Shown here: positions 1 through 64,000 of the stretch, piece by piece
Layout of the letters: each line of letters starts with the position of its first letter
Position numbering within the stretch: the stretch's first letter is position 1
DNA from: Streptomyces sp. PCS3-D2
GTDB taxonomy: Bacteria > Actinomycetota > Actinomycetes > Streptomycetales > Streptomycetaceae
DNA length: 64,000 nucleotides
NCBI RefSeq assembly: GCF_000612545.2
Contig: NZ_CP097800.1
Span: 2,973,001 to 3,037,000, forward strand
Reading direction: 5' to 3'
Notes under the pieces: model-generated
Told to the model about the DNA's origin: nothing
The model's database searches: none
Seen by the model: the letters and a program-made list of their open reading frames with translations, nothing else
Translations under genes and position numbers: made by a program

Positions 1-501
<501 letters not shown>

Positions 502-933
502 TCACCTCACGGTGAAGCGGACCGCGCTCTCCAGGAACGGGATCTCCAGCAGCGGCCTGGGCTCCATCACCAGCGCGAGCAACGTGATCGCCACGCCCAG
601 CACCCCGTACGTGATCATGTCCGTGAAGCGGGAGCGCACCGCGAGCATGCCCACCGAGGGCAGCACCCGCCGCAGCACCGCCGCCGCGATCAGCGCCACG
701 CCGATCACCAGGCACCCGGCCCGGGCCTGCCCGAGCGCGGTGGTCAGCAGCCCCACCGCGGTCGCGGCGAGCACGCTGAGCATCGGCCACTGGCGGGCGG
801 GGGTGGACACGGCGCCGGGGACGGCCCGGCCGCTGCCCTCGGGGCGGGCCGTGTCCCGCGTGATGGACGGAAAGCGGCGGGACCTGGCCGTGCCGCTCCC
901 GTTCACGTGCTCGGCACCCGGTTCAGTGCGCAC
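502..933 (-). CDS. DUF3017 membrane protein
   Basis: A 143-residue protein with a charged, Pro/Arg-containing N-terminal tail of about 45 residues and then three hydrophobic segments (about 50-66, 73-90, 106-121). This fits the small DUF3017 family of actinobacterial membrane proteins, which is usually found directly downstream of folD. The first 11 bases overlap the end of folD, so it is probably translationally coupled to it. Function unknown. The start is uncertain: Met51 (PMLSVL) would give a shorter, purely membrane version. Confidence 0.75.
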
Positions 934-1783
934 TGCCGGTCCGCTCCGCCGCCTCGACGACGTTGACGAGCAGCTGGGCGCGGGTCATCGGGCCGACGCC
1001 GCCCGGGTTCGGCGAGATCCACGCGGCGACCTCGGCGACACCGGGGTGCACGTCGCCGACGATCTTTCCGGCCTCGTCACGGCTGACGCCCACGTCGAGC
1101 ACGGCCGCGCCCGGCTTCACGTCCTCGGGCTTGACCAGATGCGGCACTCCGGCCGCGGCGACGACGATGTCCGCCTGGCGCAGCAGCCCCGAGAGGTCGC
1201 GCGTACCGGTGTGGCACAGCGTCACGGTGGCGTTCTCGGACTTGCGGGTCAGCAGCAGGCCGATGGACCGGCCGACGGTGATCCCCCGGCCGAGGACGAC
1301 GACGTGCGCCCCGTCGATCTCGACGCCGTGGTGGCGCAGCAGCGCGACGATTCCGTACGGGGTGCAGGGCAGCGGGCCCGGCTCGTTCAGCACGAGCCTG
1401 CCGAGGGAGGTGGGGTGCAGCCCGTCGGCGTCCTTCAGCGGGTCCATCAGCTCCAGGACCCGGTTGGTGTCGATGCCCTTGGGGAGCGGGAGTTGGACGA
1501 TGTATCCGGTGCACTGCGGGTTGGCGTTGAGCTCCCGCACGACCTCCTCGATGTCCTCCTGGGAGGCCGTCGCGGGCAGTTCGCGCTGGATGGAGGCGAT
1601 GCCGACCTCGGCGCAGTCCTTGTGCTTGCCGTTGACGTACCAGCGGCTGCCCGGATCGTCCCCGACGAGCAGGGTGCCGAGGCCGGGGGTGATGCCCCGG
1701 GCCTTCAGGGCCGCCACACGGGCGGTCAGTTCTGACTTGATCGCGGCCGCGGTGGCCTTGCCATCGAGAATCTGGGCGGTCAT
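923..1783 (-). CDS. folD: Bifunctional methylenetetrahydrofolate dehydrogenase / methenyltetrahydrofolate cyclohydrolase
   Basis: A full-length FolD (286 residues; the family is usually about 280-300). It oxidises 5,10-methylene-THF to 5,10-methenyl-THF with NADP and hydrolyses that to 10-formyl-THF in the cytoplasm. The substrate-binding Tyr49 and catalytic Lys53 (YVNGK) are present, with QLPLP (97-101), Asp120 in LKDADGLHP, the dinucleotide loop GRGITVGRS (165-173) and the C-terminal PGGVGPMT signature. The start is set by GGAGG upstream of the ATG at 1783. 10-formyl-THF is the formyl donor for PurN and PurH, encoded about 1 kb away, so the neighbourhood is coherent. Confidence 0.97.
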
Positions 1784-1852
1784 GCCCCCATCCTCCCGGA
1801 TGAGGTGGCCCGGGTTCCAGTCAAGGTGCTCGCGGAACCGCAGGGTTCATTG

Positions 1853-1869
1853 CACTTGCACAACAAGTG
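1853..1869. promoter_or_regulatory. Inverted repeat CACTTG-N5-CAAGTG between folD and the divergent membrane gene
   Basis: Perfect 6-base arms around CACAA, in the 244-base divergent intergenic region (folD start 1783, membrane gene start 2028). The left half is also a tandem TTGCAC-type sequence. It is a candidate operator serving either direction. The regulator is unknown. Confidence 0.35.
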
Positions 1870-2027
1870 ACGGGTGCCGGGACCGCAAACTGGACAAGGC
1901 CTCGCGGGCCGGACCACGATGAAACGACTGAGTGCCGCGGGCAGTGCCGGGGGGCGGACCGCACCGTGCAGGATTCCTCCGCGCTCGTTGCCGTGCGTCC
2001 CTGCACTTCCACGGAGGAACACCCCAG

Positions 2028-2675
2028 ATGAGTTTCGGCGACCCGCACAACCCGTACGGACAGCAGCCGCAGGCGCAGCCCGGCTACGGCTACCCCCAGC
2101 AGGCCCCGCAGCCCGGCTACGGCTACCCCCAGCAGGCTGCGCAGGGCTACCCCGGCGGACCCGCCGGATTCCCGGGCGGTCCGGGCGTCCCCGTGGAGAT
2201 GCCCGGCGGGGCGAAAGCGGCCCGCGTCGTCCTCTTCGTCATCGGCGCCCTGCATGTACTGGGCGGCCTGTTCCTCATCGTCGTCGGCGCCCTGTTCGCC
2301 TCGGCGATGTCGAGCTCCGGCACCGGCTACTCCGGCTCCTCGGCGGAGGACGCCGGTGCCATCGCCGGGACCGCCGGCGTCGTCGTGGGCCTGCTCGTCA
2401 TCGCCTACGCCCTGTGGCCCATCCTGACCGCGGCCAAGCTGGCCAAGGGCCGGGGCGGGGTGCGCGTCTCCGGCATCATCTTCGGCTCGCTCCAGACCCT
2501 CTTCGCCGCGCCCGGCGTGCTCCTGTACCTGGTCGCGCTCGATGCGAGCGAGAACGACGCGGCCGGCGTCGTCTTCCTCGCCGTGCTGCCGTCCCTGGTG
2601 TCCCTCGCCCTCGGCCTGACCATCGTGATCGGTCTGGCCAAGGCCGGCGACTACTTCCGGCGCCCCCGGTACTGA
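2028..2675 (+). CDS. Tyr/Pro/Gln-rich integral membrane protein
   Basis: A 215-residue protein. Residues 1-60 are low complexity with repeated PGYGYPQQ units and Gly/Pro runs. The rest has four hydrophobic segments (approximately 66-90, 109-135, 147-170, 180-203). This is a common Streptomyces layout: a disordered cytoplasmic N-tail followed by a small membrane bundle. The start was moved to the ATG at 2028 because GGAGG lies 10 bases upstream, and the repeat-rich tail starts right after it. No catalytic motif. Function not recognised. Confidence 0.8.
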   Translation: MSFGDPHNPYGQQPQAQPGYGYPQQAPQPGYGYPQQAAQGYPGGPAGFPGGPGVPVEMPGGAKAARVVLFVIGALHVLGGLFLIVVGALFASAMSSSGTGYSGSSAEDAGAIAGTAGVVVGLLVIAYALWPILTAAKLAKGRGGVRVSGIIFGSLQTLFAAPGVLLYLVALDASENDAAGVVFLAVLPSLVSLALGLTIVIGLAKAGDYFRRPRY

Positions 2676-2689
2676 CCGCCGCCGTGCGC

Positions 2690-2738
2690 ACACGGCGAAG
2701 GCCGCGACCCGCAGTGCGGGTCGCGGCCTTCGCCGTGT
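2690..2738. terminator. Perfect 24-bp hairpin, bidirectional terminator
   Basis: The arms at 2690-2713 and 2715-2738 are exact reverse complements around a single central G. The hairpin sits between convergent genes (the membrane protein ends at 2675, purH ends at 2751), so it can terminate both. There is no U-tract, as is typical in Streptomyces. Confidence 0.88.
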
Positions 2739-2750
2739 CGGGACCGGAAC

Positions 2751-4346
2751 TCAGTGGAAGAAGTGCCGGGTCCCGGTGAAGTACATCGTCACGCCGGCCT
2801 TCTGCGCGGCCTCGACGACCTGCTCGTCGCGGACCGAACCGCCCGGCTGGACCACGGCCTTGATGCCCGCCGCGGTCAGGATCTCCAGGCCGTCCGGGAA
2901 GGGGAAGAAGGCGTCGGACGCGGCGTACGAGTCCTGCGCGCGCTCGGCACCGGCCCGCTCGACGGCGAGCTTCGCCGAGTCGACGCGGTTGACCTGGCCC
3001 ATGCCGACGCCGACCGAGGCGCCGTCCTTGGCGAGCAGGATGGCGTTCGACTTGACGGCCCGGCAGGCCCGCCACGCGAAGGCCAGCTCGGCGAGCTCCG
3101 CCGGGGACAGGGCCTCGCCGGTGGCCAGGGTCCAGTTGGCCGGGTCGTCGCCCTCGGCCTGGAAGACGTCCGACTCCTGGAGCAGCACGCCGCCGGAGAC
3201 GGGCTTGAGGTCGCCCGGCTGGTGCGGGGTGCCGTCGACCTTGAGGACGCGGATGTTCTTCTTCCTGGCCAGGATCTCCACCGCACCGTCCTCGTAGCCG
3301 GGGGCGGCGATGACCTCGGTGAAGATCTCCGCGACCTGCTCGGCGAGCTCGACGGTGACCGGGCGGTTGACGGCGATGACACCGCCGAACGCCGACAGCG
3401 GGTCGCAGGCGTGCGCCTTGCGGTGGGCGGCGGCGACGTCCGCGCCCACCGCGATGCCGCACGGGTTGGCGTGCTTGATGATCGCCACGCACGGCTCTTC
3501 GTGGTCGTAGGCGGCGCGGCGCGCGGCCTCGGTGTCCACGTAGTTGTTGAAGGACATCTCCTTGCCGTGCAACTGCTCGGCATTGGCGAGTCCGCCCGGC
3601 TGACCGTCCGTGTAGAGGGCGGCGGCCTGGTGCGGGTTCTCGCCGTAGCGCAGGGTGGACTTGCGCTCCCAGGCGCCGGCCAGGAACTCGGGCAGCGCGC
3701 CCTCCTCGCCCTCCGGGGCGTACGCGTTCGTGAACCAGGAGGCGACGGCCACGTCGTAGGCGGCGGTGTGCTGGAAGGCCTCGGCCGCCAGACGCTTGCG
3801 GGCGGTGAGGTCGAAGCCGCCGCCCTGGGCCGCGGCGATGACGTCGGCGTACCGCTCGGGGCTGGTGACCACGGAGACCGACGGGTGGTTCTTGGCGGCG
3901 GCGCGGACCATCGACGGCCCGCCGATGTCGATCTGCTCGACGCACTCGTCCGCAGTGGCACCCGACTGGACGGTGGCCTGGAACGGGTACAGGTTGACGA
4001 CGACGAGGTCGAAGGGCTCGACGCCCAGCTCGGCGAGCTGGCTGCGGTGGTCCTCCAGGCGCAGGTCGGCGAGGATGCCGGCGTGCACGCGCGGGTGCAG
4101 GGTCTTGACCCGGCCGTCCAGGCACTCGGGGAAGCCGGTCAGCTCCTCCACCTTGGTGACGGGCACCCCGGCAGCGGCGATCTTCGAGGCGGTGGAGCCG
4201 GTGGAGACGAGCGCGACGCCCGCCCCGTGCAGGCCGAGAGCCAGCTCTTCCAGTCCCGTCTTGTCGTAGACGCTGATGAGCGCACGACGGATCGGCCGCT
4301 GGGTCGTGGTCGGGTCGTTGCTCGCTGCGGTGTCTGCGGCGGTCAC
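2751..4346 (-). CDS. purH: Bifunctional AICAR formyltransferase / IMP cyclohydrolase
   Basis: 531 residues, the normal PurH length. The N-terminal IMP cyclohydrolase domain (about 18-215) begins [17 protein letters not shown] and has the STGSTA and [10 protein letters not shown] loops. The C-terminal AICAR transformylase domain carries the catalytic Lys-His pair in KHANPCG (Lys about 291). The protein ends GTRHFFH, as in the family. It catalyses the last two steps of de novo IMP synthesis using 10-formyl-THF. The GTG start overlaps the TGA of purN (GTGA), so the two genes are translationally coupled. Confidence 0.97.
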
Positions 4347-4966
4347 TGGATTGTTACCTTTCGTCCCTCAATGCGGTAGCCGTGCCGGGCCAGGCGCCCC
4401 ACGACGTCGACGAGCAGCTGTCGCTCGACTTCCTTGATGCGCTCGTGAAGAGCGGCTTCGTCGTCCTCGTCCCGAACTTCGACCACACCCTGGGCGATGA
4501 TCGGACCGGTGTCCACGCCGCTGTCCACGAAGTGGACCGTGCAGCCGGTGACCTTCGCGCCGTAGGCGAGCGCGTCCCGCACGCCGTGCGCGCCGGGGAA
4601 GGAGGGGAGGAGGGCGGGGTGGGTGTTGATGAACCGGCCGCCGAAGCGGTCGATGAACTCCTTGCCCACGATCTTCATGAAACCGGCCGACACGACGAGG
4701 TCGGGCGCGTGCGCGCCGGTCGCCGCGGTGAGGGCGGCGTCCCACTCGGCACGGCTTCCGTAGTCCTTCACCGGGCAGACGAAGGTGGGGATCCCGGCCT
4801 TCTCCGCCCGCTCCAGGCCGGCGATGTCCGCGCGGTCGGCCCCCACGGCGACGACTTCGGCACCGAAGCCCTCGGGTCCGCCGGGATGGGCGTCGATGGC
4901 GTCGAGCAGGGCCTGGAGGTTGGTGCCGGAACCGGAGACCAGCACGACCAGGCGGGAGGCGGCCAT
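4343..4966 (-). CDS. purN: Phosphoribosylglycinamide formyltransferase (GAR transformylase 1)
   Basis: 207 residues from the ATG at 4966, where the family's usual start ([19 protein letters not shown]) falls; the 16 extra upstream codons are not conserved-looking. The catalytic triad is visible: Asn114 and His116 in [16 protein letters not shown], and Asp152 in [10 protein letters not shown]. It transfers the formyl group of 10-formyl-THF to GAR, the third step of purine synthesis. It is first in a two-gene operon with purH (4-base overlap). A TATATC at 5033-5038 on the minus strand is a possible -10, but no good -35 was seen. Confidence 0.96.
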
Positions 4967-5210
4967 GGGAGGCCCTTTCTCGCGGGATTGCGGTGTTCGT
5001 CTTTGTGTGGTCATACGAATCTCCGGGGTACCGATATACGGGGAACCCTACGAAGCCGCCGACCGCCTGCAACGATACCGGCACACCGGACGGCCCCCGA
5101 GGGACGGGGGGACGGGCGGGCGGTAGCGTCTGGCGTACAAGCCGCAAACTGGCCTCACCTCGCCTCGATGTCCTCGTGACGTCCATGACACAGGGGAAGT
5201 AACACACCCG

Positions 5211-5801
5211 ATGCCGGACCGCCGTCAGCCCGACTCCCCCACCGACGACAACCCCTACGCGGCCCCGCCGGAGGGCCGGCCCGACCAGCCGTGGCAGCCG
5301 CGCAGCGGCGGCGACGGCGACGGCGGGAACGGCGACGGGAACGGCCCGGGGGACTCGGGCGGCCAACGGGGTCCGGCGCGCTGGGACCCGACGGACCCGA
5401 TCCAGCGCCGTGCCCGCTACGCGCTGCTGGCCGGCATGTGGGGCTTCTTCTTCGGGATCTTCGGGATCCCGTCGGTCGGCCTGCTGCTGGGCGCGCTCGC
5501 CCTGTACTGGGGGATCAGCGCGCTGCGCGGCAAGCCGGCCGCGGCGACCGGCGAGCCGGGTGCCCCCAAGGGCCTGGACGCGCTGGGCCCGGCGGCCCGC
5601 CCCCAGCGCACCGCGGCGGTGAGCGGCCTGGTCACCGCCTCGCTGGCGATCCTGCTGGCCATGAGCTCGTACGCACTGCAGCTCGCGTACAAGGACTTCT
5701 ACGTCTGCCGCGACGACGCCCTCACCAAATCGGCGGAGCTCCAGTGCAACAGCCTCCTGCCGGACAACGTCGTCGGCGACGTCCTGAAGGTCCGCCTCTA
5801 A
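5211..5801 (+). CDS. Small membrane protein with Pro/Gly-rich acidic N-tail
   Basis: 196 residues. Residues 1-62 are disordered, rich in Gly, Asp, Pro and Arg. Hydrophobic segments at about 68-102 (a re-entrant pair, GMWGFFFGIFGIP...LLLGALALYWG) and 136-156 (VSGLVTASLAILLAM) are followed by a short soluble tail with two cysteines (YVCRDD, ELQCNS) that could form a disulfide outside the membrane. The start is supported by GGGGAAG 11 bases upstream. It is divergent from purN. No enzymatic motif. Product unknown. Confidence 0.75.
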   Translation: MPDRRQPDSPTDDNPYAAPPEGRPDQPWQPRSGGDGDGGNGDGNGPGDSGGQRGPARWDPTDPIQRRARYALLAGMWGFFFGIFGIPSVGLLLGALALYWGISALRGKPAAATGEPGAPKGLDALGPAARPQRTAAVSGLVTASLAILLAMSSYALQLAYKDFYVCRDDALTKSAELQCNSLLPDNVVGDVLKVRL

Positions 5802-5873
5802 GGGCGTGATGCGAAGGTCCCGCCCCGCCGATGTCCCCGGCGCGGGGGCCCGGAGGCGGCGGCTAGGCGACGG

Positions 5874-7544
5874 CTAGGCGGGCGGTTTTCGCCGGGGCAG
5901 CACCCTCGCCCCGGCCACCGGCTGCGGACTCGGCGGCGGGCCCACCGGCCCCGCACCCGATCCCGGACCCGATCCCGGACCCGGCCTCGGACCGAGATCC
6001 AGCCCGGCCACCACCGTCACCGCCCGCCGCGCCCGTACCGGGGGTACCGCCTCCGGAGCCGCCACGGCCTCGGGTGCGGCCGCGGTCTCCGGCATCACCG
6101 CGACCGCAGGTGCGGCCGCCGCCACCGGAGCCGCCACCGCCGCCGCAACCGCCGGAGGCACCGGCTCGGGCGGGATCTCCGGAACCAGCGCCCCCGACGC
6201 CTTCCGCATCGCCTCCCACCTCAGTTCCCGCACCCCGCTGTCGTGCCAGTCGTCGTCCACCGGAGCGTCCGCGTCCACCGCTGCCGGTCCCTGCGCCGGG
6301 CGATAGCGCCACGCGTGCACCCCCACCGCGACCGGCACGGCCAGCAGCAGCGTCCACGCGAAGGCGGCCGCTCCCGTGGCCCACCACACCGGCCCGAACT
6401 CGGCGAGCCGCCGCGAACCCAGCGGTCCCGCCGAGGCCGCCGCGAGCCCGGCCATCACCAGGCCGCACACCAGCGCTCCGAGCGCCGCCGTGAGCGCGGT
6501 CTCCCCGTACGAGACCTCACGCGCCCGGCGCACCGCGAACCAGCCCACCGCCAGCCCCGCGACCACCGGCACCGCGGTGGCGGTCCAGGTCAGCGGGGTG
6601 CCCGGCCCTGCGGCCGGGAGCGCCTCCAGCAGCGGGAACCGGGGCAGCGCGGGCGCGCCCGCGAAGCCGAGCGGGGAGGCCGTCACCTCGGCGCCGAGGG
6701 CGAAGCCGGGGCCGAGGGCGTAGGACGCCGCCCAGACCATGGCGTTCGGAATCAGGGCGACCGAGAGCAGCAGGACCGCGAACCGGCCCGACCACACCCC
6801 GGTCAGCGACAGGAACGAGCTCTGGACCTGCGCACCGTGCCAGGCGAGCGAGGCGCCGACGAGCAGCGCCCCGCCGCCCAGGAGCACCAGGGCACCGCCG
6901 GCGCCCGCCCGCAGCGCCAGCGCGTACCGAGGGCGCGCGAAGCCGCGGCGCACGCCTCTCGGCAGCCAGTTCGGCAGCGGCCCGAGCGGCCGCCCCTTGG
7001 CCCCCCACACACCTCCGGCCGCGGCCAGTACGGCGACCATCGGAACGTGCCAGGCGGCGCTGATCGGGTCGGCCGGCATCGGGCCGCCGGCGGCGTACAC
7101 CGTGGCGAACGCGCCGACGGCGAGGTACCCGCAGAGCACGGCCGAGAACACGGCCGTCGCGGGCAGCACCTCCTCGCCCTCCTCCTCGCAGGCGCCGCCC
7201 AGTCGGGCCGCCCGCCGCATGAGCAGGACGGGCAGCCCGATGAGCAGCAGCGGTGTCACACCAACGGGTGCCGGTACGCCGGAGAGCGTGTCGTACCGCA
7301 CCAGTTCGGCCCCGTGGGCGAGCAGCCACAGCCCGGCGGCAAGGTGCAGGGCACCACCGGGGCCGCTGTCGGGATAGGGGGAGCTGATCCACAGGACGAT
7401 GACGAGCACGGCGAGGAAGCCGAGCCCGAGTCCGGCCGCCACGGCGCCGCCCACCACGCATGCGGCGGCGGCCGGCGAACGCCGTCGCACGCCGGCTCGC
7501 GGGGCCGCCGGCAACCGGGTCCCGCGTTCGGTCACTTGGGTCAC
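5874..7544 (-). CDS. DUF6350 / PerM-like multi-pass membrane protein
   Basis: A large integral membrane protein (about 556 residues) with roughly ten hydrophobic segments over the first 430 residues. The C-terminal cytoplasmic tail of about 120 residues is rich in Pro/Ala/Val and ends in a PG-repeat ([11 protein letters not shown]). The pattern fits the DUF6350 family of actinobacterial proteins, sometimes labelled cell division protein PerM, which sits next to purN in Streptomyces. The start is ambiguous: the GTG at 7544 or the GTG at 7535, the latter having GGGG 8 bases upstream. It is divergent from the HTH regulator. No functional residues can be assigned. Confidence 0.78.
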
Positions 7545-7663
7545 CCCGCCATGGTGCCAACGACACGCGCTATGGACGGGTAACAGGCGAATGTCCGTGG
7601 TGTCGCCCAATATACGTTTATGTACTTTATTGCTCAGGGCTGCCGGGTCGCGGGGAGTGTGGC
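7545..7663. promoter_or_regulatory. Divergent intergenic region with an AT-rich core
   Basis: The 119 bases between the DUF6350 gene and the HTH/sigma gene contain an unusually AT-rich run at about 7608-7632 (ATATACGTTTATGTACTTTA). It includes TACTTT (a TAnnnT-type -10) and TATACG. This is the likely promoter of one or both divergent genes. No confident -35 was found. Confidence 0.4.
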
Positions 7664-8809
7664 ATGACAAGAAGCGTCGAGGGCCTGCCCGCCCCGCACG
7701 AGCGCCGAAGACTGCGCGAGGCCGCGGAACTGACGCTCGATGAGGTCGCGGCGGCCGTGGGCGTCACCGCGGCGACGGTCCGCCACTGGGAGTCCGGGCG
7801 CACGAACCCGCGCGGCCGCAAGCAGGACGCCTACGCACGTTTCCTCGACGGCCTCGCGGCACCGCCGGTGGAGGGGGCACCCGGGGGCGGGGGCGGTCCG
7901 GCCGGCCCGGACGAAGGCGCGGCGGCCGCCGCCGCCCCCGGCACCGGGGGCGGCCCGCCCGGCGCCGCGGCCACCCGGCCGGTCGTACACCCCCTGAACG
8001 GACCCGCCGAAGCCTTCGACACCCTCTACGACCGGGCCACGCCCGCCCTCGCCCGGCAGGCCTACCTGCTCACCGGCCGCCGTGCCCTCGCCCTGGAGGC
8101 CGTCGACCGGGCCTTCACCCGGGCCTGGGACCAGTGGCCGGAAGTGGCCGCCGACCCGGACCCGGAAGGCTGGGTGCGCGCGATCGCGTACGAGCACGCG
8201 CTCTCCCCCTGGCACCGGTTCCGGCGTGCCCACCGCAAGCCCGACCGGCTCCCCGCCGATCCCGCCGACCGGATCCTCCTCGACGCGCTGCTCGCCCTGT
8301 CCGCCCTCCACCGGCGCACCGTCCTGCTCTACGACGGCGTCGGCCTGGACCTGCCCGACACCGCAGCCGAGACCGAGGCCACCACCCTCGCCGCCGGCAA
8401 CCGCATCCTGCACGCGCACGCCGAGCTCGCCGCCCGGATCCCCGAACTGGCCGACGTACCGGTCGAGAAGCAGTCCGCGGCGCTGCGGGAGCGGCTCGTC
8501 GGCCTGCGACCGCCCTTCCCGCTCGACCCGCGCCCGGCCGCGACGGTCCGCGGCGGCGGCGAGCGGCGCGGCCGGCAGTGGACCCGGGCGACACTCGGCC
8601 TGACCGCGGTGATCACGGTCGCCACCGCCTACACGGCGGCGACCGCACCCACCCGGTACGACCCACCGCCGGCACCCGGCGAGAGCGTGTCCGGGGTGCC
8701 GCCGCTCAGCGGCCCGCAGCAGCTCACCGAACGGAGCAGGCAACTGCACGACAAGCTGCGCACGGATCCGCAGGCGGGCCCGGCACGCATCACGCCGAGG
8801 ATCGAGTGA
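7664..8809 (+). CDS. HTH / sigma-factor-like regulator with C-terminal membrane anchor
   Basis: 381 residues from the ATG at 7664 (GGGGAG 7 bases upstream). An N-terminal XRE-type helix-turn-helix (about 12-50; [20 protein letters not shown]) is followed by a Gly/Ala/Pro linker and then a region resembling ECF sigma region 2 ([21 protein letters not shown], about 118-138, with FTRAW and [10 protein letters not shown]). A weak region-4-like segment follows ([20 protein letters not shown]), where the second HTH is poorly conserved. A single hydrophobic segment near 308-328 suggests a membrane anchor with the last 50 residues outside. The unusual HTH + sigma2 + TM order suggests a regulator held at the membrane; function is inferred only from domains. 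Confidence 0.75.
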
Positions 8810-8821
8810 GAGCTGGTACGC

Positions 8822-8867
8822 GAACGGGCGTGGCCCGCACCCCGAGGGGTGCGGGCCACGCCCGTTC
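8822..8867. terminator. Perfect 22-bp hairpin, bidirectional terminator
   Basis: The arms at 8822-8843 and 8846-8867 are exact complements around GA. It lies between the convergent HTH/sigma gene (ends 8809) and sucD (ends 8885). Confidence 0.9.
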
Positions 8868-8884
8868 AGCCGTACGGCCGCTGC

Positions 8885-9775
8885 TTACTGAGCGGCGTTC
8901 AGGATCGCGCGAGCGAGCTCGGCGGTCTCGGTCGGCGTCTTGCCGACCTTGACACCGGCGGCCTCAAGGGCCTCCTTCTTGGCCTGCGCCGTGCCGGAGG
9001 AGCCGGAGACGATGGCGCCGGCGTGGCCCATGGTCTTGCCCTCGGGGGCGGTGAAGCCCGCGACGTAGCCGACGACCGGCTTGGTGACGTTCTTCGCGAT
9101 GAAGTCCGCCGCACGCTCCTCGGCGTCGCCGCCGATCTCACCGATCATGACGATCAGCTCGGTCTCCGGGTCGGCCTCGAAGGCCTCCAGAGCGTCGATG
9201 TGCGTGGTGCCGATGACCGGGTCGCCACCGATGCCGACGGCAGAGGTGAAGCCGATGTCGCGCAGCTCGTACATCATCTGGTAGGTCAGCGTGCCGGACT
9301 TCGACACGAGACCGATCTTGCCGGGCTTGGTGATGTCGCCCGGGATGATGCCGGCGTTGGACTGGCCGGGGGTGATCAGACCCGGGCAGTTCGGGCCGAT
9401 GATGCGGGTCTTGTTGCCCTTGGCGGTCGCGTACGCCCAGAAGGCGGCGGAGTCGTGCACCGCGATGCCCTCGGTGATGACGACGGCCAGCGGGATCTCG
9501 GCGTCGATGGCCTCGACGACGGCGGCCTTGGCGAAGGCCGGCGGGACGAAGAGGACGGAGACGTTGGCGCCCGTCTTCTCCATCGCCTCGGCGACGGAGC
9601 CGAAGACCGGGACCTCGGTGCCGTCGAAGTCGACGGTCGTGCCGGCCTTGCGCGGGTTCACGCCGCCGACGATGTTGGTGCCGTCAGCCAGCATCAGCTT
9701 GGTGTGCTTCATGCCCGTGGCACCGGTCATGCCCTGGACGATGACCTTGCTGTCCTTGTTGAGGAAGATAGCCAT
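8885..9775 (-). CDS. sucD: Succinate--CoA ligase, alpha subunit
   Basis: 296 residues, standard length. The N-terminal CoA-binding domain has [16 protein letters not shown] and the NPRKAG segment. The C-terminal ligase domain carries the phosphohistidine at about residue 251 in [18 protein letters not shown]. With SucC it forms the TCA-cycle enzyme that converts succinyl-CoA and ADP or GDP to succinate with NTP formation. It lies 21 bases downstream of sucC in the same operon. Confidence 0.97.
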
Positions 9776-9796
9776 GTGAGTCTGTGACCTCTGCCC

Positions 9797-10975
9797 TTAC
9801 TTCGCAGCCGCGAGCTCGGCGGCCTTGTCGGCCGCGCCGTCCATGGTGTCCACGCGCTGCACCAGCGGGTGGTTGGCGTCCGAGAGGATCTTGCGACCCA
9901 GCTCGGCGTTGTTGCCGTCGAGACGGACGACGAGCGGCTTGGTGACCGCCTCGCCCTTCTGCTCCAGCAGGGCGAGCGCCTGGACGATGCCGTTGGCGAC
10001 CTCGTCGCACGCGGTGATGCCACCGAAGACGTTGACGAAGACGGACTTGACGTCCGGGTCCCCGAGGATGATCTCGAGACCGTTGGCCATGACGGCGGCG
10101 GAGGCGCCACCGCCGATGTCCAGGAAGTTGGCGGGCTTGACGCCACCGTGGTTCTCGCCGGCGTAGGCGACGACGTCCAGGGTGCTCATGACGAGACCCG
10201 CGCCGTTGCCGATGATGCCGACCTCACCGTCGAGCTTGACGTAGTTGAGGTTCTTCGCCTTGGCGGCGGCCTCGAGCGGGTTCGCGGCGGCGTGGTCGAC
10301 GAACTCCTCGTGACCCGGCTGACGGAACTCGGCGTTCTCGTCGAGGGAGACCTTGCCGTCGAGGGCGATGACCTCGCCGGAGGCGACCTTGGCGAGCGGG
10401 TTGACCTCGACGAGGAGGGCGTCCTCGGCGATGAAGGTGTCCCACAGGGTCACGAGGACCTCGGCGACCTTCTCGGCAACCTCGGCCGGGAACTGCGCCA
10501 GCGCGACGATCTCGCGGGCCTTCTCGATGGTCACGCCCTCGTTGGCGTTCACCGGGACCTTGGCGAGCTTCTCCGGGGTCTCCTCGGCGACCTGCTCGAT
10601 GTCCATGCCGCCCGCGACCGAGGCCATGGCCAGGAAGGTGCGGTTGGTGCGGTCGAGGAGGTACGAGACGTAGTACTCCTCGACGATCTCGGGAGCGGTC
10701 TCCGCGATCATCACCTTGTGGACCGTGTGGCCCTTGATGTCCATGCCCAGGATGTCCGTCGCGCGGGCGACGGCCTCGTCCGGGGTGGCGGCCAGCTTCA
10801 CGCCGCCGGCCTTGCCGCGGCCGCCGACCTTCACCTGCGCCTTGACGACCGACTTGCCGCCCAGCCGCTCGGTGGCCTCGCGAGCCGCCTCAGGCGTGTC
10901 GATGACTTCACCGGCCAGCACCGGTACACCGTGCTTGGCGAAGAGGTCCCTCGCCTGGTACTCGAACAGGTCCAC
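9797..10975 (-). CDS. sucC: Succinate--CoA ligase (ADP-forming), beta subunit
   Basis: 392 residues with the typical [20 protein letters not shown] start (GTG at 10975; AAGGGACGG upstream). It has an ATP-grasp N-terminal domain ([17 protein letters not shown], about 41-57; VEVNPLAKV Mg/nucleotide loop) and a C-terminal CoA-ligase domain ([21 protein letters not shown]). It is the first gene of sucCD. Confidence 0.97.
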
Positions 10976-11266
10976 GCGCGTCCGTCCCTTGTCTTTTTAA
11001 AGATTCGCAGTGATTCGCGGTTGTCTGCTATCTGCGTGGGCGTGCCGCGGAGGGCAACGTGACGGCGCTGTCACAAGGAAGGCGCACACGGTGACCGTGG
11101 ACGCGGCATGTCCGTCCGGCAGGTTATCCCCGTGGGGCGTGCGACCCTAAATCGCAGATCACACCTGAACGGTGATACCTGTCACAGAACGCCTTACGGT
11201 TGAACTGGAAATTCGTGTGATCCGCCGATTCACACCGGTGCCCGGGGCGGGCGTGTCGGAGGGGTC
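10976..11266. promoter_or_regulatory. sucCD upstream region with several dyad sites
   Basis: No gene in about 290 bases. An AT-rich TCTTT-TT-AAAGA dyad (10992-11003) lies 17 bases before the sucC start. GTGAC-N6-GTCAC is at 11059-11074. GTG-N6-GTCAC at 11172-11185 fits the GTG(N)6GNCAC pattern reported for the Streptomyces Crp protein. GTGTGA-N9-TCACAC lies at 11216-11236. sucCD transcription must start here. Which dyad matters is inference. Confidence 0.4.
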
Positions 11267-12463
11267 TCAGGGGGTCGGCAGGGGCCGCTTCTCCAGCGCG
11301 GCGGCCATCACCTCCGGGAACAGGTCGGGCGTGCAGGCGAAGGCCGGAGCCCCGAGTGCGGCGAGGGCCGCGGCGTGTTCGCGGTCGTAGGCCGGGGCTC
11401 CCTCGTCGGACAGCGCGAGCAGGGTCACGAATTCGACGCCCGCCGCCTTCATCGCGGCGACCCGGCGCAGCATCTCGTTGCGTATGCCGCCCTCGTAGAG
11501 ATCACTGATCAGGACCACGACCGTGTCGGCAGGGCGGGTGATCTTCGACTGGCAGTAGGCGAGGGCCCGGTTGATGTCGGTGCCGCCTCCCAGCTGGGTG
11601 CCGAAGAGGACGTCGACCGGGTCGTCGAGCTGGTCGGTCAGGTCGGCGACCGCGGTGTCGAAGACGACCAGACGGGTGGCGATCGAACGCATGGAGGCGA
11701 GGACCGCGCCGAAGACGGAGGCGTAGACGACGGAGGCCGCCATCGAACCCGACTGGTCGATGCAGAGGATGACCTCCTTCTTCACCGATCGGGCCGCACG
11801 GCCGTAACCGATCAGCCGCTCGGGGACGACGGTGGCGTATTCGGGCAGGTAGTTCTTCAGGTTGGCGCGGATCGTGCGGTCCCAGTCGATGTCGTGGTGG
11901 CGGGGACGGCTGACCCGGGCGGACCGGTCGAGCGCGCCGGTGAGGGTGGCCCGGGTGCGGGTCGCCAGCCGCTTCTCCAGCTGCTCGACCACCGTGCGGA
12001 CCACGGCCCGCGCCGTCTCCTTCGTCGTGTCGGGCATCGCCTTGTTCAAGGAGAGCAGGGTGCCGACCAGGTGGACGTCCGGTTCGACGGCCTCCAGCAT
12101 CTCCGGCTCCAGCAGCAGAGCGGACAGGCCGAGCCGCTCGATCGCGTCGCGCTGCATCACCTGGACCACGGAGCTGGGGAAGTACGTACGGATGTCCCCG
12201 AGCCAGCGGGCCACGTTCGGCGCGGACCCGCCGAGCCCGGCCGACCTGGCCGCCCCCGATACGCGGCGGCCCCCTCCTTCGCCGCCTCCCCCGTACAGCG
12301 CGCCGAGCGCGGCGTCCATCGCCGCGTCCCGCCCGGTCGGTGTGTGGCCCGTCCCGTCGGCGTCTGCCCCGCCGAGCACCATCCGCCACCGCCGCAGCCG
12401 CTCGGCTCCGGCCGGGTCCGCCGTGTCCTGCCCCGCCGCCACGCCCGTCTCCCTGCCGCTCAT
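11267..12463 (-). CDS. VWA-domain protein (CoxE/YehP-like), third gene of the MoxR operon
   Basis: 398 residues from the ATG at 12463 (GGGGGAC upstream). The N-terminal half is helical (residues about 90-200). The C-terminal von Willebrand A domain (about 228-390) has the MIDAS motif DQSGSM (Asp236-Ser-x-Ser), a GGGTDIN loop carrying the MIDAS threonine and an ISDLYEGG acidic loop. The family works as a metal-dependent protein-binding partner of MoxR AAA+ ATPases. It follows the AAA+ and DUF5682 genes on the same strand with a 148-base gap, matching the yehL-yehM-yehP order of E. coli. The client is unknown. Confidence 0.87.
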   Translation of the reverse strand: MSGRETGVAAGQDTADPAGAERLRRWRMVLGGADADGTGHTPTGRDAAMDAALGALYGGGGEGGGRRVSGAARSAGLGGSAPNVARWLGDIRTYFPSSVVQVMQRDAIERLGLSALLLEPEMLEAVEPDVHLVGTLLSLNKAMPDTTKETARAVVRTVVEQLEKRLATRTRATLTGALDRSARVSRPRHHDIDWDRTIRANLKNYLPEYATVVPERLIGYGRAARSVKKEVILCIDQSGSMAASVVYASVFGAVLASMRSIATRLVVFDTAVADLTDQLDDPVDVLFGTQLGGGTDINRALAYCQSKITRPADTVVVLISDLYEGGIRNEMLRRVAAMKAAGVEFVTLLALSDEGAPAYDREHAAALAALGAPAFACTPDLFPEVMAAALEKRPLPTP

Positions 12464-12611
12464 CCGTCCGTCCCCCTGCACTCGTCGTACTCGTGACTCT
12501 TCGATTCCGCCCGCCTGGTCCCGGCCCGCCTGGTCCCGGCCCGCCCGCGTCCGGCCCCGCCAGCGTCCGGGGTGCGGAGGTCCGGGGCAGCGCCCCGCAA
12601 CGGCCGCGCCC

Positions 12612-14900
12612 TCAGACGGCCGCGACCCCGTCGGGAGACGCGAGCAGCATCCGGACCAGCTCCGTCACCGCGTCCGCCCGCTCCCGGTCCAGGTCGGGGG
12701 CGAAGCCTTCGGGGGCGTCGCCCGTCGACCGCGCCGCTCGCGCGGAGGAGGCCGGGCCGCGCCGTACCAGCTCACCCAGGGTCCTTCGCACCCCCGGCTC
12801 GTACGCCCCGAACGTCCGCCTCAGCAACGGGAGCACATCGGTGAAGGCGCGCTCCGGCACGCCCACCAGCCAGCTGTCGATCAGGCCGAGCAGGCGGTCG
12901 TCGTGGACCAGCAGCGTGCCGCCGCCCGAACTCCCGCCCGCGAAGCCCTCGATCCAGCCCGCCGCGTCGGCGGGCGAAGCGGCCGGGGACAGGGCGAGCC
13001 CCATCAGCCGGGCCGTCTCCCCGGCTTCCAGCCGCCCGTCGTCGAGAAGCAGCCGGGCCGCTCGGCCCCGGATGACGCCCGGCACGGTGTCCCGCTCGGC
13101 CAGCGTCCGCAGCACGGCGGACCAGCGCTCCCGCAGCCCGTCGCCGGTGTCCGCCAGCAGGCCGACCGCCGCGTGCACCCCGTCGACGTGGTCGCGCAGC
13201 TCCGCCGCCGCGTCAGCGTCCAGGCCGGCCGCGCAGGCCGGGGGGAGCGCGACGCATATCCGCTCGGCGAGGCCGGCCGCGACCGCCCCGAGCGCCGTCG
13301 CGTCGGTGCCCCGCACGTCGCCGTAGCGCAGCGAACGGGCCAGTGCCGGCAAGGCCTTCGCGAGCCGGGCGACGTCCGTGTCCAGCGCGGCGCGGTCGGC
13401 GAGGGCCCGCAGTACGGCCGGGAGGGCCCCGGCCAGTCCGGCCAGCAGGCACCGCTCGGCCAGCGCCGTGATCTCGGCCAGTTCCCCGGCGCCCGCGGCG
13501 TCCGCCTCCGCCTTGGCCGTGGCCGCCGCACGGACGGTGGTGCCCCAGATCCCGGCTTCGGCGACCCGCACGGACAGCTCCGGCTCCCAGCGCAGCCGCC
13601 AGGTCTCCCGGAAGGTGCCGGTGCTGCTGCGGGAGGCCGTCGGGGTGCCCCAGTCGATGCCGAGCAGCCGCAGCCGGTGCAGCAGCCGGGACTTCGCGGC
13701 ATCGGTGTCCTTGCGCAGGTCGAGCTCCAGCTCGCGGTCCCGCGCCTCCGCCTTGAGCCGCAGCGACCGCTGCCGGCGCGTCAGGTCGCGCTGGAGCGGT
13801 ACGACGGGCGCCGCGTCCGGCACCTCGCCGAGCACGTCGCCGACCACGAGGCGGTCCCCGATGAGGGCGAGCGGTACATCGGAGCCGTCGCACATCACCG
13901 CCCGGACGGCTTCCAGGGTCTCCGTCAGGCCGGGCAGGGGCCTGCCCCGCATCGCGGCCAGGGCCCCGGCCAGCCGGACCGCCTCGATGACGTGCGCCGA
14001 GGAGACCTGCCGGTCCTCCTCGCGCAGCAGGCCGGCGACCTTGGTCAGCCATCGCTCGATGGGCCGGTCACGGACGGAGAACAGGTGGGCGTACCAGCCG
14101 GGCGAGGTGATCCCCGCTCCGTACCCGCCGGCCCGGGCGAGCCGGCGGTGGGTCCACGGCACCCAGGTGGTCTCCACCTTGACCTTCGGCAGTCCGCTCA
14201 GTAGCGCCTTGTCGGCGGCCACGGTGGTCTTCGCCCGCAGCGCCGGGACGTGCCAGGCTCCGCACACCACGGCGTACCCGTCACCGAACTCGCGGCGGGC
14301 GGCGCGCATCCGCTGCCTCATGTACGCCTCGCGCACCAGGTCGCGGCGGTGGCCGCCGTCGCCGTACGCCTCGCGCAGGGCCCCCATGGCCTCCCCCAGC
14401 GCCTCGAACGCGCCGAGCGCCTCCTCCCCCGCACCGGCGCTCCCCCGGTGCTCGACGACGTCCTCCCACCAGCGCTCGGCGTCGTCGTACCCGGCGGTCT
14501 CGGCGAGCACCGCGAGGGGGTCGAGCCGGACCGCGTCGGGCTCGGCGTGGTCCGCGTCCGGCTCGGCGGCGGCCAGCGCATGCGCGGCGGGCAGGTCCAT
14601 GAACCGGACCGGTACGCCGGACTCCTGCGCCCAGCGGATCGCCACCCACTCCGGGGAGAAGTCGGCGAGCGGCCAGAACGCGGCTCGGCCCGGGTCGTCC
14701 GCCGCGTGCGCGAGCAGCGCCACGGGAGGCCGCATGCCGGGGTCGGCGGCCAGTGCGAGCAGCGCGTCCCCTTCGGGCGGCCCCTCGATCAGCACGGCCG
14801 CCGGGCGGGCCGCCTCCAGGGCGGAGCGGACGGCTCGGGCCGATCCCGGCCCGTGGTGGCGCACGCCGAGGAGCAGTGGGCCCTGGCGGGCGGTGCTCAC
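12612..14900 (-). CDS. DUF5682 (YehM-like) protein
   Basis: 762 residues, GTG start. It opens with LLLGVRHHGPGSARAV and VLIEGPPEGDALLAL, the DUF5682 signature (a TraB/ChaN-like GxRHxGP ... EGPP fold start), and has FWPLADFSPEW and VCGAWHVPAL segments in the first 330 residues. The remainder is alpha-helical and Ala/Leu rich. Its GTG overlaps the TGA of the AAA+ gene (GTGA), so it is translationally coupled between the ATPase and the VWA gene. No activity is established for the family; the conserved His/Glu positions make a metal site possible but unproven. Confidence 0.85.
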   Translation of the reverse strand: MSTARQGPLLLGVRHHGPGSARAVRSALEAARPAAVLIEGPPEGDALLALAADPGMRPPVALLAHAADDPGRAAFWPLADFSPEWVAIRWAQESGVPVRFMDLPAAHALAAAEPDADHAEPDAVRLDPLAVLAETAGYDDAERWWEDVVEHRGSAGAGEEALGAFEALGEAMGALREAYGDGGHRRDLVREAYMRQRMRAARREFGDGYAVVCGAWHVPALRAKTTVAADKALLSGLPKVKVETTWVPWTHRRLARAGGYGAGITSPGWYAHLFSVRDRPIERWLTKVAGLLREEDRQVSSAHVIEAVRLAGALAAMRGRPLPGLTETLEAVRAVMCDGSDVPLALIGDRLVVGDVLGEVPDAAPVVPLQRDLTRRQRSLRLKAEARDRELELDLRKDTDAAKSRLLHRLRLLGIDWGTPTASRSSTGTFRETWRLRWEPELSVRVAEAGIWGTTVRAAATAKAEADAAGAGELAEITALAERCLLAGLAGALPAVLRALADRAALDTDVARLAKALPALARSLRYGDVRGTDATALGAVAAGLAERICVALPPACAAGLDADAAAELRDHVDGVHAAVGLLADTGDGLRERWSAVLRTLAERDTVPGVIRGRAARLLLDDGRLEAGETARLMGLALSPAASPADAAGWIEGFAGGSSGGGTLLVHDDRLLGLIDSWLVGVPERAFTDVLPLLRRTFGAYEPGVRRTLGELVRRGPASSARAARSTGDAPEGFAPDLDRERADAVTELVRMLLASPDGVAAV

Positions 14901-16003
14901 GCGGTCACCTCCCGGCAGGCCCGGTAGAAGTCCTTCCAGCCGTCACGCTCGCGGACCACGGCCTCCAGGTACTCCTGCCAGACCACCTTGTCGGCCGCCG
15001 GATCCCGCACGACGGCGCCGAGGATCCCCGCGGCCACGTCGGAGGGGCGCAGTACGCCGTCCCCGAAGTGGGCGGCCAGGGCGAGGCCGTTGGTGACGAC
15101 GGAGATGGCCTCTGCCGTGGAGAGGGTGCCGCTGGGCGACTTGACCTTCGTCCGGCCGTCGTCGGTGACCCCGTCGCGCAGCTCCCGGAAGACGGTGACG
15201 ACGCGGCGGATCTCCTCCAGTCCCTCGGGCCCGGCCGGCAGGTCGAGGGAGCGGCCCATCTGGTCGACGCGCCGGGCCACGATGTCGACCTCGGCGTCGG
15301 CGGTGGCGGGCAGTGGCAGGACGACGGTGTTGAAGCGGCGGCGCAGGGCGCTGGAGAGCTCATTGACCCCGCGGTCGCGGTCGTTGGCGGTGGCGATGAG
15401 GTTGAAGCCGCGCACGGCCTGGACCTCTTCGCCGAGCTCCGGTATCGGCAGCGTCTTCTCGGACAGGACGGTGATGAGGGTGTCCTGGACGTCGGCGGGG
15501 ATGCGGGTGAGCTCCTCGACGCGGGCGGTCATGCCCTGGGCCATGGCCCGCATGACGGGGCTGGGGACGAGCGCCTCGCGGCTGGGGCCGTGGGCGAGGA
15601 GCCGGGCGTAGTTCCAGCCGTACCGGATGGCCTCCTCGGGGGTGCCGGCGGTGCCCTGGACGAGGAGGGTGGAGTCCCCGCTGACGGCGGCCGCGAGGTG
15701 TTCGGACACCCAGGTCTTGGCGGTGCCGGGAACGCCGAGCAGCAGCAGGGCGCGGTCGGTGGCGAGGGTGGTGACGGCGACCTCGACGATGCGGCGCGGT
15801 CCCACGTACTTGGGTGTGATCACCGTGCCGTCGTCGAGCGTGCCGCCGAGCAGGTAGGTGGCGACGGCCCGGGGGGAGAGCTTCCAGCGGGTCGGGCGGG
15901 GCCTGTCGTCGGCGTCCGCCAGGGCTTTCAGTTCGTGCGCGAAGGCGTCTTCGGCGTGCGGTCGCAGCGCCTCGGTGCCGATGCCGTTCTCGGACTTGCT
16001 CAT
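14897..16003 (-). CDS. MoxR-family AAA+ ATPase (YehL-like)
   Basis: 368 residues, ATG at 16003 with GGAGGGGG upstream. Walker A is GVPGTAKT (90-97, Lys96). The Walker-B region is degenerate-looking, as in this subfamily (VEELTRIPADVQDTLI). Sensor 1 is NLIATANDRDRG, followed by ALRRRFNTVVLPLP carrying the arginine finger region. It is the first gene of the operon AAA+/DUF5682/VWA. MoxR ATPases act as chaperone-like remodelling machines with VWA partners. It is divergent from the SWIM gene, and its promoter region carries a RecA-NDp-like sequence. Confidence 0.9.
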   Translation of the reverse strand: MSKSENGIGTEALRPHAEDAFAHELKALADADDRPRPTRWKLSPRAVATYLLGGTLDDGTVITPKYVGPRRIVEVAVTTLATDRALLLLGVPGTAKTWVSEHLAAAVSGDSTLLVQGTAGTPEEAIRYGWNYARLLAHGPSREALVPSPVMRAMAQGMTARVEELTRIPADVQDTLITVLSEKTLPIPELGEEVQAVRGFNLIATANDRDRGVNELSSALRRRFNTVVLPLPATADAEVDIVARRVDQMGRSLDLPAGPEGLEEIRRVVTVFRELRDGVTDDGRTKVKSPSGTLSTAEAISVVTNGLALAAHFGDGVLRPSDVAAGILGAVVRDPAADKVVWQEYLEAVVRERDGWKDFYRACREVTA

Positions 16004-16047
16004 GGTCCCCCTCCATTGCTCGGCAGTCGCTCCCGACTGCTGTTCCC

Positions 16048-16070
16048 ACGGTGCACCACGCCACTGACAA
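16048..16070 (-). promoter_or_regulatory. RecA-NDp/PafBC-type promoter candidate for the MoxR operon
   Basis: Read on the minus strand: TTGTCAGTG (16070-16062), 8 bases, then CACCGT (16053-16048). The -35 half is a perfect match to TTGTCRGTG; the -10 half keeps A2 and T6 of TAnnnT but has C at position 1. Predicted transcription start is about 35-40 bases before the ATG at 16003. Confidence 0.55.
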
Positions 16071-16107
16071 CGCCCCCAACTCAGCGCGTTGTTGCAGGTC
16101 AGGGCGA

Positions 16108-16130
16108 TTGTCAGAGGGGGTCTCTACGGT
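16108..16130 (+). promoter_or_regulatory. RecA-NDp/PafBC-type promoter candidate for the SWIM gene
   Basis: TTGTCAGAG (16108-16116), exactly 8 bases, then TACGGT (16125-16130). It matches the damage-response consensus TTGTCRGTG-N8-TAnnnT at all but one defined position. The ATG at 16138 lies 8 bases after the -10, so the transcript would be leaderless, which explains the absence of a convincing ribosome binding site. Confidence 0.6.
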
Positions 16131-16137
16131 GGTTTCC

Positions 16138-17481
16138 ATGACTGAGCAGGGGGTCCGCTGGACGGCGGAACAGGTACTGGCCCTGGCTCCTGACGATGCC
16201 TCACGCAAAGCGGGCGGCAGACTCGGTGGGGCAGGGCCGTGGTCACAGATCGGAGGTTCCGCTTCCGGTTCTGTGTGGGGGCTGTGCAAGGGCAGCGGCA
16301 GCAATCCGTACCGGACGGTCGTCGACCTGACCGGACCGGCCTACATGTGCTCCTGCCCAAGCCGGAAGTTCCCGTGCAAGCACGCGCTGGGACTGCTCCT
16401 GCTCTGGTCCGCCGAGGGGGTCGGCGAGCCCGGGGAAGCTCCGGACTGGGCCGCACAGTGGCTGGCGGACCGGGCGGCCCGGGCCGCGCGCCCGGCGGCC
16501 GGGGCGGCCCGACCGGTCGACGAGGAGGGGGCCCGGCGCAGGGCCGGCCGGCGGGCGGCGCGCGTCGGCGCGGGCGTGACCGAGCTGGAACAGCGGCTGG
16601 CCGATCTGCTGCGCGGCGGCCTCGCGGGCCAGGAGCAGGCCGGTTACGGGGCGTGGGAGGAGACCGCGGCCCGGATGGTGGACGCACAGGCACCCGGACT
16701 GGCGGGGCGCGTGAGGGAGTTGGCGACGATACCCGGTTGCGGCCCGGGCTGGCCCGCCCGGATGCTGGAGGAGGCGGCGCTGCTGCACCTGCTGGACCGG
16801 GCCTGGATGGGGGTGACGGGGCTTCCGGACCAGTTGGCGGCGACCGTGCGCAGCCGGGTGGGACTGCCGGCCTCCGGGGAGGGGGAGGCCGTACGGGACC
16901 GTTGGCTGGTGCTCGCACAGTACGACTCGGTGTCGCCGGACGGACGGCTCACCACCCGCCGGACATGGCTGCGCGGGCTGGCGGGCGGACGGCCCGCGCT
17001 GGTGCTGGACTTCGGGCCGCCCGGGCGGCTGCCTGCGCTGGCGCTGCCGGTGGGGCTGGTGCTGGAGGCGGAGATGCGCTTCCGGCCCGGGTCGGCGGGG
17101 CTGCGGGCGGACCTCGGAGAAAGCCGCGCGACGGCCGCACCGTGCCCGGAGGTTCCGGCCGGAGTGAGCACGGGGGCGGCTCTGGAGGCCTACGGGGCGG
17201 CGCTACGGGACGACCCGTGGTTGGAGTCCTGGCCTGTGGTGCTCGGGCCGGTGGTTCCGATACCGGGAGAGCTCGGCTGGCAGCTGGCGGACGCGGAGGG
17301 CACCTCCGCCCTGCCGGTGCCCCTCACCGGGGCGGGCAGCCGCTCCCGAGGGGGCCTGTGGCAGCTGGCCGCGTTGTCGGGCGGGGGCCCGGTGACGGTC
17401 TTCGGCGAGTGCGGACACCGCGGATTCACCCCTCTGACGGCCTGGCAGCCGGACTCGCCGGAGCCGGTCGCCCTGTCCTGA
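16138..17481 (+). CDS. SWIM zinc-finger protein (YehQ-like)
   Basis: 447 residues from the ATG at 16138. The SWIM motif is complete: Cys71-x-Cys73-x6-Cys80-x-His82 in MCSCPSRKFPCKHALGL. The rest is Arg/Ala/Gly rich in the middle (about 105-150) and then a mixed domain with DSVSPDGRLTTRRTWLRGL. SWIM fingers bind DNA or proteins, and E. coli YehQ carries one next to a MoxR ATPase. The gene is divergent from the MoxR/DUF5682/VWA operon and is followed by the DUF5691 gene. The start was chosen because the SWIM-family N-terminus (RWTAEQVLALAPDD) begins here and fits the leaderless promoter. Confidence 0.85.
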   Translation: MTEQGVRWTAEQVLALAPDDASRKAGGRLGGAGPWSQIGGSASGSVWGLCKGSGSNPYRTVVDLTGPAYMCSCPSRKFPCKHALGLLLLWSAEGVGEPGEAPDWAAQWLADRAARAARPAAGAARPVDEEGARRRAGRRAARVGAGVTELEQRLADLLRGGLAGQEQAGYGAWEETAARMVDAQAPGLAGRVRELATIPGCGPGWPARMLEEAALLHLLDRAWMGVTGLPDQLAATVRSRVGLPASGEGEAVRDRWLVLAQYDSVSPDGRLTTRRTWLRGLAGGRPALVLDFGPPGRLPALALPVGLVLEAEMRFRPGSAGLRADLGESRATAAPCPEVPAGVSTGAALEAYGAALRDDPWLESWPVVLGPVVPIPGELGWQLADAEGTSALPVPLTGAGSRSRGGLWQLAALSGGGPVTVFGECGHRGFTPLTAWQPDSPEPVALS

Positions 17482-17734
17482 GCGGGGCGGGAGGGACCGC
17501 CACGGAGCAAGGGGGCCTGGGGGGTCCTGTGCCGTCGCGCGGCGGTGGCAGGAAGAAGAGCGGCGCCGGGGGGCGCCGTGCACGCAACGACGAGAAGCCG
17601 GGGGGCTTTCATGAACGACAACCACGCCAGCTGAGCGGATTCGCACGGCACATCGACCGCCTCGGTCCCGCGGAGGGGGCGGGACCGGGGCATTGAAAAG
17701 ACGACCGAGGACGAGCGGCGAGGGAGGGGCACCG
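17482..17734. other. Spacer between SWIM and DUF5691 genes
   Basis: 253 bases with no convincing gene. An 8-codon mini-ORF (ATGAACGACAACCACGCC..., about 17610) is preceded by a G-rich run, but nothing supports expression. The spacer ends with GGGAGG, the ribosome binding site of the DUF5691 gene. Confidence 0.4.
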
Positions 17735-19309
17735 ATGGGCGAGGGTGACGAGAGGTACGGGGAGTGGCAGGAGCTGGTCGGTGCCGCGCTGCTGGGCACC
17801 GACCGGCGCCGGGGCGGGGGCCCGGTCGGCTCGCCGGAGGCGCTGCTGGACGCGGCGGCCGTGCACGCCGTCCGCCGCCGCGCCGGTCTGCGGCCGGCGG
17901 TGGCGCGGCCGCGGCCGGAGCCCGCGCCCCACGACCTCCGGCCGGCGCCGCCGGAGGCGGCGGGCCGCCGGCTCGCGCACCTGCTGGCGGACCGTACCGG
18001 CGGGGGTGGTGGGCGGCGCGGGGCGGCCCCGGATCTGACGGAGCTGCTCCCGCAGTGGCTGGCCGCGGCCGGCCGGCACGGCTACCGCGCGCCCGCCGCG
18101 CTCGTGCCGGCTCTGCTGGACGCGGCCCGGGCGCGCACGGACCTGCGCCCGCAGGCACTGGCTCTGGCCGGGCCGCGGGGACTGTGGCTGGCACGGATGA
18201 ATCCGGACTGGCGGTTCGCCCTGCGTGGCGGGGCGGGCGGCGGCGAACTGCCGGACGTGACCGACCCGTCCGCGGTGGAACGGCTGTGGGAGGAGGGGCT
18301 GTTCGCCGAGCGGGTGGCACTGCTCGGTGCCGTACGCGCGCATGACCCGGCCGCCGCACCGCGGCTGCTGGCGACGACCTGGGCGAGCGAACGGGCCGAG
18401 GACCGGCTGATGTTCCTCGACTCGCTGAGGGTGGGGCTGTCCCTGCAGGACGAGTCCTTCCTGGAGGCGGCGCTGGACGATCGCAGCCGCAATGTCCGCG
18501 CGACGGCGGCCGAACTGCTGTCGGCGCTGCCGCAGTCGGCGCTGGCGGGCCGGATGGCCGTGCGCGCGCTGGCCTGCGTGGGACCCGAGGGGGTGACGCC
18601 GCCGACGGAGTGCGACGGGGGGATGCTCCGCGACGGGGTGGTCAAGCGGCCGCCCGCCGGCCGCGGGGAGCGGGCCTGGTGGCTCGGCCAGCTGGTCGAG
18701 GCCGCACCGCTGTCCTGCTGGCGGGAGCGGTTCGGGGGCATGGGCCCGGCGGAGACGGTGGCGCTGCCGGTGGCAGCGGCCGAGGGCTGGGCGGAGGAAC
18801 TGCACGCGGCGTGGTGCCGGGCCGCGGTGCGCCAGCGCGACCCGGAATGGTCGCGCGCCCTGTTGGGTCCGGCGTCGGCGCCGCCCGCGGCAGGTCCGGG
18901 CACGGCCTCGCTCGCGGAGCGGGCCAAGCTGCTGGAGACCCTGCCCGACGGAGAACGGGCCGAGTGGGTCGCGGAGTTCGTCCGGGCGCACGGCCTGTCG
19001 GAGGCCTTCCAGCTGCTCGGCGTGTGCGTGGTGCCGTGGGCGGGAGCGCTGGGCCGGGCCGTCGTCGACGCGCTGGACACCGCCCGGGAAGCCGGCAGCT
19101 ACCCGTGGAGCTTCAGCGGGGTGATGGGCCTGGCGGAGCGCTGCCTCGACCCCGGCGAGGCCGGCCGCCTGGAAGCCCTGACCGCCGCCGCGGAGGAGCC
19201 GCCGGACGCGACCCCGGGTGCGGCCGCGTACTGGGCCGAGGCCTTCCAGCGCCTGGTGGCCACACTTCGACTGCGCGCGACGATGCTGTCGGAACTCGCG
19301 CCGGCCTGA
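17735..19309 (+). CDS. DUF5691 family protein
   Basis: 524 residues from the ATG at 17735, which has GGGAGG 8 bases upstream; the frame is open for 14 codons further, but without a site. It begins YGEWQELVGAALLGTDRR, the DUF5691 start. The body is made of helical, Ala/Leu-rich repeats resembling HEAT units (for example LDDRSRNVRATAAELLSALP). That implies a scaffold rather than an enzyme. It follows the SWIM gene on the same strand, as in other actinobacterial versions of this cluster. Function unknown. Confidence 0.8.
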   Translation: MGEGDERYGEWQELVGAALLGTDRRRGGGPVGSPEALLDAAAVHAVRRRAGLRPAVARPRPEPAPHDLRPAPPEAAGRRLAHLLADRTGGGGGRRGAAPDLTELLPQWLAAAGRHGYRAPAALVPALLDAARARTDLRPQALALAGPRGLWLARMNPDWRFALRGGAGGGELPDVTDPSAVERLWEEGLFAERVALLGAVRAHDPAAAPRLLATTWASERAEDRLMFLDSLRVGLSLQDESFLEAALDDRSRNVRATAAELLSALPQSALAGRMAVRALACVGPEGVTPPTECDGGMLRDGVVKRPPAGRGERAWWLGQLVEAAPLSCWRERFGGMGPAETVALPVAAAEGWAEELHAAWCRAAVRQRDPEWSRALLGPASAPPAAGPGTASLAERAKLLETLPDGERAEWVAEFVRAHGLSEAFQLLGVCVVPWAGALGRAVVDALDTAREAGSYPWSFSGVMGLAERCLDPGEAGRLEALTAAAEEPPDATPGAAAYWAEAFQRLVATLRLRATMLSELAPA

Positions 19310-19392
19310 CCTACGGCGGGCTGCCGGGCCGGGGACCGGGCCCCGCCCCCGGACCCCGCGCCCCGACCACCGGCGGGGCCGAAGCGGCCGGG

Positions 19393-19794
19393 CTACCGAC
19401 GGACGTGGGCGTGGACCCACTCCACGATGGAGGTCGTCGTCGCGCCCGGGGTGAAGATCTCGGCCACGCCCTTCTCCTTCAGCGGGGCGATGTCGTCCTC
19501 CGGGATGATGCCGCCACCGAAGACCTGGATGTCCTCCGCGTCGCGCTCCTTGAGGAGTTCCAGCACGCGCGCGAAGAGCGTGTTGTGGGCACCCGAGAGG
19601 ATCGAGAGCCCGATCGCGTCGGCGTCCTCCTGGATCGCGGTGTCCACGATCTGCTCCGGGGTCTGGTGGAGGCCCGTGTAGATGACCTCCATGCCCGCGT
19701 CCCGCAGCGCACGCGCGATCACCTTGGCCCCGCGGTCGTGGCCGTCGAGACCCGGCTTGGCCACCACCACACGGATCGGACCGGTCACACCCAT
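19393..19794 (-). CDS. icmB: Cobalamin-binding small subunit of isobutyryl-CoA-type mutase
   Basis: 133 residues, a free-standing B12-binding domain. The DxHxxG cobalamin motif is Asp17-Gly-His19-Asp-Arg-Gly22, the SxL stretch is GLSILSGAH, and the dimethylbenzimidazole-tail loop is [11 protein letters not shown]. The length matches IcmB of Streptomyces (about 136). It pairs with a separately encoded large subunit, not in this window, to isomerise isobutyryl-CoA and n-butyryl-CoA. The ATG at 19794 has GGGAGG upstream. A methylmalonyl-CoA mutase small subunit is the alternative, but those are usually fused or much longer. Confidence 0.88.
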
Positions 19795-19810
19795 CGCACT
19801 GCCTCCCGAG

Positions 19811-19824
19811 TGAACGAACGTTAA
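19811..19824. promoter_or_regulatory. TetR-type dyad TnAACGnnCGTTnA-like site before icmB
   Basis: TGAACGAACGTTAA reads on the minus strand as TTAACG-TT-CGTTCA, with AACG/CGTT arms. It lies 17-30 bases upstream of the icmB ATG, between the start codon and a possible promoter (minus-strand TTGACC at 19859-19854, GATGCT at 19834-19829). That position suits a repressor operator. The regulator is unidentified. Confidence 0.4.
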
Positions 19825-19982
19825 GTACAGCATCGCGCACGCTGCCGTTTCGCGGTCAAGCACGAGGGGGAAATCACACGTGGGACGGCATTGCGCCACC
19901 GCGCCGGCAGCCGCACGGCACGGTGGCGCGGCGGCCGTCGTCCCGGGACGAGGAGTCCCAGGAGGATCACAGGAGGCCGTCG

Positions 19983-20765
19983 ATGGGTCTGTCCTTACCC
20001 GTGCCCGTCCCCTTCTCCGGCGCCGCCCTGCGGGCGGGGGCCCTTGAGGCCGTTGTGCTCGGCGGGCATCTCCTGCTGTACCCCACCGGGGTGTGCCAGG
20101 AAAAGGTCGTCCGCGTCCCGGCCACGACACGCCCGCCGGTCCTGCTCCTCCACGGGTTCACCGACAACCGGTCCGTCTTCGTCCTGCTGCGCCGCGCCCT
20201 CGGGGTCGGCGGCCTACGGCACGTGGAGGCGTACAACTACTCGCCCCTCACCCTCGACCTGCGCGTCACCGCCCGCCACCTCGCCCGGCGTGTCGAGGAA
20301 CTGCGCGAGCGCACGGGACAGGAGCGGGTGGACATCGTCGGGCACAGCCTGGGCGGGCTGGTCGGGCGCTACTACGTCCAGCGCCTCGGCGGCGACACGC
20401 GCGTACGCACCCTGATCACGCTCGGCACCCCGCATTCCGGCACCCGGGTGGCCCCCTTCATGGACGCGCATCCTCTGGTCCGGCAGATGCGCCCCGGCTC
20501 CGAGGTGCTGGCCGAGCTCGCGGCACCCTCGCCCGGCTGCGCGACCCGCTGCGTGGCGTTCTGGAGCGAGTTCGACACGCTGATGACCCCGGTCGGGAGC
20601 GCCCGGATCGAGCATCCCGACCTGCATGTGGAGAACGTGCAGGTCATGGGTATCGGCCACCTCGCCCTTCCGGCGCACCCGGCCGTCATCGCGGCGGTTG
20701 GCCGCGCCCTCGACGGCCCCGCCCCGGCGGTCGTGACCGGCCCGGACGCCGCTTTCGTCGCCTGA
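19983..20765 (+). CDS. Alpha/beta-hydrolase lipase/esterase (EstA/LipA-type)
   Basis: 260 residues from the ATG at 19983 (GGAGG 6 bases upstream). The oxyanion HG motif is in LLLHGFTDN (His57-Gly58). The nucleophile elbow is GHSLGG with Ser122, and the following [11 protein letters not shown] is the lipase lid/strand signature. A C-terminal [11 protein letters not shown] supplies the catalytic His, with an Asp likely in EFDTLMTP. It resembles triacylglycerol lipases of the class I.7/LipA type. The N-terminus has a weak hydrophobic stretch (17-33) but no clear signal peptide. It is divergent from icmB. Confidence 0.87.
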
Positions 20766-20886
20766 CCGGCGGGCACCCACCGACCGTCACTCGAACACAT
20801 TTCGAACTCAAGGCCAAGGCTGCGTCTTCCGGCGACCGAAAGACGGCCGAATGCCCGGTTCCGCTGATCTGGAGACCGAGCGAAGA

Positions 20887-20916
20887 TTGTCGTTGCCAGT
20901 AACCGCCGGGTACAGT
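20887..20916 (+). promoter_or_regulatory. Housekeeping-type promoter for the M23 peptidase gene
   Basis: TTGTCG (20887-20892), an 18-base spacer, then TACAGT (20911-20916). A good sigma-HrdB-like pair, with the predicted start near 20923 and a leader of about 70 bases to the GTG at 20994. Confidence 0.6.
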
Positions 20917-20993
20917 CACGCCACTGCTCTCCTCCGGTGAACCTCGCGTTCCCGGCCACCCAGGCCCCCACTGCCGAGGCGAAAGAGAAGTTG

Positions 20994-22538
20994 GTGAACG
21001 ACCGCCCCCCGTCGGGCCAGTACCCGGATGCCGGGTATGACGGCCTTTCCACCACCGCTTTCGCTGGTGACTCGCACTACGCTTCCTACGAAACGCAGGG
21101 CCAAGGAGTCAACTACGCCGCCTACGGCTCCTACGAGACCGGCGCGTACGACACCACCGCGTGGACCTCGCAGGACCCCTACCTGTCCACGATCCCGCCG
21201 CAGTCCGCCGCCGGGGACACCACCGGGAGCTGGGACGCGAGTGCCTGGTCCACCGCCGGGACGGCCGGGGACCAGTCCGGATACGCCGCCTACCCGTCTG
21301 CCTCCTTCGGCTACGACGCCTCGGGCGAGCAGACCGGCCACTGGGCGATGCCGGGCTTCGGCACCACCGGTACCGAGACCGGCGCCTACGACGCGACCGC
21401 CTGGAACACCGTCGCCCCGGCTCCGACTCCGGCGCAGCCCGAGGCCACATACGCGTACGCCTACCAGCCCGTGGAGCAGGAGTACGCGTACGGCACGGCC
21501 ACGCTCGGCACCGTCGGCCACGTCCAGGAGGCCGGGGCCGACGCCCCCGACACCCCCGGCGCGGAGACCGTGGCCGAGGGGTACAGCGAGACCGCCGTCT
21601 TCGAAGTGCTCTCCGACGGGGCACCCGAGGCCGCCGAGGCGTACGAGCTGCCCGAGGTCCACGAACTGCACGGCGTGCACGACATGCCCACCCAGGCCAT
21701 GCCGGTGACGTCCGCACCGCGCGCCGCGCGCCGCGGCGCCGCCAAGGGCGCCGCCAAGACCGGCGGCGGCAAGGCGGGCGGCGGCAAGGCGGGCAGCAGC
21801 CGCCGGCGCACCCCGGCGAAGCGTTCCGCCCTGCTGACTGTCGCCGTTCCGTCCGCCTGCGTGATGGGCGTCGCGGGCGTCGCGGCCGCCTCCGTCGGCG
21901 GACTCACCAGTACGGACAAGCCCGGCGAGGACACCACCACGATGGCCGCCCCCGACCCGGCCTCGGTCAAGCCGGTGGCGGCCAACACCAAGCTCGACAC
22001 CCAACTGGTCGCGCTCAGCGCCGACGCGGGTGACTTCGCGGACCGTGCGAGCCGCACCCAGGAGCGCATCGACCTGCGCGAGCGCCAGGAAGAGGAGAAG
22101 AAGAGGAAGGCCGAGGAGGCGGCGGCCAAGGAGGCCGCCCGCCCCAAGTTCGCAATCCCCGTCGGGCAGCACGGCCTCAGCGCCAGCTTCGGCCAAGCCG
22201 GCGGCATGTGGATGTCGGTGCACACCGGAATCGACTTCCCGGTGTCCTACGGGACTCCGGTCATGGCGGCAACCGACGGCACCGTGCGCACGCAGTACAA
22301 CAGCGCCTACGGGAACATGGCCATCGTCACCGCGCCCGACGGCACCGAGACCTGGTACTGCCACCTCAGCTCCACCAAGATCCGCGGCGGCAAGGTCAAG
22401 GCGGGCGACGTCATCGCCTATTCCGGCAACTCCGGCAACTCCACCGGCCCGCACCTGCACTTCGAGGTCCGGCCCGGCGGCGGCTCCGCGATCGACCCGC
22501 TGGCCTGGCTGCGCAGCAAGGGCCTGGACCCGAGGTAG
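20994..22538 (+). CDS. Membrane-anchored M23 (LytM) peptidoglycan endopeptidase
   Basis: 514 residues from the GTG at 20994 (AAAGAGAAG upstream; the GTG at 20937 is an alternative). Residues 1-250 are a Tyr/Thr/Ala/Glu-rich acidic cytoplasmic region. A basic linker (Lys/Gly/Arg rich) leads into one membrane segment at about 278-302. A short coiled coil (about 345-385, Glu/Lys rich) is followed by the M23 domain at about 388-510. The zinc ligands are present: HTGID (His410, Asp414) and HLHFEV (His487, His489), plus YCHLS. It is a type II membrane protein that should cleave cross-links outside the cell. It is convergent with pcrA. Confidence 0.9.
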   Translation: MNDRPPSGQYPDAGYDGLSTTAFAGDSHYASYETQGQGVNYAAYGSYETGAYDTTAWTSQDPYLSTIPPQSAAGDTTGSWDASAWSTAGTAGDQSGYAAYPSASFGYDASGEQTGHWAMPGFGTTGTETGAYDATAWNTVAPAPTPAQPEATYAYAYQPVEQEYAYGTATLGTVGHVQEAGADAPDTPGAETVAEGYSETAVFEVLSDGAPEAAEAYELPEVHELHGVHDMPTQAMPVTSAPRAARRGAAKGAAKTGGGKAGGGKAGSSRRRTPAKRSALLTVAVPSACVMGVAGVAAASVGGLTSTDKPGEDTTTMAAPDPASVKPVAANTKLDTQLVALSADAGDFADRASRTQERIDLRERQEEEKKRKAEEAAAKEAARPKFAIPVGQHGLSASFGQAGGMWMSVHTGIDFPVSYGTPVMAATDGTVRTQYNSAYGNMAIVTAPDGTETWYCHLSSTKIRGGKVKAGDVIAYSGNSGNSTGPHLHFEVRPGGGSAIDPLAWLRSKGLDPR

Positions 22539-22564
22539 GCGCTCCGGCACGACCGGCTCCGCAA

Positions 22565-22594
22565 GTGCCCGGCAGCGTTCTCGCTGCCGGGCAC
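22565..22594. terminator. 13-bp hairpin terminator between M23 gene and pcrA
   Basis: GTGCCCGGCAGCG (22565-22577), loop TTCT, then the exact complement (22582-22594). It lies between convergent stops at 22538 and 22623. Confidence 0.85.
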
Positions 22595-22622
22595 CCGCGC
22601 ATGCGGGGCACCGGGCCGGAGG

Positions 22623-25166
22623 TCAGAGCTTCTGCACCGGCGCGTAACGCAGCAACAGCCGCTTGGGCTTGTCGTCGCCGAAGTCGATGGTGGCCTGGGC
22701 GTCCGCGCCCGCGCCCTTGACCTCCGTCACGGTGCCGAGCCCGAACTGGTCGTGCGTGACCCGGTCCCCGACCGCCAGGGCGATGACGGGCTTGTCCGCT
22801 GCACGGCGCGTCGCGAACCCGGACGGGCCCGACTTCGTGCGCGAGGAGGACAGGAAGGCCTCGGGCGAGGTACCGAACGACGGCCGTCCGCCGCCCGCGC
22901 CGGAGCCGTAGCCCGCACTGCGCATCGGGCCGGCCGGCTTCTGGGCCGCTCCCGTGCGCTTCCACTGCAGGTACTGGTCGGGGATCTCCTCCAGGAACCG
23001 GGACGGCGGGTTGTACGAGGGGGTGCCCCACGCGCTGCGCATGCCGGACCGGGTCAGGTACAGCCGCTCGCGCGCCCGCGTGATGCCGACGTAGGCGAGA
23101 CGGCGCTCCTCCTCCAGCTCCTTGGTCTGACCCAGCGCGCGCATGTGCGGGAAGACCCCGTCCTCCATGCCGGTCAGGAAGACCACCGGGAACTCCAGGC
23201 CCTTGGCGGTGTGCAGGGTCATGAGGGTGATGACGCCGGAGCCGTCCTCGTCCTCGTCGGGGATCTGGTCGGAGTCGGCGACGAGGGCGACCTGCTCCAG
23301 GAACTCGGCGAGCGTGCCGGGACCGGCCGGCGCCGTCCCTTCCGGGGCCTCGGCGGCAGCGGCCTCGCGCGCCTGCTCGAACTCCAGCGCCACGGCGGCC
23401 AGTTCCTGGAGGTTCTCGATCCGCGTCTCGTCCTGCGGGTCGGTCGAGGCCTGGAGTTCGGCGAGGTACCCGGTGCGCTCCAGGACCGCCTCCAGCACCA
23501 CCGCCGGGCCGGCGCCCGAGTCGACGACGGTACGGAGCTCCTCCATCAGCGCATTGAACCGCTTCACCGCGTTGGTCGAGCGGGCCGCCATGCCGAAGGC
23601 CTCGTCGACCCGCCGCAGCGCCTGCGGGAAGGTGATCCTCTCGCGCAGCGCGAGAGCGTCGATCATCGCCTCGGCGCGCTCTCCGATGCCGCGCTTGGGC
23701 ACGTTCAGGATGCGGCGCAGCGGGACGTTGTCCTCCGGATTCGCGAGGACGCGCAGGTACGCGAGGACGTCCCGGACCTCCTTGCGCTCGTAGAAGCGGA
23801 CGCCGCCGACGACCTTGTACGGCAGGCCGACCCGGATGAAGATCTCCTCGAACACGCGCGACTGGGCGTTGGTCCGGTAGAAGATCGCGACGTCCCCGGC
23901 CTTGGCGTCCCCGGCGTCGGTGAGCCGGTCGATCTCGTCGGCGACGAACTGCGCCTCGTCGTGCTCGGTGTCCGCGACGTAGCCGGTGATGACCGCGCCG
24001 GTGCCGGCCTCGGTCCACAGGTTCTTGGCGCGGCGGTTCTCGTTGCGCTCGATGACGGCGTTGGCGGCGGAGAGGATGGTCTGCGTGGAGCGGTAGTTCT
24101 GCTCCAGCAGGATCGTCGTCGCGTCCTTGTAGTCCTCCTCGAACTGGAGGATGTTGCGGATCGTCGCGCCGCGGAAGGCGTAGATCGACTGGTCGGCGTC
24201 ACCCACCACGCACAGCTCCGCCGGGGGCAGGTCGGGGTAGCCGGTGCCGACCAGCTCACGCACCAGCGTGTACTGCGCGTGGTTGGTGTCCTGGTACTCG
24301 TCGACCAGAACGTGCCGGAAGCGGCGCCGGTAGTGCTCGGCGACGTCCGGGAAGGCCTGGAGCAGGTGCACCGTGGTCATGATGATGTCGTCGAAGTCGA
24401 GGGCGTTGGCCTCGCGCAGTCGCGCCTGGTACATCGCGTACGCCTGGGCGAGCGTCTTCTCGAAGCCTCCCCCGGACTCCGTCCGGGAGGTGCCCCCTGC
24501 CGCCTGGTCGGCGAAGGCCTCCTCGTCGACCAGTTCGTTCTTCAGGTTCGAGATCTTGGCGCTGAAGGACTTCGGCGGGAACTTCTTCGGGTCCAGGTCG
24601 AGGTCGCGACAGACGAGCGCCATCAGGCGCTTCGAGTCGGCCGCGTCGTAGATCGAGAAGGAGGACGTGAAGCCGAGCCGCTTGGACTCGCGGCGCAGTA
24701 TGCGCACGCAGGCGCTGTGGAAGGTGGAGACCCACATGGCGTTGGCACGCGGGCCGACCAGGCCTTCGACGCGCTCCTTCATCTCACCGGCGGCCTTGTT
24801 GGTGAAGGTGATCGCCAGGATCTGGCCGGGGTGGACGTTCCGGGCGGCCAGCAGGTGGCCGATGCGGTGCGTGAGCACCCTGGTCTTGCCGGAGCCCGCG
24901 CCGGCCACGATGAGCAGCGGGGAACCCGCGTGCACCACGGCGGCGGCCTGCTGTTCGTTCAGGCCGTCGAGGAGCGTCGCCGGGTCGATGACGGGCTTGG
25001 GCGCACCGTCCCGGTAGTACGCGTCGCCGGTCATGGGCGCGTCGAAGCGCCCCCCGAAGAGGTCGTCCGCACCCGCCTCCGGGGCGGGGTGCTCCTCGGG
25101 CGGCGGCGGGACCTCGTCGGAGGGGGTGAGGTCCGCCAGGAAGCTGTCGTCAAAGAGGCTGCTCAT
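22623..25166 (-). CDS. pcrA: ATP-dependent DNA helicase PcrA/UvrD
   Basis: 847 residues. SF1A helicase with Walker A GAGSGKT (89-95), Walker B LVDEYQDTN (about 287-295), GDADQSIYAFRGA (motif III), QNYRS (motif IV), TLHTAKGLEFPVVF (motif V) and VGITRARERLYL (motif VI). An N-terminal acidic extension of about 60 residues and the C-terminal Tudor-like domain (VGDRVTHDQFGLGTV) are typical of actinobacterial PcrA/UvrD1. It acts in nucleotide excision repair and replication-fork restart. Its start overlaps the upstream ArsR gene by 17 bases. Confidence 0.96.
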   Translation of the reverse strand: MSSLFDDSFLADLTPSDEVPPPPEEHPAPEAGADDLFGGRFDAPMTGDAYYRDGAPKPVIDPATLLDGLNEQQAAAVVHAGSPLLIVAGAGSGKTRVLTHRIGHLLAARNVHPGQILAITFTNKAAGEMKERVEGLVGPRANAMWVSTFHSACVRILRRESKRLGFTSSFSIYDAADSKRLMALVCRDLDLDPKKFPPKSFSAKISNLKNELVDEEAFADQAAGGTSRTESGGGFEKTLAQAYAMYQARLREANALDFDDIIMTTVHLLQAFPDVAEHYRRRFRHVLVDEYQDTNHAQYTLVRELVGTGYPDLPPAELCVVGDADQSIYAFRGATIRNILQFEEDYKDATTILLEQNYRSTQTILSAANAVIERNENRRAKNLWTEAGTGAVITGYVADTEHDEAQFVADEIDRLTDAGDAKAGDVAIFYRTNAQSRVFEEIFIRVGLPYKVVGGVRFYERKEVRDVLAYLRVLANPEDNVPLRRILNVPKRGIGERAEAMIDALALRERITFPQALRRVDEAFGMAARSTNAVKRFNALMEELRTVVDSGAGPAVVLEAVLERTGYLAELQASTDPQDETRIENLQELAAVALEFEQAREAAAAEAPEGTAPAGPGTLAEFLEQVALVADSDQIPDEDEDGSGVITLMTLHTAKGLEFPVVFLTGMEDGVFPHMRALGQTKELEEERRLAYVGITRARERLYLTRSGMRSAWGTPSYNPPSRFLEEIPDQYLQWKRTGAAQKPAGPMRSAGYGSGAGGGRPSFGTSPEAFLSSSRTKSGPSGFATRRAADKPVIALAVGDRVTHDQFGLGTVTEVKGAGADAQATIDFGDDKPKRLLLRYAPVQKL

Positions 25167-25497
25167 CGCAATCCGAGTCTAGGGGGCGGGACCGACAGGC
25201 CAGGACGAGTTCCAGCAGCCCGGGGAAGCGCAGGTCGAGGTCGTCGCGGCGCAGGGCGAGATAGAGCCTGCGGCCCTGGGGGCGCTGGCAGATGACTCCG
25301 CTCTCGCGCAGCGTCTTGAGGTGGTGCGTGACGCTCGACCTGGGCAGGTCGGGCACCACCTCGCCGCAGAAGGCCTCCTCGCCGGAGGCGAGCTTGCGGA
25401 CGATCTCCAGCCGGACGGGATGCCCGAGCGCCGCCAGGACGCCGACGAGCTCCAGGCGGTCGACGGCGGGGTGGATCGGGTCGGCGGCGGCGGGCAT
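25150..25497 (-). CDS. ArsR-family winged-helix regulator
   Basis: 115 residues from the ATG at 25497 (an in-frame GTG at 25530 would add 11). Winged HTH: RLELVGVLAALGHPVRLEIV, then SSVTHHLKTLRESGVI as recognition helix and QRPQGRRLYLALR as wing. A single Cys (CGEVV, near residue 44) follows the second helix, but the usual CxC metal site is not obvious. It overlaps the start of pcrA, so it is likely co-transcribed with it, and is divergent from a four-TM protein. A dyad between the two divergent genes is a plausible autoregulatory site. Confidence 0.85.
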   Translation of the reverse strand: MPAAADPIHPAVDRLELVGVLAALGHPVRLEIVRKLASGEEAFCGEVVPDLPRSSVTHHLKTLRESGVICQRPQGRRLYLALRRDDLDLRFPGLLELVLACRSRPLDSDCDEQPL

Positions 25498-25507
25498 GCC
25501 CTCCACT

Positions 25508-25524
25508 GTACGCAGTTCTCGTAC
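25508..25524. promoter_or_regulatory. Dyad GTACG-N7-CGTAC, candidate ArsR operator
   Basis: Perfect 5-base arms centred 19 bases upstream of the preferred ArsR start and 62 bases upstream of the divergent gene. If the GTG at 25530 were the true ArsR start, this dyad would be coding, which favours the start at 25497. Confidence 0.4.
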
Positions 25525-25577
25525 GGACACCGACCCGCTTCCCGCGCCGCCGGTACGCCCCCGTACGCTCGACTGCC

Positions 25578-25931
25578 ATGGACGTACTCATCAGTGTCTT
25601 CGTCGGCCTGCACATCATCGGGATCGCCGCGCTCCTCGGCGGCTTCCTGACCCAGATGAAGGCGATGAGCGCGGGCACCGCCCGCTTCACGCCCGCCATG
25701 CTGCACGGCGCGCTCACCATGCTCGTCACCGGCGTGCTCCTCGTCGGTTTCAACGAGATGGACGGCTCGCCCGTCAACAACGTCAAGGTCGGCGTGAAGC
25801 TCGCCCTCCTCTTCGTGATCCTCGGCCTCGTCTACGTCAAGCGCGACGAGGAGCACGTGGACAAGGCGCTGTTCGGCGCCGTCGGCGGGCTGACCGTGAT
25901 CAACATCTTCATCGCCCTTCTCTGGCACTGA
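25578..25931 (+). CDS. Four-TM integral membrane protein
   Basis: 117 residues, almost entirely hydrophobic: segments at about 2-25, 40-60, 70-86 and 95-115, with a charged loop VKRDEEHVDK. A TACGCT (25564-25569) lies 8 bases before the ATG and no ribosome binding site is visible, so the transcript is probably leaderless. It is divergent from an ArsR repressor, which may control it. Function unknown. Confidence 0.82.
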   Translation: MDVLISVFVGLHIIGIAALLGGFLTQMKAMSAGTARFTPAMLHGALTMLVTGVLLVGFNEMDGSPVNNVKVGVKLALLFVILGLVYVKRDEEHVDKALFGAVGGLTVINIFIALLWH

Positions 25932-26075
25932 CTCGCACCGGATCGATCCGCTCCGGTCCGGTGCGGCCAGCTCCGATCTCATCGCGGGCACTTGCGATCA
26001 TCCCGTCATCCGCCCGTTACCCCCGGGTCTAGCGTCCTCCTCCAAGCACCGGCAGAGGAAGGACGTGAGGCCCGC

Positions 26076-27125
26076 GTGGCCAGTCATCGAAAGCCCAGGC
26101 AGCGCCCCCTCTCCGGCGGCTCGGCACGGACGACCGCCGCCACCCTCGCCCTCGCGGGCGCTGCCACCGCCACCGTCTTCGAAGGCACCTCGCAGGCCGA
26201 CCCCCGGCCCACCCCCGCCCAGATCAAGACGGAGGTGGACCGGCTCTACGAGGAGGCCGAGGCGGCGAACGAGCGGTACAACGGGGCGAAGGAGCAGGCC
26301 GACGAGGCCGAGAAGGCGCTGACCGACCTGCGGGACGAGGCCGCACGCAAGGCGGATCAGCTCAACACCGCCCGCGGCGCGCTCGGGACGCTCGCCGCCT
26401 CCCAGTACCGCAGCGGTTCCCTGGGCACCGCCGTCCGGCTCGCCCTGGCGGACGACCCGCAGGAGTACCTCGCCCAGGCCTCCTTCATCTCTCGCGCCGG
26501 GGACCGCAACGCCGCCGGGATCGCCGCCGTGCGCCGCAAGCTCGACGAGGTATCCCAGCTGCGGGAGCAGGCCTCCGGCCGACTCTCCGACCTCCGTTCC
26601 CGGCAGGACGAACTCGCCGCCCACAAGGCCGAGGCCGAACAGAAGCTCGCCGCCGCCAGGCGTCTGCTGGCCAGGCTCACCGCCGAGGAGCGCGCCGCCT
26701 ACGAGGCCCCGGCGCCCGGCACCGCCGCCGCGCCCTCCGGCCCGGCCACCGCGGCTCCCCCGCCGCCCGCCGACGGCTCCCGCGCGGCCCGCGCCGTGTC
26801 CTTCGCACGCTCCGCGATCGGCAAGCCGTACGTGTGGGGCGCGACGGGGCCCGGCTCCTTCGACTGCTCGGGGCTGACCCAGGCGGCCTGGCGCTCGGCC
26901 GGAGTCTCCCTGCCGCGCACGACCTACACCCAGATCAACGCCGGCCGACGCGTCTCCCGCGACCAGCTGGCCCCCGGCGACCTGGTGTTCTTCTACTCCG
27001 GGATCACGCACGTCGGCCTCTACGTCGGCAACGGCCAGATGATCCACGCCCCGCGCCCGGGATCGACGGTCCGGCTGGCCCCGATCGACTCGATGCCCTG
27101 GGCCGGAGCCTCCCGGCCGGCGTGA
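26076..27125 (+). CDS. Secreted NlpC/P60 peptidoglycan hydrolase with coiled coil
   Basis: 349 residues from the GTG at 26076 (GAGG 5-9 bases upstream). A basic N-terminus and a short hydrophobic signal (about 20-35, ending near SQADP) are followed by two long coiled-coil segments (about 47-100 and 145-215), a Pro/Ala linker, and the NlpC/P60 domain (about 238-345). The catalytic residues are visible: Cys264 in FDCSGL, His312 in ITHVGLYVGN and His324 in MIHAPRPG. This is the RipA/Cwp-like layout that cleaves the D-Glu/diaminopimelate stem peptide bond. It ends 30 bases from the convergent esterase gene. Confidence 0.92.
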   Translation: MASHRKPRQRPLSGGSARTTAATLALAGAATATVFEGTSQADPRPTPAQIKTEVDRLYEEAEAANERYNGAKEQADEAEKALTDLRDEAARKADQLNTARGALGTLAASQYRSGSLGTAVRLALADDPQEYLAQASFISRAGDRNAAGIAAVRRKLDEVSQLREQASGRLSDLRSRQDELAAHKAEAEQKLAAARRLLARLTAEERAAYEAPAPGTAAAPSGPATAAPPPPADGSRAARAVSFARSAIGKPYVWGATGPGSFDCSGLTQAAWRSAGVSLPRTTYTQINAGRRVSRDQLAPGDLVFFYSGITHVGLYVGNGQMIHAPRPGSTVRLAPIDSMPWAGASRPA

Positions 27126-27155
27126 CCCCCGGCCCCGGCGCACAGCCCGCGGGAG

Positions 27156-28262
27156 CTACGGGGCCTTGACCACGCCGCTCAGCCAGCCGAAGGTCTGCGG
27201 CAACTGCTTGGACCACGAGTCGAGGTTGTGGCCTCCGGTGACCTTCTCGGCGTGCACGGCGGTCGGCTTCTGCGCGAGCGCCTTGAGGTCCATGCCGGAC
27301 AGGTAGCCGTCGTGCTCGGCGCCCGACATCCACAGCGAGACCGCCGGCGGCACCGGCTGGGCCTTGAGGACGTTCTTCAGGTTGTGCGAGACACGCAGCT
27401 GAGGATCCTGGGCGACCAGCGAGGAGGGTTCCTGGCCGGGATCGTTGTAGCCGGAGAGGGAGACGGCCGCGCTGTAGCGGTCGGGGTGGGAGATCGCCAG
27501 CTTGGCGGCGCAGTAGGCGCCGGCCGAGTAGCCGGCGACGCCCCAGGTGCGGGCCTCGTCCGAGGCGCGGAAGGTGTCGACGACCATCTTGCGGACGTCG
27601 ACGCTGAACCAGCTGTCCGCGTTGACCTTGCCGGGGAGGTTGGCGCAGCCGGTGTCGCCGTTGCCCACCAGCATGGCGCGCGGGGAGACGAGGATGAACG
27701 GCTGCACCTTGCCGCTCTTCATCAGCGGCTCCAGCACCTCGTGCACCTTGAGCCCCTGGAACCAGGACTTGCCCGTGCCCGGGATGCCCGGGATGAGTTC
27801 GACGACCGGGAACTTCCTGTCCTTGAAGGCCGGGTCGTCGTACTGCGGCGGCAGCCACACCAGCACGTCGCCCCTGACGCCGGATATCTGCCCGTCGAGC
27901 TCGGTCTTCTGGACCCGGCCGCCGAGACCCTCGACCGGCCGGAACGCCTGCTTGACCTTCGGCGCCTCCTCGGCCTGCTTGCCGCCCAGACCGTCGGGGC
28001 CGAGGTCGGGCGCGGCGGTGACGTAGTTGCCGGTACCGAGCAGGTCGTCCCACGAGTTGTAGAAGTGCTCGGCCCGGTTGACGGCGACGAACACCACGGC
28101 GACGGCTGTGACCTGGGCGAACACCACCATCAGGACACGGGGCACGGCGCGCAGGACGGCAGGGCCGCGCACCTTGCTCCACAGGGCCAGGGGGAGGATG
28201 ACGGCGATCACGGTCAGCGCGATCACCGACACGAAGAAGGGTGTACCGGTCAAGCTCATCAC
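27156..28262 (-). CDS. Membrane-anchored esterase (EstD/antigen-85-like)
   Basis: 368 residues (GTG at 28262, or ATG at 28259). Two N-terminal hydrophobic segments (about 9-28, 40-62) are followed by a secreted alpha/beta-hydrolase domain: FPVVELIPGIPGTGKSW, nucleophile elbow GYSAGA (Ser near 245), YNDPG and a C-terminal GGHNLDSW with the catalytic His. It fits the putative-esterase family (PF00756), which includes feruloyl esterases and mycolyltransferases. Substrate unknown. The PGTGKSW string looks like a P-loop but sits in a hydrolase context. Confidence 0.85.
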   Translation of the reverse strand: MMSLTGTPFFVSVIALTVIAVILPLALWSKVRGPAVLRAVPRVLMVVFAQVTAVAVVFVAVNRAEHFYNSWDDLLGTGNYVTAAPDLGPDGLGGKQAEEAPKVKQAFRPVEGLGGRVQKTELDGQISGVRGDVLVWLPPQYDDPAFKDRKFPVVELIPGIPGTGKSWFQGLKVHEVLEPLMKSGKVQPFILVSPRAMLVGNGDTGCANLPGKVNADSWFSVDVRKMVVDTFRASDEARTWGVAGYSAGAYCAAKLAISHPDRYSAAVSLSGYNDPGQEPSSLVAQDPQLRVSHNLKNVLKAQPVPPAVSLWMSGAEHDGYLSGMDLKALAQKPTAVHAEKVTGGHNLDSWSKQLPQTFGWLSGVVKAP

Positions 28263-28311
28263 GCCAGCCTAGAGTGCGGCCGGCGGGAGCCCGGTTGCCC
28301 GGGTGACCTGC

Positions 28312-28326
28312 GGTGTGGATCACACC
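28312..28326. promoter_or_regulatory. Palindrome GGTGTG-GAT-CACACC upstream of the esterase gene
   Basis: Perfect 6-base arms, 50-64 bases before the esterase start and 30 bases after the YgjP-like stop. Candidate operator. It also marks the left edge of the defence island. Confidence 0.35.
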
Positions 28327-28355
28327 AGGCCCCCGGGCTTCGCCCAGCCGGCTGG

Positions 28356-29141
28356 CTACCTCTCCGCCGAAACATCCCCGAGCCAGACTCTGCGGCCCAT
28401 CTCATCCAGCTCGTCCTTGAGTCGTTCGCACTCCGGGATCGCCCGCCGCAGCAGCCGCCAGTAGTCAGGGCCGTGCCCGGCCACCCGGATGTGTGCCAGT
28501 TCGTGAGCGATCACATAGTCCACGAGTTGCGCGGGGAGCTGGAAGACCGCCCAGTGCAGGGCCATCTGACCGCCGCCCGTGTCGCCTGGCCGATACGTGC
28601 CCCAGCGGCGACCGACGTCCCGCACTGTCACGTCGGGCTCCATAACGTCCATACGCGCTGCCCAAGGCTGTAGCCGCCCCTGTGCCCAACTCAGACCCAC
28701 CCTGCGGTACCAGGCAGTGACGGAACGCCTGGCAAGCTGTGTGTCCGCAGCCGTGGCCATGTCCAGCCTGAGCCGCCCGGCCGACAGGCGGACAGGCTCG
28801 CCGGGTTCGTCGACCAGCAGCAGCCGGTACTCGCGCCCCAGGTATCGGTACGTCTCGCCATCGATGAAGCCGCGGGTCGGATGGACTGGCCTCAGCTGGT
28901 CACGCAGCCGCAGCTTGCCGTCGATCCACAGCCGGCCGGTCCGCACGAATTCCTCGGCCCGATCCGTTTCGCAAGCCAGAGGTGCCCTCAGGGTCAGGGT
29001 GCCGTCCCGCTCAACGGTGAGCCCGAGCTTCGAGCGCCGGGGACTCACCCTCACCTGCAGAACCCGGCCGTCGACGACGAGCTCCTGCCCGTCACTGAGC
29101 AGCGGTGGGGCAGAAGTCCTGGGCAGGGGCGAATCAGGCAC
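28356..29141 (-). CDS. YgjP/SprT-like zinc metallopeptidase
   Basis: 261 residues (GTG at 29141). The C-terminal half has the zinc motif HELAH in YVIAHELAHIRVAGHGPDYW (His-Glu-x-x-His plus a downstream His). The N-terminal half is a beta-rich domain (VRVSPRRSKLGLTVERDGTL) typical of the YgjP family (PF01863, formerly DUF45). The gene starts 4 bases after hsdR and is translationally coupled. A YgjP-type metallopeptidase next to type I restriction genes is a recurrent pairing; its role there is not established. Substrate unknown. Confidence 0.88.
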   Translation of the reverse strand: MPDSPLPRTSAPPLLSDGQELVVDGRVLQVRVSPRRSKLGLTVERDGTLTLRAPLACETDRAEEFVRTGRLWIDGKLRLRDQLRPVHPTRGFIDGETYRYLGREYRLLLVDEPGEPVRLSAGRLRLDMATAADTQLARRSVTAWYRRVGLSWAQGRLQPWAARMDVMEPDVTVRDVGRRWGTYRPGDTGGGQMALHWAVFQLPAQLVDYVIAHELAHIRVAGHGPDYWRLLRRAIPECERLKDELDEMGRRVWLGDVSAER

Positions 29142-29145
29142 CCCC

Positions 29146-32100
29146 CTATTGTCCCCGCCCTTCCGAGCGGAAGGCAGCGGCGTGCTGCTGCGCGAACCCG
29201 GCGAGTGAATTGGACAGGATCGTCAGCTGCCGCAGCCCGCCCTCCCTGGGCCGGAGCCGCTCCTTCTTCAGGAAATTCCAGATCTGCACCTGCAGGTCGT
29301 CCAGGCTCGTCTCCTGCTCCGCCCACGACGCGCGCGACACATGTGCCGAGATCAGATCGGAGAGGCCCAAGGCCAAAGCGCGCAAAACCTCCTGGTCGGG
29401 CACGTCGAAAGCCGGGTGCTCGGTCAGCTGGTCGGAGAGCTTCGCGTACAGCTTCCGCTCCATCGGGGTCAGGTCCGACACGGTCGGATCGGCCTGCTCT
29501 GCCTGCCGCGCCCGCTCGATAAGCGGGCCGAGCTCCCGTTTGATGTCCTCCCAGCGGCCTTCGAACTCGTCCAGCACCTTCTGCAGATCCTCGGAGAGCG
29601 TGCGGTACACCGGCCGCTCGTCCTCTTCGAGGCGTTCCTGGAGGTGGTAGCGCAGCGCCTGCACCTGCTCGGCAGCCGACTCGCGCACGTTCGGGACGCG
29701 TCCCACGATCTCGTCGAAGTCGGGATCGAGAATCGAAACGGGCGCGATGGCCTGGGTGATCTCGGGCACCGTCAGATGCTCGGCGATCAGGGCCCGTACC
29801 TTGCGCCCGTAGCCGCGCATCGAGAAGGATCCGTCGGCCTCGTCACGATAGTGCCTGCGCACCCGCTGCTGAAGCTGTGTCCAGCGGCGGGCATACGGCA
29901 CCATCTCCAGGGCCGCTTCGTGCGGCAGTACGCGTTCCATGGCGTCCAGGAATTCGCCGAGGAGCCGGTCGTACTCGGCCCGCTCCTGCGGGTCGTGCAG
30001 CGCCAGCATCGCGCGCCCCATGCGCCCGGGACCGTCCAGCCCGCCCGTGCCCAGTTGCTTGAGGAACCGCCGCAGGTGCGCCGCCGCTCCGTGCATCGCG
30101 GGTACTTCCGAGGACAGAGTCCGCACCCCGGCGAGCACGGGCGGGTCTCCGCGGTACGCGGCAAGGGTGACGCCGAGGTTGTCGAGCACCCCGTAGTAGT
30201 CCACGACCCGGCCCTCGCGCTTGAGGCGAGCCGGCCGGTTGACGCGGGCCACCGCCTGGAGCAGCTCGGCGTCCTGGATCGGGCGGTCCAGGTACAGCGC
30301 CTGCTCGATCGGGGCATCGAAGCCGGTCAGCAGCATCGACTTCACGATCAGGAAGGCGATGGGCGGCTTCTCGGCGGCAGTTTCCAGGGAGGCGTCGCTC
30401 CAGGGGTTCAATCCGACGGTGCCGCCCGGCAGTGGGTCGGTCTCCACCGGGTGCTCGGTCACCCACGGGTTGTCCGGCGGCAGCTCGGGAAACGGCTCCA
30501 GGAACCGCTCGATGTGCTCCTCCTGGAACTTCGCGTTAGTCCACTCCCGCCACGCGCCGCTCTTGCGCTCGTCGCCCTCGGAGATCACCGGTACGAAGTC
30601 CATGCGGCGCAGCACTTCCTGGTACTGCCAGGCGCGCAGCAGGAGGAGCTCGTCCTGGGTGTACTCCTCCGGCTTCTTGCCGCGCAGCGCCTCGGGGTCG
30701 AACTCGTTGCGCACCCGGGCGAGCAAATCGGCACGCACGTCACGGAGAGCGGCGCGGTAGTGCACGGCCGCGCGTCGGCTGACGGCTGCGATCTGGGCCT
30801 TGAAACCGCCGGTGAGCGGCCCTCGCACGTAGTGCGCGAGCATGTCCGCGGCCTTCGCCCGGATGATGGGGAAGGATTCGGCGACGTCCCGGCTCGTGGG
30901 CTTGGTCCCCTTGCGGGCCTTCTCCTGATGCTCTTCGGGTGCGGAGGCGATGAGGTCCTCGAAGGTTTCGTTCATCCCCTCCTTCCCGCTGATCTCAGCG
31001 CGTCCGGTGCGCCCTTCGTACCGGACGGGGACGACGACCTTGTCCTTCTCGGCCTCCGTCATCCGGTAGGAGTCGAGGAAGGTGTTGCCGGGCTCCAGAC
31101 CGAAGATCCGGCCCGTGTCGGTCAGCTTGCCCTTCATGATCGGTGTACCGGTGAATCCGATCCTGGCGGCGTTGGGTACGGCGTCCCGCAGGCAGGCGTG
31201 CAGCACGGAGGTGTGCGAGCGGTGCGCCTCGTCGACCAGCACCAGGACGTGCGGGTCTGTGCTGCACTCCGTGAATCTCCGTCTGACCGCCTCGGTGGTG
31301 GCTTCGTCCGGCGTCGGGTCAGTGATCTCCTGCGGGTCCTCACCCGCGGCGATGCGGTCCTTCGTCTGCCGCAGCTCTTCGCCGAAGTCCCGGTCGTCGC
31401 CGTCCGTCTCGCCGATGAAGCCGGGCACCCGGCCCAGATACTTCTGGATCATCGCGAAGATCACGGCCCGGCCACCGGGCTTGCCGGCCCGTTGCAGCAT
31501 CCCCTCGACGTCGGTCTGGGACGTGGCGATGCGGATCGGGCTGCCGCTGACCTGCACGGCAGCCGAGAGCTGCCGCTGGAGCTGCTTGCGGTCGGTGACG
31601 ACGAGCAGGGTGAAGCGGTTCAGCTCCCGGTCGCGACTCATGTGCAGGCGCCGGGCCAGGAAGGACATGGTGAGGCTCTTACCGGAACCCTGGGTGTGCC
31701 AGATGACACCGCCGCGCTCGTCGTCCTCGGCGCCGGCCTCACCACGCTTGCGGGCGGTCCGCAGCTTGCGGACGATCTTCTCGACCGCCCGGTACTGCTG
31801 GTGTCGGCAGACCGCCTTGACGGTGAGCGGGGGCTCGCCCTCCTTGGTCTTGACGGGGAGCTCGAAGACATAGTGCCGGATGATGTTCAGCAGGTTGCGG
31901 GGCTTGAGGACGGTCGCGATCAGCTTGTGCTGCCCGGTGAGCTTGGCATCGCCCCGCAGGAGCCTGCCGGCCTCCAGCTCAGCTCTCAGAGCCCCCTCGT
32001 CGGGGTAGTCCGGTTCCACACTGCGCCAGACCGCGTAGTGCTCCTCGGCGGAGGAGATCGTGCCGAGCGCGGCGGTGGAGCCGCTGGCGGCGATCAGCAA

Positions 32101-32757
32101 CTGGGCCGGGGCGAACAACTCCGGTACACCGCCGCGGATCTGTGCCGCCGGCCGCCCGTCGGTGTCCAGCGGCTGCCCGGCGTACGCCCGCAGATCCCGG
32201 ATGGCGTCGCCGATGGCGTCCCTGCGTTCCGGGCTCTTGCACTCGACGACGGCGACGGGGATTCCGTTGACGAACAGCACCAGGTCGAGGACGGCGTCCT
32301 TGCCGTCGGCCTTGCGGACGCGGAACTGGTCGACGACGAGGAACTGATTGCGCGCCAGGATCTCTTCGTCCTCCAGCCCCTCCCACTCCCAGTCGACGTA
32401 TTGGACGAGGAAGTCCTTGTTACCCGGCCCGTCCATCCGGACACCGCGCAGCAACAGGGCGGTCGCATCCCCGTTGGCCCTGAGCAACGACTGGGCGGCC
32501 ACGCTCCGGGCGGCCCGCCGCATGTCGTCGACGGCCTGCTCGGCATCTGCCTGCTTCATCCACGGGTCGCCGGTCCCCGGCAGCCGGTTCACCTGCTGCA
32601 AGGCGGCGGTGAGCCGCTTGGTCAGGAGTACGTCGCCGGGGTACGCGCGCTCGTCGGGCGCGAGATCGGAGCCGCGTACGTGCTCCCAGCCCATCGCCTT
32701 GAGCTGCGCGATGAAGGGCAGCTCAACCTCGTCCCGCTCGACCGCGCTCCGTACCAT
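29146..32757 (-). CDS. hsdR: Type I restriction endonuclease, R subunit
   Basis: 1203 residues. The N-terminal PD-(D/E)xK nuclease has Asp158 in LDLVLFVNG and Glu172-x-Lys174 in VECKS. An SF2 translocase follows: Walker A in HTQGSGKSLTM, DEAH box in VLVDEAHRS (about 508), GFTGTPI (motif III) and ARVNRP (motif VI region). A helical C-terminal domain (about 950-1190) should bind the methyltransferase. It translocates DNA and cuts it away from the recognition site when HsdS/HsdM find unmethylated DNA. It is separated from hsdM/hsdS by about 2.4 kb holding a regulatory gene pair and two small genes. Confidence 0.95.
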   Translation of the reverse strand: MVRSAVERDEVELPFIAQLKAMGWEHVRGSDLAPDERAYPGDVLLTKRLTAALQQVNRLPGTGDPWMKQADAEQAVDDMRRAARSVAAQSLLRANGDATALLLRGVRMDGPGNKDFLVQYVDWEWEGLEDEEILARNQFLVVDQFRVRKADGKDAVLDLVLFVNGIPVAVVECKSPERRDAIGDAIRDLRAYAGQPLDTDGRPAAQIRGGVPELFAPAQLLIAASGSTAALGTISSAEEHYAVWRSVEPDYPDEGALRAELEAGRLLRGDAKLTGQHKLIATVLKPRNLLNIIRHYVFELPVKTKEGEPPLTVKAVCRHQQYRAVEKIVRKLRTARKRGEAGAEDDERGGVIWHTQGSGKSLTMSFLARRLHMSRDRELNRFTLLVVTDRKQLQRQLSAAVQVSGSPIRIATSQTDVEGMLQRAGKPGGRAVIFAMIQKYLGRVPGFIGETDGDDRDFGEELRQTKDRIAAGEDPQEITDPTPDEATTEAVRRRFTECSTDPHVLVLVDEAHRSHTSVLHACLRDAVPNAARIGFTGTPIMKGKLTDTGRIFGLEPGNTFLDSYRMTEAEKDKVVVPVRYEGRTGRAEISGKEGMNETFEDLIASAPEEHQEKARKGTKPTSRDVAESFPIIRAKAADMLAHYVRGPLTGGFKAQIAAVSRRAAVHYRAALRDVRADLLARVRNEFDPEALRGKKPEEYTQDELLLLRAWQYQEVLRRMDFVPVISEGDERKSGAWREWTNAKFQEEHIERFLEPFPELPPDNPWVTEHPVETDPLPGGTVGLNPWSDASLETAAEKPPIAFLIVKSMLLTGFDAPIEQALYLDRPIQDAELLQAVARVNRPARLKREGRVVDYYGVLDNLGVTLAAYRGDPPVLAGVRTLSSEVPAMHGAAAHLRRFLKQLGTGGLDGPGRMGRAMLALHDPQERAEYDRLLGEFLDAMERVLPHEAALEMVPYARRWTQLQQRVRRHYRDEADGSFSMRGYGRKVRALIAEHLTVPEITQAIAPVSILDPDFDEIVGRVPNVRESAAEQVQALRYHLQERLEEDERPVYRTLSEDLQKVLDEFEGRWEDIKRELGPLIERARQAEQADPTVSDLTPMERKLYAKLSDQLTEHPAFDVPDQEVLRALALGLSDLISAHVSRASWAEQETSLDDLQVQIWNFLKKERLRPREGGLRQLTILSNSLAGFAQQHAAAFRSEGRGQ

Positions 32758-32847
32758 CCCCCGCGCCCCTCTGCCCCTGAACCGTGCAGCTGATCATCCG
32801 TCTGACCATTCTGCGCCAGGGGGTCAAGGGGGGAGCCAGGTCAAGCC

Positions 32848-32876
32848 AAAGGCCCCGGTGGGGGCCCGGGGGCTTT
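32848..32876. terminator. Hairpin downstream of the DUF397 gene
   Basis: AAAGGCCCCGG pairs with CCGGGGGCTTT with one mismatch around a G/C loop. It lies just past the DUF397 stop (32904) on the minus strand and upstream of hsdR (start 32757), so it would insulate hsdR from the regulator operon. Two minus-strand TTGACC hexamers (32844-32839 and 32827-32822) just after it could be -35 elements of an hsdR promoter. Confidence 0.55.
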
Positions 32877-32903
32877 GTGATCTTTTCGCGGCTTTGCGGC
32901 AGC

Positions 32904-33125
32904 TCAGGCTCGGAGCTCTCCGCGTTTCACGGCGGTGACGAACGAGGCCCAGCCGGCCGACGGGATCACCAGGGCGGGGCCGTGGGCGGCCTTGGAGTCC
33001 CGGACGGGGACGCCGGAGGGGTGACTGTCCAGGACCTCGATGCAGCTGCCTCCTTCAGCCCCGCTGTAGGACGACTTCCGCCAGCCGCTCAGCGCGGAGG
33101 CATCAGGGATGGTGTGCTCAGTCAT
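32904..33125 (-). CDS. DUF397 small protein
   Basis: 73 residues. Typical DUF397 sequence: WRKSSYSGAEGGSCIEVLD, then VPVRDSK, PALVIPSAGWASFV and a short tail. These proteins occur in many copies in Streptomyces, paired with XRE/DUF5753 regulators (WhiJ-type loci). The start overlaps the regulator's stop by 8 bases, so the two are coupled. Molecular role not settled; the pair has been suggested to act as a toxin/antitoxin-like or developmental switch. Confidence 0.92.
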   Translation of the reverse strand: MTEHTIPDASALSGWRKSSYSGAEGGSCIEVLDSHPSGVPVRDSKAAHGPALVIPSAGWASFVTAVKRGELRA

Positions 33126-33912
33126 GGTGTCCGAATTCCCTCGCTGCTGCCCTCAGTAGGGCAAGAGACTCCTTCAACGGCAGTGCATCGCTCAGTGCGA
33201 GATCGTAAGCGCCCTGGAGCTGCTCTACCACTGCCGGAGAGTCATGCACCTTCCCCACGCTCAGGCCTTCTGAATAGGCCACCGGGGGCTGATCCTCGAA
33301 CCGCATCAGCGTCAGCATGCCCTGCATGAGGTGGTAGGCGCCCAGGCCGAACGGCATCACGTTCACGCGCACACGTCGGCACTCGACCAGGTGGACGACG
33401 TGCATGATCTGTTCAACCATCACGTCCGACCCTCCGACGGGGCGACGCAGCACCGATTCGTCGATCAGAGCCCACACTACTGGCGTCACCGGGTCAGCGA
33501 GGACCTTCGAGCGCTCAAGCCGTGTGACAACGAACCTGTCACACTCCGCCTCACTCAGAGGAGGGAAGGCGGTGCGCAGAACCGCACGCGCGTACCTTTC
33601 CGTCTGCAGAATGCCGGGCACGAAGGACGGCGCGAACTCACGGATGACCGTTGCCTGTTGTTCGAGCTGGCGAGCCGCCTCGAAGTAATCGGCAACCGCC
33701 GCATCGTCATGCGGCAGGAAGCTGCTGAGTACGTTGCCCGTGTTGAGAGCCTTGTCCAGGCGACGTGCGTCTTCCTTGGACGGGACGCGTCGGCCCGCTT
33801 CGATGTGCGAGATGTGCGAACGGGTCATGACCGCCGCATCGGCCAGCTGCTGCTGCGTCAGCCCTGCCGCTTCCCGCTGATCCCTCAGCCAGTCACCGTA
33901 GGTATTACTCAT
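33118..33912 (-). CDS. XRE-family regulator with DUF5753 (WhiJ-like)
   Basis: 264 residues from the ATG at 33912 (GGGAG 7 bases upstream). HTH at about 6-60: WLRDQREAAGLTQQQLADAA, then SHISHIEAGRRVPSKEDARR. DUF5753 follows (about 85-260): FAPSFVPGILQTERYARAVL, WALIDESVLRRPVGG and NVMPFGLGAYHLM. It forms a WhiJ-type pair with the overlapping DUF397 gene. The dyads just upstream suggest autoregulation. The pair sits inside the restriction-modification island, between hsdS and hsdR. Confidence 0.92.
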   Translation of the reverse strand: MSNTYGDWLRDQREAAGLTQQQLADAAVMTRSHISHIEAGRRVPSKEDARRLDKALNTGNVLSSFLPHDDAAVADYFEAARQLEQQATVIREFAPSFVPGILQTERYARAVLRTAFPPLSEAECDRFVVTRLERSKVLADPVTPVVWALIDESVLRRPVGGSDVMVEQIMHVVHLVECRRVRVNVMPFGLGAYHLMQGMLTLMRFEDQPPVAYSEGLSVGKVHDSPAVVEQLQGAYDLALSDALPLKESLALLRAAAREFGHHD

Positions 33913-33925
33913 AGCCAACTCCCAT

Positions 33926-33944
33926 GTGACAAAAGCTTCGTCAC
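33926..33944. promoter_or_regulatory. Dyad GTGAC-N9-GTCAC upstream of the XRE gene
   Basis: Perfect 5-base arms with a partly symmetric AAAAGCTTC core, starting 14 bases before the XRE start codon. Candidate operator for the XRE regulator itself. Confidence 0.4.
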
Positions 33945-33979
33945 CTTCCACCCACTAGCGAGCCTAGCTCTCGCCGTCT

Positions 33980-33992
33980 CACTCTGTGAGTG
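33980..33992. promoter_or_regulatory. Palindrome CACTC-TGT-GAGTG
   Basis: Perfect 5-base arms, 36 bases further upstream of the previous dyad, in the same divergent intergenic region. Possible second operator. Confidence 0.3.
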
Positions 33993-34229
33993 GATCGCTA
34001 CACACCGGAGGGACGGGGGTGTTGGTGGCAGTGCGCGAGAGCGTCCCATCCGGGCGTCCGGGTACGCGCCATCTCCGTCAGGCGCCCCCGTGGACCTGGA
34101 GTACCGCTTCCTACGACCACCACGGGGACCGCCCGGTCCCCACAACGAGACGACAGACCACACGCAATGGACCCCCGCGACCGCGTCAACGGCCCGGGGG
34201 CGTGGCCAACCTGAAGAACGCAGGTCGAC
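33993..34229. other. Divergent spacer, possible small gene not supported
   Basis: The stretch between the XRE start (33912) and the small ORF at 34230 is 317 bases in all. A 74-codon frame (33990-34214, GTG start) is open, but the protein is Arg/Pro/Thr-rich with no family features and has no clear ribosome binding site. I do not call it. The region probably holds the promoter for the two small plus-strand genes. Confidence 0.35.
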
Positions 34230-34547
34230 ATGAACCACCGTATCGCCCGAGTCTTCGAGCAGTTGCTGAGGCTGCTCTTCCTTGCACGCCGAAGGACGCG
34301 GAGTGCCGCGTCGCCGATGGCGACGTCTGCTTCGGCTGCGCCGAAGGCCATGGGACAGCCCGCAACCCACACCGCGCCGGCCTTCCAAGGCGAGCTCTCC
34401 CCTGTCACACCTCGGCGTCTACGCACGCACGATCTCCGCCGCCGCGAGGAGGAACGGCTGCGCCGACAGCGGAGGCGGAACCTGTGGTTCGCCACGTACG
34501 GAATCGACCTGGACACCCGCAACATCCACGGGGTGGGGGTCGCCTGA
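34230..34547 (+). CDS. Small basic Streptomyces protein, first of an overlapping pair
   Basis: 105 residues. Hydrophobic-basic N-terminus (RIARVFEQLLRLLFLARRR), an Ala/Thr/Pro middle, then a strongly basic stretch (RRREEERLRRQRRRN) and a C-terminal LWFATYGIDLDTRNIHGV. That closing motif recurs, as far as I recall, in small Streptomyces proteins accompanying XRE/DUF397 loci. The stop TGA overlaps the next ATG (TGATG), which supports both genes being real and coupled. Role unknown. Confidence 0.65.
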   Translation: MNHRIARVFEQLLRLLFLARRRTRSAASPMATSASAAPKAMGQPATHTAPAFQGELSPVTPRRLRTHDLRRREEERLRRQRRRNLWFATYGIDLDTRNIHGVGVA

Positions 34548-34885
34548 TGGACACGAACTACACCGCCCGGCTGCTCCCCTGGACCAGCCCCGAGGGCAAG
34601 CCGTGCTATCTCGTGGGCAACGGCACGGGGTATGTCTCCCGCCTGGCCGACCGCGTGGAGGCTGAGCAGCTCGACACGGCTGCCGATCTCCTGGACGAGG
34701 CGCAGTGCGTGCTTGCCGAGCTCAAGTGGACGCCAGGAGAACTCCACCTCCTGGCGGTCCAGCTGACCGAGTCCCTCGGGGCCGTCCACCGCGTCGCGGA
34801 AAGCCGGGGCGCGCGCCTGCCGACCCCCGCCTACGGCACAGGCGAGAAGGTTTGGCCGCCAGTCGTCGAGCACCGAGCTGACTGA
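34547..34885 (+). CDS. Small hypothetical protein, coupled to the preceding gene
   Basis: 112 residues, ATG overlapping the previous stop by one base. It begins NYTARLLPWTSPEGKPCYLV, has a short mixed domain, then a helical region LDTAADLLDEAQCVLAELKW and LHLLAVQLTESLGAVHRVAE. No known catalytic motif. The typical Streptomyces gene pair context suggests a role linked to the divergent XRE/DUF397 regulator. Function not recognised. Confidence 0.7.
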   Translation: MDTNYTARLLPWTSPEGKPCYLVGNGTGYVSRLADRVEAEQLDTAADLLDEAQCVLAELKWTPGELHLLAVQLTESLGAVHRVAESRGARLPTPAYGTGEKVWPPVVEHRAD

Positions 34886-35073
34886 CGCACTCCTGGCCAG
34901 GTGAGGTTGAATGAGTGAGGGCGGACGACTGCACTGACAGCCGATACGGGCAGACCCCACCCTCCGAACGTCGGGTCAGGGGCCGCCGGGACGAAGGGGC
35001 CGTCACGGCATGACGCAGGCCACCCGGGCGGATCGCTGCGAGTGTTACCCGCGAGACGACGCGGGCCAAGCTG

Positions 35074-35148
35074 TCATGCTCCCGTATTCACCATGACCAG
35101 GAGGTCGTCAGCGATGGCCTGCTTCATCGTCCGCAGTCGACTGATCTC
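35074..35148 (-). pseudogene. Detached C-terminal codons of hsdS beyond an in-frame TAA
   Basis: In-frame continuation of hsdS: 24 codons including EISRLRTMKQAIADDLL, ending at TGA 35076-35074. It has no start codon of its own that makes sense. It matches the internal repeat in the first half of HsdS in position and character, which is the main evidence that it once belonged to the protein. Confidence 0.7.
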
Positions 35149-36291
35149 TTACTGCCTCAGCAGGCTGGTCGAGCGTGCAGCTTCCCATGCATCGACGAGC
35201 TCACGCTGTACTTCCAATGGCGGTACGGCAATATGATGGCCATCATATTCGCGTGCACTAATGTTGCGCTGCCCGACCTCGCGGACGTTCCGGGAAACCC
35301 ACTTCCTGAAAACGTTGGCACGCGTCCACATGAAGGCATACTCGGGCAGCATTACGCTCGGATCCACACGGAAACGCACAAGGTATCCCGCGTAAGCGCA
35401 GAGACCGTCCGATGGGCGATAGAGGTATGACTTTCCCGTAGTGAACCCGGTGCGTGCGATCAGCAGATCACCGCCCTCAAGAATATACGGCCGAGCGCTT
35501 ACCCACGGAACACTCACCGTCGAGGAGACATCCGCTGAGAGATTTCCCTGCTCATCAATATCAGTAATGCGGACATACCGGGGCATCCGTCCATCGCGAG
35601 CCACCGCCGCCGCGTTACTGCCGTAGGAACCACGCCCCAGGCACACGTCCGCCAAGCGCGCACTGTCGTACTCGCGGACATGTTCCTCAAGCCGCTGATT
35701 AATCAAGCCATCCCAGAGAAGCGTCGTCTTTTGTAGCGCCTGCGACTCGACCGCAATGCGGACATCAAGGGCGCTCAGCACATCAACGACCCGGCGTTGC
35801 ACGGTAGAATCGACCAGCGGAAAGGGCATACGTTCAAGCGCATTGCGATTGATCGTATACAAGCCCGAGCTCGTAGCAGATTCCGAGAGCCAATAGCTCC
35901 TCGCATGTGACGAGTTTAGCCAGATCTCTGAAAATTTCGGCAGAACCTTGTCGCTTCGCAAACAGAAAAGATGATTCTGGTGCAGCAATCCGGAAGCTGG
36001 GCCGGTGACCAGTGCGCACCGGCCGATCTCGGCTGGGCTTGCATGACCCTCCACAAGAAGGAGATCGCCCTCGTTCAGTGCGTAGCGCTCGTGATCATGC
36101 GGCAGTTCTTCAATCTCGGCTACATCTGACAGGTCGATATACCCTCTCTGGACATTTGCCACCCGCAAGTAACCTCTAGGGTTGCGGCTTGGCGCCCTTC
36201 CAGCGCCCAGGGCAATGCCTGACCTGACCTCAAATAGCGCCCCCACGGTACTCAGGCAGGCGCTGCTACCCCCCACAGCCTCACTCCGCAT
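35149..36291 (-). CDS. hsdS: Type I restriction-modification specificity subunit, prematurely ended
   Basis: 380 residues to a TAA at 35151-35149. It has two target-recognition domains with central and C-terminal conserved helices: [20 protein letters not shown] in the middle and [20 protein letters not shown] at the end. After the TAA the same frame continues for 24 codons (to a TGA at 35076-35074) and encodes EISRLRTMKQAIADDLL, the normal second half of the C-terminal helix. The ORF is therefore truncated by one stop codon, most simply CAA to TAA (or a sequencing error). The gene overlaps hsdM by 11 bases. It is visibly less GC-rich than its neighbours, as is common for exchanged hsdS genes. 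Confidence 0.88.
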
Positions 36292-38938
36292 AACCGAGTT
36301 CCTTCAAGTAGTCATCCAGCCGAGCCACCGCTTTGCTTCGACACGCCTCGATTTCGCGGAACGAGATGGCGTACTTGTCCTCCCAGGTACGGAAGGACTC
36401 CACCAGCTCACGGCGGCTACGCACCACATGCCCAGCCAGCTTGCTCTCCAAATCGGCGCGCAAAATGGCGATGACAGCCCCCTCCTCAGCTGCCGCGTCC
36501 AATGCACGACGCACACACGTAAGGCGAGGCTCCGTCTCCTCGGCTTCGGCATCGTCCGACAGCGCATCCAGCAGGGACTCCTGGACGTCTCCCGACTCGG
36601 CCTTGGCCGGCTCTGCCGGCTTCGGCTTGCGGGTGGACTCGATCGGCCAGAAATCGTCCTCCAGCTCGGTCACGACCTTGCCCGCCGCCGTGCGTTCCTT
36701 CTTCAGCTTGGCCAGGTCCTTCGGGGCCAGGACCGCCTTCACCAGCTCCGGATCAACCTCCGCGTCCTCGTCGCCCGCCTCGGCCGCCGCCTTCGCCGCC
36801 GCGAGCGCCGCTTCCGCGTCCAGGGCCGTCTTCACCCGCGCGTCCAGGTCCGCCTTGACCCGGTCCGCCTCGGCCAACTCCGTCAGGAAGTCGGGGGCGA
36901 TGGCGGCGACCACCTTGTGGTCGTACGCCTGACGACGTTCCGCCGCCGAGCGCTTGCGGCTGCCGCCCGTGCTCGGGTTCGGTTCCGGTGCGAGCATCGT
37001 TTTGACCATCTCGACCCAGCCGTCAATGACCCCGCCGAAGCCGGTCACCGAGAGCGCCATCAGGTCGTACTTCGCCTCGTGCCACCAGCCGGCGACCGCG
37101 CCCGCCAGTGCGTACCGGTCCAGGAGGCCGACCTCAAGGAGCCGGGTCCGGAAGGAGGTGATCAAGTCGGCGCGCAGCCTGGCCAGTTGGGCCTTGCGTT
37201 CGCCCTCCGTGCGGTCGTCACCTTCGGCAGGTGCCAGCAGCGCGATCTGGTCGGTCTCTGACTTCCACCACTCCTCGAAGGCTTCCCACAACACCGCCTC
37301 CCGCTTGGCCGCCAGCTCCGTCAGTCGCGCCGCGTCCGGCCGCTCGCCCTCCGGCAGGAAGTCGACGTACTCCGGGTCGCCCTCCCGCGCCGCGAACAGC
37401 TCCAGCGCGTTCACCCCGTAGGCGTCCAGCAGTGCCTTCTTCGCCTCGATCTCCGCGACCGGCACGCCACCCACCAGGTGGGCACGCACATCCTGCGGCT
37501 CCGGCGGCGGGGTGTTGTCCACGTACCGGCGGATGTTCAGGTTGTCCGCGTTCTTCGCCAGCTCCGACCGGTCGACGACCTTCGCGAAGCCCTCGACGTC
37601 CGCGTACGCGTGGAAGGTCGAGACGATCTTCTCGACGTGCTCCGGCAGCAGCATGCTCTGGGCGCGTACCGCGTGGTACTCCCGGTCGGCGTTGATGAAG
37701 AGCACCTTGCCCCGCCGGGTCTGCGGCTTGTGGCCCGGTGCCCGCAGCACGATCACGCACGCGGGGATGCCAGTCCCGTAGAAGAGGTTCGGAGCGAGGC
37801 CGATCACGGCCTCGATGAGGTCCGCGTCCAGCAGTGCCGTGCGGATCCGCTGCTCGCCGCCGCCGCGGAAGAGCACGCCGTGCGGCATGACGGTGAAGAC
37901 CGAGCCGCCCTTCCCCCGCACCATGTCCAGCATGTGCTGGAGGAACATCAGGTCGGCCTTGCCCTTCTCGGGCGCCTCCCCGTACGGCATCCGCGACTTC
38001 AGGTGCGGTACATCGGCCTGCTTGTAGTCCATGGAGAACGGCGGATTGCTGAGCACCAGGTCGAAGTTGCCCTCCGGGTGGAGGGGATTCGTGAGGGTGT
38101 CGCCGGTCTTCAGAGAGAAGGTCTTGGCACCGTGGAAGAGCATGTTCATGGTGGCCATGACCCAGGAGCCGCTGTTGGCGTCCTGGCCCGCGAGGAAGAG
38201 GTTCCCGGAGTCGCCGCCGTGCTCGTCGATGTACTCCTTGGCGTGGATCAGCATGCCGCCCGAGCCGACGCACGGGTCGTAGATCCGCATTCCGGTCGTC
38301 GGCCGGGCCAGCTCGACCATCATCCGGACCACCGCACGGGGGGTGTAGAACTCACCGCCCTTACTACCCGCCGTATCGGCGAAGTCCTTGATCAGGTACT
38401 CGTACGCGGCACCGATCATGTCCGGGAACTCGAAGTCCTCGCCGCGCATCCGGATGCTGCCGAAGTGCTCGATCAGCGCCGCCAGCCGCTTGTCGGCCAG
38501 ATCGGCCGCAGACTTCCCCCCGCCCCCTCCTCCACCGATGCGGTTGAAGTTGACGTGGCTGAACAACCCGCGCAGCTCGCCGTTGCCCTCCTGGTTCTCC
38601 AGCTCGTTGAGGGCGGGCTGGAGGTAGTGGGTCGCGACCTCGTCCACCGCGCCGGCGAGCCGCTCCCAGCGGGCCGCCTCCGGTACGTACAGGACTCCGC
38701 GCAGTCTGTAGTTCTGGTACGCCTCCGCCTCGTCCGCGACGTCTTCCTCCGAGGCGCCCGACGCCCGCGCCTCGGCGATGATCCCGTCACGCGCGGCCTC
38801 GAATTCGTCGTTGACGCGCTTCAGGAACAGCAGCACGAAGATGAAGTCGCGATACTCCGCAGCGTCCATCGTGCCGCGCAGGATGTCCGCCGCCGCGAAG
38901 AGATGGCGTTCCAATTGCGCGAGCGTCAGCTTGGCCAC
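36281..38938 (-). CDS. hsdM: Type I restriction-modification DNA methyltransferase (N6-adenine)
   Basis: 885 residues from the GTG at 38938 (GGGAG 8 bases upstream; a GTG at 38977 is less likely). N-terminal HsdM_N ([19 protein letters not shown]), then the N6-adenine methylase core: SAM-binding motif [11 protein letters not shown] (about 220-229) and catalytic motif IV SNPPFS (about 296). The C-terminal 430 residues are longer than in classical HsdM (about 500-530 total), with an acidic/Ala-rich stretch (about 680-780) and a helical end resembling the HsdS-contacting region. It modifies host DNA and forms the core of the R-M complex. It overlaps hsdS by 11 bases and follows rloB. Confidence 0.94.
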
Positions 38939-39022
38939 GTACGGCACTCCCTCTGCGTCTGGCTTGTCCGGTTGCACCGGGAAGCCTACGGCCTTGGGAG
39001 ATACGGGCGTGCCGCTCTGCGG

Positions 39023-39739
39023 TCAGTAGTCGATGATGCCCAGGCCGTCCTCGACGAAGCTGACCACGTCGGTGTACGGGTCCCACTTGTTCTGGTCCGG
39101 CCCCTTGTGTCGGGCGTTCAGCTGCCTGGCGAACCCTCGGGCCTTCTTGTACCTGTCACGCAGCTGGTCCGGCATCACGCGCTTCGCCGTCTCCGGGGAG
39201 ACGCTCTTGATGCTCGGGCCGTATGTCTGCGCGAAACCGGGCTGCCCCTTGAGGCGGCCCGCAGCGTCGTCACAGACGCCGCCGAAGCTGCCGGTGTAGT
39301 TCTGGTAATGCAGCAGCCGCCACAGCTCGAAGCAGGGGTGCGAGTAGGCGATCTTCACACCGGCCTTCCTCGCCCTGGCGAAGGCGGTCGGGATGTCCTC
39401 GTGCTGGTCGCGGTCGAAGAGACACCAGACCTGCGGCCAGTTCCAGTCCTCTTCTACCAGCCCGGCCTTCCGTGCCGCGCGCTCAGCCGTGGCGACGTAG
39501 GGGATGGCCTCCTCCACCAGAGGCAGGGGCTTGCGGCGCTTGGTGGGCGCGTTCAGGTTCTTGAAGTGGATCAGGACGCTGTGTCCCTGCTGCGCGGGCG
39601 TACCGTGATCACGTACGAAGTCGACGAAGCCCGGCTCCGTGACCTCGCCCTCGGTCAGGACGTACACCTCGCGCGGACGCTCCTGCGGTCGCACCTTCTT
39701 CGCGCGCCCCGGATTGTCCCTCCCCCTATCCCTCGCCAT
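39023..39739 (-). CDS. rloB: RloB-like Toprim-fold protein
   Basis: 238 residues. The RloB family signature is present: YVLTEGEVTEPGFVDFV (Toprim-type Glu), then VWCLFDRDQHEDIP (DxD) and SHPCFELWRLLHY. Its ATG is joined to the TGA of the ATPase gene (TGATG), so the two are translated as a pair. RloA/RloB (restriction-linked ORFs) occur inside type I R-M loci. ATPase plus Toprim pairs of this general kind, such as OLD-family systems and PARIS (AriA/AriB), are anti-phage, so a nuclease or effector role is likely but inferred. Confidence 0.85.
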   Translation of the reverse strand: MARDRGRDNPGRAKKVRPQERPREVYVLTEGEVTEPGFVDFVRDHGTPAQQGHSVLIHFKNLNAPTKRRKPLPLVEEAIPYVATAERAARKAGLVEEDWNWPQVWCLFDRDQHEDIPTAFARARKAGVKIAYSHPCFELWRLLHYQNYTGSFGGVCDDAAGRLKGQPGFAQTYGPSIKSVSPETAKRVMPDQLRDRYKKARGFARQLNARHKGPDQNKWDPYTDVVSFVEDGLGIIDY

Positions 39740-40992
39740 CAGGCCCGCTCCGCCCCCTGTGCCCGTGCCGTCAGCAACTTTCGCCCGATCTGCCCCGCCG
39801 CCATCCGCGGCACGCCCCCGAAGGCACCCGCGAGGTAGGAGTCCGTGAGGTCCTCCTCCGCCCCCGGTCCCACATCACTCAGCGGGTAGACCTCCGTGGC
39901 GCCCTGCTTGTCCTTCTCCGTGAGCCAGATCTGGCCCGGCTCCAGCTGACGTCCGCCCCGGGGAGAGCTGAGCAGCGAAGGATCATGGGAGGTGAAGACG
40001 AGCTGAGCGCCCCTGGTGTTGGCCCACGGCGCCTGGAAGAGCCGCACCACTTCCGCCGCGAAACGTGGGTGCAGGCTCGCGTCCAGCTCGTCGATCAACA
40101 GGACGGCTCCTGTGTCCAGAGCCAGCAGCAGCGGGCCGATCAGCGCAAACCAGGAACGGGTGCCGAAGGACTCGTGCTCCCAATCGAGGGAGACGGACTC
40201 GCCGCTTTCGCCGGCGTGGAGAAGCCGGACCACGGGTGCCTTCCCCGGCCGCCGCTCTACCTCGGTACCGGTGATGCCCAGGTCAGCGACGCGCAGGAGT
40301 TCCTCGATGCGTTCACGTGACTGCTCATCGAGCAGCTTGCCTGCGGTGAAGGCCTCGCGCTGCGCGATCTCGGTCTCCGGGGTGACATCCCAGAGGTTCT
40401 GCTGGAACCAGCGGTAGATGCGGGTGAGCTGCGGGTGGTTGTCGTTGGCCGCACGGGAGAGGAAGAGTGCGTCCGGCCGGGTTGTCCGGGCCAGCAGCGC
40501 GCGGTCTTGAATCCGGTCGTTCGGAAAGTTGAAAACCTTCTCGCGCGAGGCGTCCCGGTCGAGCCACTCCTGCCGTCGGCCCTTGGGGTAGGCGTGAAGC
40601 CACTCGGACTCCACGCGGGTGGAGCCCAGTTCGAATCCGTAGGTCCAGCGGACGCCGTCGTCGAGGACGAAGTCGGCTTCGTAGAAGGCGCTTTCCTCCT
40701 CGGCCTTGGGATCGAGAGCGAACACGTCGCGCGGGATCCCCTGATACGAGGTCCACTGCGCGTAGGAGCTCAGGACGGCTTCACGCATCTTCTTCAGGGC
40801 GAAGATGACATTGGATTTACCCGAAGCGTTCGCGCCGAAGATGCCAAGCAGGGGATAGACCCGGAGCTGTCTTCCGTCGGACAGCTCGACCGTTCTCGCG
40901 GTGTCCGACTCCTCGCCCTCCGGCACGACGAAGGACAGCTCCTGCTCCTCACGCAGCGAGCGTACGTTCGCCGTGCGGAATCCCAGCAGCAT
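39739..40992 (-). CDS. rloA: RloA-like AAA/ABC-type ATPase
   Basis: 417 residues from the ATG at 40992 (GAGGAGG 7 bases upstream). SMC/ABC-like ATPase of the AAA_15/AAA_21 group: N-terminal FRTANVRSLREEQELSFV, Walker A GANASGKS (53-60), a mid-protein insertion, then Walker B VLLIDELDASLHPR (about 297) and FTSHDPSLL (H-loop). First gene of the operon rloA-rloB-hsdM-hsdS. By analogy with PARIS AriA it may sense phage and hold or release its Toprim partner. That is an inference. Confidence 0.87.
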   Translation of the reverse strand: MLLGFRTANVRSLREEQELSFVVPEGEESDTARTVELSDGRQLRVYPLLGIFGANASGKSNVIFALKKMREAVLSSYAQWTSYQGIPRDVFALDPKAEEESAFYEADFVLDDGVRWTYGFELGSTRVESEWLHAYPKGRRQEWLDRDASREKVFNFPNDRIQDRALLARTTRPDALFLSRAANDNHPQLTRIYRWFQQNLWDVTPETEIAQREAFTAGKLLDEQSRERIEELLRVADLGITGTEVERRPGKAPVVRLLHAGESGESVSLDWEHESFGTRSWFALIGPLLLALDTGAVLLIDELDASLHPRFAAEVVRLFQAPWANTRGAQLVFTSHDPSLLSSPRGGRQLEPGQIWLTEKDKQGATEVYPLSDVGPGAEEDLTDSYLAGAFGGVPRMAAGQIGRKLLTARAQGAERA

Positions 40993-41054
40993 GCCGTCCC
41001 TCCTCTCGTCGCGCACAGAGTAGTCGCGTGATCGCTTATACGCCTACTGGACGG

Positions 41055-41753
41055 TCACACCAGGCGGCGGGCCGTCGCCCAGCGGGTCAGCTCGTGCCGG
41101 TTGGAGAGCTGGAGCTTGCGCAGCACCGCCGAGACGTGCGACTCGACCGTCTTCACCGAGATGAAGAGCTGCTTGGCGATCTCCTTGTACGCGTATCCGC
41201 GCGCGATCAGCCGCAGCACCTCGCGCTCGCGCTGCGTGAGCCGGTCCAGGTCCTCGTCCACCGGCGGCGCGTCCGTCGAGGCGAACGCGTCGAGCACGAA
41301 GCCCGCCAGCCGCGGCGAGAACACCGCGTCCCCCTCCTGCACCCGGAAGACCGAGTCCACCAGGTCGGTGCCGGTGATGGTCTTGGTGACGTAGCCGCGT
41401 GCACCCCCGCGGATCACGCCGATGACGTCCTCGGCCGCGTCGGACACCGACAGCGCCAGGAACCGCACCGGATTCTCGGCGGCCGCCATCAGCGGGGCGC
41501 AGCGGCGCAGCACCTCGACACCGCCGCCGCCGGGCAGGTGCACGTCGAGGAGGACCACCTCGGGCCGGGTGGCGGTGATGACGGTGACGGCCTGGTCGAC
41601 GTCGGCGGCCTCGCCGACGACCTCGACGCCGGTCCGGTCGGTCTCGCCGATCTCGGCCTGCACTCCCGTGCGGAACATCCTGTGGTCGTCGACGAGCACC
41701 ACCCGGACGCGCCTGGTCTCCCCCGTGCCTGCGTTCTCTCCGGCCTCGGTCAT
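41055..41753 (-). CDS. LuxR/NarL-type response regulator (LiaR-like)
   Basis: 232 residues. Receiver domain (about 17-135) with acidic pocket VLVDDHRMFR, phospho-acceptor Asp70 in VVLLDVHLPGG and the conserved Lys in YVTKTITG. The LuxR HTH (about 166-222) is LTQREREVLRLIARGYAYKE, then KTVESHVSAVLRKL. Its ATG overlaps the stop of the kinase gene (ATGA), so kinase and regulator are made together. The likely targets are the kinase operon and the divergent PspC/LiaF-like gene. Confidence 0.94.
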   Translation of the reverse strand: MTEAGENAGTGETRRVRVVLVDDHRMFRTGVQAEIGETDRTGVEVVGEAADVDQAVTVITATRPEVVLLDVHLPGGGGVEVLRRCAPLMAAAENPVRFLALSVSDAAEDVIGVIRGGARGYVTKTITGTDLVDSVFRVQEGDAVFSPRLAGFVLDAFASTDAPPVDEDLDRLTQREREVLRLIARGYAYKEIAKQLFISVKTVESHVSAVLRKLQLSNRHELTRWATARRLV

Positions 41754-43060
41754 GCCGTGTTCGCCGCCCTTTCCATCTCCAGCTCGACTTCCGTGCCGCC
41801 GTCGGGCGCGGACCGCAGTCGCGCGGTCCCGCCGTTGCGCTGCATCCGGCCGATGATCGATTCTCGTACGCCCATGCGGTCTTCGGGTACCGCGTCGATG
41901 TCGAAGCCGGGCCCCCGGTCCCGTACGGACACGAACACCGTCTGCCCCTCCACCTCCGCGTACACCTGCACCGGGCCGCCCTCGCCACCGTACTTGGCGG
42001 CGTTGACCATCGCCTCGCGCGCGGCCTGGATCTGGGCCCCCAGCTTCTCGTCGAGCGGGCAGTCGCCGACGACGACGACCTCGATGGGCACCCCGTGGTG
42101 GTCCTCCACCTCGGCCGCGGTCTTCTTCACGGCCTCGGCCAGGGTGACCGGCTCCTCGGCCTCGTCCTTGCCGGTGCCCTCGGGCTTGTAGAGCCAGTTG
42201 CGCAGCTCGCGCTCCTGGGCCCGCGCGAGCCGTCGGACCTCGCCGACATCCTCCGCGTTGCGCTGGATCAGGGTGAGGGTGTGCAGCACGGAGTCGTGGA
42301 CGTGGGCGGCGACCTCGGCGCGTTCCTGGGCGCGGATGCGCATGAGCCGCTCCTCGGAGAGGTCCTGGGTCATCCGGATCAGCCAGGGTCCGGCGAGCAG
42401 GGCGACGCCGACGAGGACGGCGAGGGTGGCGGTCAGGACGTTGCCGAGCTGTGCGGCGGATCCCCGTACCACGATGAAGACGGTGAGGCCCACGCCGACG
42501 AGGGCGACGCCGGCGAGCGCGCGGGCGGCCTGGAAGAGGCGCCCGTGCCGTCCCGCGGCCGTGGTCCAGTGGGCGCGGCGGGCGTTGTCCGCCTGCCGCC
42601 ATACGAGGACCACCCCGGCCCCGACCAGCAGCGTCGGCCACACGTAGCGCCCGGACTCGCCGCCCAGTTGGACCTTGGAGATGAAGATGCCCGCGCCGAC
42701 GAACAGGGCGATCAGCGCGGTGACCTGCCCCCGGTCGGGCTTGCGCAGCCGGCGGGCGCCGTCGGGGAGGTTCTCGAAGAAGGAGCGGTGCCCGGCGCGC
42801 CCGCCGACGCCGAGCGGTACGAACACCCAGAACGCGGCGTAGAGCAGCACGCCCAGGCCGTCCCCCCACATGAACAGGAGCAGGAACGCCAGCCGGACCC
42901 AGCCCACGGGCAGCCCGAGGTGCCCGGCCAGGCCGCGCGCGACACCGCCGAGCATCCGGCCGTCGGCGCTGCGGTACAGCTTGCGCTGCGGCGGGTCGTC
43001 GGCGTCCGGGGCGTGCGGGGGGCGGGTGGCGGCGGCTACGGGCATGTCACCAAGGGTCAC
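41750..43060 (-). CDS. PspC-fused sensor histidine kinase (LiaS-like)
   Basis: 436 residues (GTG 43060; ATG 43045 is an alternative). The N-terminal PspC domain (about 27-85; LYRSADGRMLGGVARGLAGH) is followed by about four further TM segments (113-210). The HisKA_3 dimerisation helix carries the phospho-His in VAAHVHDSVLHTL (about 254-258) and HATPase has AAREAMVNAAKY (N box) and VRDRGPGFDID (G1). Fusion of PspC to a NarL-class kinase is an actinobacterial trait linked to envelope stress. Divergent from the PspC/LiaF-like gene. Confidence 0.93.
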   Translation of the reverse strand: MTLGDMPVAAATRPPHAPDADDPPQRKLYRSADGRMLGGVARGLAGHLGLPVGWVRLAFLLLFMWGDGLGVLLYAAFWVFVPLGVGGRAGHRSFFENLPDGARRLRKPDRGQVTALIALFVGAGIFISKVQLGGESGRYVWPTLLVGAGVVLVWRQADNARRAHWTTAAGRHGRLFQAARALAGVALVGVGLTVFIVVRGSAAQLGNVLTATLAVLVGVALLAGPWLIRMTQDLSEERLMRIRAQERAEVAAHVHDSVLHTLTLIQRNAEDVGEVRRLARAQERELRNWLYKPEGTGKDEAEEPVTLAEAVKKTAAEVEDHHGVPIEVVVVGDCPLDEKLGAQIQAAREAMVNAAKYGGEGGPVQVYAEVEGQTVFVSVRDRGPGFDIDAVPEDRMGVRESIIGRMQRNGGTARLRSAPDGGTEVELEMERAANTA

Positions 43061-43176
43061 ACGGCGGGCTGCGGCCCGGCATCAGGGCATCCCCCCACTT
43101 CTACCGGGCGGATTTCAGGGTCGCGCCAGGGTAGGGCCGGATTCCGAGTGCCCTCGCCGACCGTCACCATGGACGC

Positions 43177-44526
43177 ATGACCGACGTACACGACGCTCCG
43201 CCGGACGGCGCCGGGGCACCCCGGGCGGCTGCCGAGACCCGGCCGCCCCTGCGCCGCAGCAAGCGCGACAAGGTCCTCGCGGGGGTGTGCGGCGGCCTCG
43301 GCCGGTACTTCGACCTGGACCCGGTGATCTTCCGGATCGTCCTCGGTGTCCTCGCGGTCACCGGCGGTGTCGGCCTCATCTTCTACGGCTTCGCGTGGCT
43401 GCTGCTGCCGCAGGAGGGGGAGGAGGACAGCGAGGCGAAGAAGCTGCTGACGGGGCGGGTCGAAGGGGCGACCCTGGTGGCGGTGTTCGCCGCGCTGGTG
43501 GGCTGCGCGCTGTTCCTGTCGATGCTGGACAACGGCGCCCTGGCGGTCTTCTCGGTCCTGGTCGTCCTCGCGCTCGGCGGCGCCTCGTACTGGTCGCAGC
43601 GGCGCCGGCAGGCCGCCGCCCCCGAGACGGAGGCGCCCGCCCCCGGTGGGGCCGCGCCCCGCGTCGCCCACGCCCCGGCCGCCCCTCCGGAGACGAAGGC
43701 CCCGCCCGCTCCCGGCGCCCCGTCCTGGTGGCGGGACCCGCTGGTCAAGGACGGCACCACCGGCCCCGTCGGCTCGACGGGGTACCTGTGGGGGCCGCCC
43801 GACGCCGCCGCGGAGCCCGCGGGCTCCGCGGCCGCCTCCGCCGCGGCTGCCTCCGCCCGGCCGCCCGCGCCCGCCCGGGTCCCGCGGCGCGGCGGCATCG
43901 GCGGCCGGGTGTTCGTGCTCGCCCTGCTGGCGGGGGCCGCCGGTACCGCGGCGGAGTGGGAGGGCAGTTCGCTGGGCGCGGCCCTGCAGACCGGGCTCGC
44001 CGCCGCCCTGGTCGTCTTCGGCCTGGGCCTCGCGGTGAGCTCCCTGCTCGGGCGCACCGGCTTCGGCACCGTCGTGCTGGCGGTGTGCACCTCCGTTCTG
44101 CTGGCGGGCGCCGCGGCCCTGCCGCGCGAGATCGGCACCGACTGGCGGGAGGTCGTGTGGCGGCCTGCAGCGGTGGCCGACGTGCGGCCCTCGTACGAGG
44201 CGGGCACCGGGACGGCCACCTTGGACCTGAGCCGGCTGGACGTGCCGAAGGGCACCAGCGTGGCCGTCAGCGCGTCCATCGACGCGGGCCGCCTCAAGGT
44301 GCTCCTGCCGCGGGAGGTGACGGCGCGGGCGGACGTCACCGTCCGGCGGCTCGGCGACATCCAGCTGCCGGGCGACTCCGCGGGCCGGATCGAGCGGGCC
44401 GGGCCCGGGCAGCAGAACCGGACGGCGACCCTCGCCCCGCCTCCCGGCACCGAGGCCGGCGGGACGGTCGAGCTGGACCTCAGTGCGGGCATCGGACAGG
44501 TGGAGGTGGCCCGTGCGGCGTCATGA
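43177..44526 (+). CDS. PspC and LiaF-like (toastrack) membrane protein
   Basis: 449 residues. PspC domain (about 27-80; LRRSKRDKVLAGVCGGLGRY) with two TMs, further TMs near 97-135, a long Ala/Pro-rich linker (140-240), then TMs at about 248-310. The C-terminal soluble beta domain (about 335-449) resembles the DUF2154/toastrack domain of LiaF. LiaF inhibits the LiaRS system in Firmicutes. The divergent PspC-kinase/LuxR pair makes the same three-part arrangement here. Start ATG at 43177. Confidence 0.86.
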   Translation: MTDVHDAPPDGAGAPRAAAETRPPLRRSKRDKVLAGVCGGLGRYFDLDPVIFRIVLGVLAVTGGVGLIFYGFAWLLLPQEGEEDSEAKKLLTGRVEGATLVAVFAALVGCALFLSMLDNGALAVFSVLVVLALGGASYWSQRRRQAAAPETEAPAPGGAAPRVAHAPAAPPETKAPPAPGAPSWWRDPLVKDGTTGPVGSTGYLWGPPDAAAEPAGSAAASAAAASARPPAPARVPRRGGIGGRVFVLALLAGAAGTAAEWEGSSLGAALQTGLAAALVVFGLGLAVSSLLGRTGFGTVVLAVCTSVLLAGAAALPREIGTDWREVVWRPAAVADVRPSYEAGTGTATLDLSRLDVPKGTSVAVSASIDAGRLKVLLPREVTARADVTVRRLGDIQLPGDSAGRIERAGPGQQNRTATLAPPPGTEAGGTVELDLSAGIGQVEVARAAS

Positions 44527-44737
44527 GTTCCAGCCGGGACGGCTGATCGCGGGTCTGGTCCTGCTGCTGGCGGGAGTGCTCTACCTGCTCGACAGCGCCG
44601 GGGAGGCCGACCTGCCGTGGTTCGCGGTCATCCCCATGACCATGGGAGGCCTGTCCCTGGCCTCGCTGGTGGGGCTGGTCACCTACGCCGTGCGCCGTGA
44701 CCGGCGCGACCGGATCTCCGAGTCCAGCGACAGGTAG
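44513..44737 (+). CDS. Small two-TM protein coupled to the PspC/LiaF-like gene
   Basis: 74 residues from the GTG at 44513, which has GGAGG 6-10 bases upstream inside the previous gene (14-base overlap). Two hydrophobic segments (about 9-26 and 35-58) flanked by Arg-rich ends (YAVRRDRRDRI). A small accessory of LiaI/TM type would fit the locus, but the identity is not certain. Its 3' end overlaps the convergent doxX gene by 55 bases. Confidence 0.72.
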   Translation: MRRHEFQPGRLIAGLVLLLAGVLYLLDSAGEADLPWFAVIPMTMGGLSLASLVGLVTYAVRRDRRDRISESSDR

Positions 44738-45192
44738 GGCGCGCCGGCGAGGATCAGGGGGGTCCAGGCCAGCAGGTAGATCAGGTCGTTGCCGTAGTAG
44801 TACGGCGACACCGCCCACGACACCGTGAGCCACAGGCTGAGCGAGATCAGCGCCCCGCCGATCGCCGCGGTCCGCGACAGCAGGCCGGCCAGGGTACCGA
44901 GGCCCACCAGGATCTCGGCGACGGCGAGGAACACGGCGAAGCCCACCGGGGACTGCAGGGACAGGTCCACGAGTGCGGGGATCGCGGAGGTCTCGCGCAC
45001 GCCGCGCATCAGGTCACCGACGGAGCCGTCGCCGGAGGCGGAGAGGAAGGCGGGATCGAAGAGCTTGTCCAGCCCCGCGTACACGAAGGTCACGCCGAGG
45101 AAGAGCCGCAGCGGCAGCAGGTGGTACCGGGCAGCCTGGTCACGCAGGCCGCGCGGTACGTCGGTCCGGGGAGGTGCTTCGGTTCTCGTCAC
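44683..45192 (-). CDS. DoxX-family membrane protein
   Basis: 169 residues, GTG start. Four TM segments, beginning LPLRLFLGVTFVYAGLDKLFDP and with AVAEILVGLGTLAGLLSR, both DoxX hallmarks. The family is tied to redox or thiosulfate:quinone chemistry in other organisms; here the role is unknown. The gene ends inside the 3' end of the convergent small-TM gene (antisense overlap 44683-44737), so the two transcripts must overlap. Confidence 0.88.
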   Translation of the reverse strand: MTRTEAPPRTDVPRGLRDQAARYHLLPLRLFLGVTFVYAGLDKLFDPAFLSASGDGSVGDLMRGVRETSAIPALVDLSLQSPVGFAVFLAVAEILVGLGTLAGLLSRTAAIGGALISLSLWLTVSWAVSPYYYGNDLIYLLAWTPLILAGAPYLSLDSEIRSRRSRRTA

Positions 45193-45210
45193 GGGTCATG
45201 TGTACCCCGA

Positions 45211-46467
45211 TCACTCGGCCACGTCGATGGTGCAGCGATTGGATTCCACTCCGGCGGCCGTGACCACCTGGATATCGGTGCGCCCCGGTTCCACTTCCGC
45301 CGGGACCGGCACCGTGAGCACCGCGTCGGAAGGGTTGGTGAACCCGCCGGGCACCGGGACCAGCGGTACGTGCACGTGGACGGCCCCGACGCGGACCACC
45401 AGCCGGGCGAGCATCTCGGGGGTGTGCGCCCCGGGCGGGACGAAGCCCACGCCCCGGATTTCGATGTCGTCCCCGGGGCGGACGGCGGCGTCCAGGTCCC
45501 CGGGTTCCCGTCTGCGCACCACCGACAGCACGAGCGGGCGGCTGCCCTCCGCGTACTTCGCCGCCAGGTACACCGCGGCCGACAGCGCGACCAGCAGGGC
45601 CAGCGCCCAGGGCAGCTGCGGCAGCCGGTCCGGGAAGCGGGCGAGCGAGGCCGCCGCGTAGGCCAGCACGACCGTCGAGACGAGCACGTACTGCGCGTCC
45701 GGGAAGCTCCCGCGGCCCGCGTCGTCCGTCAGCAGGTCCGCTCCGCGCGGCCGGTCGGCCGGCAGCTTCTGCAGCCGCTGGCTCATGATCCGTACGCACA
45801 CCACCCGGCGCACCAGCACCGCCACCGCGGAGGTCAGCACGACCACCGACAGCAGCGGCAGCGCACGGTCCAGGGCGAGTCCCGCGTACAGCCCCTGCCG
45901 TTCCGGGCCGGGGCCCGACGCGGCCAGCCGCAGCGCGGGCAGCAGCGTGGCGAACGCCGTCAGCACCACCCAGGCGCTGGGCACCGCCTTCGAGGTGGAC
46001 AGCCGGTTGTCCTCGCCCACCAGCGGGGCCAGCAGCCCGCCGCGCAGTGATTGGGCGCGGGCGGCTACCGTCAGCAGCCCGGCCAGCAGCAGGGCGGCGA
46101 GCAGTCCGGCGGTGCGCGCGGTGGACCAGCCGGTGCCGAGCGCGGCGGCGACCTGGACGATCAGCAGGACGCCCGCGGCGATCCAGACGGCGAGGACGGC
46201 CCGCCGCGAGAACACGTACAGCCAGGAGCTGCCGGCTTCCCGGCCGCGGTCGGCGACGTTGCGGGCGGACAGGGTCAGCTCGTCGGAGACCCACTGGCGG
46301 GAGGCGCCGAGGGAGTGGGCGACGGCGGCCGGCACCCCCTGCCCGGCGGCGAACTCGTCGCGCTTCTCCAGGAACGCGGCGACCGCGCGGCGGTGCCCTT
46401 CCCGCGCGCACTCTTCGCAGGCGCAGGCGCTGGTATGGGTGCCGCGGGACATCTCTTGGACAGCCAC
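45211..46467 (-). CDS. Multi-pass membrane protein with Cys-rich N-terminus and extracellular Ig/IPT-like tail
   Basis: 418 residues (GTG start). The N-terminal tail has a CACEEC cluster (15-20). Eight or so hydrophobic segments follow over 88-310, then a soluble beta-rich C-terminal domain (about 320-418; VRPGDDIEIRGVGF, then VEPGRTDIQVVTAAGVESN) that looks like an IPT/TIG or Ig fold. It begins upstream of doxX on the same strand with an 18-base gap. Function not recognised. Confidence 0.75.
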   Translation of the reverse strand: MAVQEMSRGTHTSACACEECAREGHRRAVAAFLEKRDEFAAGQGVPAAVAHSLGASRQWVSDELTLSARNVADRGREAGSSWLYVFSRRAVLAVWIAAGVLLIVQVAAALGTGWSTARTAGLLAALLLAGLLTVAARAQSLRGGLLAPLVGEDNRLSTSKAVPSAWVVLTAFATLLPALRLAASGPGPERQGLYAGLALDRALPLLSVVVLTSAVAVLVRRVVCVRIMSQRLQKLPADRPRGADLLTDDAGRGSFPDAQYVLVSTVVLAYAAASLARFPDRLPQLPWALALLVALSAAVYLAAKYAEGSRPLVLSVVRRREPGDLDAAVRPGDDIEIRGVGFVPPGAHTPEMLARLVVRVGAVHVHVPLVPVPGGFTNPSDAVLTVPVPAEVEPGRTDIQVVTAAGVESNRCTIDVAE

Positions 46468-46569
46468 GTGCGTGCCGCCTCTCTGAACTACGGGGCAATG
46501 CCAGCGAATTGTGCACCACTGCGGCAGTGCTCCGGATTGCGCACGATGTCAGAGCAGGTGATTAACGGT

Positions 46570-47361
46570 TCATGATGTTGACGCCAGGTCCGCGACGGTC
46601 TGCCACAACGGCTGGTAGCTCACCCACGCGGCGAGGTCCCCGCCGAACCGCTCGCGGGTGGCCACGGCGCTGTGGTGGTCGATGAGCACCGGTTTCCCCG
46701 CCGCCCGCGCGATCAGCTGGACCTCGGCCGCCCGTTCCGCCGCGACGAACCACCAGGCCGCCGCGTCCACCGAGCCGCCGACCGTCAGCAGCCCGTGGTT
46801 GCGCAGGACCAGCGCCTTGTACGGGCCGAGCGCGCGGGCGATCCGCGCGCCGTCCTGCGCTCCGGCGTACTCGTCGAGGAGGGCGTGGTCCTCGTAGAAG
46901 GCACAGGCCTCGTGGGTGATCGGGGCGAGCAGTTCGCCGAGCGCGGCCAGCGCCCGGCCGTACGGGGCCTGGGTGCGGACCACGGCCACCGCCCCGGGGC
47001 GCGCCCGGTGCACGGCGGCGTGCACGGCGAACGCCAGCTCGTTGACCCGCCGCTCCCCCTGGACCACGTGCCCGTCCCCGTCGACGAGCAGCAGGTCCTC
47101 GGGGCCGAGGGCGGCGAAGGCGCGGCCGAAGGGGTTCACCCAGTAGCAGTCGTCGAACTCCGGGTCCCGTGCGGTGACGTGCCCGGCGACCCCGTCCTCG
47201 TACCCGAGGCGGGCGAACAGCCGCAGCGTTCCGGCGAGGCGCTGCTTGCGGTACGCACGTTCCTCGGCCGGGTCCTGGTGCGCGGGCGGCATCTCGAACC
47301 GCAGCCGGTCCACCGGCACCGGTCCGGGCCGCGTGCCCGGCGTCCCCGTCTCCTCGGACAT
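46570..47361 (-). CDS. Class II aldolase/adducin-family protein
   Basis: 263 residues from the ATG at 47361 (GGAGG 8 bases upstream; the 15 Arg-rich codons before it are not likely coding). The class II aldolase fold is clear: GHVTARDPEFDDCYWVNPFG with the zinc/phosphate loop, HAAVHRARPGAVAVV (HxxxH-type), and KALVLRNHGLLTVG. The family includes fuculose-phosphate aldolase and methylthioribulose dehydratase. This member's Ser/Glu substrate residues cannot be resolved by eye, so substrate unknown. Confidence 0.87.
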   Translation of the reverse strand: MSEETGTPGTRPGPVPVDRLRFEMPPAHQDPAEERAYRKQRLAGTLRLFARLGYEDGVAGHVTARDPEFDDCYWVNPFGRAFAALGPEDLLLVDGDGHVVQGERRVNELAFAVHAAVHRARPGAVAVVRTQAPYGRALAALGELLAPITHEACAFYEDHALLDEYAGAQDGARIARALGPYKALVLRNHGLLTVGGSVDAAAWWFVAAERAAEVQLIARAAGKPVLIDHHSAVATRERFGGDLAAWVSYQPLWQTVADLASTS

Positions 47362-47455
47362 CGCCCGCCCTCCTCCGGTCCGGCTCCGCCGTCGTCGTCG
47401 GCGCAAGGTACTGGCCCCGGCGCGAGGAGAACAGAGCCGCGCGGTGGTGAAACGG

Positions 47456-47498
47456 CGACGTCGCCGCCACCCGGTCCGGCCGGGCGACGGCGACGTCG
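47456..47498. terminator. Hairpin terminator downstream of guaA
   Basis: CGACGTCGCCG (47456-47466) pairs exactly with CGGCGACGTCG (47488-47498), with further CCGG/CCGG pairing inside the loop. It lies 17 bases past the guaA stop on the minus strand. Confidence 0.75.
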
Positions 47499-47514
47499 TG
47501 CGGGGCGGGGCCCC

Positions 47515-49101
47515 TTACTCCCACTCGATGGTGCCCGGGGGCTTGCTCGTGCAGTCCAGGACCACCCGGTTCACCTCCGGCACCTCGTTGGTGATGCGGG
47601 TGGAGATGCGGGCGAGCACCTCGTACGGCATGCGCGTCCAGTCCGCCGTCATGGCGTCCTCGGAGGAGACGGGGCGCAGCACGATCGGGTGGCCGTAGGT
47701 GCGGCCGTCGCCCTGGACGCCGACACTGCGGACGTCCGCGAGCAGGACGACCGGGCACTGCCAGATCTCGCGGTCCAGGCCGGCCGCGGTGAGCTCGTGG
47801 CGGGCGATGGCGTCGGCCTCGCGCAGCAGGTCCAGGCGCTCCTTGGTGACCTCGCCGACGATGCGGATGCCGAGGCCGGGGCCGGGGAAGGGCTGGCGCT
47901 GGACGATCTCCTCGGGCAGGCCGAGCTCTTGGCCGACCATGCGGACCTCGTCCTTGAAGAGCTGGCGCAGCGGCTCGACGAGCTCGAACTCGATGTCGTC
48001 GGGGAGGCCGCCGACGTTGTGGTGCGACTTGATGTTCGCGGTGCCCGTGCCGCCGCCGGACTCGACGACGTCCGGGTACAGGGTGCCCTGCACGAGGAAC
48101 GCGACCGCGGGGCCGTCTTCCTGGAGGATCTCCAGCTGGGCCTGCTCGAAGACGCGGATGAACTCGCGGCCGATGATCTTCCGCTTGGTCTCCGGGTCGG
48201 AGACGCCGGCGAGCGCGTTCAGGAAGCGCTCCTGGGCGTCGACGACCTTCAGCTGCACGCCGGTGGCGGCGACGAAGTCCTTCTCGACCTGCTCGGTCTC
48301 GCCCTTGCGCATCAGACCGTGGTCGACGTAGACGCAGGTCAGCTGGGAGCCGATGGCCTTCTGCACGAGGGCCGCGGCGACCGCGGAGTCCACGCCGCCG
48401 GACAGACCGCAGATGGCGCGCTTGTCGCCGACCTGCGCGCGGATGGCCGCGACCTGCTCCTCGACGATGTTGCCGGTGGTCCAGGTGGGGGCCAGGCCGG
48501 CGCCGCGGTAGAGGAAGTGCTCCAGGATCTGCTGACCATGCGTGGAGTGCATCACCTCGGGGTGGTACTGCACGCCGTACAGCTTCTTCTCGTCGTTCTC
48601 GAAGGCGGCCACCGGTACGACGTTCGTCGACGCGGTGACGGTGAAGCCCTCGGGGGCGGCGGAGCAGGCGTCACCGTGCGACATCCACACGGACTGGTTC
48701 TCCGGGGTGCCCTCGAAGAGGGTGGAGCCGGGCTTGGAGACGTGCAGCGGGGTGCGGCCGTACTCGCGGGCGCCGGTGTTGTCGACGGTGCCGCCGAGGA
48801 CGGTCGCCATCAGCTGGAAGCCGTAGCACATGCCGAAGACGGGGACCCCGGCCTCGAAGAGGGCGCGGTCCAGCTGCGGGGCGCCTTCCTCGTACACGGA
48901 GGACGGACCGCCGGAGAGGATGATCGCCTTCGGGTTCTTGGCCAGCATCTCGTCGACGGGCATCGAGCTCGGCACGATCTCGCTGTAGACCCGTGCCTCG
49001 CGGACGCGGCGGGCGATGAGCTGGGCGTACTGGGCGCCGAAGTCGACGACGAGAACCGTGTCCGGGGCGCTGTCGTGGGCGGCGGAGGGTGCTTCTGGCA
49101 C
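47515..49101 (-). CDS. guaA: GMP synthase (glutamine-hydrolysing)
   Basis: 528 residues from the GTG at 49101 (GGAAGG 8 bases upstream; the open frame further up is not coding-like). N-terminal class I glutamine amidotransferase: [18 protein letters not shown], catalytic Cys92 in FGMCYGFQ, and [12 protein letters not shown]-pyrophosphatase domain: P-loop [10 protein letters not shown] (about 232-241). C-terminal dimer domain ends PPGTIEWE. It aminates XMP to GMP. Promoter: minus-strand TAGAAT at 49145-49140, about 39 bases before the start. Confidence 0.97.
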
Positions 49102-49139
49102 GGGGCGGCCTTCCGGCGGAAGAGGTGGCTGTTTTGTCG

Positions 49140-49145
49140 ATTCTA
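49140..49145 (-). promoter_or_regulatory. -10 element (TAGAAT) of the guaA promoter
   Basis: Minus-strand TAGAAT, an excellent -10, with a GGGG/CCCC dyad just upstream (around 49148-49163). No canonical -35. Predicted leader about 30 bases. Confidence 0.5.
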
Positions 49146-49338
49146 ACGGGGCACCCGTACCCCTTTTCGTCTCACCGTCCGAGTCCTGGGCCACGGCGGT
49201 GGGGCGCGACGGCGCCGGCGTCATCCGGCCGGAGCTCCGCGGGCGGGGATCGCTGCACCGCCTGCCGGTCCTCGGCGAGGCGGCCGAGAACCGGGCGCGC
49301 CACACCCGGCACCGAGGCGTCTCACCATCCGAACCGGG

Positions 49339-49368
49339 TTGGCCGGAAGGCGTGCGGGGGGACATAAT
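49339..49368 (+). promoter_or_regulatory. Promoter of the chorismate mutase leader
   Basis: TTGGCC (49339-49344), 18-base spacer, CATAAT (49363-49368). The GTG of the mini-ORF is 8 bases past the -10, so transcription would begin at or next to it. Confidence 0.65.
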
Positions 49369-49375
49369 CCCTTCC

Positions 49376-49444
49376 GTGCGCAAGCAGCTGAGCTTCCTCT
49401 TTACCTATGGCACCGGCCGGTCCGGTCGCCATGGGTCATCGTGA
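49376..49444 (+). CDS. Leader peptide of the chorismate mutase gene (22 aa), leaderless
   Basis: GTG 49376 to TGA 49444, 22 codons. The peptide contains SFLFTYG: two Phe and one Tyr within five residues (codons TTC, CTC, TTT, ACC, TAT). TTT and TAT are rare in GC-rich Streptomyces genes and rarely occur together. The mini-ORF starts at the predicted transcription start, and a strong hairpin (49470-49503) follows 25 bases after its stop, ahead of the chorismate mutase gene. This is the layout of a ribosome-mediated attenuator sensing Phe/Tyr supply. Existence of the peptide is inferred. Confidence 0.6.
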
Positions 49445-49469
49445 TGCTCGCCTGAGCCGCCGACTTCCC

Positions 49470-49503
49470 AGAGCGCCCCGGTCCGACAGGACCGGGGCGC
49501 TCT
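49470..49503 (+). terminator. 15-bp hairpin, candidate attenuator before chorismate mutase
   Basis: AGAGCGCCCCGGTCC (49470-49484), loop GACA, then the exact complement (49489-49503). It lies inside the leader, between the mini-ORF and the gene's own ribosome binding site. The 7-mer CCGGTCC of its left arm also occurs in the mini-ORF (49417-49423), so an alternative pairing with the right arm is possible. Confidence 0.65.
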
Positions 49504-49548
49504 GCGTTCTCCGGACCTGCGGGCCCCACCCCGACAGGAGAGACGACC

Positions 49549-49812
49549 ATGACCACGATCGCCACCGCCCCCGAGCAGCTGATCGCCGAGTCCCGCACCC
49601 GCATCGACGCCATCGACGACCGGATCATCGGGCTGATCCAGGAGCGGATGGCCGTCTCGACGGTCATCCAGGACGCCCGGATCGCCTCCGGCGGGCGCCG
49701 GGTGCACCTGTCCCGCGAGATGGAGGTGCTGTCCCATTGGAGCGATGCTCTCGGCAAGCCCGGTACCGCCCTCGCGATGACGCTGCTGGAGCTGTGCCGG
49801 GGGCGGGTGTGA
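49549..49812 (+). CDS. AroQ-type chorismate mutase
   Basis: 87 residues, all helical AroQ fold: ESRTRIDAIDDRIIGLIQER (Arg and the IDxxD helix), then MAVSTVIQDARIASGGRRVH with the active-site Lys/Arg region, and LSREMEVLSHW. It converts chorismate to prephenate, the branch to Phe and Tyr. RBS AGGAGAG 8-10 bases before the ATG. It sits behind its own promoter, leader peptide and hairpin, which points to control by aromatic amino-acid supply. Confidence 0.9.
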   Translation: MTTIATAPEQLIAESRTRIDAIDDRIIGLIQERMAVSTVIQDARIASGGRRVHLSREMEVLSHWSDALGKPGTALAMTLLELCRGRV

Positions 49813-49915
49813 CGGCTGTTCGTCACCCGTCCGGAGCGTGACCGCCCCAGGGACGCTTCGTTGGTGAGGTTGTCCGCGTCAGCCAGCCGCGGAACCGCAA
49901 CACCACGCGTGGCTC

Positions 49916-49974
49916 CGAAGGAGCGATGAGACGTGCGCCTCGTGGTGCGCGCGTCGTGGGACCTCGCTCCTTCG
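49916..49974. ncRNA. Long imperfect hairpin, possible structured RNA
   Basis: An outer stem of 11 bp (49916-49926 with 49964-49974) and an inner stem of 8 bp (49931-49938 with 49947-49954, one G-U) leave an 8-base loop. It could be the primary terminator of the chorismate mutase transcript or a small RNA. No promoter was identified, so RNA-gene status is speculative. Confidence 0.3.
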
Positions 49975-50019
49975 TGTGACCGGACGGCAGGGGACAGCAG
50001 CCCGGTCACCCCGTAGAGG

Positions 50020-50053
50020 ACGGCCGGCCAGGGGGACGCCCCGGGCCGGCCGT
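50020..50053. terminator. 10-bp hairpin terminator between convergent genes
   Basis: ACGGCCGGCC (50020-50029) pairs with GGCCGGCCGT (50044-50053), with further GGGG/CCCC pairing inside the loop. It lies between chorismate mutase and the LAxTG surface-protein gene. Confidence 0.7.
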
Positions 50054-50084
50054 TCTGCGTCGGCGGCCGGGCGCCGGACCGTTC

Positions 50085-51713
50085 CTAGGCGTGTGTGCCG
50101 GTCTTGCGGCGGAAGGCCAGGACCAGGCCGCCGCCCGCGGCCACGAGCACCGCGCCGCCGAGCGCGAGCGGCCCGGCGGAGCTGCCGGTGGCGGCGAGAC
50201 CGCCGTGGGTCGCGGTACCGGAGGTGGCGGAGGGCGTGGCCGAGGCGGTGGCCGTCGCGGTCGGCGACGACGTGGCCGAGGTGGTCGGCGTCGGCGAGGC
50301 GCCGCCGTCCTTCGCGGCGATCACGACGGGCGCCTTGTCGTTGGCGTGGTTCGGGTCCCACGGCTGGCCCGCGGTGCCCTCGGGGGTCCACCGTCCGACC
50401 GAGACGGAGCCCGCCGCGTTCGCCACGACCTGCTCGATCTTCAGCTCGAAGGGGTAGGCGAACCTCTCCCGCTCCCCCACGACATGCCCGGTGGAGCAGA
50501 AGTAGCGCGGTGCGCCCAGCGCCTGCTCGCGGGCCGTGCCGTCGGCGTTGACGCCGTGGCAGCCGGCCGGGACCCTGGTGACCTTCGTACCGGCCGGGAT
50601 CACGATGTCCGTGCGGGCGACGCTCTCACCGGAGCGCAACTCCGCCACCCAGGCGGGACCGTTGTTGCGGAAGCCGAAGTCGGCCCTGACCGTCTCGCCC
50701 ACCCCGCCGGCGAGGGAGACGGGCCAGGCCACGAGGTCGGCGCTGTTGCGGGTCCTGAAGTCGAACTCCTGCATGTTGTTCCAGGGGTCGAGGTCCCCCG
50801 ACCGTGCGGAGGCCCCGGCGGCGCGCTCGCGCACGGCCAGTTTCTTGCCGCCGGCCGGCTTCTTGGCCGTCCCGGCCGCCTTCGGCTGGTGCCCGTCGGC
50901 GTACACGGCGTAGGTGAGGGTGTCGGCGAAGGCGTGCGGGGCGGCCTTCAGGGTCAGCGGGCCGTCGACCCCGTAGACGGCGCCCGGCGTGTACTCGCCC
51001 TCCAGCAGGCATTGCGCCGTGCTCCAGCCCGTGTTCAGGGGCTGCCCCTCACCGGTGTCCTCGGAGTAGGAGCAGTTGTCGTACTGCTCCAGCAGGTCGA
51101 TGCCGTGGGTGGTGCGCACCTCCAGGACGACGCCCTTGACGGACTCCGTGCCCTCGTTGGCGAAGACGACCGACAGGTTCTGGGTGTCGCCCGGCTTCTG
51201 CTCCTCCTTCAGCCGGGCCCGCTCCAGCACGAGGTCGGGGCCGCCGACCCGGACCGTGGTGGTGGCGGACCGGAAGGTGGCTCCCTCGGCCTCGCCGGTC
51301 ACGGTGAGGTCCGCGGTGGCACCGGCCTTGCTGCCCTTGGCGGCGCTGAGATCCAGATCGACGACGCGGGTCTCGCCCTTCCACAGCGCGGGGCGCGTGC
51401 AGGTGACGGCCGCCTCGGTGAGCGTGCAGTCCGAGCCCTGCTGCTTCGCCAGCGTGACGTCCGCGACCCCCTTGAGCCCGCTCAGGTCGATGGTGAAGGT
51501 GCTCCGGCGGTCGAACGCCGAGGCGGTGTCGTTGACGAGCCGGAACGCGACCGAGGTCTTCTGCGGTTCGCCGCTCTGCCCGGGGTGCGGGCGCAGGCCG
51601 ATCTCGGCCGGTCCGGCCAGGACGAGGGCGGGGTCCGCGGCGTGTGCGGGAGTGGCGGCGATTCCCAGGGCGGCGACGCCGCAGGCAGCCAGCAAGGAGA
51701 TGCGCTTTCTCAT
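50085..51713 (-). CDS. Sortase-anchored surface protein (LAxTG)
   Basis: 542 residues from the ATG at 51713 (signal start MRKRISLLAACGVAAL; the 35 codons before it are not coding-like). Signal peptide with an AHA-A cleavage site near 25, then beta-rich repeats with several Cys pairs (for example DCTLTEAAVTC). A Pro/Thr/Ser/Ala stalk is followed by LAATG, a hydrophobic segment and a positively charged end (FRRKTGTHA). This fits the LAxTG substrates of class E sortases in Streptomyces. It is displayed on the cell wall; ligand unknown. No strong RBS visible. Confidence 0.88.
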   Translation of the reverse strand: MRKRISLLAACGVAALGIAATPAHAADPALVLAGPAEIGLRPHPGQSGEPQKTSVAFRLVNDTASAFDRRSTFTIDLSGLKGVADVTLAKQQGSDCTLTEAAVTCTRPALWKGETRVVDLDLSAAKGSKAGATADLTVTGEAEGATFRSATTTVRVGGPDLVLERARLKEEQKPGDTQNLSVVFANEGTESVKGVVLEVRTTHGIDLLEQYDNCSYSEDTGEGQPLNTGWSTAQCLLEGEYTPGAVYGVDGPLTLKAAPHAFADTLTYAVYADGHQPKAAGTAKKPAGGKKLAVRERAAGASARSGDLDPWNNMQEFDFRTRNSADLVAWPVSLAGGVGETVRADFGFRNNGPAWVAELRSGESVARTDIVIPAGTKVTRVPAGCHGVNADGTAREQALGAPRYFCSTGHVVGERERFAYPFELKIEQVVANAAGSVSVGRWTPEGTAGQPWDPNHANDKAPVVIAAKDGGASPTPTTSATSSPTATATASATPSATSGTATHGGLAATGSSAGPLALGGAVLVAAGGGLVLAFRRKTGTHA

Positions 51714-51843
51714 GCTGCCGTTGACGGTCGAGGACGATGCGCAGTTGCCTCCGTGATGGTGTGATCGACGCCACAGCCCGGTCCGGCGGATTCCGGTACA
51801 ACCATCAAGGCTGAACATCTGTCACGTATGTACCGCGGTGGGT

Positions 51844-51868
51844 ACCGCGCTCGGAGGGGGAGCGCGGT
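51844..51868. terminator. 9-bp hairpin terminator downstream of the GMC oxidoreductase gene
   Basis: ACCGCGCTC (51844-51852) pairs with GAGCGCGGT (51860-51868). It lies 12 bases past the GMC stop (51880) on the minus strand. Confidence 0.7.
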
Positions 51869-51879
51869 GTCCACCGCCG

Positions 51880-53697
51880 TCATCCGGCCGGTTCCGGATC
51901 CCGTGGGGGAATTTCGGGGACAGCCAGGAACGGCAGCCGCAGCGCGCCGAACGCGTCCTCGGGGACGGCCGGCCGGACCGGTTCCACCGCCGCCAGGCGG
52001 GTGTAGGACGTGCCCTGTTCGGGGCGCGGGTCCCGGTCTCCCTTGTTGGGCCAGTACGCCATCGCCCGCTCCGCCTGCGCGGTGATCGTCAGCGACGGGT
52101 TCACCCCCAGGTTCGCGGAGACGGCCGAGCCGTCCACCACCGAGATGCCCGGGTGCCCGTACAGCCGGTGGTACGGGTCCACCACGCCCTCGCCCGCCGA
52201 CGCTCCGATCGGGCAGCCGCCGAGGAAGTGTGCGGTCAGCGGGGTCCCCATCAGCTCGCCGATGTTGCTGCCGGGAAAGCCGTTGATCTCCTCGGCCAGC
52301 AGGGTCGCCGCCCGCGTGGCCTCCTCGATCTGCACCGGGTTCGGGGCGCCGTGCCCCTGGCGGGCGGTCAGCAGGCCCTTCCCGATCCCGCCCGGCCTGC
52401 GGTAGGTGGTCAGCGAGTTGTCGAGGGACTGCATGACCAGGCCGATGATGGTCCTCTCCGACCAGCGCCGGTTGGACAGTGAACGGGCCAGTTGGAGGGG
52501 GTGCTTCGCGGTCCTGGCCAGCCAGCCGCGGACCCGGTGGGCGCCGTAGGGCACCTGGAGGACGGTCATGAACCCCATCGCGTTGGAACCCTTGCCGTAG
52601 CGGACCGGCTCGATGTGGGTGTCGGCGTTGGGGTGCACGGAGGAGGTGATCGCCACGCCCCTGGTGAAGTCGGCCCGCTGCTCCCCGCCTGCGGCCGCGC
52701 CGTGCCGCCTGCGGTAGCGGCGGTCGTCGGTCTGCGCGCCGACCAGGCCCTCGGAGTTGGTCCGGGTCAGCTCCCCGAGCCGCTCCGACAGGCGCGGCAG
52801 CTCGCCGCGGTCCTTCATGGTGTGCAGCAGGGTCTGCGTGCCGTAGGTGCCCGCGGCGACGACCACGTACCGGCAGCGCAGCACCTTCGCCTTCCCGCGG
52901 CGGCGGCCGTCGGTGGGCACGGTGCGGACGCGGTGGCCGCCGTCCGGGTGCTCGGACAGGGCGGTGACGGTCGTCATGGGATGGATGACGGCGCCGGCGC
53001 GCTCGGCGAGGTGCAGGTAGTTCTCGTTCAGGGTGTTCTTCGCACCGTGCCGGCAGCCGGTCATGCACTCGCCGCATTCGGTACAGGCCCTGCGGGCGGG
53101 GCCGGCACCGCCGAAGTACGGGTCGGCGGTCTCCTCCCCGGGCCGGACGCGGGGACCGGCGGCGGCGTCCTCGCCGTCGCCGAAGAAGACCCCGACCGGG
53201 GCCATGTGGAAGGTGTCCGCCGCGCCCATCTTCTCGGCGGCCGCCTTGAGGTGGACGTCGGAGGGGGTCATGGTCGGGTTGAGGCGCACCCCGAGCATCC
53301 GCTTGGCCTGGTCGTAGTACGGGGCGAGTTCCTCGTGCCAGTCGGTGATGGACGCCCACTGCCGGTCCTCGAAGAAGGCCCGGGGCGGCACGTACAGGGT
53401 GTTGGCGTAGTTGAGCGAGCCGCCGCCGACGCCGGCGCCCGCGAGCACCATGACGTGGCCGAGCAGGTGGATCCGCTGGATCCCGTACAGCCCGAGGGCC
53501 GGGGCCCACAGGTAGTTGCGCAGGTCCCAACTGTTCTTCGGCAGGCTCTCGCGGGTGAAGCGGCGCCCTGCCTCCAGGACGCCGACCCGGTACCCCTTCT
53601 CGGTGAGGCGCAGGGCCGAGACCGACCCTCCGAAGCCCGATCCGATGACGATGACGTCGTAGTCGTAGGCGTCGTCGGATGCGTCGTCGTGCGACAC
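51880..53697 (-). CDS. GMC-family FAD-dependent oxidoreductase (cholesterol-oxidase-like)
   Basis: 605 residues, GTG 53697 with AAGGGG upstream. N-terminal FAD loop VIVIGSGFGGSVSALRLTEK (G19-x-G-x-x-G24) and the LAGAGVGGGSLNYAN flavin signature. C-terminal VDGSAVSANLGVNPSLTITA is the GMC end. A ferredoxin-like CTECGECMTGC cluster (about residues 215-225) is present, as in some bacterial sterol/alcohol oxidases of this subgroup. It follows the aldehyde dehydrogenase with a 9-base gap, so alcohol to aldehyde to acid is a plausible pathway. Substrate unknown. Confidence 0.9.
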   Translation of the reverse strand: MSHDDASDDAYDYDVIVIGSGFGGSVSALRLTEKGYRVGVLEAGRRFTRESLPKNSWDLRNYLWAPALGLYGIQRIHLLGHVMVLAGAGVGGGSLNYANTLYVPPRAFFEDRQWASITDWHEELAPYYDQAKRMLGVRLNPTMTPSDVHLKAAAEKMGAADTFHMAPVGVFFGDGEDAAAGPRVRPGEETADPYFGGAGPARRACTECGECMTGCRHGAKNTLNENYLHLAERAGAVIHPMTTVTALSEHPDGGHRVRTVPTDGRRRGKAKVLRCRYVVVAAGTYGTQTLLHTMKDRGELPRLSERLGELTRTNSEGLVGAQTDDRRYRRRHGAAAGGEQRADFTRGVAITSSVHPNADTHIEPVRYGKGSNAMGFMTVLQVPYGAHRVRGWLARTAKHPLQLARSLSNRRWSERTIIGLVMQSLDNSLTTYRRPGGIGKGLLTARQGHGAPNPVQIEEATRAATLLAEEINGFPGSNIGELMGTPLTAHFLGGCPIGASAGEGVVDPYHRLYGHPGISVVDGSAVSANLGVNPSLTITAQAERAMAYWPNKGDRDPRPEQGTSYTRLAAVEPVRPAVPEDAFGALRLPFLAVPEIPPRDPEPAG

Positions 53698-53706
53698 GGA
53701 TACCCC

Positions 53707-55338
53707 TTAGCGCAGTCGGAGAGCCTTCATGACCTTGAGGCTGCGGGTCATGAACGCCGCGTACGTCTCGTCGTCCATGCCCAGCGAGGGCGCCATCGGG
53801 ACCAGCCGCTGCTGGGCGACGGTCTGGGCCTCGGTGTACTTGAGGATGCCCTCGGAGCCGTGGCGGCGGCCGAGGCCGGAGTCCTTCATGCCGCCCATGG
53901 GCGCCTGGGCGCTGCCGTAGGCGGGGGCGTAGCCCTCGTTGATGTTGACGGTGCCGGTGCGCAGGCGGGCGGCGACCTGGTGGCCGCGGCGGGCGTCCCG
54001 GGTCCAGACGCTGGAATTGAGGCCGTAGGCGGTGGCGTTGGCCTGCGCGACGGCCTCCTCCTCGTCGGTGAAGCGGTAGATCGAGACGACCGGGCCGAAG
54101 GTCTCCTCTCCGCAGACCGCCATGGCGGCTTCGACGCCGTCGAGGATGGTGGGCTCGTAGAAGAGCGGGCCGATGTCGGGGCGCGCGGTGCCGCCGGCCA
54201 CGAGGGTGGCGCCCTGGGCGACGGCCTCGTCCACGTGCCGCTGCACGGTCTCCAGCTGGCGCTCGCCGACCAGGGATCCCATGTCGGCGCCGTAGGCGAG
54301 GGAGGCTCCGAGCCGCATGGCCCGGGTGCGGGCGGCGAACCGCTCGACGAAGTCGTCGGCGATCGAGGCGTGGACGTAGAGCCGCTCGATGGATATGCAC
54401 AGCTGGCCGGCGGAGGAGAAGCAGGCGCGGACGGCGCCCGCGGCCGCCTTCTCGACGTCGGCGTCGTGCAGGACGAGCATGGCGTTCTTGCCGCCGAGTT
54501 CGAGGGAGGCCCCGACGAGTCGTTCGGCTGCGCCCCGGGCGACCTCGCGGCCGGTACGGGTGGAGCCGGTGAAGGAGACGTAGTCGGCGTGGCGGACCAC
54601 CTCGGGGCCGACAACGGGGCCCTCACCGAGGACGATCTGGAAGACCTCGGCGGGCAGCCCGGCCTCGATGAGCAGGTCGCGGGCCCACAGGGCGGTCAGC
54701 GCGGTCTCGGTGTCGGGCTTCATGACGAGTGCGTTGCCCGCGGCGAAGGCCGGCAGGGCGTCTCCGACCGATAGTTCCAGGGGGTAGTTCCAGGGGGCGA
54801 TCTGGCCGACGACCCCGCGCGGCTGGCGCAGCTCGGTGACCTTGGTGAGGGTGGGCATCGCGCCCGTGTGGCCCTTGGGGCGCAGGTACGAGGGCGCCTT
54901 GCGGCCGTAGTGGCGGGCCGACACGGCGACGGCCTGGACTTCCTCGTGGGCGTGCAGGCGCGCCTTGCCGGTCTCCAGCTGGATCAGGTCGAGGACCTCG
55001 GCCTGCCGGGCAAGGACCAGGTCGTGGAAGCGCAGCAGTACCGCGGCCCGCCGGCGTACGGGGACGGCCGCCCAGGCGGGCTGGGCGGCGCGGGCCCGGT
55101 CGAAGGCCTCGGCCACCTCGTCGGGGGTGGCTTCGGGGAGCTCGGTCAGCCGGTCCCCGGTGAAGGGGGTGTGGTTGGCGGTGCGGCCGGAGCCGATCAC
55201 TCCGCGGGTCAGCCGTGCGACCAGGCCGGGGGTCACCACGTCGGCCGCGGTGCGGGCGCCGGCCGGGGCCGGGGCCACCGGGTTGGTGGGCTGCGGTGCC
55301 GTGCGGAGAGGGGCCTGGGAGGCCTGCGAGTCCGTCAT
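53707..55338 (-). CDS. Succinate-semialdehyde dehydrogenase (NADP+, GabD2-like)
   Basis: 543 residues. Aldehyde dehydrogenase fold: GVVGQIAPWNYPLELSV, catalytic Glu in LELGGKN (about 278) and catalytic Cys in SAGQLCIS (about 312). It best resembles the succinic semialdehyde dehydrogenase type used in GABA or succinate routes. No convincing RBS: the ATG follows a TACGCT (55351-55346 on the minus strand) by 7 bases, so a leaderless transcript is possible. Upstream dyads suggest regulation. Confidence 0.88.
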   Translation of the reverse strand: MTDSQASQAPLRTAPQPTNPVAPAPAGARTAADVVTPGLVARLTRGVIGSGRTANHTPFTGDRLTELPEATPDEVAEAFDRARAAQPAWAAVPVRRRAAVLLRFHDLVLARQAEVLDLIQLETGKARLHAHEEVQAVAVSARHYGRKAPSYLRPKGHTGAMPTLTKVTELRQPRGVVGQIAPWNYPLELSVGDALPAFAAGNALVMKPDTETALTALWARDLLIEAGLPAEVFQIVLGEGPVVGPEVVRHADYVSFTGSTRTGREVARGAAERLVGASLELGGKNAMLVLHDADVEKAAAGAVRACFSSAGQLCISIERLYVHASIADDFVERFAARTRAMRLGASLAYGADMGSLVGERQLETVQRHVDEAVAQGATLVAGGTARPDIGPLFYEPTILDGVEAAMAVCGEETFGPVVSIYRFTDEEEAVAQANATAYGLNSSVWTRDARRGHQVAARLRTGTVNINEGYAPAYGSAQAPMGGMKDSGLGRRHGSEGILKYTEAQTVAQQRLVPMAPSLGMDDETYAAFMTRSLKVMKALRLR

Positions 55339-55369
55339 GCGGGTGAGCGTATTCCGGCGGGCCGGCTTT

Positions 55370-55389
55370 GGGTACCCGCCGGTAACCGG
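55370..55389. promoter_or_regulatory. Paired palindromes upstream of the SSADH gene
   Basis: GGGTACCC (55370-55377) and CCGGT-A-ACCGG (55379-55389) lie back to back, both built on GGTA/TACC-type half sites, about 32-51 bases before the ATG at 55338. Candidate regulator binding region overlapping the expected -35. Confidence 0.4.
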
Positions 55390-55431
55390 ATTTTGCCTTT
55401 TCCGCCAGTGATCGCTGGCAGAATGCCGGGA

Positions 55432-57081
55432 TCAGGACTTCTTGGCAGGCGGCTCCCAGCCGCTGAGCACGATGTCGAACTGCTGGCGGGTCACGTCCCA
55501 GTCGGCGACCGGACTCGCCATGTAGATCGCGTACTCGGTCTCGTCCGGGGCGATGTACATCTGCTCCTTGGCCCTGCGCGGACCGGGGTGGCTCACCTTC
55601 TCCGTCCAACTGAAGTCCCAGAGCGCGGCCCGGGTGCTGCCCCGGAAGGTGTTCTGGTTCAGCTGGTGCTTCTTGTAGTCCGTCCGCTTCCCCACTTGCT
55701 GCTCCAGGTCCAGCAGGTGTGCGTACGGGTCCTTGTAGTCCGGGGTGGGGTCGGCGGCGATCCGGATGAAGTGCTTGCCGTCGTCCGGGGTGTAGTCGAT
55801 CTGGTCGCCGTTGGCCTGGCGCTTCCAGCCTTCCGGGACGAACAGGGTGAAGCCGGCGAGGGGGTCGACGACCTTCGTGTAGCCGGCCGGTGCGGTCGCC
55901 TCCTGCGGCTTGCCGTCGTCGCCCGACGGCCCGCCCGTCGAACTCACGACGCGGTCCGGATCGCTCTCCCCGCCGGCGCCCCCGGTGTACTTGAGGACCC
56001 CGAAGACACCGCCGCCGCCGAGCAGCGCGGCCACCAGGGCCACCACCGCGGCACGCTTGACCCAGCCGCCGTCCCGGTCGACGGGCACGGCCGCGGGCGC
56101 GGCCGCCGTCCCCGGGACCGCGGGCTCCGGCAGCGGAGCCGTCTGCGCGACCTCCTCGCGCGGGGCCTGCTCCTCGGATTGGTCCTGCGCCGGGGAGAGC
56201 TCCTCGGAGGTGACCGCACGCGTGGGCACGTAGGCGTGCGCCGCCCTCGGCTCGCGGCCCTCCATCGCCTCCAGCAGCATCCGCTCGGCCTCCTCCGCCG
56301 AGGGCCGCTCCGTCGGGTCCTTGCGCAGCAGGGACGTGATCACCGGCCCGAGCACCCCGGCCTGGCGCAGCGCCGGCGGCTCGTCGTTCACCACGGCCTG
56401 CAGGCTGGAGATGGGCGACGTGCGGCGGAAGGGGGAACGGGCCTCCACCGCCGTGTAGAGGGTGGCGCCCAGCGACCACAGGTCCGAGGAGGGGTCGGGG
56501 ATCCCGCCGGTGACCCGCTCGGGCGCCAGGTAGTCGATCGAGCCCACGATCTCGCCCGTGCGGGTGATGGACGAGTCGCCCTCGATCGCGGCGATCCCGA
56601 AGTCCGTGAGCAGCACCCGGCCGTCCTTGGCGAGGAGCACGTTGCCCGGCTTCACGTCCCGGTGCAGCACGCCCACCGCGTGCGCGGCGCGCAGTGCACC
56701 CAGCACGTGCAGCCCGATCCGGGCCGCCTCGCGCGGCTCGATCCGCCCCGCCGCCTTGGCCGCATCGGCGAGTGAGGGGCCGTCGATGTACTCCATGACG
56801 ATCCACGGCCGGTCGTCATGCTCCAGCACGTCGTGGACGGTGACCACCGCCGGGTGCTGGATCCGGGCCGCCGCCCGGGCCTCCTTCTGCGTCCGGGCGT
56901 GCATGACGTCCCGGTCCGCCTGGGCGACGTACAGACCCGCCGTCAGTTCCTTGACCGCGACGGTCCTGTGGAGCAGTTCGTCATGTGCCCGCCACACCTT
57001 CCCCATACCGCCCCGGCCGATCGGCTCGACGAGCCTGTACCGGCCCGCCAGCACGGCGCCCCCACCTGTCTGCTGTTCCAC
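55432..57081 (-). CDS. Transmembrane Ser/Thr protein kinase
   Basis: 549 residues (GTG). Complete eukaryotic-type kinase: glycine loop GRGGMGKVW, Lys44 in VAVKE, HRDVKPGN (His140-Arg-Asp142), DFG (160-162) and APE (186-188). A Pro/Glu-rich juxtamembrane segment (about 280-335), one TM near 338-362 and an extracytoplasmic domain (about 400-549; GYTKVVDPLAGFTLFVPEGW) follow. Most downstream of three tandem minus-strand kinase-family genes sharing that exodomain. A role in cell-wall or developmental control is likely, as I recall for the related S. coelicolor cluster. Confidence 0.95.
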   Translation of the reverse strand: MEQQTGGGAVLAGRYRLVEPIGRGGMGKVWRAHDELLHRTVAVKELTAGLYVAQADRDVMHARTQKEARAAARIQHPAVVTVHDVLEHDDRPWIVMEYIDGPSLADAAKAAGRIEPREAARIGLHVLGALRAAHAVGVLHRDVKPGNVLLAKDGRVLLTDFGIAAIEGDSSITRTGEIVGSIDYLAPERVTGGIPDPSSDLWSLGATLYTAVEARSPFRRTSPISSLQAVVNDEPPALRQAGVLGPVITSLLRKDPTERPSAEEAERMLLEAMEGREPRAAHAYVPTRAVTSEELSPAQDQSEEQAPREEVAQTAPLPEPAVPGTAAAPAAVPVDRDGGWVKRAAVVALVAALLGGGGVFGVLKYTGGAGGESDPDRVVSSTGGPSGDDGKPQEATAPAGYTKVVDPLAGFTLFVPEGWKRQANGDQIDYTPDDGKHFIRIAADPTPDYKDPYAHLLDLEQQVGKRTDYKKHQLNQNTFRGSTRAALWDFSWTEKVSHPGPRRAKEQMYIAPDETEYAIYMASPVADWDVTRQQFDIVLSGWEPPAKKS

Positions 57082-57206
57082 GAATTCCCGCCGCTCTCTG
57101 CACTTCAGGCCAGATTACGGAGCCCACGGGGGCTGTCGGAACCGCCCGGGCGCCGAAAGACGGCACTGTGACGCAATCGCCGTACTGATCAGCCGTCAAT
57201 ATCCGA

Positions 57207-59852
57207 TCATCCGCCCGCCTTGTAACTCGCCGTGGCCTTCTCGAAGACCTCGGTGACCTTGGTCTGTTCGTCCTCCGGACCGGTCACCAGGACGACGTGG
57301 TAACTGCCGCCCAGCGCGACGACGAAATTGCGGGCGAACACGTTGCGACCGGTCCCGTCGATCCACGTGTAGCGGCCCGTGGCCCGTAGTTGCTGCCCGA
57401 CCCGGGTGGTCTTGACGTCCCCGACGGTCGACCAGGTGGAGGACCGGTACGGCGTCAGCTCCGGCTCCTTGTCCTTCTGATAGGCCGCCGGGTCCGGATT
57501 GCCCTCGACCTTGTCCCGGCCCGGGACCACGGTCAGGACGAACGACCCGTCGGTGTAGCGCACCTGGCCCGCCTCGTTGATCCCCCGGCGCTCCCAGCCC
57601 TCGGGGACGGTGATCTCGAAGTGCTCCGGGTCCTGCTGCGTGGTGTAGCCGGGCGGGGCCGGCGCGGGGGCGGCCTGCGACGCGGCGGGCCCGGTCGTCG
57701 CGGGGGGCGGGACGGACTCGGGCGTTCCGGTGGGCACCGGGGAGGGGCCCGGCCGCGGAGAGGTGTGCGCCGTGGTCTCCCCGGGGCCGTCCTGGTCCCG
57801 CGTCACCCCGGCCCGGGGCAGGAACAGCATCGCGTACGCGACGGCACCAGCGAGGAGAACTAGGACGCCGACGAGCAGGGTCCGGCCGAGTGCCACCGGC
57901 TTCCGGGCGGCCGTGGGATTGCGGTGCCGTCCGTGGACCTCACCGCGGCGGCGTACGACGGGCAGCCGCGCGGGATCGGGCTCCGGCATCGGGAGCATCC
58001 CGAGACCGGCGTCCGGCTCCGGAGCGGACCGCACGAGCGAGCGCAGCCAGCCGCGCAGCTCCTCGAAGTCGGGCCGCTCGGTGGGGTCCTGGCGCAGCAG
58101 GGACTCCACGACCGGGCGGAGCGCGCCGCACTCCTCGGCGAACGCGGGCGGCTCGGCGCAGACCATCTCGACGAGCTCGGCGACGCTGTCCTCCGGGTAC
58201 GGGGCATGGCCCTGCACGGCGCGGTAGAGCAACGCGCCGAGCGCCCAGAGGTCGGTGGCGGGCCCGACGGGTGCCGCCAGCTGCCAGTGCCCGTGCACGG
58301 GGCCGGCCTGTTCGGGCGCCCACCGCTCGGTGATCGCGCCGACCACGGCCATGCGCGTGTGCCGCGCCCGCTCGGCGTCGAGGCCGCTCCACGGGGCCGT
58401 CTGCGCCGGGGGCCGCGGGACCGGCTCCGGTCCGGGCCCCGGGGACGGGCCGCCGGGTGCCGGGTGCTCCGTGGCCGGGCGGTCCGGGGCCTCGGCCTGG
58501 CGGTAGCCCTGGGGCAGGGCGAGTTGCGCGGGCAGGGCGGACGCGGCCGGCGGGGCGGCCCGGCTCCACGCGGACGGGGGCGGGGGCGGGGGCGGGGGCG
58601 GGGGCGGGGGCGGGACGGGCCGCGGCCGTACCTCGGGCGCCGGCTCGCTCCGGGGCATCGGCTCGCTGCCGGCCCCGGGCTCGGTCCCCGGCTCGGGCGC
58701 GGGCTCGGGGTGGGGGGCGGGCTGCGGCAGGGCCGGGCGGCGCGGGGTCGCGCCGTGCCAGGGGCCGGCGGCCCCTTCCCCGGCCCCTTCCCCGGACCGG
58801 TCCCCTTCCCCGGACTGCGGTCCTCCGCCGTACGGGTAGGAGTAGCCCTGTGGGAGGGCCGACCCGCCGGGCCGACGTTCGGCCGCGGCTCCGGCCGCGG
58901 GCTCGATCGCGGCCCCGGTACCGGCCTCGGCCTTGCGCTGCTCGGTGACCCGGGCGGCCGCGGCCCGCGCGCCCGCCCGGTACGCGGCGATGACCCCGGC
59001 GCGCGCGGCGGCCTGGACGTCGGCGCCGTCCCGCGGCCGCCCGGGGGTGATGTGGTCGGTGTACCGCGGTCCGGTGTCATAGCCCGGGGCCACGAGCGGC
59101 GCGTACCCGGGGGCGCCGTCCGCTGCGGGCCGGGGCGGGGGCGGCTCCTGGGCCGGGGCCGCGCGCGGTGGCGCCGCCTGCGTGGGGGCCGGTCCGGTAT
59201 CGACCTGCGGGGCGGGGGCGGTCGGCGGGGCGGGGGCGGGACCCGCGCCCCACGTTTCCTCGGGGCCGGAGCCGGTGGCCCGGGGGACGGGGTCGTACCC
59301 GCACAGGGCCTCCTCCGCGGCGCCCGCCGCGAGACCCGTCAGGACGACCCGGCCGTCCTCGCACACCAGCACCGTCCGGACGGTGATGTTGCGGTGTGTC
59401 CAACCGTGAGCGTGCAGCACGCGCAGCGCGGTGAGCACGTCCGACGCCACCTCGGCAGCGCGGTAGGGGCTCAGGGGTTCGTCGGCGAGCAGCGCGGCCA
59501 GCGGCTTGGCCGGGACCAGTTCGCTCACTATCCACAACGACTCGCCCTCGGCGAACACGTCGAAGACCTGGTCCAGCCGGGGGTGGTCGGGAATCGCGGC
59601 CGCGGCCTGCGCCGCCTCGATGGCGCGCCGCACGGCCGGAAGGTCGGCGGGAGCGCGGCGGGCCGCAGGGACGGCCGGCGGCCCGTCCACCAGCTCGGCG
59701 TCCACGACCTCCGGCAACGGCACCTGCCGTACGAGGACTTCTTGTCCGCCGCGCGTGTCGAAGGCCCGGGTCTCGACGAGCTCGTACGCGTCGGACGGCG
59801 GCAGCGGCAGGCGGTAGCGGCCGGCCAGGATCCGGCCCGCGTACTCCTCCAC
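57207..59852 (-). CDS. Transmembrane pseudokinase with long Pro-rich insert
   Basis: 881 residues from the GTG at 59852 (GGGGGAGG just upstream; homologous starts begin EYAGRILAGRYRL). Kinase-like but catalytically empty: Arg42 in VLVRQV replaces the ATP Lys, HRNIT (H153-R-N155) replaces HRDxK, and LTGLAAG replaces DFG. A disordered Pro/Ala/Gly insert (about 200-480, including 13 consecutive Pro) splits it before ATDLWALGALLYRAV. TM near 685-705, then the shared exodomain (GYTTQQDPEHFEITVPEGW). Likely a scaffold or allosteric regulator of the adjacent kinases. Confidence 0.85.
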   Translation of the reverse strand: MEEYAGRILAGRYRLPLPPSDAYELVETRAFDTRGGQEVLVRQVPLPEVVDAELVDGPPAVPAARRAPADLPAVRRAIEAAQAAAAIPDHPRLDQVFDVFAEGESLWIVSELVPAKPLAALLADEPLSPYRAAEVASDVLTALRVLHAHGWTHRNITVRTVLVCEDGRVVLTGLAAGAAEEALCGYDPVPRATGSGPEETWGAGPAPAPPTAPAPQVDTGPAPTQAAPPRAAPAQEPPPPRPAADGAPGYAPLVAPGYDTGPRYTDHITPGRPRDGADVQAAARAGVIAAYRAGARAAAARVTEQRKAEAGTGAAIEPAAGAAAERRPGGSALPQGYSYPYGGGPQSGEGDRSGEGAGEGAAGPWHGATPRRPALPQPAPHPEPAPEPGTEPGAGSEPMPRSEPAPEVRPRPVPPPPPPPPPPPPPSAWSRAAPPAASALPAQLALPQGYRQAEAPDRPATEHPAPGGPSPGPGPEPVPRPPAQTAPWSGLDAERARHTRMAVVGAITERWAPEQAGPVHGHWQLAAPVGPATDLWALGALLYRAVQGHAPYPEDSVAELVEMVCAEPPAFAEECGALRPVVESLLRQDPTERPDFEELRGWLRSLVRSAPEPDAGLGMLPMPEPDPARLPVVRRRGEVHGRHRNPTAARKPVALGRTLLVGVLVLLAGAVAYAMLFLPRAGVTRDQDGPGETTAHTSPRPGPSPVPTGTPESVPPPATTGPAASQAAPAPAPPGYTTQQDPEHFEITVPEGWERRGINEAGQVRYTDGSFVLTVVPGRDKVEGNPDPAAYQKDKEPELTPYRSSTWSTVGDVKTTRVGQQLRATGRYTWIDGTGRNVFARNFVVALGGSYHVVLVTGPEDEQTKVTEVFEKATASYKAGG
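58575..58614. repeat. (CGGGGG)x6 tandem repeat inside the pseudokinase gene
   Basis: Six perfect 6-bp units plus CGGG. The plus strand has six G5 runs, a strong G-quadruplex candidate. The minus (coding) strand encodes two Pro per unit. Each unit is 6 bp, so unit gain or loss keeps the frame and would change Pro-tract length. Confidence 0.85.
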
Positions 59853-59929
59853 ATCGCCTCCCCCGAGTGCGGCAGGCTCCCAGGCCCCCGCTGACACGAT
59901 ACGTCGGCAGGGGCGCCTGCGTCCCGGGC

Positions 59930-62512
59930 TCAGCCGAGAGGCTGGAACGTCTGGAAGGCCACGTCACGCATCTGGGTGCACTCGGGACCGTCCCACTGGT
60001 CCGCGGGACAGCTGATCATGATCGCGTAGCCGTGCGTGGCATCGATCTTGAACCCGCGGTTGAGCACCCGGACCCTCATCCCGGCCTGCTCGCGCTCGAA
60101 CTCCCAGTCGGCGACGGTCGGGTAGCCCCGGTACTCCGCCTTGTCTATGCGGATCTGCCGGTACCCCTTGCTGCTGCTGCCCACCGCCGGGGCCAGCCTG
60201 GACCAGGCGAGGGCCGCGTCGTCGGTCGGCTTGTTGTTGTAGTCGACCTGGATCCTCGGGAAGCCACCGTCGCGGCTGAATATCGCGCCGGAGTTCTCGC
60301 CGGCCGTGCCCGTCCGCCTGAACCCTTCGGGCATCGCCATCGAGAAGTGGAAGCCGGGCTCCGTCACCATCGCATATCCGGCGGGGAGGGCGCCGACCAC
60401 GCCCCCGGTCGTGGTGCCCTGCCCCTGGCCTTGGCCCTGGTCCGCGGCCGGGGGCTGCTGGCCCTGGCCCTGTCCCTGGCCCTGACCGTCGGCGCCCGCG
60501 TCGGTGCCGGTGCCCTCGGTGCCGCCCGCGCCGGTCTCACCGGTGTTCCCCGAGGGCTGCGGGGAGCCCTGCCCGGCTTCGCCGGAGGTCTGCGGGGCGG
60601 ACGCGGCCGGGGTCGCCCCGCCGTTCTTGCCCTGGTCCTTCTTGTCCTTGTCGTCGCCGCTGACCGCCCAGACGATCAGCGAGCCGACCACCGCCAGCAC
60701 CGCGACCACGGCGACCACGGCCAGCGCGATGGTGCGGCGCGGCATGACGTCCGTGAGGGGTGCGACGACGGGGGCGGGCCGGCCCTTGGGCGCCTCGGCG
60801 GCCGAGACCGCGACCGCGGAGGCGGCCGGGGCGGCAGTCGCCGCCTTGCGGGCGGCCTTCAGTGCGGCCCGGGCACGCTCGCGCTGCTCCCGCTCGCGAC
60901 GCTCCCGTTCCTTCTTCGCCGCCTTCTCGGCGGCCTTCTCCGCGGTGGCCTTCTCCGCGGCCTGCTTGGCGTCCGCCAGCGATATCTGCCGGGTCTTCTC
61001 GGCGACCTCGGGCACCACGGGGGCCGCTACCGGCTCGGGCGCGGCGAGGACGGCGGTGAGCATCTCCCGGGCGCGGCCCTCGTCGAGGCGGCGGGCCGGG
61101 TCCTTGGCGAGCAGCCCGTAGATGACCTCGGTGAGCGGGCCGGCGTTCTGCGGCGGGTCGACCGGCTCGGTCATCACCGCGGTGAGCGTGGCGAGCGCGG
61201 AGCCCTTGTCGTACGGGGGCACGCCTTCGACCGAGGCGTACAGCAGGCCGCCGAGCGACCACATGTCGGCAGGCGGGCCGGGCTTCTGGCCGCGGGCGCG
61301 CTCGGGCGAGATGTAGGAGGGGGCGCCGACGAGCATGCCGGTGGAGGTGACGGAGGGGTCTCCCTCGACCTGCGCGATGCCGAAGTCGGTGAGGACGACG
61401 CGGCCGCTGCCGGCGATGAGCACGTTGGACGGCTTGACGTCCCGGTGCAGGATGCCCTGGCCGTGGGCGGCGCGCAGGACGTCGAGCACCGCGAGGCCGA
61501 CCTCGGCGGCGCGGTGCGGGGTGAGGGGACCGTTCTCCCGGATGAACTCGGCGAGCGAGGGCCCCTCGATGAGCTCCATGACGATCCACGGCCGGGCGTC
61601 CTCGTCGACGACGTCGTAGACGGTGACGGCGCCGCCGCTGCGGATCCGGGCGATGGCCTTGGCCTCGCGGAGGGTGCGGGTGATGAGACGGCGCTTCTCG
61701 TCCTCGTCGACCCCGCTGCTGAAGCGGAGCTCCTTGACGGCGACGGTGCGGCCCAGGGTCTCGTCCTGCGCCCGCCAGACGGTACCCATGCCGCCCTTGC
61801 CGAGGACGGCGCCCAGTCGGTAGCGGCCGGCCAGCAGCCGCCCTTCGTCCTGCCCGTCCGCAGCCGCCTTGGCGGCGGCGGCCTTGACGGCGGCGGCCAT
61901 GGCGTCGGCCTTCTCGACGACGGGATTGCCCCCGGTCGCCCCGACCGCCTTGGCCACAGGCCTGGCGGCGACGGGCTCGGCCGCAGCCACGCCTCTGTCC
62001 GGCCCCGATCCGGCAGCCGCAGGCTTTGCGTCCTCGGGCTCCGCCACAGGCACGGCCTTGCCCGGCCCGGGCTTCGCAGCCGAAGGCTTCACCCCGTCAG
62101 GCTCCACCGCAGAAACGGACGCAGGCTTCGCGTCCTCGGGCTTCACAGCCTCGGGCTTCGCGTCCTCGGGCTTCGCGACAGCCGTCGCCCTGCCCGGCCG
62201 CGCCTTCGTCCCGCCGGGCTTCCCCGCAGGACCGGCTTCGGCGCCCTTGGACTCCGCCACAGGCACTGCCTTGCCCGGCCCCGGCTTCGCAGCCGAAGGC
62301 TTCACCCCGTCAGACTCCACCGCAGACGCAGACGCAGACGCAGGCTTCGGCCCGTCAGGCTCCGCCTCGGCAGCAGCCCTTGCCGCGGGCACGGAAACAT
62401 CCTCGGGCTTCGCCGCGGGCGCGGAGGCGGGGGCGGACCCCGCCGAAGCGCCATCGTCAAGCTTCGCCGCAGACGCCCCGGCAGGTGACTCGGTGTGCTC
62501 CGGCTTCGACAT
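59930..62512 (-). CDS. Transmembrane Ser/Thr kinase with repetitive N-tail
   Basis: 860 residues from the ATG at 62512 (AGAGGGGAC 8 bases upstream). Residues 1-225 are an Ala/Pro/Lys/Glu repeat region. Kinase domain (about 228-490): GRYRLGAVLGKGGMGTVW, VAVKEL, LHRDVKPSN, DFGIAQV and SPERARG, i.e. complete. A very charged helix (KERERREREQRERARAALK) follows, then TM near 590-612 and the exodomain of the shared type. Most upstream gene of the three. The tail repeat is described separately. Confidence 0.94.
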   Translation of the reverse strand: MSKPEHTESPAGASAAKLDDGASAGSAPASAPAAKPEDVSVPAARAAAEAEPDGPKPASASASAVESDGVKPSAAKPGPGKAVPVAESKGAEAGPAGKPGGTKARPGRATAVAKPEDAKPEAVKPEDAKPASVSAVEPDGVKPSAAKPGPGKAVPVAEPEDAKPAAAGSGPDRGVAAAEPVAARPVAKAVGATGGNPVVEKADAMAAAVKAAAAKAAADGQDEGRLLAGRYRLGAVLGKGGMGTVWRAQDETLGRTVAVKELRFSSGVDEDEKRRLITRTLREAKAIARIRSGGAVTVYDVVDEDARPWIVMELIEGPSLAEFIRENGPLTPHRAAEVGLAVLDVLRAAHGQGILHRDVKPSNVLIAGSGRVVLTDFGIAQVEGDPSVTSTGMLVGAPSYISPERARGQKPGPPADMWSLGGLLYASVEGVPPYDKGSALATLTAVMTEPVDPPQNAGPLTEVIYGLLAKDPARRLDEGRAREMLTAVLAAPEPVAAPVVPEVAEKTRQISLADAKQAAEKATAEKAAEKAAKKERERREREQRERARAALKAARKAATAAPAASAVAVSAAEAPKGRPAPVVAPLTDVMPRRTIALAVVAVVAVLAVVGSLIVWAVSGDDKDKKDQGKNGGATPAASAPQTSGEAGQGSPQPSGNTGETGAGGTEGTGTDAGADGQGQGQGQGQQPPAADQGQGQGQGTTTGGVVGALPAGYAMVTEPGFHFSMAMPEGFRRTGTAGENSGAIFSRDGGFPRIQVDYNNKPTDDAALAWSRLAPAVGSSSKGYRQIRIDKAEYRGYPTVADWEFEREQAGMRVRVLNRGFKIDATHGYAIMISCPADQWDGPECTQMRDVAFQTFQPLG
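62039..62332. repeat. About 80-bp direct repeat (copies 62039-62119 and 62252-62332) in the kinase N-tail
   Basis: The two copies differ at only a few positions over about 80 bp and are offset by 213 bp. Both encode DGVKPSAAKPGPGKAVPVAE. This is a recent internal duplication in the disordered cytoplasmic tail. Confidence 0.8.
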
Positions 62513-62673
62513 GCGTCCCCTCTGCGATCGTGCCGCTGCTCCGCCCGCCCCAGCGGCTGAGCGACCCGGCGGCCGGGGCCCACGGTAACCCGCCCCGGCA
62601 GAGCCATCATTGTTCCTCACTCCGCAACGGACGGACCCCCCGGGTCTGCGGTTCCGCCTTCCGCATCCCGGAG

Positions 62674-64000
62674 TTACAACGGAACGATGTCGGGCGCTCC
62701 CAGCCGTGCAGCGTCCGCCGTCTGGTCGTCCGGCTGACGCTGCGATTCCCGCTCGGCCTGGACCCTCTTCTCGTAGTGCTCCACTTCCTTCGCGGTCTGC
62801 TGCTCGTCCCACCCCAGCACCGGTGCCATCAACTCCGCGCACTCCCGGGCCGACCGGGTCCCCCGGTCGAAGGTCTCGATCGAGATCCGCGTCCGCCGTG
62901 TCAGCACGTCGTCCAGGTGCCGCGCGCCCTCGTGCGAGGCGGCGTAGACGATCTCCGCCCGCAGGTAGTCGTCCGCGCCGGTCACCGCCCGCCCCAGTTC
63001 CGGATCGGAGGCGACGAGGTCCAGCAGTTCCTCCGTCAGCGTCCCGTACCGGTTCAACAGGTGTTCCACCCGCACCACGTGAAGGCCCGTCCGGGCGGCG
63101 ATCCTGGCCCGTCCGTTCCACAGGGCCCGGTACCCCTCGGCCCCCACCAGCGGCACGTCCTCCGTCACGCACGGCGCCACCCGCTGGTCCAGTCCGTGCA
63201 CGGCCTCGTCGACCGCGTCCTTCGCCATGACCCGGTACGTCGTGTACTTGCCGCCGGCGACCACCACCAGCCCCGGCACCGGATGCGCGACCGTGTGCTC
63301 GCGGGAGAGCTTGCTCGTCGCGTCGGACTCGCCGGCCAGCAGCGGCCGCAGGCCGGCGTAGACGCCCTGGACGTCGTCGCGCGTCAGCGGCACGGCCAGC
63401 ACCGAGTTCACGTGTTCCAACACGTAGTCGATGTCCGCACTCGATGCCGCAGGGTGCGCCTTGTCCAGGTCCCAGTCGGTGTCCGTGGTCCCCACGATCC
63501 AGTGCCGCCCCCACGGGATGACGAACAGCACCGACTTCTCGGTCCGCAGGATCAACCCGGTGGTCGAGTGGATGCGGTCCTTGGGCACGACCAGGTGGAT
63601 GCCCTTGGAGGCCCGCACGTGGAACTGCCCGCGCTCGCCGATCAGCGCCTGGGTGTCGTCCGTCCACACCCCGGTGGCATTCACCACCTGCTTCGCGCGG
63701 ATCTCGTACTCGACGCCGCCCTCCACGTCCCGCACCCGCGCGCCGACCACCCGTTCGCCCTCGCGCAGGAACCCGACGACCCTCGCCCGGTTGGCGCAGT
63801 GCGCACCGTACGCCGCGGCCGTCCGCACGAGCGTGGTGACGTACCGGGCGTCGTCCATCTGGGCGTCGTAGTACTGGAGGGCTCCCACCAGGGCGTCCTT
63901 ACGCAGCGCCGGCGCCACCCGCAGCGCCCGGGCGCGCGAGAGGTGGCGGTGCACCGGCAGACCCCGGCCGTGCCCGCTGGAAACCGACATCGCGTCGTAC
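62674..64000 (-). CDS. glpD: Glycerol-3-phosphate dehydrogenase, partial (5' end beyond window)
   Basis: The frame is open to the window end; the upstream codons read YDAMSVSSGHGRGLPVHRHL, so the true start is outside. FAD-dependent GlpD features: QYYDAQMDDARYV, VNATGVWTDD, SKGIHLVVPKDR, FVIPWGRHWIVGTTDTDWD, AGLRPLL and VVVAGGKYTTYRVMAKDAVD. A C-terminal helical domain with WDEQQTAKEVEHYEKRV ends at TAA 62676-62674. It oxidises glycerol-3-phosphate to DHAP at the membrane and feeds quinone. Confidence 0.95.
   Translation of the reverse strand, partial: YDAMSVSSGHGRGLPVHRHLSRARALRVAPALRKDALVGALQYYDAQMDDARYVTTLVRTAAAYGAHCANRARVVGFLREGERVVGARVRDVEGGVEYEIRAKQVVNATGVWTDDTQALIGERGQFHVRASKGIHLVVPKDRIHSTTGLILRTEKSVLFVIPWGRHWIVGTTDTDWDLDKAHPAASSADIDYVLEHVNSVLAVPLTRDDVQGVYAGLRPLLAGESDATSKLSREHTVAHPVPGLVVVAGGKYTTYRVMAKDAVDEAVHGLDQRVAPCVTEDVPLVGAEGYRALWNGRARIAARTGLHVVRVEHLLNRYGTLTEELLDLVASDPELGRAVTGADDYLRAEIVYAASHEGARHLDDVLTRRTRISIETFDRGTRSARECAELMAPVLGWDEQQTAKEVEHYEKRVQAERESQRQPDDQTADAARLGAPDIVPL

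Follow-up and report, generated by a model that had tools for sequence, protein, structure and literature searches.

The window analysed here is a stretch of 64,000 nucleotides from Streptomyces sp. PCS3-D2 (NZ_CP097800.1, positions 2,973,001 to 3,037,000). It holds a five-gene cluster in two divergent arms, with the VWA, DUF5682 and MoxR genes on the minus strand and the SWIM and DUF5691 genes on the plus strand. The gap between the arms is 134 bp if the SWIM gene starts at ATG 16138; the first GTG of that ORF is at 16051, but ATG 16138 is preferred because conservation supports it. ATG 17735 is the likelier start of the DUF5691 gene. An earlier note had assigned the five genes to their families from the letters alone, and Pfam matches and translated motifs agree with its assignments and positions. 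The Walker A, DQSGSM and CxCx6CxH motifs it reported are all in the translations, and the GTGA coupling of the DUF5682 gene to the ATPase gene was found at 14897-14900, where the MoxR stop overlaps the DUF5682 start. Succinyl-CoA synthetase genes and a UvrD/PcrA helicase are neighbours in the window. The features are as follows:

11267..12481, minus strand: VWA (CoxE-like) protein, 404 aa, with DQSGSM (PF05762 VWA_CoxE, 5.9e-62); YehP homologue
12612..14900, minus strand: DUF5682 protein, 762 aa (PF18934, 1.2e-287); YehM homologue
14897..16003, minus strand: MoxR-type AAA+ ATPase of the YehL kind, 368 aa (PF07728 AAA_5, 2.6e-37)
15713..15736, minus strand: Walker A GVPGTAKT, residues 90-97 of the MoxR protein
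16070-16048, minus strand: RecA-NDp/PafBC-type promoter of the MoxR arm, TTGTCAGTG-N8-CACCGT, with CANNNT as the -10; matrix rank 1
16108-16130, plus strand: RecA-NDp/PafBC-type promoter of the SWIM arm, TTGTCAGAG-N8-TACGGT, 7 nt 5' of the ATG; matrix rank 2
16138..17481, plus strand: SWIM zinc-finger protein (PF04434 SWIM, 1.9e-5); likely start ATG 16138
16348..16383, plus strand: SWIM finger CSCPSRKFPCKH (CxC-x6-CxH), residues 71-82 counted from ATG 16138
17735..19309, plus strand: DUF5691 protein (PF18944, 5e-164); ORF open from TTG 17693

The two motifs in the gap point to DNA damage as the signal that controls the cluster. RecA-NDp/PafBC promoters are described with the spacing TGTCAG-N10-TA-N3-T (PMC8151990). 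The earlier note had put both motifs close to this consensus, which is borne out for the SWIM arm (TGTCAG or TGTCGG, N10, TANNNT) and needs qualifying for the MoxR arm, whose -10, CACCGT, is one base off, reading CANNNT and not TANNNT. At 123 scanned loci the GGTGCA-NNNT form of the MoxR arm was matched 115 times, and the lhr-type gene of this genome shares that form. When a scoring matrix was built from four repair-gene promoters of the genome, the two gap motifs came first and second in the 64 kb, scoring 24.8 and 18.9; the next site scored 12.7. The strict pattern TTGTCAGNG-N8/10-TANNNT occurs seven times in the 7.63-Mb genome and its reverse not at all; six of the seven matches precede recA, ruvC, ung, the SWIM gene, a paralogous MoxR-DUF5682-VWA operon and a WGR protein, and the seventh is without a clear target. 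Could the gap motifs be ordinary promoters with no tie to damage? The off-consensus -10 of the MoxR arm would fit such a reading, as would the abundance of loose motif forms (46, versus 17 for reversed forms), but it is made very unlikely by the rarity and placement of the strict motif ahead of repair or yeh-family genes, by the top ranks that a repair-promoter matrix gives to both arms, and by the 5-fold UV induction reported for SCO6735 of Streptomyces, which has a RecA-NDp promoter (PMC5087735).

The earlier note had named a motif kept between the arms of homologous clusters as support for its reading, and such conservation was found. The 50 genus genomes scanned were the 30 closest window-type matches, the window's own genome among them, and all but one of the 21 most distant; genome G073, near a contig end, was set aside. 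In these 50 the motif is present at the MoxR arm in 47, at the SWIM arm in 45, at both in 42 and at one or more in 50, compared with 0/50 in a coding control. Among 80 named loci the MoxR arm has it in 72, the SWIM arm in 64 and either arm in 73, that is, in every Streptomycetaceae locus (73/73); a relaxed form turned up in 14 of 2240 shuffled upstream sequences. Its -10 end lies 6-8 nt 5' of the SWIM start at 106 of 113 anchored loci (18 of 131 loci had no anchor and were dropped, and the own locus is counted twice), a spacing consistent with a leaderless transcript. Control of the cluster by DNA damage is thus a prediction that is very probably right.

The genome also encodes plausible regulators. 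Two tandem WYL genes (C1:6157771 and 6158825), presumably pafB and pafC, follow a Pup-ligase match at 6154372-6155634 at a distance of no more than about 3.4 kb. The core of the LexA palindrome is GAAC-N4-GTTC. As an alternative switch it was rejected, its one-mismatch form occurring in the window at chance (17 versus 17.1). No LexA core with one mismatch lies in the gap (16004-16137), and no alphaproteobacterial LexA box was found 5' of the SWIM gene at loci L230-L232.

The closest parallel to the cluster, which the earlier note did not mention, comes from Deinococcus. The D. deserti genes ddrTUVWX (Deide_18730 to Deide_18690) are described as a radiation-induced, IrrE-dependent five-gene set running from SWIM to VWA with an RDRM upstream, and their function is named as unknown in print (PMC5552922). 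They resemble the window cluster in having five genes, with SWIM first and a CoxE-like VWA last, under damage-type control; the SWIM and VWA proteins of the window are homologues of the first and last genes of this type of operon. The comparison used D. taeanensis and not D. deserti sequence, so the middle genes of the latter are assigned from order. In D. taeanensis the operon reads SWIM, DUF5691, MoxR, DUF5682, VWA, with homologues of all five window proteins (MoxR 71% and VWA 52% identical; the DUF5691 match is short, at 69 aa) and an additional small ORF. An RDRM-like (DdrO-type) site lies 19 nt 5' of its SWIM gene, found with a pattern drawn up after a wider one had shown the site; no RDRM-like site with up to one mismatch occurs in the window. 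The machine is therefore homologous and the regulon different, with IrrE/DdrO and RDRM control of a single colinear operon in Deinococcus, as opposed to PafBC-type promoters and two divergent arms in the window. Deinococcus ddrTUVWX has its actinobacterial form in the cluster.

The earlier note had instead compared the cluster with E. coli yehLMPQ, where MoxR, DUF5682, VWA and SWIM genes likewise stand in a single run, though with no DUF5691 annotated. The MoxR, DUF5682 and VWA parts of this comparison hold, with BLASTP identities of 40% over 356 aa to YehL, 28% to YehM and 36% to YehP; the SWIM part does so less well, the window protein having the same finger family as YehQ but no BLASTP match to it at E 1e-3. 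Full-length similarity to YehL together with a VWA neighbour places the window ATPase in the YehL subfamily, the sole one compared; the MoxR ATPases fall into seven subfamilies, RavA and YehL among them (PMC3893208). A separate operon in the genus (L074, L075) is closer to yehLMPQ, at 64% to YehL, although its yehQ-like protein (L074) has no Pfam match and is so labelled from 29% identity to YehQ. E. coli yehLMPQ is a more distant cousin of the cluster. The WGR gene yehF and the DUF4132 gene yehI lie upstream of the E. coli run. The yeh region has no perfect LexA core; a one-mismatch LexA-like CTGGATAAAATTACAG stands just 5' of yehF, one of 13 such sites where 7.2 are expected and hence weak alone, and molR is given as LexA-regulated in E. 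coli (PMC11039860, PMC4576408). Literature searches found no paper naming DUF5682, just a genome announcement and a strain resource with at least two of yehL, yehP, yehQ and yehM, and, by term search, no MoxR or SWIM in the damage-response papers queried for those words.

The five genes travel together. Beside the MoxR gene of the 80 loci are SWIM in 80, DUF5682 in 79, DUF5691 in 76 and VWA in 74; nine loci lack a gene, eight of them cut by a contig end and one, L160, without VWA and not so cut. Gene order is divergent in Streptomycetaceae and colinear in seven other Actinomycetota, and DUF5682 and VWA are sometimes fused in one reading frame. Three other MoxR-VWA operon types exist in the genus, with the exact motif at 15 of 21 loci and a near match at the remaining six (20 paralogue loci were hand-picked among the matches listed). 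The type-3 operon has a SWIM-like ORF (so labelled by eye), a next ORF and a DUF5682-like protein (labelled from 31% to YehM, E 5.8e-6) without Pfam match at E 0.01. The five-gene machine of SWIM, DUF5691, MoxR, DUF5682 and VWA occurs in several phyla, and related runs vary: those of Hymenobacter and Methylosinus have no VWA annotated alongside, and the second gene of the Fusobacterium run shows no similarity to DUF5691. In Hymenobacter, DUF5682 is annotated as three pieces.

MoxR-VWA cores also figure in conflict systems proposed for multicellular bacteria (PMC7159879), and the cluster could be read as a phage-defence or biological-conflict system in which damage is the signal of infection and DUF5682 the effector. 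The several paralogous cassettes of the genus would suit this, as would the patchy spread of DUF5682 (19 of 246 genomes in the phylum) and its 40 relatives on plasmid-collection records at E 1e-30. Yet 95 of 101 genus genomes have the window-type ATPase (of the rest, two have only paralogues and four none), its partner genes stand alongside in most of the 80 loci, and in the window the neighbours of the cluster are the succinyl-CoA synthetase and helicase genes named above. PADLOC matched none of the five window proteins and none of eight relatives, and neither SWIM nor YehL was found by term search in PMC7159879. Defence is thus unlikely. This part of the earlier proposal, a damage-induced remodelling, quality-control or defence system, is without support, while its damage reading is upheld by the kept motifs and by ddrTUVWX induction.

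What could the individual proteins do? Two GxxH motifs and conserved Glu residues are the signature of the TIKI superfamily. DUF5682 has both in an N-terminal alpha/beta part, with conserved Glu/Asp, followed by a helical C-terminal part; H15, E39, E84, D102, E191 and H217 are invariant across 11 DUF5682 proteins, and the window protein has both GxxH motifs, as have 9 of the 11, Pro replacing the first Gly in two. TIKI catalysis is attributed to His-Glu (PMC6254334). Foldseek with DUF5682 gave helical-repeat matches, with no TIKI structure among the matches listed. A putative hydrolase activity is a tentative, rather doubtful detail. In its structure model DUF5691 is helical throughout, and the first matches of the model are armadillo and HEAT proteins; DUF5691 is probably an armadillo/HEAT-like solenoid. 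Searches by sequence found no credible solved relatives of DUF5682, DUF5691 or the SWIM protein.

Relatives of the MoxR protein with solved structures include NorQ. In NorQ-NorD, RavA-ViaA and similar pairs, too, a MoxR AAA+ ATPase adjoins its VWA partner, and known pairs mature single client complexes (PMC3893208). Along with the VWA_CoxE match, this would fit a chaperone that, like NorQ/NorD or CoxD/CoxE, acts in maturation, by inserting a metal cofactor or by assembling one enzyme needed after damage. The window differs from RavA-ViaA and NorQ-NorD in its conserved SWIM, DUF5691 and DUF5682 partners and its damage-type promoters, and the partners that recur in the 80 loci are a SWIM protein, a helical protein and DUF5682, with no known metalloenzyme, although a client gene may lie among the other, unannotated flanking genes. 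A maturation role appears rather improbable.

Together, these observations favor a damage-promoter-driven Streptomycetaceae form of the five-gene machine, an account given a probability of about 0.68. Single-stranded DNA would activate PafBC, which would turn on both arms together with recA, ruvC and ung. Within the machine, MoxR would power the VWA protein, a co-chaperone holding on to its client. The SWIM finger would bring the complex to DNA, or to a client bound there, and DUF5691, the helical protein, would serve as scaffold. DUF5682, of which the VWA protein is the probable partner, may add a second activity, possibly hydrolysis by its TIKI-like N-terminal domain. The likeliest job would be to strip, remodel or process protein complexes remaining on damaged chromosomes. 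That the cluster is a DNA-damage remodelling machine is reasonably probable, and the damage role is supported because two unrelated damage regulators are used, one shown (Deinococcus) and one predicted (Streptomyces).

WGR and DUF4132 genes also figure in the DdrO map of D. radiodurans (PMC8533742). A bolder model, speculative and more likely wrong than right, is a widespread but so far unrecognised DNA-damage machine, in which a MoxR-VWA unfoldase would work with a SWIM finger for DNA targeting, a scaffold of helices and DUF5682 as a TIKI-like hydrolase to remove or cut proteins on damaged chromosomes. It would have been adopted separately by the PafBC, IrrE/DdrO and perhaps LexA responses, and would have WGR and DUF4132 proteins as damage-sensing companions. 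Uniting ddrTUVWX, the yeh genes and the Streptomyces-type cluster behind unrelated damage regulators would turn scattered unknowns into one testable question. The findings also bear on a question left open in the literature, whether Streptomyces mounts a PafBC-type damage response independent of LexA (PMC9380542): it probably does, because a rare, sharply placed motif precedes recA, ruvC, ung and these operons.

The earlier note described a divergent five-gene cluster with two damage-type promoters, and it was right: the genes, the two arms, the GTGA overlap of the MoxR and DUF5682 genes and the motifs in the gap were all found. The SWIM gene most likely starts at ATG 16138, which sets the intergenic gap at 134 bp. 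The features, in a 7.63 Mb genome of which the window is bases 2,973,001-3,037,000, are:

11267-19309, divergent arms: MoxR ATPase, DUF5682 and VWA genes leftward; SWIM and DUF5691 genes rightward
16048-16070, minus: MoxR arm motif, TTGTCAGTG-N8-CACCGT
16108-16130, plus: SWIM arm motif, TTGTCAGAG-N8-TACGGT
8885-10975, minus: two succinyl-CoA synthetase-type genes, cluster neighbours
22623-25166, minus: UvrD/PcrA-type helicase gene, a farther neighbour, a few kb from the cluster

The window MoxR (14897-16003) carries an EE pair in its Walker B motif (RVEEL; RFEEI in YehL), the usual pair being DE.

Mycobacterium tuberculosis PafBC sites, in the part of the source available, read TGTCGG, TGTCAG or TGTCAC, N10, TA-N3-T (PMC8151990). 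By this pattern the SWIM arm fits, and the MoxR arm differs in a single base of its -10. In the window and its relatives this arm has GGTGCA-NNNT where the -10 would read TANNNT (115 matches in a scan of 123 loci), which may make the promoter weaker or tune it differently. Elsewhere in the genome, TTGTCAGTG-N8-CANNNT is found close to where an Lhr-type helicase gene begins (L090, G000:C1:2073517) and upstream of a gene whose product matches no Pfam family at E 1e-5 (L088, G000:C1:1756687). The strict pattern, the exact motif with a TANNNT -10, matches seven times genome-wide versus none for its reversal; six matches precede recA, ruvC, ung, the window SWIM gene, a second MoxR-DUF5682-VWA operon and a WGR/beta-propeller protein, and for the seventh no target is evident. 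Loosening the pattern brings 46 matches versus 17 reversed, so single loose matches carry little weight. When both strands of the 64 kb were scored with a matrix from the recA, ruvC, ung and lhr sites (a small set, whose lhr site shares the CANNNT -10 of the MoxR arm), the two arms ranked first and second (24.8 and 18.9), the next site reaching 12.7.

The earlier note looked to conservation of the motif in homologous intergenic regions. Among 50 genus genomes the MoxR arm motif is present in 47, the SWIM arm motif in 45 and both in 42, so that at least one occurs in all 50; coding windows of equal length gave 0/50. The best 80 named loci for the window MoxR protein (70 Streptomyces, 2 Streptacidiphilus, 1 Kitasatospora, 7 others) have the MoxR arm motif in 72 and the SWIM arm motif in 64; 73 carry at least one, and these 73 comprise every Streptomycetaceae locus of the sample. 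The same 80 loci contain 70 further matches elsewhere, over 1.36 Mb. The other seven (Rhodococcus, Acrocarpospora, Microtetraspora, Williamsia, Catenulispora, Cellulomonas and Sphaerisporangium) have the five genes colinear with SWIM first. In these a promoter would be expected ahead of SWIM, and three show the exact pattern there: Microtetraspora, Sphaerisporangium and Acrocarpospora, the last with a matrix score (14.0) no higher than the maximum of 41 control upstreams (14.0). Catenulispora has a form two letters off TTGTCAGTG, and Rhodococcus, Williamsia and Cellulomonas have degenerate forms at the same spot. A zinc-finger anchor was found in 113 of 131 loci, the 18 without it being left out of the position count. 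All 113 carry a relaxed motif upstream of SWIM (shuffled upstreams: anywhere in 14/2240), its -10 end lying 6-8 nt ahead of the start codon in 106, the geometry expected of a leaderless transcript.

Related gene sets occur in other phyla. Deinococcus taeanensis carries, on a plasmid, SWIM, DUF5691, MoxR (71% identical to the window MoxR), DUF5682 and VWA in that order; a small additional ORF separates MoxR from DUF5682 (L228 8071-8307). A single RDRM-like site lies 19 nt ahead of SWIM (0 in 200 shuffles) and resembles DdrO sites listed in the available part of PMC8533742, the gyrA site among them. In D. deserti, Deide_18730 to Deide_18690 form ddrTUVWX, which the accessible portion of PMC5552922 describes as of unknown function, radiation-induced and IrrE-dependent, with an RDRM ahead; its first gene, encoding a SWIM protein, is in the >10-fold induction class, and the >5-fold class holds Deide_18720, 18710 and 18690, the CoxE-like VWA gene; 18700 is not among the rows in that portion. 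The same portion lists RDRM-bearing homologues for D. gobiensis, D. maricopensis and D. peraridilitoris (PMC5552922). All five genes are present in Rhizobium etli; within what was annotated or checked, Hymenobacter, Methylosinus, Methylobacterium and Fusobacterium hold the greater part of the set; no recognisable damage operator was seen ahead of SWIM in these five. In E. coli, WGR and DUF4132 genes are followed by the yehLMPQ run, and molR corresponds to the yehF-yehI region. Excerpts of two sources list molR as LexA-regulated (PMC11039860, PMC4576408). The D. radiodurans DdrO map, in the part available, includes the WGR gene DR2173 and the DRA0165-DRA0166 pair, the latter with DUF4132 (PMC8533742). 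Both families also stand behind a RecA-NDp-type motif in the window's genome, where a strict match lies upstream of the WGR and beta-propeller protein (L009, G000:C1:5785695-5788717).

The genus also holds paralogous MoxR operons. At E 1e-40, 97 of 101 genus genomes have a MoxR match (window type in 95, paralogues only in 2) and four have none; among the matches listed, the paralogues are 43-51% identical. Mapping of 21 paralogue loci (20 hand-picked plus the own genome's) revealed three other operon layouts. The first combines DUF4132 with a 1679-aa protein, MoxR and a DUF5682::VWA fusion. The second, weakly labelled, has a SWIM-like ORF and a gene without assigned family (these two seen in L064 and L068), followed by VWA, MoxR and a gene of DUF5682-like type. 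The third resembles E. coli, with yehI, yehL, yehM, yehP and yehQ, and its MoxR is 64% identical to YehL. The exact motif lies upstream in 4/9, 9/10 and 2/2 loci, respectively, and the remaining 6/21 have a near match; matrix scores at L076 (12.7) and L080 (14.0) are not above those of 41 control upstreams (maximum 14.0). The yeh-like operons are in two genomes of the genus (L074, L075), each with a RecA-NDp-type motif before yehI. The own genome's second MoxR operon (L012, G000:C1:306500-326000) has the DUF5682::VWA fusion and a strict damage-type motif upstream, and its 1679-aa protein has no Pfam match at E 0.01. In two window-type relatives, L181 and L182, a single reading frame spans DUF5682 and VWA.

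Conservation of the promoters and independent recruitment in Deinococcus together support the damage-response role that the earlier note had inferred. The cluster fits best as a variant of the ddrTUVWX/YehL kind, from which it differs in arrangement and in predicted regulator, and laboratory Streptomyces now allow a direct test of its molecular function.
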